47,685 nucleotides of DNA from Pseudomonadota bacterium (lineage in GTDB: Bacteria; Pseudomonadota; Gammaproteobacteria; Steroidobacterales; Steroidobacteraceae): the NCBI GenBank assembly GCA_021805275.1, contig JAJZFQ010000255.1, positions 1-47,685 of the forward strand, read 5' to 3'. The notes beneath the pieces are model-generated. The model was given only the letters and a program-made list of their open reading frames with translations. It ran no database searches and had not been told where the DNA came from. The translations under genes and the position numbers were made by a program. Positions within the stretch are counted from its first letter, which is position 1, and each line of letters opens with the position of its first letter. Shown here in pieces: positions 1-47,685 of the stretch.

Positions 1-56
1 CCCTGGCGGTGAGTGACGGCTGCTATCCAGCGATCAGAGGCTCCACCGAGGATGCC

Positions 57-254
57 ATGCGTGGTTCAAATCGCGTTGTCATTGATTCCGAAACCCATCA
101 CGGAAGGCCAGTGATACGGGGCACGCGATTGCCGATCACCACCGTCATTGGCAGCCTCGCCGGCGGGATGTCATTTGCCGAGGTCGAGTGAGAGTACGAC
201 ATCACTGCTGACGATATTCGCGACGCGTTGAGGTTTGTGGTGGAGCTTGTATAG
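57..254 (+). pseudogene. DUF433 antitoxin-like gene interrupted by an in-frame TGA
   Basis: The product matches the DUF433 family of short VapB-like proteins often paired with PIN toxins: the motif GRPVIRGTRLPITTVIGSLA is followed by GGMSFAEVE. A TGA at 189-191 stops translation after about 44 residues. The same frame then continues with the family's expected C-terminus (EYDITADDIRDALRFVVELV) to a TAG at 252-254, so a single sense-to-stop change (for example CGA to TGA) has probably disabled it. The ATG at 57 is chosen because GAGG lies 6 bases upstream; the open frame extends a little further 5'. The neighbouring PIN gene at 308 may once have been its partner. Readthrough, or a sequencing error, are the alternatives. 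Confidence 0.75.
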
Positions 255-307
255 GGATCGTTTCATCCGTTTCCCGCTGCATAGGCACTTCCTAAAGCGA
301 CGCGACA

Positions 308-757
308 ATGCGAACGGTATATCTTGATCTCTGCTGCCTCAATCGGCCGTTTGACGACCAGCACCAGGCTCGCGTGCGACTCGAGGCCGAGGCTGTCCTC
401 GCGTTAATCGAGCTAGTGAGGCATGGCGAACTGAACTGGATCGGGAGTGACATTCTCGACTTGGAATCGAGTCGTCATCAGAACACCGACCAGCGGCGCG
501 GGGTCGAAGCCCTATTAAGTTGCGTCACCTCCAAAGTGGCGGCAGGAGAACGGGAACGGCAAAGAGGTCGAGACCTCGAAGCCTTGGGATTTGGCGCTTT
601 CGACGCCCTGCACCTTGCCTGTGCCGAGAGCGCCGGTGCAGAGGTTCTATTGACCACCGATGATCGCCTGAGGAGCCGTGCCGCCCGTGAGAAGGCCCGA
701 CTGGCGGTGCAGGTGGAAAATCCGGCAAAATGGTACTCAGAGGCCCTTACACCATGA
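308..757 (+). CDS. PIN-domain protein (VapC-like toxin candidate)
   Basis: This 149-residue protein has the layout of a PIN-domain ribonuclease. It opens with VYLDLCCLNRPFDD, giving an acidic residue in the first strand. The middle is helical and basic. Near residue 99 comes FDALHLACAE, then LLTTDDRL, which supply the later acidic metal-binding positions. PIN proteins of this type usually cleave RNA as toxins and are held by a small partner. The stop overlaps the next start by 4 bases (ATGA), so the two genes are translationally coupled, toxin first. No strong ribosome binding site is visible before the ATG. The target RNA is unknown, and a toxin role is inferred from family and context only. 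Confidence 0.75.
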   Translation: MRTVYLDLCCLNRPFDDQHQARVRLEAEAVLALIELVRHGELNWIGSDILDLESSRHQNTDQRRGVEALLSCVTSKVAAGERERQRGRDLEALGFGAFDALHLACAESAGAEVLLTTDDRLRSRAAREKARLAVQVENPAKWYSEALTP

Positions 758-993
758 GCGCGGCAGTAGAGACTATCGACGGTGGCAGCGCGACCCCTGC
801 TGAGCTGCGGCGGGTCGGAATTGACGCACTCGTGAAGGCCCTGGGGCCGGTCGGAATGGCGCGGTTTCTCCAGCAGTTCGACCCTGGACATGGGGACTAC
901 ACTACCCAGCGGTACGCGATCCTAGGAGACCCGACCGTTGACGAACTCATGGACGAGGTAGAGCGGCGGCGAAGAAAACCCTCCGCCAAATAG
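754..993 (+). CDS. Small PIN-associated protein, candidate antitoxin
   Basis: A 79-residue protein starting at the ATG that overlaps the PIN gene's stop; an in-frame ATG at 730 is less likely because the overlap suggests coupling. The central part (IDALVKALGPVGMARFLQQF, then GDYTTQRYAILGDPTVDELM) resembles small conserved proteins often encoded beside PIN genes. It ends in a basic run (ERRRRKPSAK). There is no recognisable DNA-binding fold such as a ribbon-helix-helix or AbrB domain. Antitoxin function is inferred from gene order and overlap. Confidence 0.6.
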   Translation: MSAAVETIDGGSATPAELRRVGIDALVKALGPVGMARFLQQFDPGHGDYTTQRYAILGDPTVDELMDEVERRRRKPSAK

Positions 994-1627
994 CTTGGCC
1001 GTTGGGCGCTCACGGCCGCTAGTACGAACTGGTTTGTCCTACGGTAATGGCGAAGTAACCATGCGACTCTCCAGCATGGTTCCGATTACCCAATTCACTC
1101 TACCGGTACTACGCACCGATTCTCGCGGTCCTTCGCCGGCATCAGGGTTCCAAGTCCGCACGCACGCGGTCGCGGCGCTCGGCCGATCGGTATCGAAGCG
1201 AGAACGCGCTCCTGCGTGAACGCCTCGCGAAACTCGCCACCCTGGTCGATCACTACTTTGCTGCCTATCGCGAGGTGTCGGCTCTCCTGGAACGTCGGGA
1301 CCGTGAGCCTGCCTCGCTACGCCGCGAGCGCGCCTCTCAGCCAGCCGCGCTGCCATCGTCCCACCATTGAACGCGAAGGCCACGTTGGTACCCTTGGTCA
1401 TCATCGATCACGCCTCTCTCGCCCGCTTGGATTACAACTGCATTTCACGGCGCACGTTCCTGCAGATCGCTATCGTGCGGCATGCCGGAGGGCGCAGTGA
1501 AGACAAGGGCTCCCGAGGCGCCGTTGCCTTGCTCTGACTGTGAGAGTTGCGTAGCATGAATCGCGACGCTCCATTTTCGTTCGTCCACGACTAACGTGGG
1601 GCATACTACACACCGGTTCCCGACAGG
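994..1627 (+). other. Stretch without a supportable gene
   Basis: No reading frame has a credible start, ribosome binding site or recognisable domain. A short piece near 1195-1330 reads like helical coding sequence (NALLRERLAKLATLVDHYF in one frame) and may be a decayed gene remnant. It lies between the toxin-like pair and the cupin gene, and composition is more mixed than in the operons further on. Confidence 0.4.
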
Positions 1628-1969
1628 ATGAACATCAAGCACGTTCGAACAGCCGAGATCCCGTGGAGCGAGCCCGCAGGTCAATGGTCAGGCCGCTTCC
1701 CCGGGTGGACCTGGAAGTATCTTCAGCGCGGGGATGATGTTGAAGTATCGCTCTGGAGGCTCGAGTCAGGTCGGAGCGATGAACCTCACAGTCATTCCGA
1801 TGGTGACGAACACCTGTACGTCATCTCTGGAGAGCTTGAGAGTAACGGGAGACGCATTCAGGCCGGCGACTACGTTTTTCGCCCGGCAGGCGTCCTACAC
1901 AGCAGCAGCAGCACGACTGGGGCAGAAATGCTCCTTGTGTTCGTCAAGCACAGCCGCGCGAAATCCTGA
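1628..1969 (+). CDS. Cupin-domain protein
   Basis: A 113-residue single-domain cupin. The first cupin motif is visible as PHSHSDGDEHLYVISGELE (two His and one Glu as likely metal ligands) and the second as GDYVFRPAGVLHSSS (third His). The N-terminal segment contains WSGRFPGWTWKYLQRGDD. Such short cupins bind a metal or small ligand; some are quercetin-dioxygenase-like or anti-sigma (ChrR-like) relatives, but the substrate cannot be named here. It stands alone between two gene-poor stretches. The start ATG follows a weak AGG. Confidence 0.75.
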   Translation: MNIKHVRTAEIPWSEPAGQWSGRFPGWTWKYLQRGDDVEVSLWRLESGRSDEPHSHSDGDEHLYVISGELESNGRRIQAGDYVFRPAGVLHSSSSTTGAEMLLVFVKHSRAKS

Positions 1970-3224
1970 GCTCAAGACCCCGCTGGCCAGCACGCAAATT
2001 CAGTTGGATAACCGGAACCAGCCACGCCATTCGCATTTGACGCCGAAGACTCCAGCAAATCTGCCACCGTCGTTGCCTATCCACTGGCCGAATCCAAATA
2101 CGCTGCCATTTTCCGCAATTGCGCGTCGGTGGTGACACCACACAATCAACATAAGGGATGGTTGTGGTAGGCCCTCGTCGGTGTTCCACCACCGGCGGGG
2201 GCCGCCTCGGATGGCGGAGGCAGGCTCAGCCGAAAACAGGGGTAAGCAGAGCAATCTGTCCGGACTAAATTCCGCGATATCAGCAGCTTACGCAGCCATT
2301 GTGAGTCCGGTCCCAGGCATTCCAGCGTTCTGTCGAACTTGGCGTGGCTGGCATCGATCGTGCGACGCGAGCGTGCTACGGGATCTTCAAGTGCTTCGCG
2401 GGCTTCGCAACAAGACCTCCGCAGGTGGGCCACGATCCGATGCCGTCAGCGGCGGCACGTCACGCCCGGCCTCTTAGTCGCTTTGTCGCTTTTGCCGCCC
2501 CGCTCGCTGGCGTGAGTTGACGGACGCCTGCGTGTTCATGGCTTCCATGGTGGCTTCGCCGCGCAACCTCTCGAGGCTGCGAGCGCGTCTTCGATGGACG
2601 GCAACGCACACATCGCAATACGACGCTTGATGCCATACGACTGATCGCTTGTCGTATGCGCATTTCATGTCCTCCGGCGCGACGAGTTCCTCACGGCTTT
2701 CCTGGATCGTCTCAATCCAGAGAGAATGGGGTAGCTTCGCGAGCTGCGATTCCCACCGCCATGCGTCAATCAAGTCACGCGGACCGGAACATGACATGAG
2801 TCGCAGTTATCGCCACGTCCCCATGTTTGGTATGACGACTGCAGCATCCGAGAAGCACTTCAAAGCGGCCGAGCACCGGCGCGAGCGCCACCACGTTCGC
2901 CAGCGCCTGCACAGTGCGACCGACGATACCGACCGCCGGCTGCATTGAAGGCCATTCGGCAATCCGTGGGCGGGCCCGAAGGACGGCAAGGTCTACTGGC
3001 CGGGTGCTGCCGACCGGGACCTTCGCAAGTAGGCCCACGCCAGCGGCCATCCCTGCATCCGACAGAGCGGAAAATCGCACGGTCGCCGCTGGGGACTGCG
3101 CCAGCCCCCCCGCGGAGATCGAGGCGCTGGCCATGTCGTGCCATGTTGGCGACTCGCCTGGGTCCTCACTGTCCGTGTACAGTGCGCCATCGCTCCGCCC
3201 TCCTCCCCCGCCGCGGCTGCGCCC
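1970..3224 (+). other. Gene-poor stretch before alkB
   Basis: About 1.25 kb with no confident gene. Composition is less GC-rich than the surrounding operons, and open frames on both strands are short or antisense. One minus-strand frame (2474-2797) is protein-like and is listed separately at low confidence. The long minus-strand frame running through 2775-3959 is an antisense shadow of alkB. No transposase, integrase or att-like repeats were seen. Confidence 0.4.
2474..2797 (-). CDS. Possible hypothetical protein in accessory DNA
   Basis: A 107-residue frame with plausible composition: an aromatic, acidic N-terminal half (for example LPHSLWIETIQESREELVAP) and a very basic C-terminus (HRRRARSLERLRG, then RAGRQKRQSD). 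No family is recognised and no clear ribosome binding site precedes the ATG. A different frame on the plus strand overlaps it. It could be a remnant or noise. Confidence 0.2.
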   Translation of the reverse strand: MSCSGPRDLIDAWRWESQLAKLPHSLWIETIQESREELVAPEDMKCAYDKRSVVWHQASYCDVCVAVHRRRARSLERLRGEATMEAMNTQASVNSRQRAGRQKRQSD

Positions 3225-3869
3225 GTGACCGAACTCAAGCTCTTCACCGATACCGATGCGCCGCTGCCCCTGCCCCCAGGCGTCACCCGCCTCGCTGGCT
3301 TCGCGCTCGATTGGGAAGATGAACTGCTGGAGGCGATCGCGCGCGTCGTGGCGGCTGCGCCTCTGCGGCACATGATCACCCCGGGTGGCCAGAGCATGTC
3401 GGTCGCGATGACGAACTGCGGTGCACTCGGCTGGGTCTCGGATCGGCAAGGATATCGCTACTCGAGCCTGGACCCGCAGACGGGGCAGCCGTGGCCGGAT
3501 CTTCCGCCGAGCATCCGCCGCCTCGCCGTGGGGGCGGCGGATGCGGCCGGCTACCTGCACTTCGACCCCGATGCCTGTCTCATCAACCGCTACGAGCCGG
3601 GCGCGCGCATGTCGTTGCACCAGGATCGGGATGAGCGCGATCCGAAGGCTCCCATCGTGTCGGTGTCGCTCGGACTGCCGGCCACCTTTCTCTTTGGGGG
3701 ACTCACGCGTCGCGACCGTCCGATCCGTTTCTCGTTGGCTCACGGGGACGTCGTCGTGTGGGGCGGGCCGAGTCGCTTCGCGTTTCACGGCGTTGCACCC
3801 GTGTCCGACGGGCAACACCCCCGCCTCGGCCGCCAGCGGTTCAATCTCACGCTGCGCCGCGCTAATTAA
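3225..3869 (+). CDS. alkB: AlkB-family 2-oxoglutarate/Fe(II) DNA dealkylase
   Basis: AlkB oxidatively removes methyl groups such as 1-methyladenine and 3-methylcytosine from DNA, using Fe(II), O2 and 2-oxoglutarate. The 214-residue product has the family length. Iron ligands are H132 and D134 in the MSLHQDRDE motif and H188 in RFAFHGVAP; the 2-oxoglutarate-binding arginines are in RQRFNLTLRR (R205 and R211). The nucleotide-lid region contains RYSSLDPQTG. The GTG at 3225 is used because the protein then begins at the conserved MTELKLF; the frame is open further upstream without an obvious start. It is a single gene ending about 140 bases before the HiPIP gene, with no ada or alkA beside it. 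Confidence 0.93.
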   Translation: MTELKLFTDTDAPLPLPPGVTRLAGFALDWEDELLEAIARVVAAAPLRHMITPGGQSMSVAMTNCGALGWVSDRQGYRYSSLDPQTGQPWPDLPPSIRRLAVGAADAAGYLHFDPDACLINRYEPGARMSLHQDRDERDPKAPIVSVSLGLPATFLFGGLTRRDRPIRFSLAHGDVVVWGGPSRFAFHGVAPVSDGQHPRLGRQRFNLTLRRAN

Positions 3870-4010
3870 ATGCCAGCTGAACGACGTGCGGGCCGCTCGC
3901 GTGCCCGAACGCCTCAGATCATGACATACGTAGTTATCGCTCACGGCAACGGTTGCCACAGCCGCGCCGATTGGCGGATACTGCCGCCACCCGCGATATG
4001 GAGGTGTGCT

Positions 4011-4367
4011 GTGTCTGAGTCGAAGAATCGTACTGATCCCTCTCGCCGAGCCTTCCTAGCGACGGCCGCCGTCGCCGCTTCCGCCGTTGTGGTGGGCCTG
4101 CGTCCGCGCACCGCGTCCGCCGCTGGCGAGAGTCTCCCGCATCTGTCCGAGAGCGACCCGCTCGCCAAATCGCTGGGCTACGTGGCGAATGCCAGCAAGG
4201 TCGACCGCAAGAAGTATCCGACGTTCAAGCCGGGCGACCGCTGTGGTGGCTGCCGTTTCTTCCTGGGCAAGCCGGATCAGAAGTCCGGATTCGCCGGATG
4301 CCAGATCTACGCCGGCTACTCGGTCGATGCCAACGGCTGGTGCGCCTCGTTCAACGCGCGCAGCTGA
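4011..4367 (+). CDS. hip: High-potential iron-sulfur protein, Tat-exported
   Basis: HiPIPs carry electrons in the periplasm, typically from the bc1 complex to a terminal oxidase or photosynthetic reaction centre. The 118-residue precursor begins with a twin-arginine signal (SRRAFLATAAVAASAVVVGL, then a TASA cleavage region). The mature part carries four cysteines binding one 4Fe-4S cluster, C78, C81, C97 and C111, with aromatic residues around them (YPTFKPGDRCGGCRFF, GWCASF). The GTG start at 4011 has a strong GGAGG 6 bases upstream. With no photosynthesis genes in view and sulfur-oxidation genes nearby, a respiratory role is the likely one. Confidence 0.92.
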   Translation: MSESKNRTDPSRRAFLATAAVAASAVVVGLRPRTASAAGESLPHLSESDPLAKSLGYVANASKVDRKKYPTFKPGDRCGGCRFFLGKPDQKSGFAGCQIYAGYSVDANGWCASFNARS

Positions 4368-4384
4368 GATTGACTCCCGCGCCG

Positions 4385-4415
4385 GGCCTGCTGCGCCACT
4401 TGAGCGCAGCAGGCC
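4385..4415 (+). terminator. Probable terminator hairpin after the HiPIP gene
   Basis: Perfect 12-bp arms GGCCTGCTGCGC (4385-4396) and GCGCAGCAGGCC (4404-4415) enclose a 7-base loop. A T-rich run (ATTTTTCCC) follows about 12 bases later. It sits between the convergent HiPIP and NiCoT genes. Confidence 0.7.
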
Positions 4416-4508
4416 GGAGCGCTCGGATTTTTCCCTTCCCCGCGCGCTCCGCGCAAAGTGTATTGCTCTGAAACTCTTCCCCCGAGCCGCCGATCCGAGC
4501 GGCGTGGC

Positions 4509-5525
4509 TCAGGCCGTCTCGTGGCCGGCCAGCTTGTAAATCGTCAGCGACACGAGCCAGCCGAGCACGAACAGCCCGACGATGCCGTAGCCCAGGGCCG
4601 CGAAGTGCCCGTTGACGGTCTCAATCCCCCGCCAGAATCTCCCGGATGGCCGTAGCCACTGCGCAAGCAGGCCGAGCACCTCGATTCCCGCCACGAGCAG
4701 CGCCACCAGCACCGAGAGCGACGTGACGGTCAGGTTGTAGTAGAGCTTGCGGACCGGCTTCAGGAATGCCCAGCCGTAGGCGCCGGCCATCACCACGCTG
4801 TCGGCGGTGTCGATCAGGACCATGCCTGCCGAGAAGACCGCCGGCAGCACCAGGAGCGACCAGACCGAGAGGCCGCGCGCCGCGCCGGCCGCCGAGACCC
4901 CGAGCAGGCCGATCTCCGTGGCCGTGTCGAAGCCGAGTCCGAACAGCAGTCCCACCCAGTACATCTGGGCGCTCCGCTCGACCAGGCGGAACGTGCCGCT
5001 CCAGAACCGCGTGAGCAGCCCGCCGGGCGCACCGAGTGGCCTCTCCGTCGAGAATTCCCCGGCGCGAGCCGCTTGTAGGTCGCGCCACGTGGCGAGGAGA
5101 ATCGCGAGATTGGCCGCAGCGATTGCCAGCAGGAACAGCGCCGAGACGGCCGTGCCGATCAAACCACCCAGGGCCGGCAGGCGGGGAAAATGCTGGCGCA
5201 CGCCCTCGGCGGCGAGGACCACGAGCACGGTCATCGCGGTCACGACGGTCGAGTGCCCGAGCGAGAAGTACAGACCGGCGCTCAGCGACGGACGGTTCTG
5301 CTGGACGAGCTTGCGCGTGACGTTGTCGATGGCGGCGATGTGGTCGGCATCGACGGCATGACGCAGTCCGAGTCCGTAGGCCAGCAGCGCGGTACCGATC
5401 AGCAGCGGCTGGTGCCGGAACGCGAGCGCCGCCCAGAGCCACGCGAGCGCGTTCCACGCGATGAGCAGCACGCCGAGCCGCACGACCCGATGCTTGGGCG
5501 TCTGAGGACTCACCGGCATGCGCAC
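4509..5525 (-). CDS. NiCoT-family nickel/cobalt transporter
   Basis: A polytopic inner-membrane permease of the HoxN/NixA family for high-affinity Ni2+ or Co2+ uptake. The signature helix is present as GLRHAVDADHIAAIDNVTRK (HX4DH), and the second family motif as LFGLGFDTATEIG. About eight hydrophobic segments are seen. The start is uncertain: the open frame reaches an ATG at 5612, but GGAGG lies 6 bases before the GTG at 5525, giving VRMPVSPQ as the N-terminus, so that start is preferred. It is the last gene of the zinc-type operon, 38 or more bases after the Zur-like gene. Selectivity for Ni, Co or possibly Zn cannot be read from sequence. Confidence 0.88.
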   Translation of the reverse strand: MRMPVSPQTPKHRVVRLGVLLIAWNALAWLWAALAFRHQPLLIGTALLAYGLGLRHAVDADHIAAIDNVTRKLVQQNRPSLSAGLYFSLGHSTVVTAMTVLVVLAAEGVRQHFPRLPALGGLIGTAVSALFLLAIAAANLAILLATWRDLQAARAGEFSTERPLGAPGGLLTRFWSGTFRLVERSAQMYWVGLLFGLGFDTATEIGLLGVSAAGAARGLSVWSLLVLPAVFSAGMVLIDTADSVVMAGAYGWAFLKPVRKLYYNLTVTSLSVLVALLVAGIEVLGLLAQWLRPSGRFWRGIETVNGHFAALGYGIVGLFVLGWLVSLTIYKLAGHETA

Positions 5526-5649
5526 CCAGACCCTCCGAACGGACTCCATGGAACCGGCGCCGACCGCGCCGCCGCCTGCCGCACTCTCGATCGGAGCGTA
5601 CGGCGCGTCCATACGGAATTGCCACCGACGCCGGGGCTGCCCGGCGCAC

Positions 5650-6129
5650 TCAGTGCGCGGTCTGCTCGCAGCGGCAGCGTCCGCATACCCCGGTCAGCTC
5701 CACGACGCCCGGATCGAGTGAGAAGCCGAGCCGCTCGCCGAGGCGCCCCGTGGCCGCCGCGACGCGCGGATCTTCGGCCTCCACCACCTGGCCGCAGGCC
5801 CGGCAGATGAGCAGCTGCCCGGTGTGCGGCGCCTCGGGATGTTCGCAGAGAATGAATGAACGGGTCGACTCGAGCCGGTGCACGACGCCAGCGTGGATCA
5901 GCGACTCGAGCGCTCGGTACACACCCGTCGGAGTGGAGCGGCCGTCCTGCGGACGCAGTCGCGCGAGCACCTCGTAGGCCGAAAGTGCACGCGCCTCGGT
6001 GAGCAACGTGAGCAGCACCGCACGGCGCTGGCGTGTGAGGCGTTGGCCGCGTGCACGGCACAGCGTCTCGAGCCGCTCGAGCGTACGCTGCTGCGCGGCG
6101 GAGAGGCGCTCGGGAATTGCTCGGCTCAT
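5650..6129 (-). CDS. zur: Fur-family metalloregulator, Zur-like
   Basis: A 159-residue Fur-family repressor. The N-terminal winged helix contains GQRLTRQRRAVLLTLL and TPTGVYRALESLIHAGVVHR. The C-terminal dimerisation half has LICRACGQVVEAEDP and ends with CGRCRCEQTAH, giving two CXXC-type pairs that usually hold the structural zinc. Assignment to Zur rather than Fur rests on those cysteines and on its place directly behind zinc-type ABC transporter genes. The ATG at 6129 begins MSRAIPERL; the longer frame would run into the permease gene. It would repress this operon when zinc is plentiful, probably via the palindrome near 9621-9635. Confidence 0.85.
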   Translation of the reverse strand: MSRAIPERLSAAQQRTLERLETLCRARGQRLTRQRRAVLLTLLTEARALSAYEVLARLRPQDGRSTPTGVYRALESLIHAGVVHRLESTRSFILCEHPEAPHTGQLLICRACGQVVEAEDPRVAAATGRLGERLGFSLDPGVVELTGVCGRCRCEQTAH

Positions 6130-6145
6130 GCGTGCCCGCCCATGC

Positions 6146-6943
6146 TCAGGCGGCCTGAGTGGCCGCACCGGGCCCGCGCAGGCGCCCGAGCACATAACAG
6201 GCGCCGCTCAGCAGTCCAACGAAGAACCCGACGGGCCAATCCGTGGCGTACGCGAGCGCGATGGCGCTCCACACGACGATCAGCGCGAGCACCACCGAAC
6301 CGCCGAGCGCCCGCCAGGGCCGGTCGGTAAGTGCGCGTGCCGCACTCGCCGGCCCGACCATGAGGCTGAACACGAGCAGCGCCCCGACCACCGGCAGCGC
6401 CATGACGGTCGAGAGCGCCAGCACCAGGAGAAACACCCACTCGAGGCGGCGCGCGCCCCCCAGGGCGGCCGCCGCGAGCTCGCCCGAGATCGAATCGAGC
6501 AGCAGCGGCCGTGCGAAGAGCGCAAGCAGCCCGAGGGCGAGCGCGCTGAGGACGGCGACCCCGAAGACCTGCTGAGCGCTGATCCCGAGCACCGCACCGA
6601 AGAGCAACGCGTAGAGGCCTTGTGCGTACTGGCCTGAGAGACTCAGCAGCAACGCCCCGACCGCGAGGGAGAGCGCGAGCCACAGCGCGCTCGCGACCTC
6701 GCGCCGCTCGCCGCGCTGCAGCTGGGTGATGGCGATCACCCCGAGCGCGGCGAACAGTGTCAATCCGAGCAGCGGGTTCACGCCGAGCAGGCCCGCGGCG
6801 GCCGCTCCGGGGAATGCGCCGAGCGGCAGCGCGTGCGCGGCGAACGCCGCGCGGCGCGCCACGACGAAAAAGCCGATCGCGCCGGCCACGAGCGCCACCA
6901 GCGTCGCAACGATCCAGGCGTGAGCCATGAACGGCGCGAACAT
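6146..6943 (-). CDS. Metal ABC transporter permease (ZnuB-like), second copy
   Basis: A 265-residue integral-membrane subunit of the ABC-3 family (zinc/manganese importers). Hydrophobic segments run through the whole protein. Family hallmarks include RRAAFAAHALPLGAFPGAAA, where the usual SHAL..-type motif sits, and ALPVVGALLVFSLMVGPASA near the ATPase-coupling loop. The ATG at 6941-6943 lies one base after the stop of the upstream permease. Two different permease genes in one operon suggest a heterodimeric channel rather than the usual homodimer. Confidence 0.85.
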   Translation of the reverse strand: MFAPFMAHAWIVATLVALVAGAIGFFVVARRAAFAAHALPLGAFPGAAAAGLLGVNPLLGLTLFAALGVIAITQLQRGERREVASALWLALSLAVGALLLSLSGQYAQGLYALLFGAVLGISAQQVFGVAVLSALALGLLALFARPLLLDSISGELAAAALGGARRLEWVFLLVLALSTVMALPVVGALLVFSLMVGPASAARALTDRPWRALGGSVVLALIVVWSAIALAYATDWPVGFFVGLLSGACYVLGRLRGPGAATQAA

Positions 6944-6944
6944 C

Positions 6945-7826
6945 TCAGTGTCCCTGGCAGCCGGAGGGGTGCTGCACCCTCGGCCGCTCGGCACGAGCGG
7001 CCGCCCATCCGGCGGTGAGGTAGGCGCAGAAGATCAGGGTCACGATGCAGAAACTGACCGGCCAGCCGCGCCCCGGCGTCCAGTAATAGCTCTCGTAGGC
7101 CAGCACCGTGCCGCCCCAGGTCGTTGCCAGCCCGATCAGCGCGGCGAGCGCAACCGCGCTCGCGGGGCGTCGCGCCACCCGCAGTGCGGCGGCAGCCGGA
7201 CCGATCAGCAGCGCCGTGGAGAGGATCGCCCCGACCGTCATCGCCGAGAGCGCCACGGCCAGCGCGAGTGCCACTGAATGGGTGAGCGCGACGGCGCGCA
7301 CGCGAATGCCCTGGGCACGTGCCAGGTCCGCCGAGAGCGTGCTCAGGAGCAGCGGCCGGTGGATGACGGCGCTCGCCAGGAGCGCCACCCCCGCCACGAC
7401 AAGCGCCAGCGGTACGATGCCGGCCGGAATCGCGAACATCGAGCCGAAGAGCACCGTCACCGCCGCGCCGCTGACGCTGCGCACCGTCGCATCGAAATAC
7501 AGCAGCAGCGCCGCCAGGCCCAGCCCCGCCCCGAGCACCACGCCGGTGAGCACATCGCGCTCGCGTGCGCTGCGCACGTCGGCCCACTCCATGAGGCCGG
7601 CCGCGGCGGCGGCCATGGCCAGAAATCCGAGCAGCGGGTTCACTCCGATCAGGTAGGCGGCCGACCCGCCTGCGCCGCTGACATCGGCGAGCGCGTGCGC
7701 GGCGAACGCTTGGCGACGCATCACCGTCGCAACGCCCACCACGGCGCACACCAGGGCCGCACCGCCACCGATGCTGAGCGCAATGCGCATCGGCTCGTTG
7801 CTGAGAAATCCCGGTAGCAAGACCAT
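6945..7826 (-). CDS. Metal ABC transporter permease (ZnuB-like), first copy
   Basis: A 293-residue membrane subunit of an ABC-3 type metal importer. The protein carries about eight to nine hydrophobic helices, with MRRQAFAAHALADVSGAGGS near the N-terminus and SAMTVGAILSTALLIGPAAA in the coupling region. It begins 24 bases after the ATPase gene ends and is followed after one base by a second permease with the same fold. The C-terminus (RPRVQHPSGCQGH) has two His and a Cys, which might touch metal, though this is speculative. Zn is the likeliest substrate given Zur; Mn is possible. Confidence 0.87.
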   Translation of the reverse strand: MVLLPGFLSNEPMRIALSIGGGAALVCAVVGVATVMRRQAFAAHALADVSGAGGSAAYLIGVNPLLGFLAMAAAAAGLMEWADVRSARERDVLTGVVLGAGLGLAALLLYFDATVRSVSGAAVTVLFGSMFAIPAGIVPLALVVAGVALLASAVIHRPLLLSTLSADLARAQGIRVRAVALTHSVALALAVALSAMTVGAILSTALLIGPAAAALRVARRPASAVALAALIGLATTWGGTVLAYESYYWTPGRGWPVSFCIVTLIFCAYLTAGWAAARAERPRVQHPSGCQGH

Positions 7827-7850
7827 GTGAGTATCGGGCCCGCGCGCGCC

Positions 7851-8675
7851 TCAGGGCACCGGTGCGGTGTGCACCGGGTCGCGCTCCACCGCCGCGTGGC
7901 TCTCCTCGCGCGCCTCGGCGGCGACCACCACGACTCGTCCATGCACACGGACCACATCGACGTGGTAGCCATAGAGACTGCTCAACACCTCGGTGCGCAC
8001 CACCTCGTCGGCCTTGCCGGCCACGGCCGCGCCGCTCGCCAGATACACGATCCGGTCCATCGCCGGCAGCAGCGGGTTCATGTCGTGCGCCGAGAGCAGC
8101 ACGGCGGTCCCGGACTCGCGCGACAGCCGCCGCAGCAACGCCACGATCTCCGCGGTGCTGCGCACATCGAGGTTCGCCAGCGGCTCATCGAGCAGCAGCA
8201 GTCGCGGGCGGCGCACCAGCGCGTGCGCCAGCAGCACGCGCTGCTGCTGGCCGCCGGAGAGCAGTCCGACCCGCCGATCGGCAAACTCGCTCGCCCCGAC
8301 CGCCGCGAGCATCTGCTCGACGCGCTCGGCGCGGCGGCGCGAGGGTAGACTCGGACCGAGCCGCGTTCCCTCGAGCCCGAGCGCCACGACATCGCGGGCG
8401 CGCAGCGGCAGACCGGGATCGAGCTCGATTTTCTGCGGCACGTAGCCGATCCCCCCGGGCAGCGCCCCGCCACCGGCCACCTCGATGCGCCCCGCATCGA
8501 GCGGCACGAACCCGAGGATGGCCCGCAGCAGCGTCGTCTTGCCCGAGCCGTTCGAGCCAATCAGTCCGCAGAACTCCCCGGCTGCGAGGCTGAAGTTGAC
8601 TTCCCGCAGCACGGTCCGCCCGCCGAGCATGACGCATGCCCCCTCGACCGTGAGCGCCGGGGCCGCGCCGCTCAT
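7851..8675 (-). CDS. znuC: Metal ABC transporter ATPase (ZnuC-like)
   Basis: A 274-residue cytoplasmic ATPase that powers the importer. Walker A is GSNGSGKTT (residues about 39-47), the Q-loop is GYVPQKIEL, the signature is LLSGGQQQRV, and Walker B is RLLLLDEPLANLD, followed by the switch His in LSAHDMNPLL. The ATG overlaps the stop of the substrate-binding gene by 4 bases (ATGA), showing translational coupling. The C-terminal 40 residues beyond the ATPase core (REESHAAVERDPVHTAPVP) contain two His and may be a small regulatory tail. Confidence 0.92.
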   Translation of the reverse strand: MSGAAPALTVEGACVMLGGRTVLREVNFSLAAGEFCGLIGSNGSGKTTLLRAILGFVPLDAGRIEVAGGGALPGGIGYVPQKIELDPGLPLRARDVVALGLEGTRLGPSLPSRRRAERVEQMLAAVGASEFADRRVGLLSGGQQQRVLLAHALVRRPRLLLLDEPLANLDVRSTAEIVALLRRLSRESGTAVLLSAHDMNPLLPAMDRIVYLASGAAVAGKADEVVRTEVLSSLYGYHVDVVRVHGRVVVVAAEAREESHAAVERDPVHTAPVP

Positions 8676-9613
8676 CGCCGCGGCTCAGCGCCGAGAGTGC
8701 GCGTCGAGACACCGTGCGCCACGGCCGCGTTCAGGGCGCGGGTCTCGGCCAGCATCCACGACTGGTAGTGATAGCCGGGCTGAGGCATGGTCTCGTAGAC
8801 CCCCACGACCGGGATGTGCTGCGCGATCGCGAGCTGCAGGAACGAGGCGGTGAGCGGATCGGTCACCTGCTGGTTGTAGATGAGCACCTTGACCTTCCGC
8901 CGGCGCAGCAGCGCCCGCATCGTCGCCACGTCCTGCGGCGCCGGATCGGTGCCATTCATGACGGCGAGCTGCAGCGCGAGTGGCGTCAGATTGCGCCAGT
9001 CCGCCGCCTCGAGCAGCGCGTTGGCGACCGGCTCGACGACCGCCACGGGCGTGTCTGGGTACCGGCTGCGCAGCGCGGCGAGCGCCGCCTTCCACGGGTC
9101 GAGCGACGCAGCGAAGCGCTGTGCATTGGCGCGAAAAATTGCCGCGTGAGGCGGGTCCAGCGCGGCGAACGCCTGCGCGGCGGCCTGCGCCACCGCGGGC
9201 ATGGTTCGCGGGTCGTACCAGAGGTGCGGATTAACCGTGTCGCGGGGCAAGGCGAGTAACGCGCGCACGTCGATGACCTGGCGGTGAGGATTCGGCGCCG
9301 CGGCCATGATGCGCTGGATCCACGCATCGTAGCCGAGCCCGTTCATGACGACGACCGAGGCGCCGGCGACCTCGCGCGCGACCCGGGGACTGGCCTCGAA
9401 GGAGTGTGGATCGGTGTTGGGATTATTGAGGATCGCGCGCACCGTGACGTACGGTCCGCCCACCTGGGCGAGCACATCGGCGTACTGGCTCTCGACGCCA
9501 ATCGCCACCGGCGTGAGGGACGCGTGCGGCTGGGCGCAGTCCGCGGCGAGCAGCGCCGCGAGCGCGGCCAGTACGAAACGCAACCGGCGCCGCGGACAAG
9601 TGAACGCTCCCAT
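8672..9613 (-). CDS. znuA: ZnuA-like metal-binding lipoprotein or periplasmic protein
   Basis: A 313-residue cluster A-I substrate-binding protein, first gene of the operon. The signal region is RRRLRFVLAALAALLAADCA; the Cys suggests lipidation, though the lipobox is imperfect. Metal ligands are expected in NPNTDPHSFEASP (first His) and NPHLWYDP (second His), with further motifs VAVVEPVANALL and NQQVTDPLTASF. The charged His-rich loop of classical ZnuA is missing, which is common in related Zn/Mn proteins. No ribosome binding site precedes the ATG; a -10-like TATCAT would place transcription start at or next to the ATG, so the mRNA may be leaderless. Confidence 0.87.
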   Translation of the reverse strand: MGAFTCPRRRLRFVLAALAALLAADCAQPHASLTPVAIGVESQYADVLAQVGGPYVTVRAILNNPNTDPHSFEASPRVAREVAGASVVVMNGLGYDAWIQRIMAAAPNPHRQVIDVRALLALPRDTVNPHLWYDPRTMPAVAQAAAQAFAALDPPHAAIFRANAQRFAASLDPWKAALAALRSRYPDTPVAVVEPVANALLEAADWRNLTPLALQLAVMNGTDPAPQDVATMRALLRRRKVKVLIYNQQVTDPLTASFLQLAIAQHIPVVGVYETMPQPGYHYQSWMLAETRALNAAVAHGVSTRTLGAEPRR

Positions 9614-9619
9614 CTACAA

Positions 9620-9649
9620 ATGATACGTTGTATCAGTTGGCGCCGTCCA
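9620..9649 (-). promoter_or_regulatory. Candidate promoter with overlapping Zur-type operator for the metal operon
   Basis: TGATAC-gtt-GTATCA (9621-9635) is a perfect 6-bp inverted repeat with a 3-base centre. On the minus strand it covers TATCAT (9620-9625), a 5/6 match to a -10 box, preceded after 18 bases by TGGACG (9644-9649), a 4/6 match to -35. Initiation about 7 bases past the -10 would fall on the znuA ATG. A repressor on the palindrome would block RNA polymerase. The sequence is Zur-box-like in symmetry and AT content but is not the E. coli consensus. Confidence 0.55.
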
Positions 9650-9659
9650 GGCGTCGCCC

Positions 9660-10406
9660 TCAGTCGAGGCGCACTCCGCCGTTGACCCCGATGGTCTGCC
9701 CGGTGATGAATGCGTTGCCCACCACCATCAGCACCGCCTGGGCAACCTCCTCGGGTGTGCCCAGCCGGCCCACCGGTATGCGCCGGAAGGCCTCGGTGTG
9801 CAGGAGGGGTGCCGCCATGTCGGTTGCGATCGGACCGGGTGCGATGGCGTTGACCGTGACGCCCTCGGCGGCGAGGCGCGCCGCATAGCCGCGCGTGAGA
9901 CCCTCGAGGCCAGCCTTCGCGGCGTTGTAATGCACCCCGACCACACCGGGACCGCGCGCCGCCGCCGAGGAGATGTTCACGACCCGCCCGCGGCGCTGCG
10001 CGCGCAAGCTCGGCAGCGCCGCCTGTGTGCACAGGAACGCCGCCTTGAGATTGACCGCGATCGCCCGGTCGAACTCGACCTCATCGAGATCCTCGAGCCC
10101 GCGGGGAGTCGCCACACCCGCATTGTTGATGAGAATCTCGAGCGGACCGAGCTCGCGGGCCACCCGTGCCATCATCTCCGCCACGGCGCTGCGCACCGAG
10201 ACGTCCGCGACGATGACGATCGCGCGACGGCCCATCCCGCGCAGCGACGTGGCGAGTTCCTCAGCCTGCGCTGCGCTGCTGCGGCAATTGAGCGCGACGT
10301 CCGCTCCGGCCTGTCCGAGCGCGAGCGCGATCGCGCGGCCAATGCCGCGCGAGGCCCCGGTCACCAGTGCCACCCGGCCACTGAGATCGATGCTCTGGGA
10401 TGTCAT
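9660..10406 (-). CDS. Short-chain dehydrogenase/reductase (FabG-like)
   Basis: A 248-residue classical SDR. The NAD(P)-binding motif is VTGASRGIGRA, followed by ILINNAGVA. The catalytic Ser-Tyr-Lys set is in VVNISSAAARGPG and VHYNAAKAGLEG, and the substrate-side loop is NAIAPGPIATDMA. The C-terminus FITGQTIGVNGGVRLD is typical of FabG and related 3-oxoacyl or alcohol dehydrogenases. GAGGA precedes the ATG. It sits between the metal operon and a lipoprotein gene without fatty-acid genes nearby, so substrate and exact role are unknown. Confidence 0.88.
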   Translation of the reverse strand: MTSQSIDLSGRVALVTGASRGIGRAIALALGQAGADVALNCRSSAAQAEELATSLRGMGRRAIVIVADVSVRSAVAEMMARVARELGPLEILINNAGVATPRGLEDLDEVEFDRAIAVNLKAAFLCTQAALPSLRAQRRGRVVNISSAAARGPGVVGVHYNAAKAGLEGLTRGYAARLAAEGVTVNAIAPGPIATDMAAPLLHTEAFRRIPVGRLGTPEEVAQAVLMVVGNAFITGQTIGVNGGVRLD

Positions 10407-10550
10407 GGGCAGTCCTCATGATTCTGCGGCGATCGCCGCATGCGCGCCATTGTACGCGCGCAAGAGCATCGCTTGAGCTGCCGGCTGTGCAATGGTAGAA
10501 GCGCTCGCGGGCTCACCGCGCATGCCGCGCCCGGCCACTGAAGGAGAACC

Positions 10551-11192
10551 ATGACCTGCCGAACCGTTCTGCGCGAGCGCGCCTGCGCGGCGCTCTGCGC
10601 ACTCGCCCTCGGCGGCTGCGGCGCGGCCGGCCGCCCGGGGCGCCTCGACCCGGCTGCCGCGACGCTCTCGCCCCGCGCCCTCGCCTCGCTGTCGAACTAT
10701 CGGGCACGGCTGAGCAGCGGCGCCGGGCCGTACCGCATGACGATCCGCACCCAGGTGCACAGTCCGGAGAACTGGGCGGCCGAGAGCGGATTGACGGTGC
10801 TGCACATCGGTCCGACGAGCTACGTGCGCTTCGGGCAGCAGTGGTTCCCCCACCCGGATGCGCCACAGACCTACGCGCAGAACAACCTGCCGGCCTTCGC
10901 TCGGCAGTTCTTTGCCATGACGCGGGTGAGCGGCGCGCGGGTGCGCCGCGGTCCGCCGTGCCGCCAGGCCGGCCTCGCCGGTTACACTTGGACGGTGAGC
11001 GCCTCGGGCGGCACGTCGTTCGGGGCGAAACTCATCGCCTGCGTGGCCGATGCCAGCGGCGCGCTGCTGAAACTCGCGGTCACGGCAAGCAGCACCGCCA
11101 TGGCCGGGCAGTACGCGAGCGAGGTCTACGAGATCACCGCCGTGGGCGGCGTCGCGCCGTTTCAGGTGCCGGTGAACAGCGCCCGTAGCTGA
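10551..11192 (+). CDS. Predicted lipoprotein of unknown function
   Basis: A 213-residue exported protein. The N-terminus has a basic region and a short hydrophobic stretch ending in a lipobox (LALGGC, Cys near residue 23), so it is probably lipid-anchored. The rest contains GPYRMTIRTQVHSPENW, TSYVRFGQQWFPHP and GAKLIACVADASGALL, consistent with a beta-rich fold. No family is recognised with confidence. AAGGAGA lies just before the ATG. Two extra cysteines (PPCRQ and IACV) could form a disulfide in the periplasm. It is a single gene, convergent with the rhodanese. Confidence 0.7.
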   Translation: MTCRTVLRERACAALCALALGGCGAAGRPGRLDPAAATLSPRALASLSNYRARLSSGAGPYRMTIRTQVHSPENWAAESGLTVLHIGPTSYVRFGQQWFPHPDAPQTYAQNNLPAFARQFFAMTRVSGARVRRGPPCRQAGLAGYTWTVSASGGTSFGAKLIACVADASGALLKLAVTASSTAMAGQYASEVYEITAVGGVAPFQVPVNSARS

Positions 11193-11205
11193 GCCGCCGC
11201 GTGCC

Positions 11206-11595
11206 TCACGGGTGGCCGGTGCGCACGCGGCCGCTCGACGGATCGAGGCGCGTCACGGCAAGACCGGAGCTCTTCCACGCGGCGATGCCGCCGGTCAGAT
11301 GCGCCGCCTCGGGCAGACCGATCGCGAGCACCAGGCGGGCCGCCTGCGCCGAACGCCGGCCGGTGCCGCACTGAAACACGATTCGCTTGGCACCATCGAG
11401 CGGCAGACTGTGCGGATCGAATCCCGACAACGGGCACAGCAGCGCCCCGGGGATGCGCTCGGCCTCGAACTCCCCGGGCTCGCGCACGTCGATAAGTACG
11501 CCTCGGCGGGTGCGCAGCAGCTCGTGAACCTGTGCGGCGTCGAGCTCGTGCAGCGTGCCGTGCCCGCAGGCGTTGGTGTGCGAAGACTCTCTCAT
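11206..11595 (-). CDS. Single-domain rhodanese-like sulfurtransferase
   Basis: A cytoplasmic rhodanese domain of 129 residues that would carry a persulfide on its active-site cysteine. Family motifs are GVLIDVREPGEFEAERIPGA, the catalytic loop CGTGRRS and the closing LTGGIAAWK. The ATG at 11595 gives MRESSHTNACGH; a longer frame reaches 11631, but AAGGAG falls between the two and favours the shorter form. In a sulfur oxidiser it may trade sulfane sulfur in the cytoplasm. It is monocistronic, with an AT-rich region upstream. Confidence 0.88.
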   Translation of the reverse strand: MRESSHTNACGHGTLHELDAAQVHELLRTRRGVLIDVREPGEFEAERIPGALLCPLSGFDPHSLPLDGAKRIVFQCGTGRRSAQAARLVLAIGLPEAAHLTGGIAAWKSSGLAVTRLDPSSGRVRTGHP

Positions 11596-11654
11596 GAGCA
11601 GGGCGACTCCTTGCGGACTTGATGCGTTCAACCCGGCCGCGTGCGCAGCGCCGT

Positions 11655-11686
11655 GAGTATATCAATTTATTCTAATATATTGCGGC
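11655..11686 (-). promoter_or_regulatory. AT-rich promoter/operator region of the rhodanese gene
   Basis: A 30-base A/T block (TATATCAATTTATTCTAATATATTG) in very GC-rich DNA. On the coding strand it contains TATACT as a possible -10. The ATATTGC end is shared with the AT block ahead of soeA, suggesting, weakly, a common sulfur-responsive regulator. Confidence 0.4.
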
Positions 11687-11778
11687 CAACGCCCGGCAAG
11701 CCCGGGCACCGCTCCTGATCTTGCGTCCTCGCCCAATGGCGTTACCCTACCGCCTCCCGAGGACCCGAGGAGCCCGAG

Positions 11779-14700
11779 ATGCGACCAGCCGTTGCCACCG
11801 TGCGCGCACTCCGACCGGCACTCATCGGTGTGCTCTTCCTCGCCGCCGCGGCCCGCGGCGCTGCCTGCGCGGCCGATGGTGCGGCACGCACCGCTGCGCC
11901 CCTCGCCGACCCCGCCGCGCGGGTGAACGTCTTCGTCGGTACCTCGGGTACGGCCGTCGGTGGTCCGATCGACACCTTCCCGGGCGCGAGCCTGCCCTTC
12001 GGCATGATCCAGTGGAGTCCGGACACGCCCTCTGCACCGGCCGGCGGCGGTTACAACTACACCGATCACTCGCTCACGGGCTTCAGCCTGACGCACCTGA
12101 GCGGCCCGGGCTGCTCGGTCGCCGGCGACATCCGCATCTTGCCGACGAGCAGTGCGGTCCGCACGCCGGCGACCGCCGAGCAGCCGTTCTCGCATCGCGA
12201 CGAGCAGGCCGCGCCGGGCTGGTACGCCGTACGCCTGCGCCACGCCGGCATCAAGGTCGAGCTCGCCGTCACCCGCCGCAGCGGGCTCGGGCGCTTCACG
12301 TTTCCGGCCGACTCACACGCGCATCTGCTGTTCGACGTCGGCTCCAACCAGGCCGGTGTCACGGCCGCGCACTTCCAGCTCGACGGACCGCGGCAGGTGA
12401 GCGGCTCGGCCACCGGCGGCGCCTTCTGTGGTGCGCCGGACCAGTACACCGTGTACTTCGTGGCGCGCTTCAACCGGCCGGTGAGCGGTTCTGGTGCATG
12501 GCGCGGGACGGCGCTGATGCCGGGCGCGCGCCGCATCGATGGACTCAACACTGGCGGCTGGGTGAGCTTCGCCACCGACCGCCACCGCAGCGTGCAGGTC
12601 GAGGTCGCCCTCTCCTACGTGAGTCGCGCCGATGCGCTGGAGAACCTGCGCGCCGCGCCGGATCGCTGGCAGCTCGAGGCGATGCGCCGGCGGGCCACCG
12701 GCATCTGGAATGGGCTTCTGCGGCGCATCGAGGTGCGCGGCGGCACCCCCGCGCAGCAGGCGACTTTCTACACCGCGCTCTATCACACACTGCTCGCCCC
12801 CACGCTCTATAGTGACGTCAACGGTGAGTACCGCGGCTTCGACGACCAAGTGCACCACCTCGCCGCCGGTCACGCCGAGTACGCCAACTACTCGGGCTGG
12901 GATATCTATCGCACGGAAGTCCCGTTGATCGCGCTCATCGCCCCGCATCGGGTCAGCGACATGCTGCAGTCCCTGCTCGATGAGGGCGCGCAGGGTGGCT
13001 GGCTCGCGAAGTGGCCGCTCGCAAACGGCTACACCGGCGTGATGGGCGGGGATGCCGCCGACATCATCCTCGCCGGCGGCTGGGCGTTCGGCGCGCGCGC
13101 CTTCGATGGGCGCGAGGCGCTGCGCGAGATGCTCAAGGGCGCGACCGACACCCGCGACCCGCCCGGCCAGGGCTGGTACGTCGAGCGCCCGGGCCTCGCG
13201 CAGTATCTCAGGCGCGGCTACGTCGACGATGATCTGACGAACTCGGCCGCACCGGTGCCGAACGGCTCGTCCGAGACGCTCGAGTACGCCGCGGACGACT
13301 TCTCCATCGCGCGCTTCGCCGCCGAGAACGGCGTGATGCGCCAGGCCCGCACGTTCCTGCGCCGCTCGATGAACTGGCAGAACGTTTTCGATACGGCCAC
13401 CGGCTCGGTCTCGGCCCGCGATGCCGCCGGGGCGTTCGTCGCAACGCCGGTCAACTCGAACGGGCAGCGCGGCTTCCAGGAAGGCAACGCTGCGCAGTAC
13501 ACCTGGATGGTGCCGCAAGACCTCGGCGATCTCACCGCGGCGATGGGTGGGCGCGCGGCCGCGCGGCGCCGCCTGGATGCCTTCTTCACCCAGCTGAACG
13601 CCGGCCAGAGCGCCCCGTACGCCTGGCTCGGCAACGAGCCGAGCCTCGGCGCGCCGTGGGTTTACCTGGCCCTCGGGGCACCCTGGCGCACCGAGGAAGT
13701 GGTGCGCCGCGCGCTCGACACGCTCTACGCGGACACCCCGGCGGGCATTCCGGGCAACGACGATCTGGGCACGATGAGCGCCTGGTACGTCTGGTCGGCC
13801 ATCGGGCTGTATCCGCAGATCCCGGCGGTGCGTGGCCTTGCCATCGGCAGCCCCCTGTTCCCACACGTCACCGTCACCTCGCCGGGCGGCCTGACGCTCG
13901 ATATCGATGCACCGCGCGCAGCGGCCGATCGCCCCTACGTGCGCAGCCTCAGCATCGATGGTCGTGCGACGCAGCACACCTGGCTTGCGCTGCCGCTGCG
14001 CGGGACCGTGCGGCTGCACTTCGATCTCGGCCGCACCCCGAACCTCCTCTGGGGCACGGCCCGGCACGACGGGCCACCGTCGTTCTCAGCCGGCGCGCCG
14101 CACTTCCCGGCGGCGGTCGCCGTGCGCCTCGCACCCACCACCCGCCAGACGATCGTTCCGCCCGGCCAGCGGGCCGACGCAGCATTCACGGCGAGCCTGG
14201 CGGGGAGCGCCACAGCCGTCTCGCTGCACTGGCGGGCGCGGGCGCCGGCCGGCTGGCAGGTGCAGCCCGCTTCCGGTCGGCTCGAACTCGGCCCCGGAGC
14301 CACGCGCACGGTACGCCTTAGGATCGCGAGCGCAGCGCGCGTGGCGCCCGGCTATTACCACCTCGTGGTACATGCGCGCGCAGCCAACGGCGCGCTCCTA
14401 CCGGCCACGACACTCATCCTGCGCGCCGGCAAGGCGACGCAGCCGCTGGCGCTGCGTTACATCGCAAGCAGCGCCGACAATGCCATCGTTCCGCTCGACA
14501 CCGCGACGCTCGCCACTGGGCCCGAAATCAGCGTCGGCCAGAATCCCGCGGCGGTCGTGATCGACGCGGCCGGCCGGCGCGTGTACGTGGCGAACCAGGG
14601 CTCCAACACCGTGTCGGTCATCCAGGCGAGCAGCCAGCAAGTCATGGCGAGCGTCCCGGTGGGCAGCGCACCCGATGCGCTGGCGTTGAGCGTCGACGGA

Positions 14701-15333
14701 CGCACGCTGTGGGTCGCCAACGGGGGCAGCAACACCGTCGAGCCGGTGGATACGACCTCACTGAAACCCGGCGTGCCCATCGCGGTGGGCACCGCTCCGG
14801 CCGCCCTGGCGCTCTCGCCCCACGGGCACACGCTCTACGTCGCCAACCAGGGGTCCGACACGCTGACGGCGATCGACACCACAACCCGCAAGGTGCGTGC
14901 GGCGTTCCCGGCCGGTGCCGGACCGACCGGGATTGCCGTGAGCCCCGAGGGAGGCACGGTGTACGTGGCCGACACCCTTGCCAACCAGGTGCTGCCGATC
15001 ACGGCCGCCTCGGGTGCCTCCGGCACGCCCATCGCCACGGGGCTCTCACCGCGCCAGCTCGCGCTCTCGCCACGAGGCCACACGCTCTACGTCGCCGATC
15101 TGGCGCTCGACACGCTGAGCGTCATCGACACCGCAACGGGGAGGAACCGCCCGCCGATCCACCTCGGCGCCGGCCCGATCGCCGTCGCTTTCAGCCGGTC
15201 GGGCCTGCGCGCCTACGCGCTCTCGAGCCAGACCGGCCGTTGCGCGGTGATCGCACCGGCCACCGGGCGGGTTCTCGCCTCGATCCCGGTCGCGCCACTG
15301 CCGGTGGCGCTGTCCGCACGCAGCCCGCGCTGA
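11779..15333 (+). CDS. Secreted GH92 alpha-mannosidase-type glycosidase with NEW3-like and YVTN beta-propeller domains
   Basis: An 1184-residue secreted enzyme. Residues 1-31 are a signal peptide. Residues about 45-760 are glycoside hydrolase family 92, exo-alpha-mannosidases needing Ca2+: NVFVGT, DTFPGASLPFGMIQWSPDT, TGFSLTHLSGPGC and GWDIYRTEVPL are hallmark blocks. The general acid is expected at E568 (FQEGNAAQYTW) and the base in the GNDD pair D661/D662 (GNDDLGTMSAWYVWSAIGLY). Residues about 790-890 resemble a NEW3/immunoglobulin-like domain. Residues about 893-1184 are a YVTN-type beta-propeller with repeats such as GRRVYVANQGSNTVSVI and GHTLYVANQGSDTLTAI. The strong GAGGAG fits the ATG. 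GH92 is common in Bacteroidetes glycan loci; here no other carbohydrate genes are nearby. Confidence 0.92.
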   Translation: MRPAVATVRALRPALIGVLFLAAAARGAACAADGAARTAAPLADPAARVNVFVGTSGTAVGGPIDTFPGASLPFGMIQWSPDTPSAPAGGGYNYTDHSLTGFSLTHLSGPGCSVAGDIRILPTSSAVRTPATAEQPFSHRDEQAAPGWYAVRLRHAGIKVELAVTRRSGLGRFTFPADSHAHLLFDVGSNQAGVTAAHFQLDGPRQVSGSATGGAFCGAPDQYTVYFVARFNRPVSGSGAWRGTALMPGARRIDGLNTGGWVSFATDRHRSVQVEVALSYVSRADALENLRAAPDRWQLEAMRRRATGIWNGLLRRIEVRGGTPAQQATFYTALYHTLLAPTLYSDVNGEYRGFDDQVHHLAAGHAEYANYSGWDIYRTEVPLIALIAPHRVSDMLQSLLDEGAQGGWLAKWPLANGYTGVMGGDAADIILAGGWAFGARAFDGREALREMLKGATDTRDPPGQGWYVERPGLAQYLRRGYVDDDLTNSAAPVPNGSSETLEYAADDFSIARFAAENGVMRQARTFLRRSMNWQNVFDTATGSVSARDAAGAFVATPVNSNGQRGFQEGNAAQYTWMVPQDLGDLTAAMGGRAAARRRLDAFFTQLNAGQSAPYAWLGNEPSLGAPWVYLALGAPWRTEEVVRRALDTLYADTPAGIPGNDDLGTMSAWYVWSAIGLYPQIPAVRGLAIGSPLFPHVTVTSPGGLTLDIDAPRAAADRPYVRSLSIDGRATQHTWLALPLRGTVRLHFDLGRTPNLLWGTARHDGPPSFSAGAPHFPAAVAVRLAPTTRQTIVPPGQRADAAFTASLAGSATAVSLHWRARAPAGWQVQPASGRLELGPGATRTVRLRIASAARVAPGYYHLVVHARAANGALLPATTLILRAGKATQPLALRYIASSADNAIVPLDTATLATGPEISVGQNPAAVVIDAAGRRVYVANQGSNTVSVIQASSQQVMASVPVGSAPDALALSVDGRTLWVANGGSNTVEPVDTTSLKPGVPIAVGTAPAALALSPHGHTLYVANQGSDTLTAIDTTTRKVRAAFPAGAGPTGIAVSPEGGTVYVADTLANQVLPITAASGASGTPIATGLSPRQLALSPRGHTLYVADLALDTLSVIDTATGRNRPPIHLGAGPIAVAFSRSGLRAYALSSQTGRCAVIAPATGRVLASIPVAPLPVALSARSPR

Positions 15334-15360
15334 GGTCGGCTCGAGCTGAGGGTGCCGCCC

Positions 15361-15403
15361 AAATATATGCATATAATTTATATTGCTAGTTAAATATATG
15401 CAT
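15361..15403 (+). promoter_or_regulatory. AT-rich direct repeats upstream of soeABC
   Basis: The 12-base word AAATATATGCAT occurs at 15361-15372 and again at 15392-15403, 31 bases apart or about three DNA turns, so both lie on one face. Each contains the palindrome ATATGCAT-like core. The block sits 120-160 bases before soeA in otherwise GC-rich DNA and is a good candidate operator/promoter. Confidence 0.5.
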
Positions 15404-15521
15404 TTGTAGCATGGATTCATTCTGCGCATGATGCGACGCCGGCCCCGATACTGCGGGGCTGGCCGTACGGAATGAGCCCGCCGGACGGACGGCTGCGCGG
15501 GAGCGCCGAGGGAGGTAGTCA

Positions 15522-18308
15522 ATGAGCGCGAAATCGGTCGCCTACACGACTTGTTACATGTGCGCCTGTCGCTGCGGCATCAAGGTGCACCTGCAAGACG
15601 GTCGGCTGCGCTACATCGAGGGCAACCGCGACCATCCGATCAACCGCGGCGTGCTGTGCGCCAAGGGATCGGCCGGCATCATGACCGCAATCTCCCCGGC
15701 ACGTCTGAGCAACCCGCTGAAGCGCGCCGGGCCGCGCGGATCGGGCTCGTTCGAGGCGATCAGCTGGGAGGAAGCGATGGGCATCCTCACCGCGCGCCTC
15801 AGCGCGATCCGCGCGCGCGACCCTAGCCTGCTGTCGCTGTTCACCGGCCGCGACCAGTCGCAAGCGCTCACCGGGTACTTTGCACGCATGTTCGGCACCG
15901 TCAACTACGCCGCCCACGGCGGGTTCTGCTCGGTCAACATGGCCGCCGCGGGACTGTATTCGGTGGGCGGGGCGTTCTGGGAGTTCGGCGAGCCGGACTG
16001 GGAGCACGCGCGGCTGTTTCTGCTGTTCGGCGTCGCCGAGGACCACGATTCCAACCCGATCAAGCTCGGCCTGGCGCAGCTGAAGGCGCACGGGGCGAAA
16101 ATCGTCTCCGTCAACCCGGTGCGCACCGGCTACTCGGCGATCGCCGATGAGTTCGTGCCCATCACCCCGGGCACCGACGGGCTGCTGGTGCTGGCGCTGG
16201 TTCATTGCCTGCTCGAGGCCGGGCACATCGATACCGAGTTCCTCGTCCGCTACACCAACGCGCATCACCTGGTCATCGACGCCCCGGGCGACGCCGACCA
16301 CGGACTCATCGCGCGCGATGCCACCGGCCGCGAGCTCGCCTTCGATCGCGACACTGCCTCGCTCGTGCCGGCGAGCGCGACCGGCATCAACCCGGCGCTG
16401 CACGGCACGTGCGCACTCGCGGACGGACGGTGTGCGCGTCCGGCCTTCGCGCTGCTCGCCGAACGCTACGCGGCAGCCGAGTACGCCCCGGAGACGGTGG
16501 CCGAGCGGTGCGCCATCCCGGCAGCCACCATCCGCCGCCTGGCCGCAGAGATCGCCGAGGTCGCCTTCCGCCAGCCCGTCGTGCTCGAGCAGCCATGGAC
16601 GGACACCAACGGGCGCCGCCACGGGCAGATGGTGGGCCGGCCGGTGGCGATCCACGCGATGCGCGGCATTTCCGCGCACTCAAACGGCTTTCATACCTGC
16701 CGCGCCATCCATGTTCTGCAGATGCTGCTCGGTGCGGTCGACACACCGGGCTCGTGGCGCTACAAGTCGCCGTACCCGAAGCCGATCCCCTGCGGCGCGC
16801 CGCCGGGTCGCCCGGGGTCGGCCCCCGGGGAGCCCCTCACCGGCGCGCCGCTCGGCATGCCCACCCGCCCGGAGGACCTGCTGCTCGATGCCGAGGGCGA
16901 GGCGCTGCGGCTCGACCGGGCGTTTTCCTGGGAAGCGCCGCTCGCCATCCACGGGCTGCTGCACATGGCGATCGCCCGCGCCTTCGAGGCCGGGCCGCAG
17001 AAGATCGACACCCTGTTGCTGTTCATGGCCAACATGGCGTGGAACTCCTCGATGAACCCCGGGGAGGCGATCCGGATGCTGAGCGCGAGCGACGAGCAGG
17101 GCAATTACCGCATTCCGTTCGTCGTGGTCGCCGATGCCTTCGCCTCGGAGACGGTCGCCTACGCCGATCTGGTGCTGCCCGACACAACCTACCTGGAGCG
17201 CTATGACTGCATCTCGCTGCTCGACCGCCCGATCGGTTCGGCGCACGGCCCGGCCGATGCGCTCCGCGTGCCGGTGCTCGATCCGGGCCGCGACGTACGG
17301 CCCTTCCAGGACGTGCTCATCGATCTGGCCGGCCGCCTCGGACTGCAGGACTTCGCCGACGCGCAGGGCCGGCCGCTCTACGCCTCGTACGCCGATTACA
17401 TCGTGCGCCACCAGCGCGTCCCCGGTATCGGACCGCTCGCCGGTTTTCGCGGCGCCGATGGCAACGCCTTCGGCCGCGGCGAGCCGAACCCCGAGCAGCT
17501 GCGCCGCTATGTCGACAACGGCGGCTTCTACGTCCATCACCTGCCCGCCGAGCAGCTCTACTACAAGTACGCCAACCGCGCCTACCTCGAGGGCGCGTGC
17601 GAGATGGGCTTCATCGACTCGAGCGCGCCTATCGTACTGCAGCTGTACAGCGAGACGCTGCAGCGCTTCCGCCTGGCCGCAGACGGACACGGGACGTGCG
17701 TGCCGCCGCAGCGACTGCGCGAGCGGGTGCGGACCTACTTCGATCCGCTGCCGTTCTGGTATGCGCCGCTCGAGCAGGCCATGAGCGATCCGGGGCGCTA
17801 CCCGCTGCACGCCATCACCCAGCGCCCCATGGCGATGTACCACTCCTGGGGCTCGCACAACGCCTGGCTGCGGCAGATCCTGCCGGAGAACCGCATCTAC
17901 CTGCACCGCGCGCTCGCCACCGAGCTCGGCATCGAGGACGAGGACTGGGTGTGGGTCGACTCGCGCAATGGCCGGGTGAAGTGCCGCGCACGCACCATGA
18001 CCGGCGTCAACCGCAACACCGTGTGGACCTGGAACGCCATCGGCAAGCGGACCGGCGCCTGGGGACTCAGCCGCGAGGCTCCGGAGTTCCGCCGCGGCTT
18101 TCTCTTGAACCACGTCATCTCCGAATTCCTGCCCGCCGAAGGCGCCGCCGCGCCGCATTCAAACTCAGACCCGGTCACCGGGCAGGCCGCCTGGTTCGAC
18201 CTCACCGTACGCCTGGAGCCCTGTGGCCCGGACACCCGCGATGAGACCTCCCCGCGCCTTGGCGCCAACCCGTTGCGCATCCAGCGCGCCACCGAGAACA
18301 CCCCATGA
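15522..18308 (+). CDS. soeA: Sulfite dehydrogenase (quinone), molybdopterin catalytic subunit SoeA
   Basis: A 928-residue molybdopterin oxidoreductase of the DMSO-reductase superfamily, closest in layout to SoeA, which oxidises sulfite to sulfate at the cytoplasmic face of the membrane. The N-terminal 4Fe-4S site is TTCYMCACRCG with the fourth Cys in GVLCAKG. Later blocks include HGGFCSVNMAAAG, DSNPIKLGL, NPVRTGYSAIADEFVPITPG and, near the C-terminus, the cofactor-contact region MYHSWGSHNAWLRQI. There is no Tat signal, which fits SoeA and argues against periplasmic PsrA/PhsA/TtrA relatives. GGAGG lies before the ATG. It overlaps soeB by 4 bases. Confidence 0.87.
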   Translation: MSAKSVAYTTCYMCACRCGIKVHLQDGRLRYIEGNRDHPINRGVLCAKGSAGIMTAISPARLSNPLKRAGPRGSGSFEAISWEEAMGILTARLSAIRARDPSLLSLFTGRDQSQALTGYFARMFGTVNYAAHGGFCSVNMAAAGLYSVGGAFWEFGEPDWEHARLFLLFGVAEDHDSNPIKLGLAQLKAHGAKIVSVNPVRTGYSAIADEFVPITPGTDGLLVLALVHCLLEAGHIDTEFLVRYTNAHHLVIDAPGDADHGLIARDATGRELAFDRDTASLVPASATGINPALHGTCALADGRCARPAFALLAERYAAAEYAPETVAERCAIPAATIRRLAAEIAEVAFRQPVVLEQPWTDTNGRRHGQMVGRPVAIHAMRGISAHSNGFHTCRAIHVLQMLLGAVDTPGSWRYKSPYPKPIPCGAPPGRPGSAPGEPLTGAPLGMPTRPEDLLLDAEGEALRLDRAFSWEAPLAIHGLLHMAIARAFEAGPQKIDTLLLFMANMAWNSSMNPGEAIRMLSASDEQGNYRIPFVVVADAFASETVAYADLVLPDTTYLERYDCISLLDRPIGSAHGPADALRVPVLDPGRDVRPFQDVLIDLAGRLGLQDFADAQGRPLYASYADYIVRHQRVPGIGPLAGFRGADGNAFGRGEPNPEQLRRYVDNGGFYVHHLPAEQLYYKYANRAYLEGACEMGFIDSSAPIVLQLYSETLQRFRLAADGHGTCVPPQRLRERVRTYFDPLPFWYAPLEQAMSDPGRYPLHAITQRPMAMYHSWGSHNAWLRQILPENRIYLHRALATELGIEDEDWVWVDSRNGRVKCRARTMTGVNRNTVWTWNAIGKRTGAWGLSREAPEFRRGFLLNHVISEFLPAEGAAAPHSNSDPVTGQAAWFDLTVRLEPCGPDTRDETSPRLGANPLRIQRATENTP

Positions 18309-19045
18309 CCCTGGTAGCGAAGCCCGCCCCGGGCGCCCGCAAGCTGGGCCTGGTGATCGATCTCGACACCTGCGTCGGGTGCCATGCGTGCGCGGTGAAC
18401 TGCAAGGAGTGGAACACCGGCGGGGAGGCGGGGATCCTGCCGGACTACGACAAGTACGGGGCGAATCCGGACGGAGTGTGGTTCAACCGCATCCACTCCT
18501 ATGAGACCGGCAGCGACGATCGCTCGCGCACGGTGAACTTCCCTCGCTCCTGCCTGCACTGCGAGAACCCGCTGTGCGTGACCGTCTGTCCGACCGGCGC
18601 TTCATTCAAGCGCGCCGAGGACGGCATCGTGCTCATCGACACCGACATCTGCATCGGTTGCAAGCTGTGCTCGTGGGCCTGTCCGTATGGCGCGCGCGAG
18701 TTCGACGAGGACAACGGCGTGATGCGCAAGTGCACGCTGTGCATCGACCGCATCTACGACGAGAGCCTCCCGGCGGCCGAGCGCGAGCCGGCATGCGTGT
18801 CCACCTGCCCGGCCAAGGCGCGCCACTTCGGGGATCTCGCCGACCCGCAGAGCAAGGTCTCCCAGCTGGTCGAGGAGCGCGGCGGCGTCGATCTGCTCTC
18901 CGAGCTAGGCTACCGGCCGACCAACAAGTACCTGCCGCCGCGCAAGGCGCAGATCCCAACCACCCCGCGCGAGCCTCCAGCGCGCCCCGCGCAGAGTATC
19001 GGTGGCGCACTGCTGCAGCTGCTCGACAAGGCGCTCAGCCGGTGA
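18305..19045 (+). CDS. soeB: Sulfite dehydrogenase iron-sulfur subunit SoeB
   Basis: A 246-residue DmsB/PsrB-like electron-transfer subunit. Cysteine clusters for four 4Fe-4S centres are seen: DLDTCVGCHACAVNCKEWN, SCLHCENPLCVTVCPTGA, DICIGCKLCSWACPYGA, and RKCTLCIDR with ACVSTCPAKA. It passes electrons from the molybdenum site to the membrane subunit. The ATG overlaps soeA (ATGA) and its stop overlaps the GTG of soeC, so the three subunits are made together. The Pro-rich C-terminal tail (PTTPREPPARPAQ) is not conserved in the family core. Confidence 0.9.
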   Translation: MTLVAKPAPGARKLGLVIDLDTCVGCHACAVNCKEWNTGGEAGILPDYDKYGANPDGVWFNRIHSYETGSDDRSRTVNFPRSCLHCENPLCVTVCPTGASFKRAEDGIVLIDTDICIGCKLCSWACPYGAREFDEDNGVMRKCTLCIDRIYDESLPAAEREPACVSTCPAKARHFGDLADPQSKVSQLVEERGGVDLLSELGYRPTNKYLPPRKAQIPTTPREPPARPAQSIGGALLQLLDKALSR

Positions 19046-19977
19046 GACCCGCCGCCTCCATTCTGTTGCTGACGACGCTGACGGGCTTCTCCTACGGGCT
19101 ACTCGCCTGGCTCGGACTGTACGTCGCCACGGGAGCGCCGGCCGCGGCGCGCCCGATGGTGCTGAGCGGCATCGGTGTCGGCCTCGTGCTCGCCACGCTC
19201 GGGCTGATGGCCTCGGCGCTGCACCTGGGCCGCAAGGAGCGTGCCTGGCGCGCGTTCAGCCAATGGCGCTCCTCCTGGCTCTCGCGCGAAGGCGTCGCTG
19301 CGGTGCTCACCTACCCGATCGTCCTGGGCTTGGCGTGGAGTGAGTACCGCGATCCCGCCACCGGGCTGGTACGCGCGTTCGGCGTGGCCACGGCGCTCGC
19401 CTCGCTCGGCACGGTGTACTGCACCTCGATGATCTATGCGAGCCTGAAACCGATCCGCCAGTGGCATAATCCGCACACCGCGCCGGACTATCTGATCTAC
19501 GCGCTGTTCTCCGGCGGCACCCTCTTCGTCCTGTTGCACGCGCTCGCCTTCGGCACCGGCGCCGCTCCAGCTGCCCTCGCCGCCCTCGCCGCGCTCTGCG
19601 CCCTGATCGCCAAGCGGATCTACTGGCGGCACATCGATGCGCAGACCCCGCTCGCGACACTCGCGAGCGCGATCGGGCTGCCCGCAGCCACGCTCGCCCG
19701 TCCGCTCGATGCCCCGCACTTCACGGAAAACTTCATCCTGCGCGAGATGGGCTTTCAGATCGCGCGCCGCCATGCCGCGAAGCTGCGGCGCATCACGCTC
19801 GGGCTCGCCTTCGCGCTACCGCTGGGATTGAGCGTGCTCGCCGCCTTCGAACTCGCACCGCGTACGAGCAGCGCACTCGCTGTTCTGTGCGCGGCGCTCG
19901 GGTTGCTCACCGAGCGCTGGCTGTTCTTCGCCGAGGCGACGCACGTCGCCGCGCTGTACTACGGCCGCAGCATCTGA
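19042..19977 (+). CDS. soeC: Sulfite dehydrogenase membrane anchor SoeC
   Basis: A 311-residue DmsC/NrfD-like membrane subunit that would hand electrons to quinone. About eight hydrophobic helices are visible, starting with SILLLTTLTGFSYGLLAWLG. Blocks such as ALHLGRKERAWRAFSQWRSSWLSREG and CTSMIYASLKPIRQWHNPH are typical of DmsC. The GTG at 19042 overlaps the soeB stop (GTGA); the frame is open far upstream, inside soeB, but that part is antisense-like shadow. This completes a quinone-reducing SoeABC complex. Confidence 0.88.
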   Translation: MRPAASILLLTTLTGFSYGLLAWLGLYVATGAPAAARPMVLSGIGVGLVLATLGLMASALHLGRKERAWRAFSQWRSSWLSREGVAAVLTYPIVLGLAWSEYRDPATGLVRAFGVATALASLGTVYCTSMIYASLKPIRQWHNPHTAPDYLIYALFSGGTLFVLLHALAFGTGAAPAALAALAALCALIAKRIYWRHIDAQTPLATLASAIGLPAATLARPLDAPHFTENFILREMGFQIARRHAAKLRRITLGLAFALPLGLSVLAAFELAPRTSSALAVLCAALGLLTERWLFFAEATHVAALYYGRSI

Positions 19978-20521
19978 GCGGACGCGAGCGCACCGGCGGG
20001 TGGGCCGAACGCATTGAATGGCGCGGCGTTTGGCCCCGCAGCCCACCGTCGCACGAACCGCCAGCCCATCACCGCGGCGGCCGCTCCACTGCACCCGCCA
20101 CTGTGGAGTGTCATGCGACACGCGCGAATCCCTGCCGATACGCTGCCGCATCGCCTCCCGAGCGCCACGCGGCGCCAGGGGAAGCGCCCGTGTCAGCACC
20201 ACCTTCGTGCAGCGGCCTCACGCCCACAGGCTGTCACAGGCGCGCCGCTGCGCCTGACGCCACGGATGCCATCATCTCGACGGGGCATTGAGTTCTCCTC
20301 GCTGTCTCGCCCGAGGAACATGTAGCAGAACTGTTACACCCCGATGGCAAAAGACGTGCCGCGGCGGCGCTGAATTCACCGCGGCGCACACAGGGAACGC
20401 CCGCACGATAGGCATCGGGGACCGCACTGGCGCACCGCCCATTAGGTACATTCACCGAGTGCGCGCCGGATCGGGATGACTATATTCGCTGTCGTTACGG
20501 TCATGGCGATAAGGGTGGGGC
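19978..20521 (+). other. 540-base intergenic region before the VpsR-like regulator
   Basis: No credible gene. The region separates soeABC from the matrix region and holds one notable dyad (20321-20338, listed separately). TATATT near 20480 (in GACTATATTCGC) is the best -10-like sequence for the regulator operon. No -24/-12 element was found here, so the regulator itself is probably sigma70-driven. Confidence 0.45.
20321..20338 (+). promoter_or_regulatory. Inverted repeat upstream of the VpsR-like regulator
   Basis: TGTAGCAG-AA-CTGTTACA: two 8-base arms with one mismatch and a 2-base centre, also fitting TGT-N12-ACA, a spacing used by several dimeric regulators. It lies about 180 bases before the start codon, a typical place for an enhancer or autoregulatory site. 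Confidence 0.45.
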
Positions 20522-21901
20522 ATGTCTCGGGGCGTCATAGTTGTGCAGGCCGCCGAATCTGCTCCGGATCTGGGTCTCCTGCTCGCCGCTCACCATTGGC
20601 AGGTGTCCCGCGCGACACATCTGGATCAGCTGAGCGCGCTGCTGAAGAGCGACTGTCACGTCGGCATCGCGGTATTCGACGATGCCCTTCGATGTTGCCC
20701 GCAGGACCTCGCCGAGCTCGCAGAGGCAATCGAGCGCTCGAGCACCGAGTGGATCGCCGTGCTGCCGCGCGACCGAGTCCGCGACCGGCTCACCGAGCGC
20801 ACCCTCGCCTCGAGCTACTTCGACTTCCACACGCTCCCTGTTGACGAGGCGCGATTGCTTTATTCCGTCGGCCACGCCTACGGCAAGGCCGTGCTGCGCC
20901 ATTCGGCGCTCCAACCGGTCGCCTCGGCGCACGGCCGTTACGGGATGGTCGGGGAAAGTCCCGTCATGCTCGCCTTGTACGACCGACTCGAGCGGGTGAT
21001 GCACGCCAGCGCGCCGCTGCTGCTGACCGGGGAAAGCGGCGTCGGCAAGGAACTCGCCGCCCGCGCCGTGCATCTGGGCTCGAGTCGCTCACGGGGAGCG
21101 TTCGTGCCCGTCAATTGCGGCGCCCTCCCCCAGATGCTCATCGAGAGTCTGTTGTTCGGTCATGAAAAAGGCTCATTCACCGGCGCCCACGAGCGACAGA
21201 TCGGCTCCATCGAGGCGGCCCACAAGGGCAGCATATTCCTCGATGAGATCGGCGATCTGCCACGCTCGGCGCAGGCGAGCCTGCTGCGCTTCCTGCAGGA
21301 GTCGACCGTGGTGCGGGTCGGCGCCACACGCGAGATCCGCATCGATGCCCGCGTCATCGCCGCCACCCACATGGACCTCAAAGCAGCGGTGCGCGCCGGG
21401 CGCTTTCGCGAAGATCTCATTTATCGCCTGAACGTGCTCAACGTCGAGATACCCCCGTTGCGCGATCGCGGCGATGACAGCGTCCTGCTCGCGGAGTATT
21501 TCTTCCGTCAGGCCGCCAATGGTCGTGCCCCCGGGATGCGCGGCTTCTCGCACCATGCGCTCGCCGCGATCCGTCAGTACAGCTGGCCGGGAAACGTGCG
21601 CGAATTGGTGAATCGTGTGCAGCACGCGATGATCATGTGCGACGGCCCGCTGATCACCGCCGCTGACTTGCAGCTTGGCATGCAACTTTCCGCCCGCTCC
21701 AACGGCACACTGGCGCACGCCCGTGCCGGCACCGAGCGCGGACTCATCGAGGCGACGCTCGAGCGCACCGGAAACAACATCGCGGCGACCGCCCGCGAGC
21801 TGTCGGTCTCTCGCGTCACGCTCTACCGCCTGCTTAAGCGTCTCGGCATCGCACCGCGCGGCAACCCCGCCCTGTCCACTCGCCCGGAGACAGAAAAATG
21901 A
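20522..21901 (+). CDS. Sigma54-type enhancer-binding protein with VpsR-like N-terminal domain
   Basis: A 459-residue activator. Residues 1-135 resemble the VpsR sensory domain (WQVSRATHLDQLSALL, STEWIAVLPRD, FDFHTLPVDEARLLYSVGHA), a receiver-like fold without a clear phosphorylation site. Residues 141-370 are the AAA+ domain: Walker A GESGVGKE (170-177), loop GSFTGA (217-222), Walker B SIFLDE (237-242), and the arginine-finger region. The C-terminus ends in a Fis-type helix-turn-helix (IAATARELSVSRVTLYRLL). VpsR relatives control biofilm matrix genes and some bind c-di-GMP. The loop is GSFTGA rather than GAFTGA, but the sigma54-contacting FTGA remains. It overlaps the next gene by 4 bases and probably activates the -24/-12 promoter at 26966-26981. 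Confidence 0.85.
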   Translation: MSRGVIVVQAAESAPDLGLLLAAHHWQVSRATHLDQLSALLKSDCHVGIAVFDDALRCCPQDLAELAEAIERSSTEWIAVLPRDRVRDRLTERTLASSYFDFHTLPVDEARLLYSVGHAYGKAVLRHSALQPVASAHGRYGMVGESPVMLALYDRLERVMHASAPLLLTGESGVGKELAARAVHLGSSRSRGAFVPVNCGALPQMLIESLLFGHEKGSFTGAHERQIGSIEAAHKGSIFLDEIGDLPRSAQASLLRFLQESTVVRVGATREIRIDARVIAATHMDLKAAVRAGRFREDLIYRLNVLNVEIPPLRDRGDDSVLLAEYFFRQAANGRAPGMRGFSHHALAAIRQYSWPGNVRELVNRVQHAMIMCDGPLITAADLQLGMQLSARSNGTLAHARAGTERGLIEATLERTGNNIAATARELSVSRVTLYRLLKRLGIAPRGNPALSTRPETEK

Positions 21902-22971
21902 ACATTCCCCGTAGCGTGAGCACCATAGTGCTGGTCTCGACTCTGCTCGGCGGATCGCTTTGCGCCTCGGCGCAGGATGCTCAGACCAACTCCCCACCGG
22001 CCCCGTCCGGGCAGGGCCCCACCTCCCCCGTTGGGCAAGCGCCGGCGGCCCCGAGCGCCCCCGCGCCGGCGGCGCAGATCTTCGCTCAGCCGACGGTCCT
22101 TACCCCGCGCGGTACGCTCGTGATCGAGCCCGATGCCCAGTACGTGCACTCGACCAATAATCAGGTCGCCCTGGTCGGCTACACGGTGCTCCCGGCGATC
22201 ACCATCGGACTGATCGACATTCAGCGCATTGAGAGCAACCTCTCGACGTTCAGCCTGACTGCCCGCTATGGCATCCTGTCGCGCCTGGAGCTCGAGGTTC
22301 GCGTGCCCTACGTTGTCGAGAATACCACCACCGAGACCCGACCGCTGGCGACCGCCTCGACCACCAACACCTTCTTCGACTCCTCCGGCAGCGGCCTGGG
22401 CGACGCCGAGGTCGCGCTCCGCGCCCAGCTCAACCAGTTCCGCGGCAACAACATGGTCTGGATTGGCTCGCTGCTGTTGAAGTCACGGACCGGGACCGAC
22501 GTGTTTCAAGAGCCCCTCGATCCGAACACCGGCCTGCAGTCGCGCCTCGCGACCGGATCGGGCTTCTACGCCGTTCAGCCGGGGCTCACCTTTCTCCTGC
22601 CGTCGGACCCAGCCGTATTCTTCGGCGGCGCCAACTATACCTACAGCTTCGGGCGCAATGTGGGCTACGGCTATGGCTACATTCACCCGGGTGGCATTCT
22701 CGATCTGTCACTCGGAATGGGACTGTCACTCAATCAAAAAGCCTCCTTCAGCATCGGCTATGAGCACAGCGTCGTCGAGCAGACGACGCAGGCGGCGACC
22801 GCGACCGGGCGGGCGCTTGCGCGCCGCGGCACGCTGCAGCTCGGCACTCTGCGCTTTGGTGTGACCTACCAAGTCAACCCGCGCACGCTTCTGAACATCA
22901 CCATCGGGGTGGGAGTGACCCGTGATACGCCTGATCTCGAGGCGACCATGCGCCTGCCCCTGACCCTCTGA
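21898..22971 (+). CDS. Predicted outer-membrane beta-barrel transporter of the fibre locus
   Basis: A 357-residue exported protein. Residues 1-25 are a signal peptide (ending CASAQ). Residues 26-70 are a Pro/Ala/Gly linker (PPAPSGQGPTSPVGQAPA). The rest alternates polar and hydrophobic residues like a 12-16-strand barrel, for example YGILSRLELEVRVPYVVE, NMVWIGSLLLKSRTG and GYGYGYIHPGGILDLSLGMG, ending in the barrel-like C-terminus LEATMRLPLTL. Such proteins are often labelled 'transporter' or phenol-meta-pathway-like. It is co-transcribed with the VpsR-like activator and faces the fibre operon, so a role as the export pore, comparable to FapF, is inferred. The coiled-coil plug of FapF is not seen. 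Confidence 0.7.
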   Translation: MNIPRSVSTIVLVSTLLGGSLCASAQDAQTNSPPAPSGQGPTSPVGQAPAAPSAPAPAAQIFAQPTVLTPRGTLVIEPDAQYVHSTNNQVALVGYTVLPAITIGLIDIQRIESNLSTFSLTARYGILSRLELEVRVPYVVENTTTETRPLATASTTNTFFDSSGSGLGDAEVALRAQLNQFRGNNMVWIGSLLLKSRTGTDVFQEPLDPNTGLQSRLATGSGFYAVQPGLTFLLPSDPAVFFGGANYTYSFGRNVGYGYGYIHPGGILDLSLGMGLSLNQKASFSIGYEHSVVEQTTQAATATGRALARRGTLQLGTLRFGVTYQVNPRTLLNITIGVGVTRDTPDLEATMRLPLTL

Positions 22972-22986
22972 TCGCTCGAACGCGCC

Positions 22987-23928
22987 TCAGTGTCCAAGGG
23001 CACTCGCGACCTGCGCCTGAATCGCGTTCGACAGCGCCAGGGCGTTGAATGCCGGGATGCTGTTCAGGGTCGCTGAGATCGTCGTCTGCGTCTGAATGGT
23101 CGTTGCGCGGACTTCATTCTGCACGGCAGTCGTGATCGCCGTCGCATTCGGCAGGTTGCTCACCACGATCACGGGCGTCGGGATGATCGGTGCTGCAATC
23201 GCCGTCTGCGCCGCAGCGCTGGCCGGGCTGGCCGCTGCACTGGCTGCGGCGGGCACGGTGCTTGCGGCCGGCTGGGCGCTCGCGAGCGACGCCGCAGAGA
23301 CGGACGGTGCCTCGGCGGGCGCATGACCCGCGCCCGTTGCGGAGGTCGCACCTGCCGCCGCTGCGACGGCGCTCGCGAGCGCACTGCCAAACTGCGCGGT
23401 GGACCCGCTCTGGGTCCCCCCCGATGAGATCGTGCCACTGGCTTGTGGGGACGCATTGATCGGCGTCACGGCGCTGGCGGCTGTGGCAAGGGGAGTCCGC
23501 GCCGAACCGACTGAGGGTGCGGCAGGCGAGGCTCCCGTGGCCGAGGGCGTCGCAGCGGTGGCTGGTGCGCCGCTCGAGGCCAGGACGGCACTCGCGCCCA
23601 TTCGCCCATTCATGATCTGAATGACCTGCGCGAGCGGACCGGTGACGGTGACCGTGGGTAGACCACCGCTCGCAAGCCGGTCGAGATTGGAGATCACGAT
23701 CTGCGCCCGAGCGATCACCTCGCCGTTGACTTCGACGACCCGCTCGATCGCGAAATAGACCACGAGGGTACCGAGATCGAACCGGCCGTGCAGGTGGCTG
23801 AGGATCGAATCCGGTACCGCCGGCCATGCGTCCACGACACGCTCTGCCGTGGGTCTATTCGGGGCGGCCACGGCGGCACCGGCGGCCGCCAGGCACAAGC
23901 CAAACATCAGGGGTCTGAGCGTACGCAT
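22987..23928 (-). CDS. Ala-rich exported protein, last gene of the fibre operon
   Basis: A 313-residue protein with a signal peptide (LMFGLCLAAAGAAVAAP). The N-terminal domain contains DLGTLVVYFAIERVVEVNGEV and LAQVIQIMNGRMGASAV. The centre is a long low-complexity Ala/Ser/Thr/Pro stretch. The C-terminus (TTISATLNSIPAFNALALSN, then QAQVASALGH) is rich in Gln/Asn/Ala and ends in GH like the large repeat protein. The start at 23928 follows GGAGAG; an upstream ATG at 23955 has no site. It lies 16 bases after the C39 peptidase. No family is recognised; a periplasmic chaperone, anchor or minor fibre role comparable to FapA/FapB is speculative. Confidence 0.6.
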   Translation of the reverse strand: MRTLRPLMFGLCLAAAGAAVAAPNRPTAERVVDAWPAVPDSILSHLHGRFDLGTLVVYFAIERVVEVNGEVIARAQIVISNLDRLASGGLPTVTVTGPLAQVIQIMNGRMGASAVLASSGAPATAATPSATGASPAAPSVGSARTPLATAASAVTPINASPQASGTISSGGTQSGSTAQFGSALASAVAAAAGATSATGAGHAPAEAPSVSAASLASAQPAASTVPAAASAAASPASAAAQTAIAAPIIPTPVIVVSNLPNATAITTAVQNEVRATTIQTQTTISATLNSIPAFNALALSNAIQAQVASALGH

Positions 23929-23944
23929 GAGTCTCTCCGATCGC

Positions 23945-24655
23945 TCAAAAGACACTTTCGTTCGGGATCTCGAGAAGCAACTGCGCGAGGGAGGTACGAT
24001 TCACGGCGGTGCCGAGCGGCGGAGCGGTGGGGCTGTCCCAATCGGCCGGCAGATTGAACCGTGCCGCATGCAGATCGCTGCGAATGACGAAAAACAGATT
24101 GCCGACCCGGGCGGCATCGAATTCCCGCCGCGACAGCACGCGCCGTCCGAGCGCCGGATCGCCGATCACCACCTGGGTCGCATCAGCGCCCTTGACCACG
24201 ACGAAGTGCCGATAGCCGTGGTCGGTGATGAGCGCAATGGCCGGTACGCCGACCTTGATGAGCATATTGAGCGAGACGCGCACGCCGTCGGCGGTGTAGC
24301 CGCGGCTTTGCAGGTAGCGCTTCATATCGAGCAGCGAGAAGCCCTTGGCCCGGATCTGCGCCTGATTGCCGACGGCGTACATCGCCCTGAACACTGCCAT
24401 CTCGCTCGTCGGGCGGCCGTACTGATAGGTGAGGAGCGTCGCGAGCGCTGCCGAGCCGCAACTGAAGTCGAACTGCTGATGGATGGTCCGGGCGAAGGCC
24501 TGCTCGATCCTCATCTGCTGCAGGGTGCGCACCGCAAGGGACAGCGACTCGCGCGCGCTCACCTGAACTGTCGCCACGGCGCCGCGGGCACAGAGCACGC
24601 CCGCCGCCTGCATCGCAGCCCAGAGCGCCAGGACGCTGAGCACTCTCCTGGCCAT
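23945..24655 (-). CDS. C39-like cysteine peptidase, exported (FapD-like)
   Basis: A 236-residue protein with a signal peptide, then a C39-type papain-like domain. The catalytic triad is visible: C66 in FDFSCGSAALATLLTYQYG, H150 in DHGYRHFVVVKG and D166 in QVVIGDPALG. C39 domains normally cut after double glycine in bacteriocin exporters; stand-alone exported versions such as FapD occur in functional-amyloid operons. Here the substrate is probably one of the co-transcribed proteins. It starts 4 bases after the preceding gene's stop. The C-terminal 40 residues (RFNLPADWDSPTAPP onward) lie outside the peptidase core. Confidence 0.83.
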   Translation of the reverse strand: MARRVLSVLALWAAMQAAGVLCARGAVATVQVSARESLSLAVRTLQQMRIEQAFARTIHQQFDFSCGSAALATLLTYQYGRPTSEMAVFRAMYAVGNQAQIRAKGFSLLDMKRYLQSRGYTADGVRVSLNMLIKVGVPAIALITDHGYRHFVVVKGADATQVVIGDPALGRRVLSRREFDAARVGNLFFVIRSDLHAARFNLPADWDSPTAPPLGTAVNRTSLAQLLLEIPNESVF

Positions 24656-24659
24656 GTCG

Positions 24660-25154
24660 CTACTGCGGGTTGGTCAGCTGCAGATTGAGGATGGTGGAAT
24701 TCTGTATGAGAACGTTGTTACCCGTGTTCTGAATGACGATCGGGATTCCGGAGGAGTTCGAGAACGAGCCCTGGCTGATCATGTTCGAGCCCGTCGTAAG
24801 CTGGGAGGCGACGTTTCCGCTGACGGTTCCAGTCGCATTGTTCGTATTGGTCTCGGTGCCCCCCCGATCCTCGGCGAGTTCCTTGTCGCTGATGAGCGCC
24901 GCAGCGAGAAATGCCTCGACCTTGCTGTTCGGGGCTGGCGGCTTCGCTCGAGCGTGAGCGCCGCCCCTCAAGCCTTTCCGCGCCACGAGGCTCGCGGTGG
25001 GCTTTGCCGGAGCGACCCGCGCGGCGGGTGCCTGCGCGCGGCCCACACTCGTCGCAGTGAGCGGGCCGGAAGGCTGCCCTGCTGAGGCCCGACCGGCCGC
25101 ACCGAGCGCACCAATCATGAGAAGAAACACGGCAAAGGCACAGCGCGAATTCAT
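24660..25154 (-). CDS. Small exported protein with QN-rich C-terminal motif (minor fibre or nucleator candidate)
   Basis: A 164-residue exported protein. The ATG at 25154 is chosen because GGGAG lies 6 bases upstream; the ATG at 25160 abuts the site. After the signal peptide comes a basic Ala/Pro/Lys-rich part, then EAFLAAALISDKELAEDRGG, and a C-terminal region of SNMISQGSFSNSSG followed by IVIQNTGNNVLIQNSTILNL. The QNTG block closely matches the end of the large repeat protein (SQNTGISSLVQQNVNVQA). QN-rich strand-turn repeats of this kind are seen in curlin and Fap proteins. It lies between the major repeat gene and the peptidase, fitting a nucleator or minor subunit. Confidence 0.65.
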   Translation of the reverse strand: MNSRCAFAVFLLMIGALGAAGRASAGQPSGPLTATSVGRAQAPAARVAPAKPTASLVARKGLRGGAHARAKPPAPNSKVEAFLAAALISDKELAEDRGGTETNTNNATGTVSGNVASQLTTGSNMISQGSFSNSSGIPIVIQNTGNNVLIQNSTILNLQLTNPQ

Positions 25155-25168
25155 ATCCATCTCCCGCA

Positions 25169-25205
25169 GCTTCCGGGGCGCAACGCTGCGCTGCGCCCCG
25201 GAAGC
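25169..25205 (-). promoter_or_regulatory. Strong RNA hairpin between the repeat gene and the downstream operon genes
   Basis: Perfect 14-bp arms GCTTCCGGGGCGCA (25169-25182) and TGCGCCCCGGAAGC (25192-25205) with a 9-base loop. It starts 9 bases after the repeat gene's stop and ends just before the next gene's GGGAG. No T-tract follows, so it is more likely an mRNA-stability element or partial terminator that lowers downstream expression relative to the major subunit. Confidence 0.65.
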
Positions 25206-25214
25206 CGCCTGATG

Positions 25215-26867
25215 CTAGTGACCTGTCGCCGACAACGACATGTTCGCCTGCACGTTTACGTTCTGCTGCACCAGGGACGAGATGCCAGTGTTCTGGCTCG
25301 CGACCGTGATGCCGGCACCGTTCGTGAAGGCGGCATTGATGTTGTTGGACATGTCGAACGTCCCGGCTGTGACGGTGTTCGCCCCGCCCGTACCGCCGGC
25401 GCCGCCGACGCCACCGACGGCGCCGTTGCCCACGCCACCGGTTCCGGTCGTGGTGTTCTGGGTACCTCCGGTCCCCGCGCCGCCACTGCCCCCATTGCCA
25501 CCGCTGCCGCCACCTCCGCCGCTGCCGAGGGAAGCCGTAGCGCTGCCGTTGGAAGCGCTGCCGTTGACCGCCGAACCGCCTGCGCCCGTCGTGCCGCCGG
25601 CATTGGAGGCCAGACCGCCGGCGCCACCGGAGGCCGCACCGCCGCTGCCGCCGGTTCCCTGGTTCGGCGTGAACGTGCCGCCGGTCCCGCCGGTCCCGCC
25701 GGTGCCACCTGCGCCACCGGCGCCGCCGCCCCCGCCATTACCCGCGCTCGAGCTGCCATTGCTGGCACTGCCGTTCGTGGCGCTGCCGTTGGTGGCTGTG
25801 CCGCCGAGGCCGCCGGCACCACCCGTGGTCGTGCTGGCAACCGTGTTGGCCGAGCCACCGCCCGTGCCCGCGCCCGCCGTCGAGCCGCCGCCGGTGCCGC
25901 TGCTTCCGCCCGCACCACCGTTACCACCCGTACCGCTCGAGCCCGCACCGCCGGTGCTGGCCGAACCGCCGGAGCCGCCACCGGCGGCGGCACTCAGACC
26001 GCCAAGTGCCGCACCGCCCTTGGCCGATCCACCGCCGGCGCTTGAGGTCCTCACGAAGCCGGCATCACCGCCACTGCCGCCGTCGCCGGCGGTCGCGCTG
26101 CCGTTGCTGGCGCTGCCGTTGCTGGCGCCGCCGTTTGAGGCATAGCCGCCCGCCGCACCCACAGCGCCCATACCGCCGTCGGCCGTCGCACCCGCGCCGC
26201 CCGTTCCGGTGTTGTACGAGTCACCGGCATTGCCGCCATTGGCGCCGCCTCCGTTGCCACCGGTTCCGCCCCGGGCGCCCACGGCGTTCGCACCATTACC
26301 GCCATTGCCTGCGCTGGCGCTGCCGTTGCTGGCGCCGCCGTTGCTCGTGTTGCCATTACTCACCAGCCCGCCGGTCGCACCCACGGCACCCTTGGCGCCA
26401 TTGCCGCCGCTGGTGTTCATGTCCGCGCTCGAACCGCCGCTCGCGCCGCCGTAGCCGGCACCACCCCTGCCGCCGTTGCCACCGGCAGCGCCGTTGCTAT
26501 TGCCGGTGTTCCAGGCCATGTTGCCGACCCCGGAGACGGAGTTGTCCGAGACCGTTCCGTTCAGTGTGGATGTCGCCGCGACCGTCGTATTCCAGGTATC
26601 GTTTGTCGTGGTATTGGTGGTCGTGTTTGCCGTCGTCGTGGTATCCGTTGACGTCAGATTCTTCGTCAGCGTCACCGTCGGGTTGTAGCTGCTGGTGCTC
26701 GTGCTGGTGGACGTATTCGTCTTGTTCGTGGTCAAGGTCTGCGTTTGATTCGCAGAACCGGAGCCGCTATTACTGGCATCGCCGTTGCCAGTGCTGGCCA
26801 GGGCCAGCCCGGATGCCGACGCCAGCGCCAGGGCGACCGCCATGGCTATCAAGCGATTGGTCGTCAT
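25215..26867 (-). CDS. Gly/Asn/Ser-rich repetitive exported protein, major fibre subunit candidate
   Basis: A 550-residue exported protein. Signal peptide: residues 1-25 (ending LALAS). Residues about 30-130 are Thr/Asn/Ser-rich (TSTSTSTSSYNPTVTLTKNL). Residues about 135-500 are glycine-rich with four cassettes built around SNG(S/G)A units followed by long Gly-Gly-X runs, superficially like PE_PGRS proteins or collagen-like glycine domains. The last 45 residues (DMSNNINAAFTNG, SQNTGISSLVQQNVNVQANM) form a QN-rich end shared with the small protein downstream. GGAGG sits 8 bases before the ATG, and a near-perfect sigma54 promoter about 100 bases before that. No cysteine is present. A secreted fibre or matrix subunit is inferred; no known amyloid family is clearly matched. 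Confidence 0.78.
   Translation of the reverse strand: MTTNRLIAMAVALALASASGLALASTGNGDASNSGSGSANQTQTLTTNKTNTSTSTSTSSYNPTVTLTKNLTSTDTTTTANTTTNTTTNDTWNTTVAATSTLNGTVSDNSVSGVGNMAWNTGNSNGAAGGNGGRGGAGYGGASGGSSADMNTSGGNGAKGAVGATGGLVSNGNTSNGGASNGSASAGNGGNGANAVGARGGTGGNGGGANGGNAGDSYNTGTGGAGATADGGMGAVGAAGGYASNGGASNGSASNGSATAGDGGSGGDAGFVRTSSAGGGSAKGGAALGGLSAAAGGGSGGSASTGGAGSSGTGGNGGAGGSSGTGGGSTAGAGTGGGSANTVASTTTGGAGGLGGTATNGSATNGSASNGSSSAGNGGGGGAGGAGGTGGTGGTGGTFTPNQGTGGSGGAASGGAGGLASNAGGTTGAGGSAVNGSASNGSATASLGSGGGGGSGGNGGSGGAGTGGTQNTTTGTGGVGNGAVGGVGGAGGTGGANTVTAGTFDMSNNINAAFTNGAGITVASQNTGISSLVQQNVNVQANMSLSATGH
25500..26366 (-). repeat. Four degenerate Asn-Gly-Ser-Ala cassettes inside the repeat protein gene
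   Basis: Blocks at about 25500-25585, 25720-25805, 26060-26145 and 26281-26366 each encode two or three tandem (S/T/V)NG(S/G/T)(A/S) units followed by a glycine-rich run. Spacing alternates between about 220 and 340 bases. The DNA copies differ at many wobble positions, so they are old or diversified duplications. Confidence 0.65.
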
Positions 26868-26965
26868 GGAAAATACCTCCGCAAATTGGATGGTTTCAAC
26901 GCAGCGTCGCGCGGCCTCGCCGCTCACCGATGCGCGGCGCCGAAATCCGGCGCCCCAGCCTCTGA

Positions 26966-26981
26966 AGCAACGAACGTGCCA
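26966..26981 (-). promoter_or_regulatory. Sigma54 (-24/-12) promoter of the fibre operon
   Basis: On the minus strand the sequence reads TGGCACG-TTCG-TTGCT, matching the RpoN consensus TGGCACG-N4-TTGCW at every fixed position. Transcription would begin near 26955, leaving a leader of roughly 90 bases before the ATG at 26867. The VpsR-like AAA+ protein encoded at 20522 is the natural activator. Confidence 0.85.
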
Positions 26982-27399
26982 TCGGCGTCACGGCGCGCAA
27001 GCACTTGAGTTGAAAGGGAAAAGATAATGCGAGACCAGGTCCGCAAGTGGATCGGTTTCGAAACATGTGTCGGCAACGTACGCCGCCTTTGCCTCTCGGC
27101 AGCCTCGCCTCTGGGCCGGGGCGGCGCGACAGGCTGACACAGATGTCCTCGCGCACAGGTCTTGTGCGCGGCGTTGAGTCGTTCAATCGGCCCGCTGCAC
27201 GTGCTCGCTATCGCGCCGGAGTGCAACCGCAGCACGCTTTAACCGCCACGGCACGGGAGCCGATCGGGACCACGCAACGCCGGTGGCCGGATGGGCGCCC
27301 GTCACGTCGCGCAGTCCTGGGGGCTCTGCAGTGCGCCGGCTTTCGCCGGGGTCGCCGCGCTCGAGGGCCTGGATGGGTCCGCGTGACGGTGGCGGGACC
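26982..27399 (-). other. Intergenic region upstream of the fibre promoter
   Basis: About 420 bases with no gene. It separates the fibre promoter from the end of the EAL gene and holds two inverted repeats at 27136-27170 that could bind an enhancer-binding protein. Short open frames here are not convincing. Confidence 0.5.
27136..27170. promoter_or_regulatory. Candidate upstream activator sites for the fibre promoter
   Basis: GACA-CAGA-TGTC (27136-27147) is followed by a perfect 8-bp inverted repeat CGCGCACA-GGTCT-TGTGCGCG (27150-27170). They lie about 155-190 bases upstream of the -24 box, the usual distance for sigma54 enhancer sites. No T-tract is present, which argues against a terminator. 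Confidence 0.4.
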
Positions 27400-29490
27400 T
27401 CACGCACCTGCAGTGCGGACCTCCTCGAGCCAGCGGCCGGTGAGCTCATCGAGCAGTTGCGCGCGCACCTGTGCGCGCTGCGGACCGGTGCGCCCGGCGG
27501 CCGTTGCGAGCTGGTGATGTCGGCTGAGCAGCCGCTCGAGCGTGCCGCCGTGCAGCGGGTTGGCCCGGATGAACTCATCGACGATGGCCCGCGCGCCGAC
27601 GAACTGCGCCACCAGCTCGGGTCGATCCTCGATGGCGGCGATCTGCTGCTCCCAGAGCAGGTAGGCGGCCATCGCACCGATGGCGGTGCGCGGCCGGCGA
27701 GCATTGACCGGGTAGCGGTAGCCGCGCAGCCACCCCGACACCTCCTCTCGCGCCATCGGGCGGGCGATGCCGTAGCCCTGTCCGCGGTCCGCGCCCAGCA
27801 CCGCGGCCGCCTCGACAATCCCGAGGTTCTCCAGGCCTTCGACGGTCACCGGAATGTCGAACGCGTGCGCCAGGCGAGTCAGGTACAGCATGAACTCCAC
27901 GGCCCGCTTCGGCTGGCGCAGCGCCCCGCGCACCAGACCGCCGTCGATCTTGACCTCATCGAACGGATATTGATCCATGCGCAGCAGCGAGCTGTGCCCC
28001 GAGCCCAGATCGTCCTGGGCGATCTGCACCCCGGCGGCGCGCAGGGACTTCAGCGCCTCGTGCTGTTCGGCCGTCCAGTCCCCCCCGTCGGGTGTCTCGA
28101 GCACCTCGAGCTGCACGCGGTGGGCGGCCAGATTGCAGCGCTGTAGCACCGACAGGCAGGTTCGCTCGTAGCGCCGGTCCAGAAACCCCGCGGCGGGGAA
28201 ATTGATGGCCAGGGTGACCGTGATCCCGTCGCCCTCGAGCAGCTGCGCGTCGGTGCCCAGCTGCTCAAGACCGAGTTCGAACAATCGGTGCAGTTCGTCT
28301 GCGCCGAACGCGGGCAGGAACCGCTGCGGCGCAATCAGCTCGCCGCTCGCGGCCCGCAGGCGCGCCAGCGCCTCGAGCTTCACGAGACGCCCGTCGGACA
28401 GGTTGATGATCGGCTGGTAGTGGAACACCAGACGGCGCTCCCCGAGCAGCCGCCGGTACGCCTGCTGCGTGCGCAGCGGCACGACCGCTGCGGACATGCG
28501 CTGCTCGACGGCGGCGCTGAGCAGCAGCTGCGCGTGACGCAGCAGTCCCTGCATGCTGGCGGTGGAGAACAGGCCCGGCCAGGCGCTATAGAGGCTGACG
28601 AGGGCGATCGAGCGGCCCTGCGCATCGAGCAACGGCACCGCGGCGCTCGAACGAAAGCCCAGGCGTGCGCCGATTTCATGCCAGGGAGCTTTGTCCGACT
28701 CGCGCAGCCACGCATCGGAGACGACGATCTCCCCGCTGCGCCAGGCGCGCCCCCCGGGTCCCTGGCCGGCGGGGAGCAGCGGATCGACGCTGAGCCGGGG
28801 TACCGCGCCGCTCTCCATGGCGTGGTGGTAGGCCTCGGCCGGTGCACCGTAGGACTGCTCGACCTGCAGCTCCCCTGCGGCGTCGACCCGCGCGAAGAAC
28901 GCGCAGATGCTGCCCGGCAGCGCACCGATGGTCTCCAGCGCACCGTGCACCAGGTCGCAAAGGTTCTCGGCCGAGAGCACGTGATGATTGAGTTCGGCGA
29001 ACGCTGCGGCGCTGGCGGCGTCGATGTTCGCATACCGCTGCAGCTGTCCCTGCAGATCGCAGAGCAGGCGTTGTGCCATCAGGTGCACCAACCGTTCGCG
29101 GGTCTCGCTCGCGCCGATGCGTTGCTGCAGCAGACCGTACAGGCGGTTCTGGTAAAAGGCATAGGCCTCGATCAGCACCGACAGGCCCACGCCGGTCAGC
29201 TGGTGCACCGCCCCGGCACGCTGCGCCCGCTGCAGGTGCGCCGCGCGCTCGAGGTCCGCCGAGAGCATCGAGCGGATGTGCTCGGCCTCGCGCCCGCACA
29301 GCTGAGCGAACTCCGCCGCTGAGAGCGCCGCGATGACCCGCGGCATGCGGTCCGTGTCGCGCAGGAGCGCGTAGAACTCACCGACCGCTTCGGGGGCGAG
29401 CACGGCAAAATCGCTCTGCAGCGGGTGCAGCAGCTCGCTGGCGAGGGGGCCATACGGATCGGTCACGGCCGCTTGCGGATCGACCATCAT
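27400..29490 (-). CDS. Globin-coupled GAF-EAL cyclic-di-GMP phosphodiesterase
   Basis: A protein of about 696 residues. The N-terminal 160 residues resemble a globin-coupled sensor; the proximal His is probably in GAVHQLTGVGLSVLIEAYAF. A GAF domain follows (residues about 165-340; SICAFFARVDAAGELQVEQS, FRSSAAVPLLDAQGRSIALV). The EAL domain (about 365-600) keeps the key residues: LEALARL, the Asn in AINFPAAGF, the Glu in LEVLETP, DD in IAQDDLGSGHSSL, the Lys in DEVKIDGGL, and Glu in VEGLEN, so it is likely active on c-di-GMP. A helical C-terminus of about 100 residues is unassigned. AGGAG fits the ATGs at 29490/29487; the frame extends to 29514. Oxygen or NO control of biofilm is inferred. Confidence 0.85.
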   Translation of the reverse strand: MMVDPQAAVTDPYGPLASELLHPLQSDFAVLAPEAVGEFYALLRDTDRMPRVIAALSAAEFAQLCGREAEHIRSMLSADLERAAHLQRAQRAGAVHQLTGVGLSVLIEAYAFYQNRLYGLLQQRIGASETRERLVHLMAQRLLCDLQGQLQRYANIDAASAAAFAELNHHVLSAENLCDLVHGALETIGALPGSICAFFARVDAAGELQVEQSYGAPAEAYHHAMESGAVPRLSVDPLLPAGQGPGGRAWRSGEIVVSDAWLRESDKAPWHEIGARLGFRSSAAVPLLDAQGRSIALVSLYSAWPGLFSTASMQGLLRHAQLLLSAAVEQRMSAAVVPLRTQQAYRRLLGERRLVFHYQPIINLSDGRLVKLEALARLRAASGELIAPQRFLPAFGADELHRLFELGLEQLGTDAQLLEGDGITVTLAINFPAAGFLDRRYERTCLSVLQRCNLAAHRVQLEVLETPDGGDWTAEQHEALKSLRAAGVQIAQDDLGSGHSSLLRMDQYPFDEVKIDGGLVRGALRQPKRAVEFMLYLTRLAHAFDIPVTVEGLENLGIVEAAAVLGADRGQGYGIARPMAREEVSGWLRGYRYPVNARRPRTAIGAMAAYLLWEQQIAAIEDRPELVAQFVGARAIVDEFIRANPLHGGTLERLLSRHHQLATAAGRTGPQRAQVRAQLLDELTGRWLEEVRTAGA

Positions 29491-29570
29491 GCCGCTCCTC
29501 ATCGAACCAGACACGCACCGCGGCGCCTGCGAGGGGTTGCGCCGGCCGCGGCGAAACCGCGCTCAGCCGG

Positions 29571-29608
29571 GATTGTGCACCACCGGGGAGCGCCCGTCGT
29601 GCACAATC
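29571..29608. promoter_or_regulatory. Perfect 10-bp inverted repeat upstream of the EAL gene
   Basis: GATTGTGCAC (29571-29580) and GTGCACAATC (29599-29608) are exact reverse complements separated by 18 bases, and each contains the palindrome GTGCAC. The arms lie 80-120 bases before the EAL start and downstream of the LytTR gene. A site for the neighbouring LytTR regulator is plausible, though LytTR sites are usually direct repeats. Confidence 0.6.
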
Positions 29609-29626
29609 TATCGGCTCCGGCTACCG

Positions 29627-30415
29627 TCACTGCGGCGGGGATTTGAAGGGCTCCAGGCCCCGGCGCACCGCCTCGCGCTGACTCTCGCTGCTGGTGACCG
29701 TGGTGCCGCTGGCGAGCACGAGGATGAAGTCCCCCCGCAATGTGCGGCTGATTTCGCGCACCTGGTTGAGGTTCACCAGCCACGAGCGGCTCACGCGCAG
29801 CATCGGCAGGATCTGCAGCTTGCGCTCCATCTGCTGCAGCGTGTCGCGCTCCGCGATGCTCTCCCGGCCCACGATCAGCTGGACGTAATTGCGGTCCGCC
29901 TTGACGGCCTCGATCAGCTCGATGTCGAGCAGTCGCTGAGAGGGGCCGATTCCGACCAGCATGCGGGGACGGGCGTCGCGCTGCCGCTCGCGGGCGTGCT
30001 CGAGCTTCTCGATCACCGCCTGGAGCGCCTCGCTCCGTTGGCTCGCGCTTTCGACCGCCACACGCCGCCGCACCCGCTGCAGCGTGTCGGCGAAGCGATC
30101 CCGATCGAACGGCTTGAGCAGGTAGTCGACGGCGCTCAACTCGAAGGCCTCGGCGGCGTACTGGTCATAGGCCGTCACGAACACCACGAGCGGCGGTGTG
30201 CGCCGCTCGAGCGAGCGGACCAGTGCGATGCCATCCATCGATTTCATCTTGATATCGAGGAAGATCAGGTTCGGCGGCGTGCGCCGGATGGCCTCGAGCG
30301 CCGTCTGGCCATCGCAATATTCCCCGACGACGCGCAAATCCGCCTCCGCCTCGCAGTACTCGCGCAGCGCGCGCCGCCCGGCAACCTCGTCATCGACCAG
30401 AATGACCTCGAGCAT
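29627..30415 (-). CDS. LytTR-family response regulator
   Basis: A 262-residue regulator. The receiver domain has the acidic pair in VILVDDE, the phosphoacceptor D54 in LIFLDIKM, and the conserved Thr and Lys in VFVTAYDQ and DYLLKPFDRD. A charged linker (residues 120-150, ERQRDARPR) leads to a LytTR DNA-binding domain at about 155-255 (IEAVKADRNYVQLIVG, MLRVSRSWLVNLNQV). It is 11 bases downstream of the sensor kinase gene and forms a two-gene operon with it. Similar pairs (AlgR/FimS, LytSR) govern exopolysaccharide, pili or cell lysis; the target here could include the EAL gene. Confidence 0.9.
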   Translation of the reverse strand: MLEVILVDDEVAGRRALREYCEAEADLRVVGEYCDGQTALEAIRRTPPNLIFLDIKMKSMDGIALVRSLERRTPPLVVFVTAYDQYAAEAFELSAVDYLLKPFDRDRFADTLQRVRRRVAVESASQRSEALQAVIEKLEHARERQRDARPRMLVGIGPSQRLLDIELIEAVKADRNYVQLIVGRESIAERDTLQQMERKLQILPMLRVSRSWLVNLNQVREISRTLRGDFILVLASGTTVTSSESQREAVRRGLEPFKSPPQ

Positions 30416-30426
30416 TGCAATGCCTC

Positions 30427-31539
30427 CTAACGGGTTGTCGGCACGATCAGTTCGAGCAGACGCGGCAGACGGATCTCACTCGTCCAGCGCCCCGGCGGTC
30501 CCGCCCCGGCCAGCAGCTGCGCACGGCCGGGAAAGTGAATGGCGAGCCGCTCGCGCACGTTACGCAGGCCGATGCCCTCGGAGCGTCCCGGCACCGGCAC
30601 CGCCATGGTGTTGATGACACGCAACGTCAGGTGCGCCTCGGTGGCCTCGACCTGCACCTCGACCGTCACGATCCCGGACTGACCGGCCAACCCGTGCGCC
30701 ACCGCGTTCTCCACCAGGGGCTGGAGAATTAGGCTCGGCACCCACACCTCGCGCAGTTCCTCGGCGCCCGGAACGCTCACCTGCAGGCGCTCGGCGAAGC
30801 GCCGCTGCTGCACCTCCAGATACAGACGCGCCAGCGCGAGTTCCTCCTCGAGGCGCCAGAACTCGCGTTCGCTGGCGTTGAGCAGACGGCGCAGCAGCTC
30901 TCCGAGCCGCACGACCAGGGTGCGCGCGGCGGGCGGGTCCCAGTCGATCTGACCATGAATGGTGTGCAGCAGGTTGAACAGCGAGTGCGGCGAGAGCTGC
31001 ACGCGCAGCGCAGCCAGCCGTGCCGTCGCAAGCCCGCGCTCCAGGCAGGCCGAACGGATCTCCGCATCCCGCAGCGAGCGATACAGCTCAAAGCCCCGCA
31101 CCAGCGCAATGGCGAATCCATAGGTGAGCAGGAACTCCATCAGACTCGACAACCACACCGGCGCGGCAAGCGCGGCGGCCTGCGCCATGGAATTCACCTG
31201 CACGTGCGGTGCGGCCGCGAGATCTCCGGCCAGTACATCACCCAACACCAGACACGGTGCCGCGAGCCCCGCGAAGGCGATTCCGAGCAGCAGCTGCGGT
31301 CCCACCCGGCGCGTGAGCGGCGTCCAGCCGATACGCCGCGAGGCCCACAGGCAGCCGAGCAGCACCGGGTACAGGAGCAGGTGCTGCAGCAGCTGTGGTC
31401 CCCAGGGCGCATAGAAGTGCGATACGTGCAGGACGTCGAGTGCGGACTGCAGGCTCTGGGCGCTCAGGCTGTCGGCCGCTGCGACATACATCCAGAAGCC
31501 ACTGATGATGAGCAGCGAGACGCGCCGGCGCTCACTCAC
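30427..31539 (-). CDS. LytS/AlgZ-like membrane sensor histidine kinase
   Basis: A 370-residue kinase. Four or five hydrophobic segments span residues about 8-150 without a large periplasmic domain. The HisKA_7TM/His_kinase domain has the phosphoacceptor H185 in LSPHSLFNLLHTI (family consensus PHFLFN) and the ATP-binding blocks LILQPLVENAVAHGL and GIGLRNVRERL. It is the first gene of the kinase-regulator pair. The signal is unknown; the lack of a sensory domain suggests sensing within the membrane. Confidence 0.88.
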   Translation of the reverse strand: MSERRRVSLLIISGFWMYVAAADSLSAQSLQSALDVLHVSHFYAPWGPQLLQHLLLYPVLLGCLWASRRIGWTPLTRRVGPQLLLGIAFAGLAAPCLVLGDVLAGDLAAAPHVQVNSMAQAAALAAPVWLSSLMEFLLTYGFAIALVRGFELYRSLRDAEIRSACLERGLATARLAALRVQLSPHSLFNLLHTIHGQIDWDPPAARTLVVRLGELLRRLLNASEREFWRLEEELALARLYLEVQQRRFAERLQVSVPGAEELREVWVPSLILQPLVENAVAHGLAGQSGIVTVEVQVEATEAHLTLRVINTMAVPVPGRSEGIGLRNVRERLAIHFPGRAQLLAGAGPPGRWTSEIRLPRLLELIVPTTR

Positions 31540-31992
31540 GGTTCACCTGCCCCAGCGTGACACCCTGCTGCAGCCCGGCGCGGTGCTGCGCCCGGTGTGG
31601 AGGGACGAAACCGACGCAAGCAGGGACGATCTCGTTGTTCCCCGCCTCCCCATAAGACGACTTGGAGCGTCTCATATCCTCATGGTCTCGCGTAACGCCG
31701 AAACCCCCGTCGAACATGCCCGTCAGGCCCTGGTCCGCGCGGCGTTGCGACTCCTGGGACTGCCGCGGCGCGGCCGCCGGGGCGAGTTCGAGCGTATGCG
31801 CCGGTTGGTTTTTGGACCTGTCGAGTTTAGGACCGGGCCCTGCCCCCGGCAACAACCTGTCGACGCACCGGACCGCACGCGCACGGCCGTCTCGATTCCC
31901 TGCACCGCACCGCGCGCGGGCGCATCGAACCGCCGGCGGTGCGCCCCGTATCGCCCGTATCGCACTCATCCGCATCCACACGCGAGGCTCCC
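31540..31992 (+). other. Divergent intergenic region before the methyltransferase gene
   Basis: About 450 bases between the kinase gene (minus) and the borosin-type methyltransferase (plus). It should hold both promoters. Open frames here show no recognisable domain. No -24/-12 element or clear dyad was found. Confidence 0.4.
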
Positions 31993-32916
31993 ATGAGCGG
32001 AACACTGACGGTGGTCGGCACCGGAATCACTGCGGTCAGCCAACTCACGCGCGAAGCCGAGTACTGCCTCTACACCGCCGAGAAGGTCTTCTATCTGGTG
32101 ACCGATCCGCACACCGAGGCGTTCGTGAGGCGACTTAACCGGTCGGCCGAATGCCTCAAGCCGCACTACGAGCACGGCACCGGCAAGCCGCGCCTGTGGG
32201 CCTACCAGGACATGGTGGAGGCCATCCTGCGGCCTGTACGTGCCGGCCGGCGCGTGTGCGCGGCCTTCTACGGTCATCCCGGGGTGTTCGTGTACCCCTC
32301 GCACGAGTCGATCGTGCGGGCGCGCACGGAGGGCTACCAGGCAAAGATGCTGCCCGGGGTGTCCGCCGAGGACATGATGTTCGCCGACCTGGGCTTCGAT
32401 CCGGCGCTGCCGGGTCTGCAGACCTACGAGGCGACGGGCTTCATGCTGTTCAAACCCACGATCGATGCGCGCATCCCGCTGGTGTTGTGGCAGATCGGAG
32501 TGGTCGGGCTGCTCACCCCGGAGCCGGCGCCCCGCCGGGAGAATCTCCAGGCCCTCGTCGACACTCTGCTGCAGACCTATCCGTCCGATCACGAGGTCGT
32601 CCTCTACCAGGCGTCCGCGTACGACAACGTCGCCCCGGTGCTGCATGTCGCGGCGCTGGGCCGGCTGGCCGAGCAGGACATCAACGCACTCAGCACGCTG
32701 TACCTTCCGCCCTGCCGCACCGCGCAGCCTGACGCCGCCAGCGCCGCGCTCCTCGGCGTGCGCGTGGAAGACCTGTCCATCTCGCAGCGCGCGGGCGCGG
32801 CGCGTATTCCGGGCAAGGCCTACGGCATCAGTCACCCCGAGCGACACGGCTGGGTGACAGGCCGCAGCGCGCATGAAGCATCGTTGCCGGCGCCGCTGAC
32901 GCCGCATGCGGCGTGA
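31993..32916 (+). CDS. Borosin-type peptide alpha-N-methyltransferase (SonM/OphMA-like)
   Basis: A 307-residue enzyme of the tetrapyrrole-methylase fold. The SAM site begins TLTVVGTGI; EKVFYLVTDPHTE, AAFYGHPGVFVYPSH, KMLPGVSAEDMMFADLGFDP and LVLWQIGVVG are the blocks typical of borosin enzymes, which methylate backbone amides of a ribosomal peptide iteratively. R67 and Y71 (PRLWAYQDM) have the spacing of the catalytic Arg/Tyr pair in OphMA. Cobalamin or siroheme methylases (CbiF, CysG) lack these blocks. The fungal enzymes carry their substrate at the C-terminus; this one ends at HEASLPAPLTPHAA, so the substrate must be a separate peptide, as in Shewanella SonA/SonM. GAGG lies 5 bases before the ATG. 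The nearest candidate substrate starts 115 bases downstream. Confidence 0.88.
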   Translation: MSGTLTVVGTGITAVSQLTREAEYCLYTAEKVFYLVTDPHTEAFVRRLNRSAECLKPHYEHGTGKPRLWAYQDMVEAILRPVRAGRRVCAAFYGHPGVFVYPSHESIVRARTEGYQAKMLPGVSAEDMMFADLGFDPALPGLQTYEATGFMLFKPTIDARIPLVLWQIGVVGLLTPEPAPRRENLQALVDTLLQTYPSDHEVVLYQASAYDNVAPVLHVAALGRLAEQDINALSTLYLPPCRTAQPDAASAALLGVRVEDLSISQRAGAARIPGKAYGISHPERHGWVTGRSAHEASLPAPLTPHAA

Positions 32917-33031
32917 GACAGCCATGGCCGCCTGCCCCCACCATCCCCCGCTACCGGCCTGTCGCCCCAAACACACCGACCGCTGCCGGACCGACCCTCC
33001 CCCTGCTCCCCCACTCGAGGACACTCAACCC

Positions 33032-33178
33032 ATGAACACCCGAGAACCGATCAACAGCCTCCAGCTCGGCCACAGCGGCCGCCTCGTCCTGCCGCTCACC
33101 TCCGGCGCTCAGCCGGCGCGCGCCAACGAGTTGACCGTCTGGCCGGGAACCTCGATCACGGTTGTGCTCGTGGCGTAG
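33032..33178 (+). CDS. Candidate split-borosin precursor peptide
   Basis: A 48-residue ORF directly after the methyltransferase on the same strand. The leader-like first 33 residues (MNTREPINSLQLGHSGRLVL and a small Ala/Pro-rich part) precede a strongly hydrophobic end, LTVWPGTSITVVLVA. Val/Leu/Ile/Thr/Gly-rich ends are the sort of core that borosin enzymes N-methylate. The ATG at 33032 has GAGG 11 bases upstream; the same frame is open back to 32906 with a Cys/Pro-rich extension (PHHPPLPACRPKHTDRC) that looks like non-coding sequence. It does not show the helical LigA-like leader of SonA, so the pairing is an inference from position and core chemistry. No second copy was seen nearby. Confidence 0.6.
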   Translation: MNTREPINSLQLGHSGRLVLPLTSGAQPARANELTVWPGTSITVVLVA

Positions 33179-33190
33179 CGCACAGGGCGC

Positions 33191-33233
33191 ACGGCGCGCA
33201 CACCGGCGGGACGGCCGAGTCTTCGCGCGCCGT
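33191..33233 (+). terminator. Hairpin after the candidate precursor gene
   Basis: Perfect 9-bp arms ACGGCGCGC (33191-33199) and GCGCGCCGT (33225-33233) around a 25-base loop, 12 bases after the stop. There is no T-tract, so it is a weak terminator candidate or an mRNA-end stabiliser. Confidence 0.35.
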
Positions 33234-33426
33234 GACGCGCGCCTCACCTCACGCCCGAACGGCCGTCGGGCTGGCCGGTGACGGGCGCGGGCTGCTCGAG
33301 CGCGAGCGCTTGCGCACCCGGCAATGCCCGGTGCATGCTCATGGCAGACCGAGATGGCGCACCGCACCGACTCGTCGGTGGCGGACCTGCGCCGAGCTGC
33401 ATGATGCACTGAGAAAGGGACCGCTC

Positions 33427-34179
33427 ATGACCCGCACACTGGCCGTTGGCCTCGCATTGCTCCTGACGCTCTGCGGCTGCGACGCTGCGCATGCGCAGCC
33501 GGCCGCGGCCGCCACGACGAGCGCGCAGGCTGGAACGTTCGGCGCTCCGGGCGGCGCTGCGCTGTTGCCGCACAGCCGCCTCTGGACGCCCGGGACCAAT
33601 TTCACGGTGCTCTCGCCCGCTGAACCCACCGGCGCACCGCCGGGCAAGGTGCAGGTGTTGGAGGTATTCTGGCTTGGCTGTCCGGTGTGCTACGCCTTCG
33701 AGCCGTACGTACGCGCGTGGCGCAAGAGCCTGCCCCCGTACGTGCAGTTCGTGCGGGTTCCGGTGATGTGGGACAGCCTGCGCGAGGCGCATGCGCGGCT
33801 CTTCTATACGCTGGAGGCGCTCGGTCGCGCCGACCTCATCGGAACGGCCTTCGACACGCTGCACCGCCTGCAGCAGCAGGACGGCACGGAGACGGTGATG
33901 TTCAGCAAGGTCCCGGGCCAGAATCTCGCGCTGCAGGAGGCCTTCGCCGAGCGCCACGGCATCACCGCCTCGGCGTTCGCGGCGGCCTACCATTCGTTCG
34001 ACGTGCAGATCCAGCTGCAGAAGGCTAAGCAGATCATGCACACCTATGAGATCGACGCCACACCGACGCTCATCGTCGACGGCCGCTACCGCACCGGTCC
34101 GCCGCAGGCCGGCGGGTTCCCACAGCTGATCTCGCTGATCAACTTTCTGGCGAAATGGGATCACGATCATCCGCACTAG
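33427..34179 (+). CDS. DsbA-like exported thiol:disulfide oxidoreductase with a CPVC active site
   Basis: A 250-residue exported protein. The signal region LAVGLALLLTLCGCDAAHA offers both a lipobox and a signal-peptidase I site. The thioredoxin-fold domain has EVFWLGCPVCYAFEPYVRAW as active site, so the usual CPHC of DsbA is CPVC, which should shift redox potential. The cis-proline region is IDATPTLIVDGRYRTGP. The frame is open upstream, but AAAGGGA six bases before the ATG at 33427 supports this start. It lies 250 bases after the candidate borosin precursor on the same strand; whether it belongs to that locus is unclear. Confidence 0.85.
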   Translation: MTRTLAVGLALLLTLCGCDAAHAQPAAAATTSAQAGTFGAPGGAALLPHSRLWTPGTNFTVLSPAEPTGAPPGKVQVLEVFWLGCPVCYAFEPYVRAWRKSLPPYVQFVRVPVMWDSLREAHARLFYTLEALGRADLIGTAFDTLHRLQQQDGTETVMFSKVPGQNLALQEAFAERHGITASAFAAAYHSFDVQIQLQKAKQIMHTYEIDATPTLIVDGRYRTGPPQAGGFPQLISLINFLAKWDHDHPH

Positions 34180-34385
34180 GGCCGGTCCAGGCACAGCCAG
34201 GCCACTGCCAGCGGCGCGCGGCTGCCGCCCGGTTGCAGCGGTGATGCCCAAACCAGCCCGCCGCGCCTAAAAAGTGCTATCCGCGCCACATTTTGCACAG
34301 GACGCAGTGGCGAAACCCCCGGCGCACGGCTGAAATCCCGGCAGGCGCACCCGCCCTGGATCCGGCCGGCGCCAAGGGAAGTTGC

Positions 34386-34958
34386 ATGGTTGCCACCACC
34401 GTCTTCGTCGTGATCCTCGCCCTGCTGTTCGGCTACGCCGTGACGCTCTACAACGGCCTGATCCGCGCGCGCAACGAGGTGAATCTCACTTGGTCGAACA
34501 TCGACGTGCTGCTCGTGCAGCGGCACGACGAGCTGCCGAAGCTGGTCGATGTCTGCAAGCGCTACATGCAGCACGAGCAGCAGACTCTGGAGCAGGTGAT
34601 TCGCGCCCGGGCTGGCGTCGAGTCCGCCCGGGGGGCCAACAACGTCGCGGCGCTGAGCACCGCAGAGGGCGCGCTGCGCAGTGGACTTGCCAACCTGTTC
34701 GCGCTCGCCGAGCGTTACCCGGACCTCAAGGCGAACGAGATGTTCCGCACGCTGCAGGGTCGCATCAGCGCTCTTGAGACGGCCATCGCGGACCGGCGCG
34801 AGATGTACAACGATGCGGTCACCGCGCTCAACGTGCGCATCGAGACATTCCCGGACGCGGTGATGGCCGGCCTGTGTCATTTCCAGCAAGCCAGCACCCT
34901 GAAGTTCAGCGCGGCGCAGACCGCCGACGTCGATCTGGGGCTCGCCTTCGGCAAATGA
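34386..34958 (+). CDS. lemA: LemA-family protein
   Basis: A 190-residue LemA-type protein: one N-terminal membrane helix (TVFVVILALLFGYAVTLYNG) followed by a helical bundle with the family motif NGLIRARNEVNLTWSNIDVL and ETFPDAVMAG-type C-terminal block. LemA proteins are widespread and of unclear function; they are often encoded with TPM-domain or GIDE-like membrane proteins. AAGGGA precedes the ATG. The stop overlaps the next start (ATGA), so the two proteins are probably made together. Confidence 0.88.
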   Translation: MVATTVFVVILALLFGYAVTLYNGLIRARNEVNLTWSNIDVLLVQRHDELPKLVDVCKRYMQHEQQTLEQVIRARAGVESARGANNVAALSTAEGALRSGLANLFALAERYPDLKANEMFRTLQGRISALETAIADRREMYNDAVTALNVRIETFPDAVMAGLCHFQQASTLKFSAAQTADVDLGLAFGK

Positions 34959-35981
34959 GTCCACCCGGGCCGTCACAGCCGGGGTTCTGGCTGCTCGCCG
35001 CGATGGGCGCGGCGGCAACACTGTACAGCGGCTGGCAGTTCTTGCGCCTCGTGCGCCGGGACCGCTTTGCCGCCGACACCCCGCTCGCGAAGATCCGCTC
35101 CGCCGCGCAGGGCTATGTCCACCTGGAGGGCTCCCTGGCGCCCTCGCCCGAGGACGGCGAGCTCATCGCGCCCCTCACCCGTCGGCGCTGCGTCTGGTGG
35201 GATTACCAGGTCGAGCAGCGCAGTGCCGCCGCGGGACGGGGGGAGCAGCTGGGGCGTCCGCGAACGGGCCACGAGTGTCAGCCCCTTCGTGCTCCGGGAT
35301 GCCGATGGGGAGTGTCTCGTCGGTCCGGTCGGTGCCGACATCACCCCGACGACGCACAACGTGTGGCACGGCTCGGCGCCCCTGCCGGACACACCGCCGA
35401 CCGCCTCGGTCCAGACGCTCGGCTCCGCCGAGCTGCCGTACCGCTACACGGAGCGACTCCTGACGAGCGGCGCACGGGTGACCGTCCTCGGGGATCTGCG
35501 CTCGCACTCGGACGTCGAGTCGATCGACGAGGACGTCCGCACCACGCTGACGGAGTGGAAGCGGCACCCCGCCGAGCTGCTCCAGCGCTTCGATCGCAAC
35601 CACGACGGCAAGCTCGACATGGCGGAGTGGGAAGCGGCCCGCAGCGCGGCCCGGGCGCAGGTTCAGGCCCATGCCGGCACGCCCGGGTCCCGCCGCAGCG
35701 TCGTCGGCCAGCCGACCCACGGGCAGCCTTTCCTGATCGCCCCGTTCGATGGCATCCAGCTCGTGCGTCGGACCAAGCGAATCGCAGCTCTGGCCTTCGC
35801 CGTCACCCTTGTACTGGCCGGCCTCACCGCCTGGTGCGTGCAACAGGCCGAGGCCAGCGGTGCCTCGCCGGCCGCCGGCACGGCGATATTCCGAGCGTCG
35901 AACTCGTCCGCTGGCGCGCCCCGGCGAGGCGCTCAGGCCCCACCGCCACCGCTCCCGGCAGCGCACCGTGCCGCGCAATGA
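34955..35981 (+). pseudogene. GIDE/MAPL-like membrane protein gene with a frameshift in a G6 run
   Basis: The start overlaps lemA (ATGA). The first part encodes one membrane helix (FWLLAAMGAAATLYSGWQFL) and the start of a GIDE-like domain (LEGSLAPSPEDGELIAPLTR, CVWWDYQVEQ). The reading frame then fails at the G6 tract 35238-35243: removing one G restores GGSSWGVRERATSVSPFVLR and a continuous frame to 35981. The second part continues the domain, adds an EF-hand-like calcium loop (FDRNHDGKLDMAEWEAA) and ends with a second membrane helix (ALAFAVTLVLAGLTAWCVQ). Either a real recent frameshift, slippage-controlled expression, or a homopolymer sequencing error. Confidence 0.75.
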
Positions 35982-36114
35982 TCTGCCTCGGCACCGGCGT
36001 TTGGGGTACAGTCAGTGGGCCTCGCGGATCTCGGCCCCGCCGCGCGCGCGAGTGCCGCTCGTGACCTGAACTGCACCTTCACTGCAGGGGCCCCACCGCA
36101 ACGCCGGAGCACCC

Positions 36115-36291
36115 ATGGCGCGAACGAATTACCAGCAGGCCCGCCGCCAGAAGGAAGTCGCCCGCAAAGCCCGTCAGCTCGAGAAGCAGCAACGCCGCAC
36201 GGAGCGCCCCGCTGTCGACGGGCAGCCGCCTGCATCCGATCCGGATGCCCCCGCACCGACCGAGTCTTCGACTCCGCACAGCGGAACATGA
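36115..36291 (+). CDS. Small basic conserved protein
   Basis: A 58-residue protein: MARTNYQQARRQKEVARKAR, then a charged helix (QLEKQQRRTERP) and an acidic, Pro-rich tail. Short proteins with this opening are common hypothetical genes in proteobacteria; function unknown. It is a likely single helix that could bind RNA or the ribosome, but this is only a guess from charge. The stop overlaps the next gene's ATG by 4 bases. Confidence 0.65.
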   Translation: MARTNYQQARRQKEVARKARQLEKQQRRTERPAVDGQPPASDPDAPAPTESSTPHSGT

Positions 36292-36692
36292 AATTTACTC
36301 GCAGTTCCAGCGCGGAGGCCCCCGCGGATCGCTCCCTTCAGCTGCGCCGCGACCGGGCCGCAGCACCCGTTCTGCGCACGCTGTTCCCGGCACTTGCTCA
36401 GCTGCAGCTCGAACTGTGCTTCGAGGCGCCGGCGGGCGTCATACCGGTGCCGCAGATGCACCGGCTGCACCCGCCTGCACGGGCGTACTTCGTGTTCCCC
36501 TGCCCCTATGCCGACTGCGACGGCCAGTTCGACATGACGGCGGCCGTCACCGCCGCCCTGCAGACCCCCTCCCTTCGAGGCGAGGGTCAGTTGTCGTGCG
36601 GGGGCCTACGGGCGGGCGGCGCAGACGCCAAGCGACCCTGCCGTCTGCATCTTCACTACACCGTGACGGGCACAGCCGCATCGGCCCCGTGA
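36288..36692 (+). CDS. Conserved hypothetical protein with Cys pair
   Basis: A 134-residue protein beginning at the ATG that overlaps the preceding stop. The central part is LRTLFPALAQLQLELCFEAP, then PQMHRLHPPARAYFVFPCPY and ADCDGQFD. The C-x4-C pair (CPYADC), with further Cys and His residues near the C-terminus (SCGG, RPCRLHLHY), suggests a small metal site. No named family is recalled; similar proteins are common beside the small basic protein. Function unknown. Confidence 0.65.
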   Translation: MKFTRSSSAEAPADRSLQLRRDRAAAPVLRTLFPALAQLQLELCFEAPAGVIPVPQMHRLHPPARAYFVFPCPYADCDGQFDMTAAVTAALQTPSLRGEGQLSCGGLRAGGADAKRPCRLHLHYTVTGTAASAP

Positions 36693-36700
36693 CCGGGGCG

Positions 36701-37120
36701 CTATTTGCGGCGGCTGGGCGGTGCCTCGCGGGACTCAGACTCCGGCCGGGTGAAGTCCACGATGAAGTGGTCGCCGTCGAACGCAATGACCTTGCCAAGC
36801 AGATCCGGTCGCACATGGTAGCCGACCCGCTTCACGCGGCTCGTCTGCGACGCCAGCGACCGCACGATCATACGCACCGGTCGGTCGTTGTCGCGGGCCT
36901 CCGTCAGGTGCCGTCCCAGCACCCCCAGCTCCTCGGATTTCGCCTGTACGGCCGAGAGCTTAGCTTCGTACCGCAGCACGCCCCGGGCCGGGTGGCAGAA
37001 ATGGGCCGGCAGGCAGTTGAGCACCATGGCCCCGTCGTGCGCCATCGCCGAGAGACTGTTCTGGCGGTTGCCAGGCTTGGCGCCATACCGACCGAATGCG
37101 TCGAACAACGTAAGATTCAT
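36701..37120 (-). CDS. Hypothetical protein
   Basis: A 139-residue cytoplasmic protein. The ATG at 37120 gives MNLTLFDAFGRYGAKPGNRQ; a longer frame to 37408 overlaps the divergent RRM gene's leader and is unlikely. Distinct segments are SLSAMAHDGAMVLNCLPAHF, an LRYEAKLSAVQAKSEELGVL helix and GYHVRPDLLGKVIAFDGDHF. No family is recognised. It ends close to the convergent gene at 36692, with only 8 bases between stops. Confidence 0.6.
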   Translation of the reverse strand: MNLTLFDAFGRYGAKPGNRQNSLSAMAHDGAMVLNCLPAHFCHPARGVLRYEAKLSAVQAKSEELGVLGRHLTEARDNDRPVRMIVRSLASQTSRVKRVGYHVRPDLLGKVIAFDGDHFIVDFTRPESESREAPPSRRK

Positions 37121-37449
37121 AGCGCCCCCGGGGAACGTAGCCGAACGCGATACCGGGCCACGAGACTTTCCGCGACCGGCCGGCATGGAATGCGTGTTCC
37201 GAGAGTGCGCCTTCCGGCCGCTGATCACAAGGCAACGCCCGACCCAGGACGTCAGGTCCAGCGAAAGTTCGACACCCCCGGGGAACTCGTGTAATGTATT
37301 ACTCGGCTCGTATCTTTTCGGCTTGACTGTCTCGGTCCGCAGCGCCGCCCGGCGCAATTCCGGCCTTGTCCGCCACCCTCGCAAAGCGTCCGAACCAGGA
37401 GGCAGCAAGACCTGCCCCTCTCATCGTTATCTATTGTGAGTATTCTCTA

Positions 37450-37740
37450 GTGACCAAGTTATACGTTGGAAATCTCCCGTTCACGGCGACCGAAGAGGCC
37501 GTCCATGCCCTGTTCGCGAAGCATGGAACGGTCGAGAAGGTTTCGTTGATTTCGGACCGTGACACCGGCCGGCCCCGCGGCTTCGGCTTCGTGGAGATGT
37601 CGACCTCCGATGCCTCGCGCGCCATGCAGGCGCTGAATGGCACCGATTTCGACGGGCGTGCCCTGAAGGTGAACGAAGCCCAGGAGCGTGAGCGCTCGGG
37701 CGGCGGCAATCGTGGCGGCGGCGGCGCGCGCCGCTACTGA
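37450..37740 (+). CDS. RRM-domain RNA-binding protein (cold-inducible type)
   Basis: A 96-residue protein made of one RNA recognition motif and a short Gly/Arg tail (GGGNRGGGGARRY). RNP2 is LYVGNLPF and RNP1 is RGFGFVEM. Single-RRM proteins of this kind bind single-stranded RNA and are often induced by cold in bacteria. The GTG at 37450 gives the expected MTKLYVGNL start; the frame is open upstream without a better start. The long leader could carry regulation. A strong hairpin follows 14 bases after the stop. Confidence 0.88.
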   Translation: MTKLYVGNLPFTATEEAVHALFAKHGTVEKVSLISDRDTGRPRGFGFVEMSTSDASRAMQALNGTDFDGRALKVNEAQERERSGGGNRGGGGARRY

Positions 37741-37754
37741 GACCTGTTGAGTCA

Positions 37755-37783
37755 CCACCCCTGGCTGCTGCAGCCAGGGGTGG
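37755..37783 (+). terminator. Strong hairpin after the RRM gene
   Basis: CCACCCCTGGCTGC and GCAGCCAGGGGTGG are 14-base reverse complements around a single T, folding as a 12-bp stem with a 5-base loop. No T-tract follows, so it may act with Rho or as a 3'-end stabiliser. It also separates the RRM gene from the convergent amidase. Confidence 0.65.
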
Positions 37784-37934
37784 CAGACCCCGCGAATGAG
37801 TGGCCAGGGACCAGGCCGCAAGGCCGGTGCTGTGCCACAGCTCCGGCTGACGATCTCCCCTGACCCTTTCTGACCGATCGGCCCCGCATCTGCGGCAGGA
37901 CCCCGGTGTGGGTCGCGCACCGCTGATCGCAGCG

Positions 37935-39482
37935 CTACCTCCTCGAACCTACGGCCGGCGGCGGCAGCCTGCCGAGTTCCGCCTCGAGCGCGAGGCCGAG
38001 CGTGAGAAGCCCCCGGTCGGTCCCTGACGGCCCGTCGAACTCCAGCGACACCGGCAATCCTTCGCGGGTCAGCACCAGCCCCCGGGCAGGCCCGCCGTAC
38101 TGCCCGGCGCGACGTTGCGACTCGTGGCGCTATCGAACAGCATCCGCCGACCCGCGACCTCGACAGACCTGTCTTCCTCCCGCGCCGAGGCCTCGATCGG
38201 CGGTGCCGGCACAGTCATGGCCGAGAAGACGATCGCCGCAACGCCGGTCCGCTCAAAGTACTGCCGATACATCGTCTTCAGCGCCGGCAAGTACACCTTG
38301 ACGATCTGCTCGTACTGTCCGTCCGTCAGGAAATCCGGCCGGCCCGGCTTCAACCATAGCCCGATCGTGCGAGGAATGTCCGGGCTCGCCTGCGCGATGA
38401 GCTCATCAAACGTCAGTCCCGTATGGTACTCGGTGAGGGAGCGCGTCACGGCGGGGCGGAAATCGTGGTCCGTCACCCGGTCGGTGCTTCGTGCGATGAG
38501 CTTGTGCAGCTGCGCAAGGTCTCCCTCCACGAGTTCGACGCCCGACTTGCGAAGCGTCTCGAGGGCGCCTGAGGTGATCCGCTGCGCCTGCGGATCCAGA
38601 TCCGTCCAAAAGTCCGGACGAATGACCCCGAGACGCACGCCCTTCAGGGACGGTGGGGAAGCAGCGAACGCAGTGCCGGTGAGCGCGGAATCGAACGGCA
38701 GCAGATCCTCGACCGCGCGGGCGTGCGGACCGAGCTGATCGAACAGCGGCGAGGCCGGCGCGACTCCGGAGCTCGGATATCGGCCCGTCGTCTGCCGGAA
38801 GCCGGCAATCCCGCGCAGCGCGGCCGGCACCCGGATCGAGCCCGCGGTATCCTCCGCGACCCCGAGCGGGGCCATCCGGTAAGAGATGCTCGCGGCGGTT
38901 CCGCCGCTGCCGCCGCCGGGAATCCGGCTCGGGTCGTACGGGTTGTGCACCGCGCCGTAGGCCTGGTTGTTGCTGGTGTAGTCCCGGGCGAGCTCATGCA
39001 TGTTGTTCTTGCCGAGCACGATGGCGCCCTCGGCGCGCAGGGTCGGCGCCAGCGGGGCATCCTCGCGCGGCCGAAAGTAGCGTAGCGCCGGCGTCCCGGC
39101 CGTCGTTGGGTAGTCGTGGGTATTCACGCTGTCCTTCAGCGGAATCGGCAGACCATGCAGCAGACCCAATCGCGCGCGCGCCGCGTCCAGCACGTGCTCC
39201 GGGTGCAACGTAATGAAGGCGTTAAGGCTCGCCCCCCTCAGCGCATCGAGGCGGCAGCGCGTGGGCATATTCCTCTGCCGTCACTTCCCCGCACCTCAGC
39301 GCGCCCACGGCGTGCACCCCCGTGCGTGAGGCCAGATCGCTCAGCGCCGTGGCACCGCTACCGGCCCATACTGCCGCTGCGAGCGCTCGAGTTGCCCCGA
39401 GCGTGCCCAGCGACGCACCGCTCGCCTGAGTCAGGAAACGGCGGCGAGTCAGATCAGTCTGGATCGTCGTTCGGCTCGACAT
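37935..39482 (-). pseudogene. Tat-exported amidase-signature hydrolase with two frameshifts
   Basis: The gene begins at 39482 with a twin-arginine signal (LTRRRFLTQASGASLGTLGA) and the family's N-terminus (GEVTAEEYAHAL). The frame breaks at a C6 tract (39232-39237), resuming at GASLNAFITLHPEH. The core has the Ser-Ser-Lys machinery: Lys in LPIPLKDSVN, PGGGSGGTAA, and the nucleophile Ser in AEDTAGSIRVPAA. It breaks again at a C5 tract (38079-38083), inside NVAPGSTAGLPG, and the expected end TREGLPVSLEFDGPSGTDRG continues in another frame to a TAG at 37935. Both lesions are in G/C homopolymers, so sequencing error is as likely as decay. Intact, it would be a periplasmic amide hydrolase of about 515 residues. 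Confidence 0.8.
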
Positions 39483-39786
39483 GAACGCTCCATTCTTGGC
39501 GGTGCCGCACGAGCGCCCCGGGGCGCCACGGCAGACCCGCGCCGCAGCAGCCCGATCGCGCCCCGGGCCGTTCCGCGGACAGACAATCCATACTCTCAAA
39601 CGATCGAGTCAGCGGGAACCCAATGGCTGCGAGAAGGCGAGCGACAGCGGCAAAGGTGATCATCGTCCGGATGGCGACGTCGCCGCCCCGCGCCGGTCTC
39701 GCCGCTGCGGCGCCGCTGCTGACGACCAGCGAGTCCGACTTCGGCATGACAGTGCAGATCGATCTGCGCGCCGCGCCGGGCACGGC
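39483..39786 (-). other. Intergenic region between amidase and LysR genes
   Basis: About 300 bases with no supportable gene; it should contain the amidase promoter. Open frames on both strands lack starts with ribosome binding sites and recognisable domains. Confidence 0.4.
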
Positions 39787-40680
39787 TCACTGTGCGGCGC
39801 TCTCACCGGTTAGGTGCGCGACGAGCGCCTTCTGCGCCGGTGTCGCATGGCGGTCGCGGTGACGCACCAGCGCGTATTCCCGTTGCGGCAACTCCATCGG
39901 GATCTCGGTGAGCGTTCCGGCCGCGATGGCCGAAGCCACGACGTGGCGCGAGATGATCGTCGCGCCGGCGCCTGCTTCCACGGCTTCGCGCACGGCCTCG
40001 TTGCCCGGCAGCTCGAGAAAGATGTTCAGGTCATCGAGCGTCAGACCCTCCCGCGCCGCCAGATCCTCGAGGCCTCGCCGCGTGCCCGATCCGGGCTCGC
40101 GGATCACCCAGTTGAACGCGCCCAGATCGATCCGTCCGGCGCGGTTCACGGGTCGCGGCGCCCCATCGCCAGCCACCACCAACACCATCTGATCGTGGTC
40201 GAGCCGCGTGCGGACCAGCGCCGGATGCTGCGTCGGGCCTTCAACCAGTCCGATGCTCACCTCCCCCTCGACGACGGCATTCTCGACCTCGCGGGTGTTA
40301 CGGATCACCACATTGAGCCGCAGCCGAGGATTCGCCTTATGAAACGCCGCGAGCCTGCGCGGCAGCCAGTACGTCGCAATCGTCTGGCTCGCGGCCAGCG
40401 CGATCGGGCCGGACGGGGCGCCGGCCAGATCCTGAAGGGCCGCGCGCGCCATCGACGCCCGGTCGAGCACCGCGCGTGCCTCGCGCAGGAAAACCCGTCC
40501 CGCCTCGGTGAGCTGGATCCCGCGACCGACCCGGTCGAAGAGCTTGACTTGATAGGACATCTCCAGTGTCGCGATCGCCGCCGAGGCGGCCGACTGGCTC
40601 ATATGCAGCGCCTCGGCAGCACGTGTGACATGCCCGCGCTCGGCGACTTCCACGAAGACACACAGTTGGTCCAACGTCAC
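39787..40680 (-). CDS. LysR-family transcriptional regulator, divergent from aprMBA-sat
   Basis: A 297-residue LysR-type regulator starting at GTG 40680 (VTLDQLCVFVEVAERGHVTR). The helix-turn-helix is HVTRAAEALHMSQSAASAAI, and the co-inducer domain follows (SGPIALAASQTIATYWLPRR, IREPGSGTRRGLEDLAAREG). An in-frame ATG at 40713 is possible but would place the start inside the dyad region. It is related to CbbR/CysB-like regulators and is placed to control the divergent APS-reductase operon; the co-inducer could be APS or another sulfur metabolite, by analogy with CysB-type proteins. Confidence 0.87.
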   Translation of the reverse strand: MTLDQLCVFVEVAERGHVTRAAEALHMSQSAASAAIATLEMSYQVKLFDRVGRGIQLTEAGRVFLREARAVLDRASMARAALQDLAGAPSGPIALAASQTIATYWLPRRLAAFHKANPRLRLNVVIRNTREVENAVVEGEVSIGLVEGPTQHPALVRTRLDHDQMVLVVAGDGAPRPVNRAGRIDLGAFNWVIREPGSGTRRGLEDLAAREGLTLDDLNIFLELPGNEAVREAVEAGAGATIISRHVVASAIAAGTLTEIPMELPQREYALVRHRDRHATPAQKALVAHLTGESAAQ

Positions 40681-40702
40681 GATTAATTCACCGTAACTAT
40701 GA

Positions 40703-40736
40703 CAATAATACATTATATCGATTAAAACGATTATTG
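40703..40736. promoter_or_regulatory. LysR-type operator between the regulator and aprMBA
   Basis: CAATAAT (40703-40709) and ATTATTG (40730-40736) form a 7-bp inverted repeat with 20 bases between, inside an AT-rich block in GC-rich DNA. It lies about 120 bases before aprM and next to the LysR gene's start, as expected for a shared divergent control region. Confidence 0.55.
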
Positions 40737-40852
40737 CTAACCGACTCGCCCAGGGATAAAGTTTTTTCACTTGGGGGCGTTGCGATTCCGCACGCGGATA
40801 GTGAACCCGCAAGGCGCTGAAGAAAACCGATGCTCTTTCTGGGAGTCCGCCA

Positions 40853-41641
40853 GTGCTTACGTCCAATCCGTTCGCTGCGCTTCCCGCATCCATACCGCCC
40901 ATAGCGATGCAGATCTATGTCGGGGCGATGGTCCTGTTGGTTCTTTGCGGCACGCTCATCGATGTGATCCACAAGCGAAGCGCCAAATACTTCTTTCAGC
41001 ATCGGCAGGTCGTCAAATCCCGCGCAACACGCCAAGTCAGCGGCGGAGAACTCATTGCGGCGGCAGCCGGAACCATCCTCGTCACGGGTCTGGCTGCCGG
41101 CGAGTTCTGCAACCCCTGGCGCAGGATCAGTCATCTGCTGCTGATGTACGGCTTTCTGCTCTACGTCATCGCCACCGCCCTGCTGGTCTTCGCCTATCCG
41201 ACTTCAGCAACGCCAGCCCCCGCCGTTGTGAGTGAGCTCTGGCACCTCGGCGCTCTGTTGATTTGCCTGGGTGGCTACTGGTTCTGGCTTCTGCTGCGGG
41301 TCGACGTCGCCGCGGAAGGTCACTCGCGCTTCGCACTGGTTCGGGCTGACCTGTTCATCGTCTCGTTGCTGGCGAGCGCGACGTCCGCGCTGCTCTGGTC
41401 GGTCTGCCAGAGTGCCGATCATCCGCTCTGGGCCGGCGCCTTCTTCAGCCTGTATATCATCGCCAGCACGATGCTGTTCGGATCGGTGCCGTGGTCCAAG
41501 TTCGCCCACATGTTCTACAAGCCCGCCGCAGCGTTTCAAAGACGCATCGAGCAGGCCAATGGCTATCGGCGCAATCTGCCACCACCAGCCGATCGTCCCG
41601 CGACATTCGGCAGTACCCGCCGCGCGCCGCATCATTACTGA
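40853..41641 (+). CDS. aprM: APS reductase membrane anchor AprM
   Basis: A 262-residue membrane protein encoded directly before aprBA, the position of AprM in sulfur oxidisers that lack QmoABC. Six or so hydrophobic helices are seen, for example MQIYVGAMVLLVLCGTLIDV, LLLMYGFLLYVIATALLVFA and LWHLGALLICLGGYWFWLLL. Conserved-looking polar features include HKRSAKYFFQHRQVVKSRAT and VPWSKFAHMFYKP. It is proposed to link AprBA to the quinone pool. GTG 40853 has GGGAG 7 bases upstream. Confidence 0.83.
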   Translation: MLTSNPFAALPASIPPIAMQIYVGAMVLLVLCGTLIDVIHKRSAKYFFQHRQVVKSRATRQVSGGELIAAAAGTILVTGLAAGEFCNPWRRISHLLLMYGFLLYVIATALLVFAYPTSATPAPAVVSELWHLGALLICLGGYWFWLLLRVDVAAEGHSRFALVRADLFIVSLLASATSALLWSVCQSADHPLWAGAFFSLYIIASTMLFGSVPWSKFAHMFYKPAAAFQRRIEQANGYRRNLPPPADRPATFGSTRRAPHHY

Positions 41642-41653
41642 GGAGCATCGTCA

Positions 41654-42115
41654 ATGCCCACGTTTGTCTACATGACGAGCTGCGACGGTTGCGGGCACTG
41701 CGTCGATATCTGCCCGTCCGATATCATGCACATCGACCCGACCTACCGTCGCGCCTTCAACGTCGAGCCGAACATGTGCTGGGAATGTTACTCGTGCGTG
41801 AAGGCGTGTCCGCAGCAAGCCATCGACTGCCGCGGCTACGCGGACTTCGCACCGCTCGGACACAGCGTGCGGGTGCTGCGCGAGGAGGAAAAGGCCACCG
41901 TGTCGTGGCGGATCAAATTCCGCGACGGACGCGAGAAGAATTTCGTTTCACCAATTAGAACCACGCCGTGGGGATCGATCAAGGGTCCGTCCGATTACCC
42001 GCCGCCGGATTCGGCAGCCATGCGTTCGCAGGCGCTCGCCCACGAACCTGAGGCGCTCAAGGTCGCCACTTTGCCGACACTCCCGAGCACTCGCTTTAAG
42101 AAGGGGTTGGTGTGA
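41654..42115 (+). CDS. aprB: Adenylylsulfate (APS) reductase beta subunit AprB
   Basis: A 153-residue iron-sulfur protein. Two 4Fe-4S motifs are seen: TSCDGCGHCVDICPSDIMHI and NMCWECYSCVKACPQQAIDC. The C-terminal tail (VSWRIKFRDGREKNFVSPIR, then a Pro-rich end) wraps AprA in known structures. In sulfur oxidisers the enzyme runs in reverse, making APS from sulfite and AMP. It begins 12 bases after aprM with a GAGG-type site and shares one base with the aprA start (TGATG). Confidence 0.93.
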   Translation: MPTFVYMTSCDGCGHCVDICPSDIMHIDPTYRRAFNVEPNMCWECYSCVKACPQQAIDCRGYADFAPLGHSVRVLREEEKATVSWRIKFRDGREKNFVSPIRTTPWGSIKGPSDYPPPDSAAMRSQALAHEPEALKVATLPTLPSTRFKKGLV

Positions 42116-43947
42116 TGAGCCGAAAGACCATTTTTGTCGATTCGGACATTCTCGTTGTCGGCGGCGGGATGGCCGGATGCGGTGCCACCTATGAATCGCG
42201 GTATTGGGGCCGGGACCTGAAGGTCGTCTGCGTCGAGAAGGCCAATATCGAGCGCAGCGGCGCCGTCGCCCAGGGCCTGTATGCGATCAACTGCTACATG
42301 GGCATGCACTGGAACGAGAATCAGCCCGAGGATCACGTGCGCTATGCGCGCAACGACCTCATGGGACTGGTGCGCGAGGATCTCGGTTACGACATTGCCC
42401 GTCATGTCGATGCAACCGTGCACAAGTTCGAGGAGTGGGGTCTGCCGATGATGAAAGACCCCAAGACCGGCAGATACCAGCGCGAGGGCAAATGGCAAAT
42501 CATGATCCACGGCGAGAGCTACAAGCCCATCGTCGCCGAAGCCGCGCGCAAGGCCGCCAGTGAGGTCTACAACCGCATCATGGTGACCCACCTGCTCATG
42601 GACACCAAGCACCCGAACCGGGTCGCGGGCGCTGTGGGCTTCAATGTGCGCACCGGAGATTTCTACGTCTTTCGTGCCAAAGCGGTCATCGTCGCCGCCG
42701 GCGGCGCGTCGCATATCTTCAAGCCGCGCGCGGTGGGCGAAGGCATGGGACGCACGTGGTACGCCCCGTGGAGCAGTGCCTCCGCGTATGCCTTGCCGAT
42801 TCTCGCCGGCGCGAAGATGACGCAGATGGAGAATCGCATCGTCCTGACGCGCTTCAAGGACGGATACGGTCCCGTAGGGGCCTACTTCCTGCATCTGAAG
42901 ACGTATACCCAAAACGCGTACGGACAGGATTACGAGGCGTTCTGGCGCGACTCCATCGAGAAAATGGTCGGCGATTACGTCAATCACCACCCGGTCCCGA
43001 CCTGCCTGCGCAACCATGCGCTGCTCGAGGAGGTCAAGGCCGGTCGCGGCCCCATCCGCATGGTGACCCGGGAGGCATTCAAGGATCCGCACAAGGAGAC
43101 TGTCGGCTGGGAGAACTTCCTCGGCATGACCGTCGGTCAGGCCGTGGTCTGGGCATCGCAGAACATTGATCCAAAGGAAGTCAATCCCGAACTCACGACC
43201 TCCGAGCCCTACGTCATGGGTTCTCACGCCACCTGCTCGGGCGCTTGGGCGAGCGGCCCGGAGGACTATGCGCCGTCGGAATACCAATGGGGCTACAACC
43301 GCATGATGACAGTCGAGGGGCTGTTCGGCGCCGGCGACACCATCGGCGGCACGGCCCACAAGTTCTCATCCGGCTCCTTCACCGAGGGCCGGATTGCCGC
43401 GAAGGCGGCCGTCCGCTACATCAACGACCTTGGCAACAACGGCCCCGAAGTCAGTGAGAAGGAATACACGGAGCTGCGCCGCGTTGTATTTCAGCCGCTG
43501 GAGACTTACCGCGTTGGACGCAATGAGATCGTCGCCGGCACCGTCTCGCCGAGCTATCTCCTACCGCTGAGCGGCCTGCAGCGGCTGGAGAAGATCATGG
43601 ACGAGTATGTTGGCGGCATCAGCGCTCACTACACGACCAATGAACCGCTGCTCACCCGGGGACTTGAGCTGCTCGGCATGCTCAAGGAGGATCTCGCGTA
43701 CCTCGGGGCACCGGATCTGCACCAGCTGCAGCGCGCCTGGGAGCTGCAACATCGTTTCCTGGCCTCTGAATGCGTAACGCAGCACACCCTGTTCCGGCAG
43801 GAGACGCGTTGGCCCGGCTATTACTACCGGGCAGATCATCCGAAGCTCGACGACAAGGACTGGCACTGCTTCACGCTGTCCCGCTACGACCGGCAATCCG
43901 GCCGCTGGGACATGGAGAAGGCTCCCGTGTACCACATCATCGACTGA
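42115..43947 (+). CDS. aprA: Adenylylsulfate (APS) reductase alpha subunit AprA
   Basis: A 610-residue flavoprotein that forms or reduces APS at FAD. The dinucleotide-binding motif is DILVVGGGMAGCGATYESRY, and FAD-contact and substrate regions include NIERSGAVAQGLYAINCYMG, AVIVAAGGASHIF and GLFGAGDTIGGTAHKFSSGS. The C-terminal EMXX-type tail is KAPVYHIID. The ATG at 42115 overlaps the aprB stop; a GTG three bases earlier is possible. Sat follows within 30 bases, completing the sulfite-to-sulfate route with ATP gain. Confidence 0.95.
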   Translation: MSRKTIFVDSDILVVGGGMAGCGATYESRYWGRDLKVVCVEKANIERSGAVAQGLYAINCYMGMHWNENQPEDHVRYARNDLMGLVREDLGYDIARHVDATVHKFEEWGLPMMKDPKTGRYQREGKWQIMIHGESYKPIVAEAARKAASEVYNRIMVTHLLMDTKHPNRVAGAVGFNVRTGDFYVFRAKAVIVAAGGASHIFKPRAVGEGMGRTWYAPWSSASAYALPILAGAKMTQMENRIVLTRFKDGYGPVGAYFLHLKTYTQNAYGQDYEAFWRDSIEKMVGDYVNHHPVPTCLRNHALLEEVKAGRGPIRMVTREAFKDPHKETVGWENFLGMTVGQAVVWASQNIDPKEVNPELTTSEPYVMGSHATCSGAWASGPEDYAPSEYQWGYNRMMTVEGLFGAGDTIGGTAHKFSSGSFTEGRIAAKAAVRYINDLGNNGPEVSEKEYTELRRVVFQPLETYRVGRNEIVAGTVSPSYLLPLSGLQRLEKIMDEYVGGISAHYTTNEPLLTRGLELLGMLKEDLAYLGAPDLHQLQRAWELQHRFLASECVTQHTLFRQETRWPGYYYRADHPKLDDKDWHCFTLSRYDRQSGRWDMEKAPVYHIID

Positions 43948-43973
43948 TCGCGCGGCTTCGCGCGAGGCCTCGC

Positions 43974-45173
43974 ATGTCACAACTCGTTCCGCCGCACGGC
44001 TCGGTATCGGTGAAGCCTCTTCTGCTGCCACTGATGGAGCGGGCCGAGGAACTGAAGCGGGCCGAGCGCCTCAGAGAGGTCCCGCTCGACTCCCGCGCGG
44101 TCTCGGATGTGCTGATGCTGGCCATGGGAGCGTATACGCCTCTCGATGGCTTCATGGGATATGATGACTGGCGCGGCTCGTGCCTCGAGATGAAATTGAC
44201 CGATGGTCTGTTCTGGCCGATTCCGATCACGCTGTCTGTGCATCACGAACTGGCCGAGCACATCCATGTCCGGGACGAAGTTGCGCTCACCGAAGCACAA
44301 AGCGGTGAGATTCTCGCCGTCATGGAGGTGGAGGAGAAATATCGGATCGACAAGACGTTCGAGGCGGAGCACGTGTACCGCACCACCGACGCGAAACACC
44401 CTGGTGTCGCGAAGGTGCTGCACCAGGGCGAGATCAATCTCGCCGGCCGCGTGATGGCGCTCAGCGAAGGCGAGTACCCGCGGCGTTACCCGGAGTTGTA
44501 CATTCGGCCGGCCGAATCGCGCGCCCTATTCCTCGAGCGAGGCTGGTCGCGTGTCGCTGCGTTTCAGACGCGAAATCCGATGCACCGCAGCCACGAGTAT
44601 CTTGTGAAGATCGCCGTGGAAGTGCTCGACGGAGTCTTCATCCACCAGGTCCTCGGCAAGCTCAAGGCCGGCGACATTCCCGCCGAGGTGCGCACCCGGG
44701 CGGTTGAGGCCATGGTCGATCATTATTTCCGTCCGGAATCGCTGATCCAGGCGGGTTATCCGATCGAGATGCGCTACGCAGGTCCGCGCGAGGCGCTGCT
44801 GCACGCCCTTATCCGCCAGAACTTCGGGTGCTCGCATCTGATCGTCGGGCGTGACCACGCGGGCGTCGGCAGCTATTACGGTCCGTTTGATGCGCACCGC
44901 ATTTTTGATCAACTGTGGGAGGGCGCCCTGGAGACGCAGGCGCTGAAGCTCGACGTCACCTTCTACTGCCGTAGGTGCGGCGGCATGGCGACGGCGCGAA
45001 CATGCCCTCACGACCCGCAGGACCATATTGCGATTTCCGGCACGCGCCAGCGTGAAATGCTCTCCACGGGAGTCGATATTCCGCCTGAATTCAGCCGGCC
45101 TGAAGTGGTGGCGATCCTCAGGGAGTATTATGCGAGCCTGCAAGCCGAGCAAGGAGCATCCGCCCAGAAATGA
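43974..45173 (+). CDS. sat: ATP sulfurylase (dissimilatory type)
   Basis: A 399-residue homo-oligomeric ATP sulfurylase. Catalytic blocks are FQTRNPMHRSHEYL (QXRNP and HXXH) and LIVGRDHAGVGSYYG; the N-terminal domain shows AMGAYTPLDGFMG. A zinc-type site near the C-terminus is CRRCGGMATARTCPHD. In this context it turns APS and pyrophosphate into ATP and sulfate. No APS kinase domain is fused. It is co-directional with aprMBA, 26 bases behind aprA. Confidence 0.95.
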   Translation: MSQLVPPHGSVSVKPLLLPLMERAEELKRAERLREVPLDSRAVSDVLMLAMGAYTPLDGFMGYDDWRGSCLEMKLTDGLFWPIPITLSVHHELAEHIHVRDEVALTEAQSGEILAVMEVEEKYRIDKTFEAEHVYRTTDAKHPGVAKVLHQGEINLAGRVMALSEGEYPRRYPELYIRPAESRALFLERGWSRVAAFQTRNPMHRSHEYLVKIAVEVLDGVFIHQVLGKLKAGDIPAEVRTRAVEAMVDHYFRPESLIQAGYPIEMRYAGPREALLHALIRQNFGCSHLIVGRDHAGVGSYYGPFDAHRIFDQLWEGALETQALKLDVTFYCRRCGGMATARTCPHDPQDHIAISGTRQREMLSTGVDIPPEFSRPEVVAILREYYASLQAEQGASAQK

Positions 45174-45533
45174 TGCACGGTTGACAACGGCCCGTACGCG
45201 CGAACTGCCGGCCTGCCGGCAACGCACGGCCGCCTCGCCCCCTCCGGCTGTCAGGGCGGGCAATCCCACAACCGATGCGCCTCAGAGAGCTGTTGCGCCG
45301 ACCGGCCGACGTGGGGATACTACAAGTTGAGCGCTGAGGCGCCTGTCGGCCCAGGGGCAGTGTGTCGGGTGCATGACGCGAAATTCCGGCCGGCAGCGCG
45401 CTGCAACGCGAGAAGTCGTAAGACTTGCAGCAGGCTTGCGCTAGCGCGGACCCACCCGAAGCGTTCTTTCGGACTCGATACGGCAATCCGCGTCGGCAAT
45501 GCCGCGTGACGCCGGACCACGGTTAGGGCCCCA
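45174..45533 (+). other. Intergenic region after sat
   Basis: About 360 bases without a supportable gene. TTGACA at 45181-45186 has no good -10 partner. No clear terminator with a T-tract was found after sat. Short open frames here show no domain. Confidence 0.4.
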
Positions 45534-46388
45534 ATGATCATCGCGCAGATTTCAGACACTCACATTGCGCACGACGCGCCCGACGCCGAGCGCAGAGCAT
45601 CAGATCTTGCCCGCACGATTGCGGATATCAATGCGCTCGACCCACCGGCGGATGTGATCATTTACACCGGCGATATCGCCCATGGCGGACGGCCCGTGGA
45701 TTATGAGCGGGTGGCATCGCTTCTTAGAAACGCCCGAGCACCCGTCTATGTCGCCCCCGGAAATCGGGATGACCGGGAAAATCTGCGCCAGGCTTTCTGC
45801 GGCTGGGCATGCCTGGCCTCGGGATCAGACTGCCTCGATTATGCTGTCGAGGACTTTCCGGTCCGGCTGATCTCGGTCGATACCGTGACCACGCGCAGCA
45901 ACAAGGGCGCGTTTGCGCCGGAGCACACCCGGCAGTTGACCGAGCTGATCAACGCGGAGAAGACCAAGCCGACTGCGGTGTTCATGCACCATCCGCCGTA
46001 CGTGGTCACAGTCGGACCGGATCCTCTCAATTTCGCAACAGCCGAAGATATGGCGAGGCTGCAGCAAGTCCTTGAACAATCGGCGCGGGTGGTTGCCGTC
46101 TTCTGTGGCCACGTTCATCGCTCGACCGCAGGTCGCATCGGTCGGATTCCAGTCATGGTGGCACCCTGCACCGCGACCTCTCTGCGCAAGGGCGACTATC
46201 CGACTGACCTGCTGCACCGGCCCGTCTATCACGTTCACCGGTTCGAGCCCGCCTACGGGTTCAGTACCCACGCGCGAATCGTCGAGGCGGCTGCCGGCGA
46301 GAAGACGGCAGAGAGCGGCATGCATAGTCAACATCCAGAGCCCGCTGCTCGCACCCGGTCAGCTGCGAGCGACCCGCCGACCGGATGA
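45534..46388 (+). CDS. Calcineurin-like metallophosphoesterase (CpdA/Icc-like)
   Basis: A 284-residue cytoplasmic phosphoesterase. Metal-binding motifs run in order: ISDTHIA (DXH), IYTGDIAHGG (GDX2HG), APGNRDD (GNRD), FMHHPPY and CGHVHRS (GHXH). This is the layout of CpdA-type 3',5'-cyclic-nucleotide or glycerophosphodiester phosphodiesterases; the actual substrate is unknown. The last 40 residues (AAAGEKTAESGMHSQHPEPA) look disordered. The gene stands alone between sat and the VapBC pair. Confidence 0.88.
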   Translation: MIIAQISDTHIAHDAPDAERRASDLARTIADINALDPPADVIIYTGDIAHGGRPVDYERVASLLRNARAPVYVAPGNRDDRENLRQAFCGWACLASGSDCLDYAVEDFPVRLISVDTVTTRSNKGAFAPEHTRQLTELINAEKTKPTAVFMHHPPYVVTVGPDPLNFATAEDMARLQQVLEQSARVVAVFCGHVHRSTAGRIGRIPVMVAPCTATSLRKGDYPTDLLHRPVYHVHRFEPAYGFSTHARIVEAAAGEKTAESGMHSQHPEPAARTRSAASDPPTG

Positions 46389-47050
46389 GCATCGTGTGGC
46401 TTGGCGCCACACCACGCGCCCGGTAGCGCAATTTCTCTTCGCGATTCCTCTGCGCTGCGCTGACGAACGGATCGCGTGAGCGACTGACGGATTGGTTGCG
46501 ACATTGCCAAACCGGTGCGAATTCGTTGCGCGCCGGCTTGCCGTCCGACTGGCGCGAAGGCGACAAAACCGGTTCCGGAGATACCGCCACCAACGACGTT
46601 TCCATCCTGTAGCCGCCGCGGCGCAAGCCGCTGCTCGTGACTGCGTATTACGAGAATGCCAGGATACGCGCTCGCCAGCGTTATGCGGTACTGGCCGACA
46701 CGGGGCGGATCGTGTCTGCGCTTTGACGCACAGGCATTCTCGCCGCCCCTAGCGCACTGCGCGTCATCCGGTCGGCAGTCCCTTCACAACGCACTCATCG
46801 ACCGGCACTACCATTTCGACCTACGAGTCAGGCGCGCGGTGGCGCCGGCTTTGGGCGGCGGGCTGACGATCAAGCAGGCGTTGCCGACGCTGGAGCGAGC
46901 CCCGTCGGGGTGTCCTCGTTGGTGCCTCCTGGTAGGACCGGTGCTTTTTGCGGCCGAGACAACATGGCTGCCTTTGCAATTGCCTAGAAAGGCATGCACT
47001 TCTGTTCGTCGCTCGGGTAAGACGTGGGCCAGAGTCTCGCAAGAGCCGGA
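46389..47050 (+). other. Stretch without a supportable gene before vapBC
   Basis: About 660 bases with mixed composition and no convincing reading frame; several short frames lack starts and domains. It may be decayed accessory DNA next to the toxin-antitoxin pair. Confidence 0.4.
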
Positions 47051-47085
47051 TTGACAGGAATATGGTAATACAGCTATCCTGCTGT
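47051..47085 (+). promoter_or_regulatory. vapBC promoter with overlapping operator
   Basis: TTGACA (47051-47056, a perfect -35) is followed after 18 bases by TATCCT (47075-47080) as -10. ACAGC-TATCCT-GCTGT (47070-47085) is an inverted repeat centred on that -10, a typical VapB autoregulatory layout. Start of transcription about 7 bases later would fall on the ATG at 47087, giving a leaderless mRNA. Confidence 0.6.
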
Positions 47086-47086
47086 C

Positions 47087-47368
47087 ATGAAGGCAACCAT
47101 CGATATCCCGGATACGCTGTACCGCAAGGTCAAGGCCAAGAGCGCCCTGCTCGGCAAGCCGGTGCGCGAGATCACCGTGGAGCTGTACCGGCACTGGCTG
47201 GGAGAGAAGGAAGAATCACGCCCGGAGGCCCCTCCCGCCGAGACTTGGCTGGACTCCTGGCTCGCTGCGGCCGACAAAGCCGTGCGAGCCGCTCCTCGCG
47301 GGCCTTCCGCACGCGAGATCCTGATCGCCGACCGCAACCGCCAGAATCACCGAAGGACGGCGAAGTGA
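47087..47368 (+). CDS. vapB: VapB-like antitoxin
   Basis: A 93-residue antitoxin. The N-terminal MKATIDIPDTLYRKVKAKSA and the following helix fit a ribbon-helix-helix DNA-binding domain for autoregulation. The C-terminal half (ETWLDSWLAAADKAVRAAPR) would wrap and inhibit the toxin. No ribosome binding site is visible before the ATG, in line with a leaderless message. It overlaps the PIN toxin gene by 4 bases (GTGA). Confidence 0.82.
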   Translation: MKATIDIPDTLYRKVKAKSALLGKPVREITVELYRHWLGEKEESRPEAPPAETWLDSWLAAADKAVRAAPRGPSAREILIADRNRQNHRRTAK

Positions 47369-47685
47369 CGGCACTGGTGGTCGATGCCAGCGTCTGGGTC
47401 TCCGCAGCCGACGCAGCCGACACACTGTCCACCCCAAGCCGCACGTTTCTCCACGCGGCCATGCGCCGGCGCGATCCCATCGCCCTTCCCGCCATCGCGA
47501 GGCTCGAGGTCGCCTGCGCGCTCTCGCGCCGGCTGCGCGATGCCGGGCGGGGTCGCGACTTGGCTGACGGCCTCCTGCACTCTCCGCTCATCACCGAAAT
47601 GGATCTAGGGTCGTTGCTGGCAACGGCGCTGACGGTGGGAACCGAATCCTTTCTGCGCGCTGGCGACGCGTTCTATGCGGCTGTC
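47365..47685 (+). CDS. vapC: VapC-type PIN toxin, truncated by the window end
   Basis: The first 107 residues of a PIN-domain ribonuclease. Acidic residues are seen in LVVDASVWVSAADAAD (first Asp), PAIARLEVACALSRRL (Glu) and FLRAGDAFYAAV (third Asp). It starts at GTG 47365, overlapping the antitoxin's stop. Partner and order are typical of vapBC. The C-terminus lies beyond the window. Confidence 0.85.
   Translation, partial: MTALVVDASVWVSAADAADTLSTPSRTFLHAAMRRRDPIALPAIARLEVACALSRRLRDAGRGRDLADGLLHSPLITEMDLGSLLATALTVGTESFLRAGDAFYAAV

What the first reader, a model, noticed from the sequence alone, without database searches (positions are those of the whole stretch)
31993..33178. Candidate split borosin RiPP locus: stand-alone alpha-N-methyltransferase plus a separate 48-residue peptide
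The 307-residue enzyme carries the borosin-specific blocks FYGHPGVF, LPGVSAED..FADLG and LWQIGVVG and the R67/Y71 pair, but no substrate peptide at its own C-terminus. A short ORF 115 bases downstream on the same strand ends in LTVWPGTSITVVLVA, a plausible N-methylated core. Split borosins are known from Shewanella (SonA/SonM), but this peptide lacks the SonA-type helical leader, so precursor type and product would be new.
Basis: partly seen in the sequence, partly recalled or inferred. Interest (0 to 1): 0.9.

Follow-up and report, generated by a model that had tools for sequence, protein, structure and literature searches.

The report
Split borosin with 48-residue precursor peptide
A bacterial gene pair encodes a peptide-backbone N-methylating enzyme and a conserved 48-residue peptide that is probably its substrate; it sits opposite a two-component regulator whose predicted DNA site also lies at a lasso-peptide cluster in several relatives, hinting that two kinds of modified peptide are switched together.

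Summary
The 307-aa enzyme is a borosin-type alpha-N-methyltransferase (PDB best dbOphM 3e-55, SonM 7e-51). The short ORF is real: a gapless 48-aa homologue lies 100-145 nt behind the enzyme gene in all 10 close-relative genomes found, plus the window (11 of 11), always with a V/I/L-rich end. It has no borosin-binding domain (BBD), whereas SonA-like BBD precursors lie near the enzyme in 48 of 70 more distant loci and in none of the 11 close ones. Most likely a split borosin whose precursor lacks the helical leader. BBD-less split borosins are already a named category (PMC11395268, legend), so a new variant, not a new kind; methylation is inferred, not shown.

New: a divergent LytS/AlgZ-type kinase and LytTR regulator adjoin the pair in 11 of 11 loci, with a conserved direct repeat of 21-bp period between. 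The same repeat lies at a lasso-peptide cluster in 6 of 10 genomes. In relatives without the borosin, the kinase-regulator-repeat unit faces an UrcA-like gene (9 of 9 examined): the circuit is older, and the peptide need not be its ligand.

The parts
29627..30415 (-). Response regulator with LytTR DNA-binding domain (262 aa)
   Evidence: PF00072 84 bits, PF04397 58 bits; homologue next to the kinase in 10 of 10 close loci, the L007 copy cut by a contig end
30427..31539 (-). Histidine kinase, LytS/AlgZ type (370 aa); hydrophobic N-terminal half by eye, no transmembrane prediction run
   Evidence: PF06580 63 bits; present in 10 of 10 close loci
31602..31637 (+). Two direct repeats (GGGACGA core), period 21 bp: predicted LytTR binding site
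   Evidence: conserved in 11 of 11 intergenic regions; 1 match in window (2 mismatches), 0 in 100 shuffles; binding untested
31669..31676 (+). GTCTCATA, -10-like element; CATA begins 50 bp after the start of box 2, towards the methyltransferase
   Evidence: CATA 49-50 bp after box 2 in 11 of 11 borosin loci; promoter function inferred, the sigma70 consensus scan found none
31993..32916 (+). Borosin-type alpha-N-methyltransferase, stand-alone, 307 aa
   Evidence: PF00590 63 bits; dbOphM 3.2e-55, SonM 6.8e-51; Foldseek top hits SonM/OphMA
33017..33021 (+). GAGGA, possible ribosome-binding site of the peptide ORF
   Evidence: read in the sequence; similar purine-rich stretches before all 10 aligned ORFs by eye
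33032..33178 (+). 48-aa peptide, predicted BBD-less precursor
   Evidence: gapless homologues in 10 of 10 close-relative genomes; 17 database clusters including the window's own
33146..33175 (+). Predicted core: residues 39-48 (GTSITVVLVA), V/I/L-rich C-terminus
   Evidence: V/I/L fraction of the last 8 residues: window 0.625, mean 0.74 and lowest 0.62 over 22 distinct peptides; 0.13 over 693 background ORFs. Core role inferred

Best explanation
A split borosin. The stand-alone enzyme binds the separate 48-aa peptide and iteratively methylates backbone amides in its hydrophobic C-terminal segment. The conserved N-terminal and central part (R4, G13, G16-R17, R30-A31, P38) takes the place of the helical BBD as recognition leader, perhaps docking on the enzyme's clade-specific tail; an unlinked protease would then release the N-methylated end. 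The operon is switched by the divergent LytS/AlgZ-type kinase and LytTR regulator through the paired repeat. Shown: homology, conservation, linkage, the conserved repeat and its reuse at lasso clusters. Inferred: methylation, core position, leader docking, regulator binding, release.
For: Enzyme family and active-site residues. Peptide conserved 11 of 11 without gaps; one peptide and one enzyme per genome. dN/dS 0.15-0.43 in 5 of 7 within-clade pairs. Peptide and enzyme distances correlate (Mantel r 0.83, 0 of 1000 permutations, 9 loci; common descent alone would also give this). SonA-like BBD precursors near the enzyme in 48 of 70 distant loci, 0 of 11 close ones; several end in the same kind of blunt hydrophobic tail (FIVL, FIII, LIIF, LVLVV). 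Twelve of those BBD ORFs as a profile match SonA in the PDB at about 1e-16; the 48-aa family does not match that profile (hhalign probability 0.1).
Against: No biochemical evidence. The C-terminal segment is not hypervariable as many RiPP cores are: mean column entropy 1.14 bits in residues 39-48, against 1.18 in 1-17 and 1.86 in 18-29. The other two within-clade dN/dS values are 0.77 (window/L001) and 1.59 (L007/L010, few changes), and 5 between-clade pairs exceed 1. The peptide model is not confident (pLDDT 63, pTM 0.29). Apart from kinase and regulator, no neighbour (protease, exporter) is shared by all loci. The residue aligned with OphMA Y63, a mutated active-site position, is K56 here (numbering offset inferred).
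Confidence: 0.75

Rival explanations
1. The 48-aa peptide is a small partner or regulator of the enzyme (or an independent small protein), and the enzyme methylates another, unlinked substrate.
For: Conservation is spread along the whole peptide and its C-terminus is no more variable than its N-terminus. The close loci lack a BBD precursor, so the substrate could be elsewhere.
Against: In the ten genomes the BBD profile (E up to 0.1) hits 3 of 10, at about 1e-4, on other contigs than the cassette; of two places fetched, the one read looks like a LigA dioxygenase subunit beside a MarR-type regulator (names recalled). The blunt hydrophobic end is what several BBD precursors of the same enzyme family carry.
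Confidence: 0.15
2. Signal circuit: the N-methylated end is exported and sensed by the divergent kinase, which then activates the borosin operon and the lasso cluster, as in peptide-inducer/kinase/LytTR-regulator bacteriocin systems. This is an extension of the best explanation.
For: Peptide, kinase and regulator occur together in 11 of 11; the paired repeat lies at their own promoter region and at a lasso cluster in 6 of 10 genomes.
Against: The same kinase-regulator-repeat unit occurs in relatives without the peptide, facing an UrcA-like gene, 9 of 9 examined. The kinase's N-terminal part is only slightly less conserved than its catalytic part (0.52-0.62 against 0.61-0.65, window against all but L001), no sign of fast ligand co-evolution. 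No exporter in the cassette.
Confidence: 0.1
3. Fused borosin: the enzyme's own conserved C-terminal tail is the substrate.
For: The tail (AYGITHPE.PGWVT in outline) is conserved in the 14 relatives aligned, and fused borosins carry their core at that end.
Against: The tail is not V/I/L-rich by eye, is conserved in sequence, has no BBD match, and ends in a variable, low-confidence stretch.
Confidence: 0.05
4. Ordinary tetrapyrrole methylase (precorrin type or YabN) with a coincidental downstream ORF.
For: PF00590 hit and weak YabN/CobJ/CobI-like hits.
Against: The 4 NCBIfam hits are far below cut-off (best 40.5 bits against 525); all 25 PDB sequences matched at E 0.001 are borosin enzymes.
Confidence: 0.02

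Closest known systems
Type IV split borosins (SonM/SonA, Shewanella oneidensis; PMC8429565, passages seen)
   Same: Stand-alone alpha-N-methyltransferase of the same family, separate small peptide encoded next to it, methylation expected near the peptide's C-terminal end.
   Different: SonA's leader is a five-helix BBD; this peptide is 48 aa, has no BBD and no confident fold. The enzyme is 44 aa longer than SonM (307 against 263) with a conserved tail.
Class 4 split borosins: enzyme and core separate, no BBD known (PMC11395268; abstract, introduction, results start, discussion and legends seen)
   Same: This gene arrangement, by the definition in the figure 1 legend.
   Different: The members of that class are in papers I could not read, so whether this 48-aa family is among them is unknown. 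The searches made listed no paper that links borosins to a LytTR system or lasso cluster (listings only).
Fused fungal borosins OphMA/dbOphMA
   Same: Catalytic domain (best PDB hits); V/I-rich core style (recalled).
   Different: Core and clasp are fused to the enzyme there and absent here.
LytS/AlgZ-LytTR two-component systems (PMC4847170 and PMC4064291, passages seen)
   Same: PF06580 kinase, LytTR regulator, direct repeats with 21-bp period, within the rule of 9-11 nt repeats and 11-13 nt spacers.
   Different: Different target genes; binding untested. Resemblance to the AlgR site CCGTTCGTC is weak: GTTCGTC occurs on the reverse strand of at least one box in 8 of 11 loci but not in the window, L001 or L002, and my AlgR scan with up to 2 mismatches did not hit the boxes.

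Membership tests
Borosin (alpha-N-methylating RiPP) | Enzyme homologous to OphMA/SonM methyltransferases | tested here: met
   dbOphM 3.2e-55, OphMA about 1e-53, SonM 7e-51; the 50 Foldseek rows shown are all borosin enzymes, best E 6e-26, though TM is only 0.43 with rmsd 17
Borosin (alpha-N-methylating RiPP) | Active-site residues (OphMA mutant positions Y63, Y66, R72, Y76, Y98 from PDB titles) | tested here: met
   Y59, R67, Y71, Y93 stand at Y66, R72, Y76, Y98 (numbering offset inferred) and are invariant in the 45 sequences aligned; the fifth, Y63, is K56 here
Borosin (alpha-N-methylating RiPP) | Backbone N-methylation of a ribosomal peptide | not testable with these tools
   needs mass spectrometry
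Type IV split borosin | Separately encoded precursor next to the enzyme | tested here: met
   48-aa ORF conserved 11 of 11; that it is the precursor is inferred
Type IV split borosin | SonA-like BBD in the precursor | tested here: not met
   no PDB match to SonA at E up to 10; hhalign probability 0.1 against a BBD profile; no BBD within 1.5 kb of the enzyme in 11 of 11 close loci
Class 4 split borosin (no BBD) | Separate enzyme and core, no BBD in the cluster | tested here: met
   weak BBD-profile matches on other contigs in 3 of 10 genomes, one read and LigA-like
LytS/AlgZ-LytTR two-component system | PF06580 kinase plus LytTR regulator | tested here: met
   NCBIfam best for the regulator is BtsR, 148 bits under its cut-off 246
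LytS/AlgZ-LytTR two-component system | Regulator binds the paired repeats | not testable with these tools
   repeat geometry fits; binding needs an assay
Lasso-peptide cluster (second site, in relatives) | B protease, C cyclase, exporter | tested here: met
   scanned for L088/L089 only: PF13471, PF00733, PF00664+PF00005; B of L089 NF033537 76 bits over cut-off 33, C best lasso model 59 bits under cut-off 525; homologues in the other loci by profile. Precursor peptide not identified

The most novel reading that the evidence does not exclude
An N-methylated borosin peptide is the extracellular signal of a LytTR circuit that turns on its own operon and a lasso-peptide cluster: a borosin with a signalling role and a Gram-negative counterpart of three-component bacteriocin control.
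Probability: 0.1. Interest if true: 0.9.

Novelty: new variant of a known kind. Interest (0 to 1): 0.6.

Why it matters
In 2021 no split-borosin pathway was tied to a final natural product (PMC8429565, passage). A very short precursor without the folded leader would be a handy substrate for enzymatic N-methylation. A predicted common regulatory site for a borosin and a lasso peptide gives a testable handle on when and why such peptides are made.

Tried and rejected
Ordinary tetrapyrrole methylase: rejected. Fused core on the enzyme tail: disfavoured. A leader ORF from the conserved ATGG after the -10-like element: its stop overlaps the enzyme start (ATGA) in 6 of 11 loci, but its sequence is not conserved between clades to the eye; left open. 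Search for other conserved small ORFs around the enzyme: mostly alternative frames of the enzyme gene, so of little use. sigma70 scan of 31500-33500: 0 promoters, 1 terminator-like site on the other strand (shuffles 0.0 and 0.4). Pfam and NCBIfam with 5 peptides and the PDB with the peptide profile: nothing but one de novo protein at E 1.1. UrcA in PMC5552118: 0 occurrences.

Corrections and limits. In some searches the second protein was read in the wrong frame (33034 instead of 33032); redone. The box pattern is noisy: at 3 mismatches it hits 20 of 150 family genomes (5 carry the peptide), its reversed control 9 of 150, so single 3-mismatch sites mean little. Of the 21 sites in the 15 genomes without the peptide I fetched 15, picked by eye as box-like; 9 of those 15 lie beside the kinase-regulator pair, and six sites were not looked at. 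The -10-like element is at 49-51 bp in 11 of 11 borosin, 5 of 9 UrcA, 3 of 6 lasso and 2 of 7 other sites; two lasso sites have GTAAG at 46, and the remaining sites have none near that distance. The BBD count comes from a profile iterated on the same loci from two seeds, last round at E 0.1, and includes frames too long to trim. In one search the background ORFs include some of the peptides themselves. The close group was defined on the best 80 of 130 relatives.

Full report
Observation. The enzyme ORF 31993-32916 (307 aa) and the short ORF 33032-33178 (48 aa, 115 nt further on) are as described. The enzyme hits PF00590 (63 bits); all 25 PDB sequences matched at E 0.001 are borosin enzymes, best dbOphM 3.2e-55, SonM 6.8e-51. 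The model's Foldseek rows shown are all borosin enzymes, though the overall superposition is poor (TM 0.43). Y59, R67, Y71 and Y93 are invariant in the 45 sequences aligned, chosen from the 120 listed homologues.

The peptide. One scan of species genomes found 130 relatives and kept the best 80; ten loci (L001-L010) form a close group at 71-94% identity, all titled as proteobacterial metagenome-assembled genomes. Nine have sequence behind the enzyme, and all nine carry an ORF of exactly 48 aa, 100-145 nt downstream, aligning without gaps. The tenth (G009) has it on another contig piece beside the enzyme's C-terminal part. Each of the ten genomes has one peptide and one enzyme, the latter split over two contigs in G009. 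A profile search gave 17 protein clusters, all 48 aa, one being the window's own. M1, R4, G13, G16, R17, R30, A31 and P38 are invariant in 27 rows, 22 of them distinct. The last 8 residues are V/I/L-rich in all 22 (mean 0.74, lowest 0.62; 693 background ORFs 0.13). In a sample of 150 genomes of the family of G002 only 5 have the peptide.

What replaced the leader. A profile started from two ORFs beside distant enzymes and iterated finds SonA-like BBD precursors within 1.5 kb of the enzyme in 48 of 70 distant loci and in 0 of 11 close ones. Twelve of those sequences as a profile hit SonA in the PDB at about 1e-16 and the OphMA clasp weakly. The 48-aa family does not match them. Several BBD precursors end bluntly in FIVL, FIII, LIIF, LVLVV or MIIF, like the 48-aa ends ITIVL, VVLVL and ITVVLIF; 17 of 55 BBD ORFs have at least half V/I/L/F/M in the last six residues, so this is a minority style. 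The simplest reading is that this clade kept a core style and lost the helical leader. The enzyme's extra tail, conserved in the clade, could be the new docking site; that is conjecture.

Regulator. Upstream and divergent, a PF06580 kinase and a LytTR regulator adjoin the pair in the window and in 10 of 10 close loci, the L007 regulator cut by a contig end. No other neighbour is shared by all. Between kinase and enzyme, 11 of 11 loci share two GGGACGA-headed direct repeats with a 21-bp period, which fits the LytTR rule of 9-11 nt repeats with 11-13 nt spacers (PMC4847170, passages). The likeness to the AlgR consensus (PMC4064291, passages) is weak and fails in the window itself. A CATA element lies 49-50 bp after the start of the second box, on the enzyme side, in 11 of 11.

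Regulon. Allowing 3 mismatches, the repeat occurs 18 times in the ten genomes, reversed control 0: ten at the cassette, seven at six lasso-peptide loci (G003, G004 twice overlapping, G005, G006, G008, G010) and one with no identified target (G008:C29). Profiles place a B protein, C protein and ABC exporter at five of the six; the G010 contig ends early and shows the exporter and part of C. Named families were scanned for L088 and L089 only. A B-type protein is found in 8 of 10 genomes, not in G001 and G007; in G002 and G009 no box was seen beside it in the DNA held. The window's own genome is not held, so its lasso status is unknown.

Older than the borosin. In the family sample 20 of 150 genomes match the repeat, 5 of them carriers of the peptide; the reversed control matches 9. 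Of 15 sites fetched from the non-carriers (of 21), 9 lie beside the orthologous kinase-regulator pair, and in all 9 the gene on the other side is an UrcA-like ORF (two of nine checked, TIGR04433 59 and 77 bits over cut-off 25). The circuit therefore appears older than the borosin, which speaks against the peptide being its obligatory ligand, but not against a clade-specific one.

Verdict. A credible split borosin of the BBD-less kind, with a precursor family in which the 5 members scanned hit no Pfam or NCBIfam model and an unexpected regulatory link to lasso peptides. Searches of the open library for borosin with quorum sensing, borosin with two-component, and lasso peptide with LytTR listed no paper on such a link by title or abstract (listings only). 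The papers that define split types V-X were not readable here.

Noticed in passing
31682-31996: About 310 nt between the -10-like element and the enzyme start; an ORF from a conserved ATGG ends on the enzyme's ATG (ATGA) in 6 of 11 loci, but its sequence is not conserved between clades by eye.
   Followed up: partly
L106, L108, L112 (boxes at 5322-, 5463+, 1272+): The paired repeat precedes an unannotated ~336-aa protein family shared by three genomes' loci without the borosin; no NCBIfam hit for the one scanned.
   Followed up: partly
L107, L109, L114-L120: UrcA-like gene divergent from a LytS/AlgZ-LytTR pair across the repeat in 9 of 9: a possible regulator for UrcA proteins.
   Followed up: partly
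L087-L092: Lasso loci with a conserved ~350-aa protein with a weak DnaA-C-like match ahead of the exporter, and in several a second B-C pair.
   Followed up: no
P0014, P0016-P0019, P0021, P0023, P0031, P0034; L037 8001-9629: Proteins of about 440-540 aa that appear to carry two borosin-type methyltransferase domains in tandem, judged from the printed sequences.
   Followed up: no
L013, L015, L020, L021: Borosin-type enzymes in Thermoplasmata archaeal MAGs with BBD-like ORFs upstream; the three printed tails end in Lys/Arg-rich stretches, also seen in bacterial L025, L036 and L041.
   Followed up: no
33430-34179: Thioredoxin/DsbA-like protein behind the peptide, shared only with L001 among the close loci, so probably not part of the cassette.
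   Followed up: yes
27400-29514: Protoglobin-GAF-EAL protein, shared only with L001 among the close loci.
   Followed up: no
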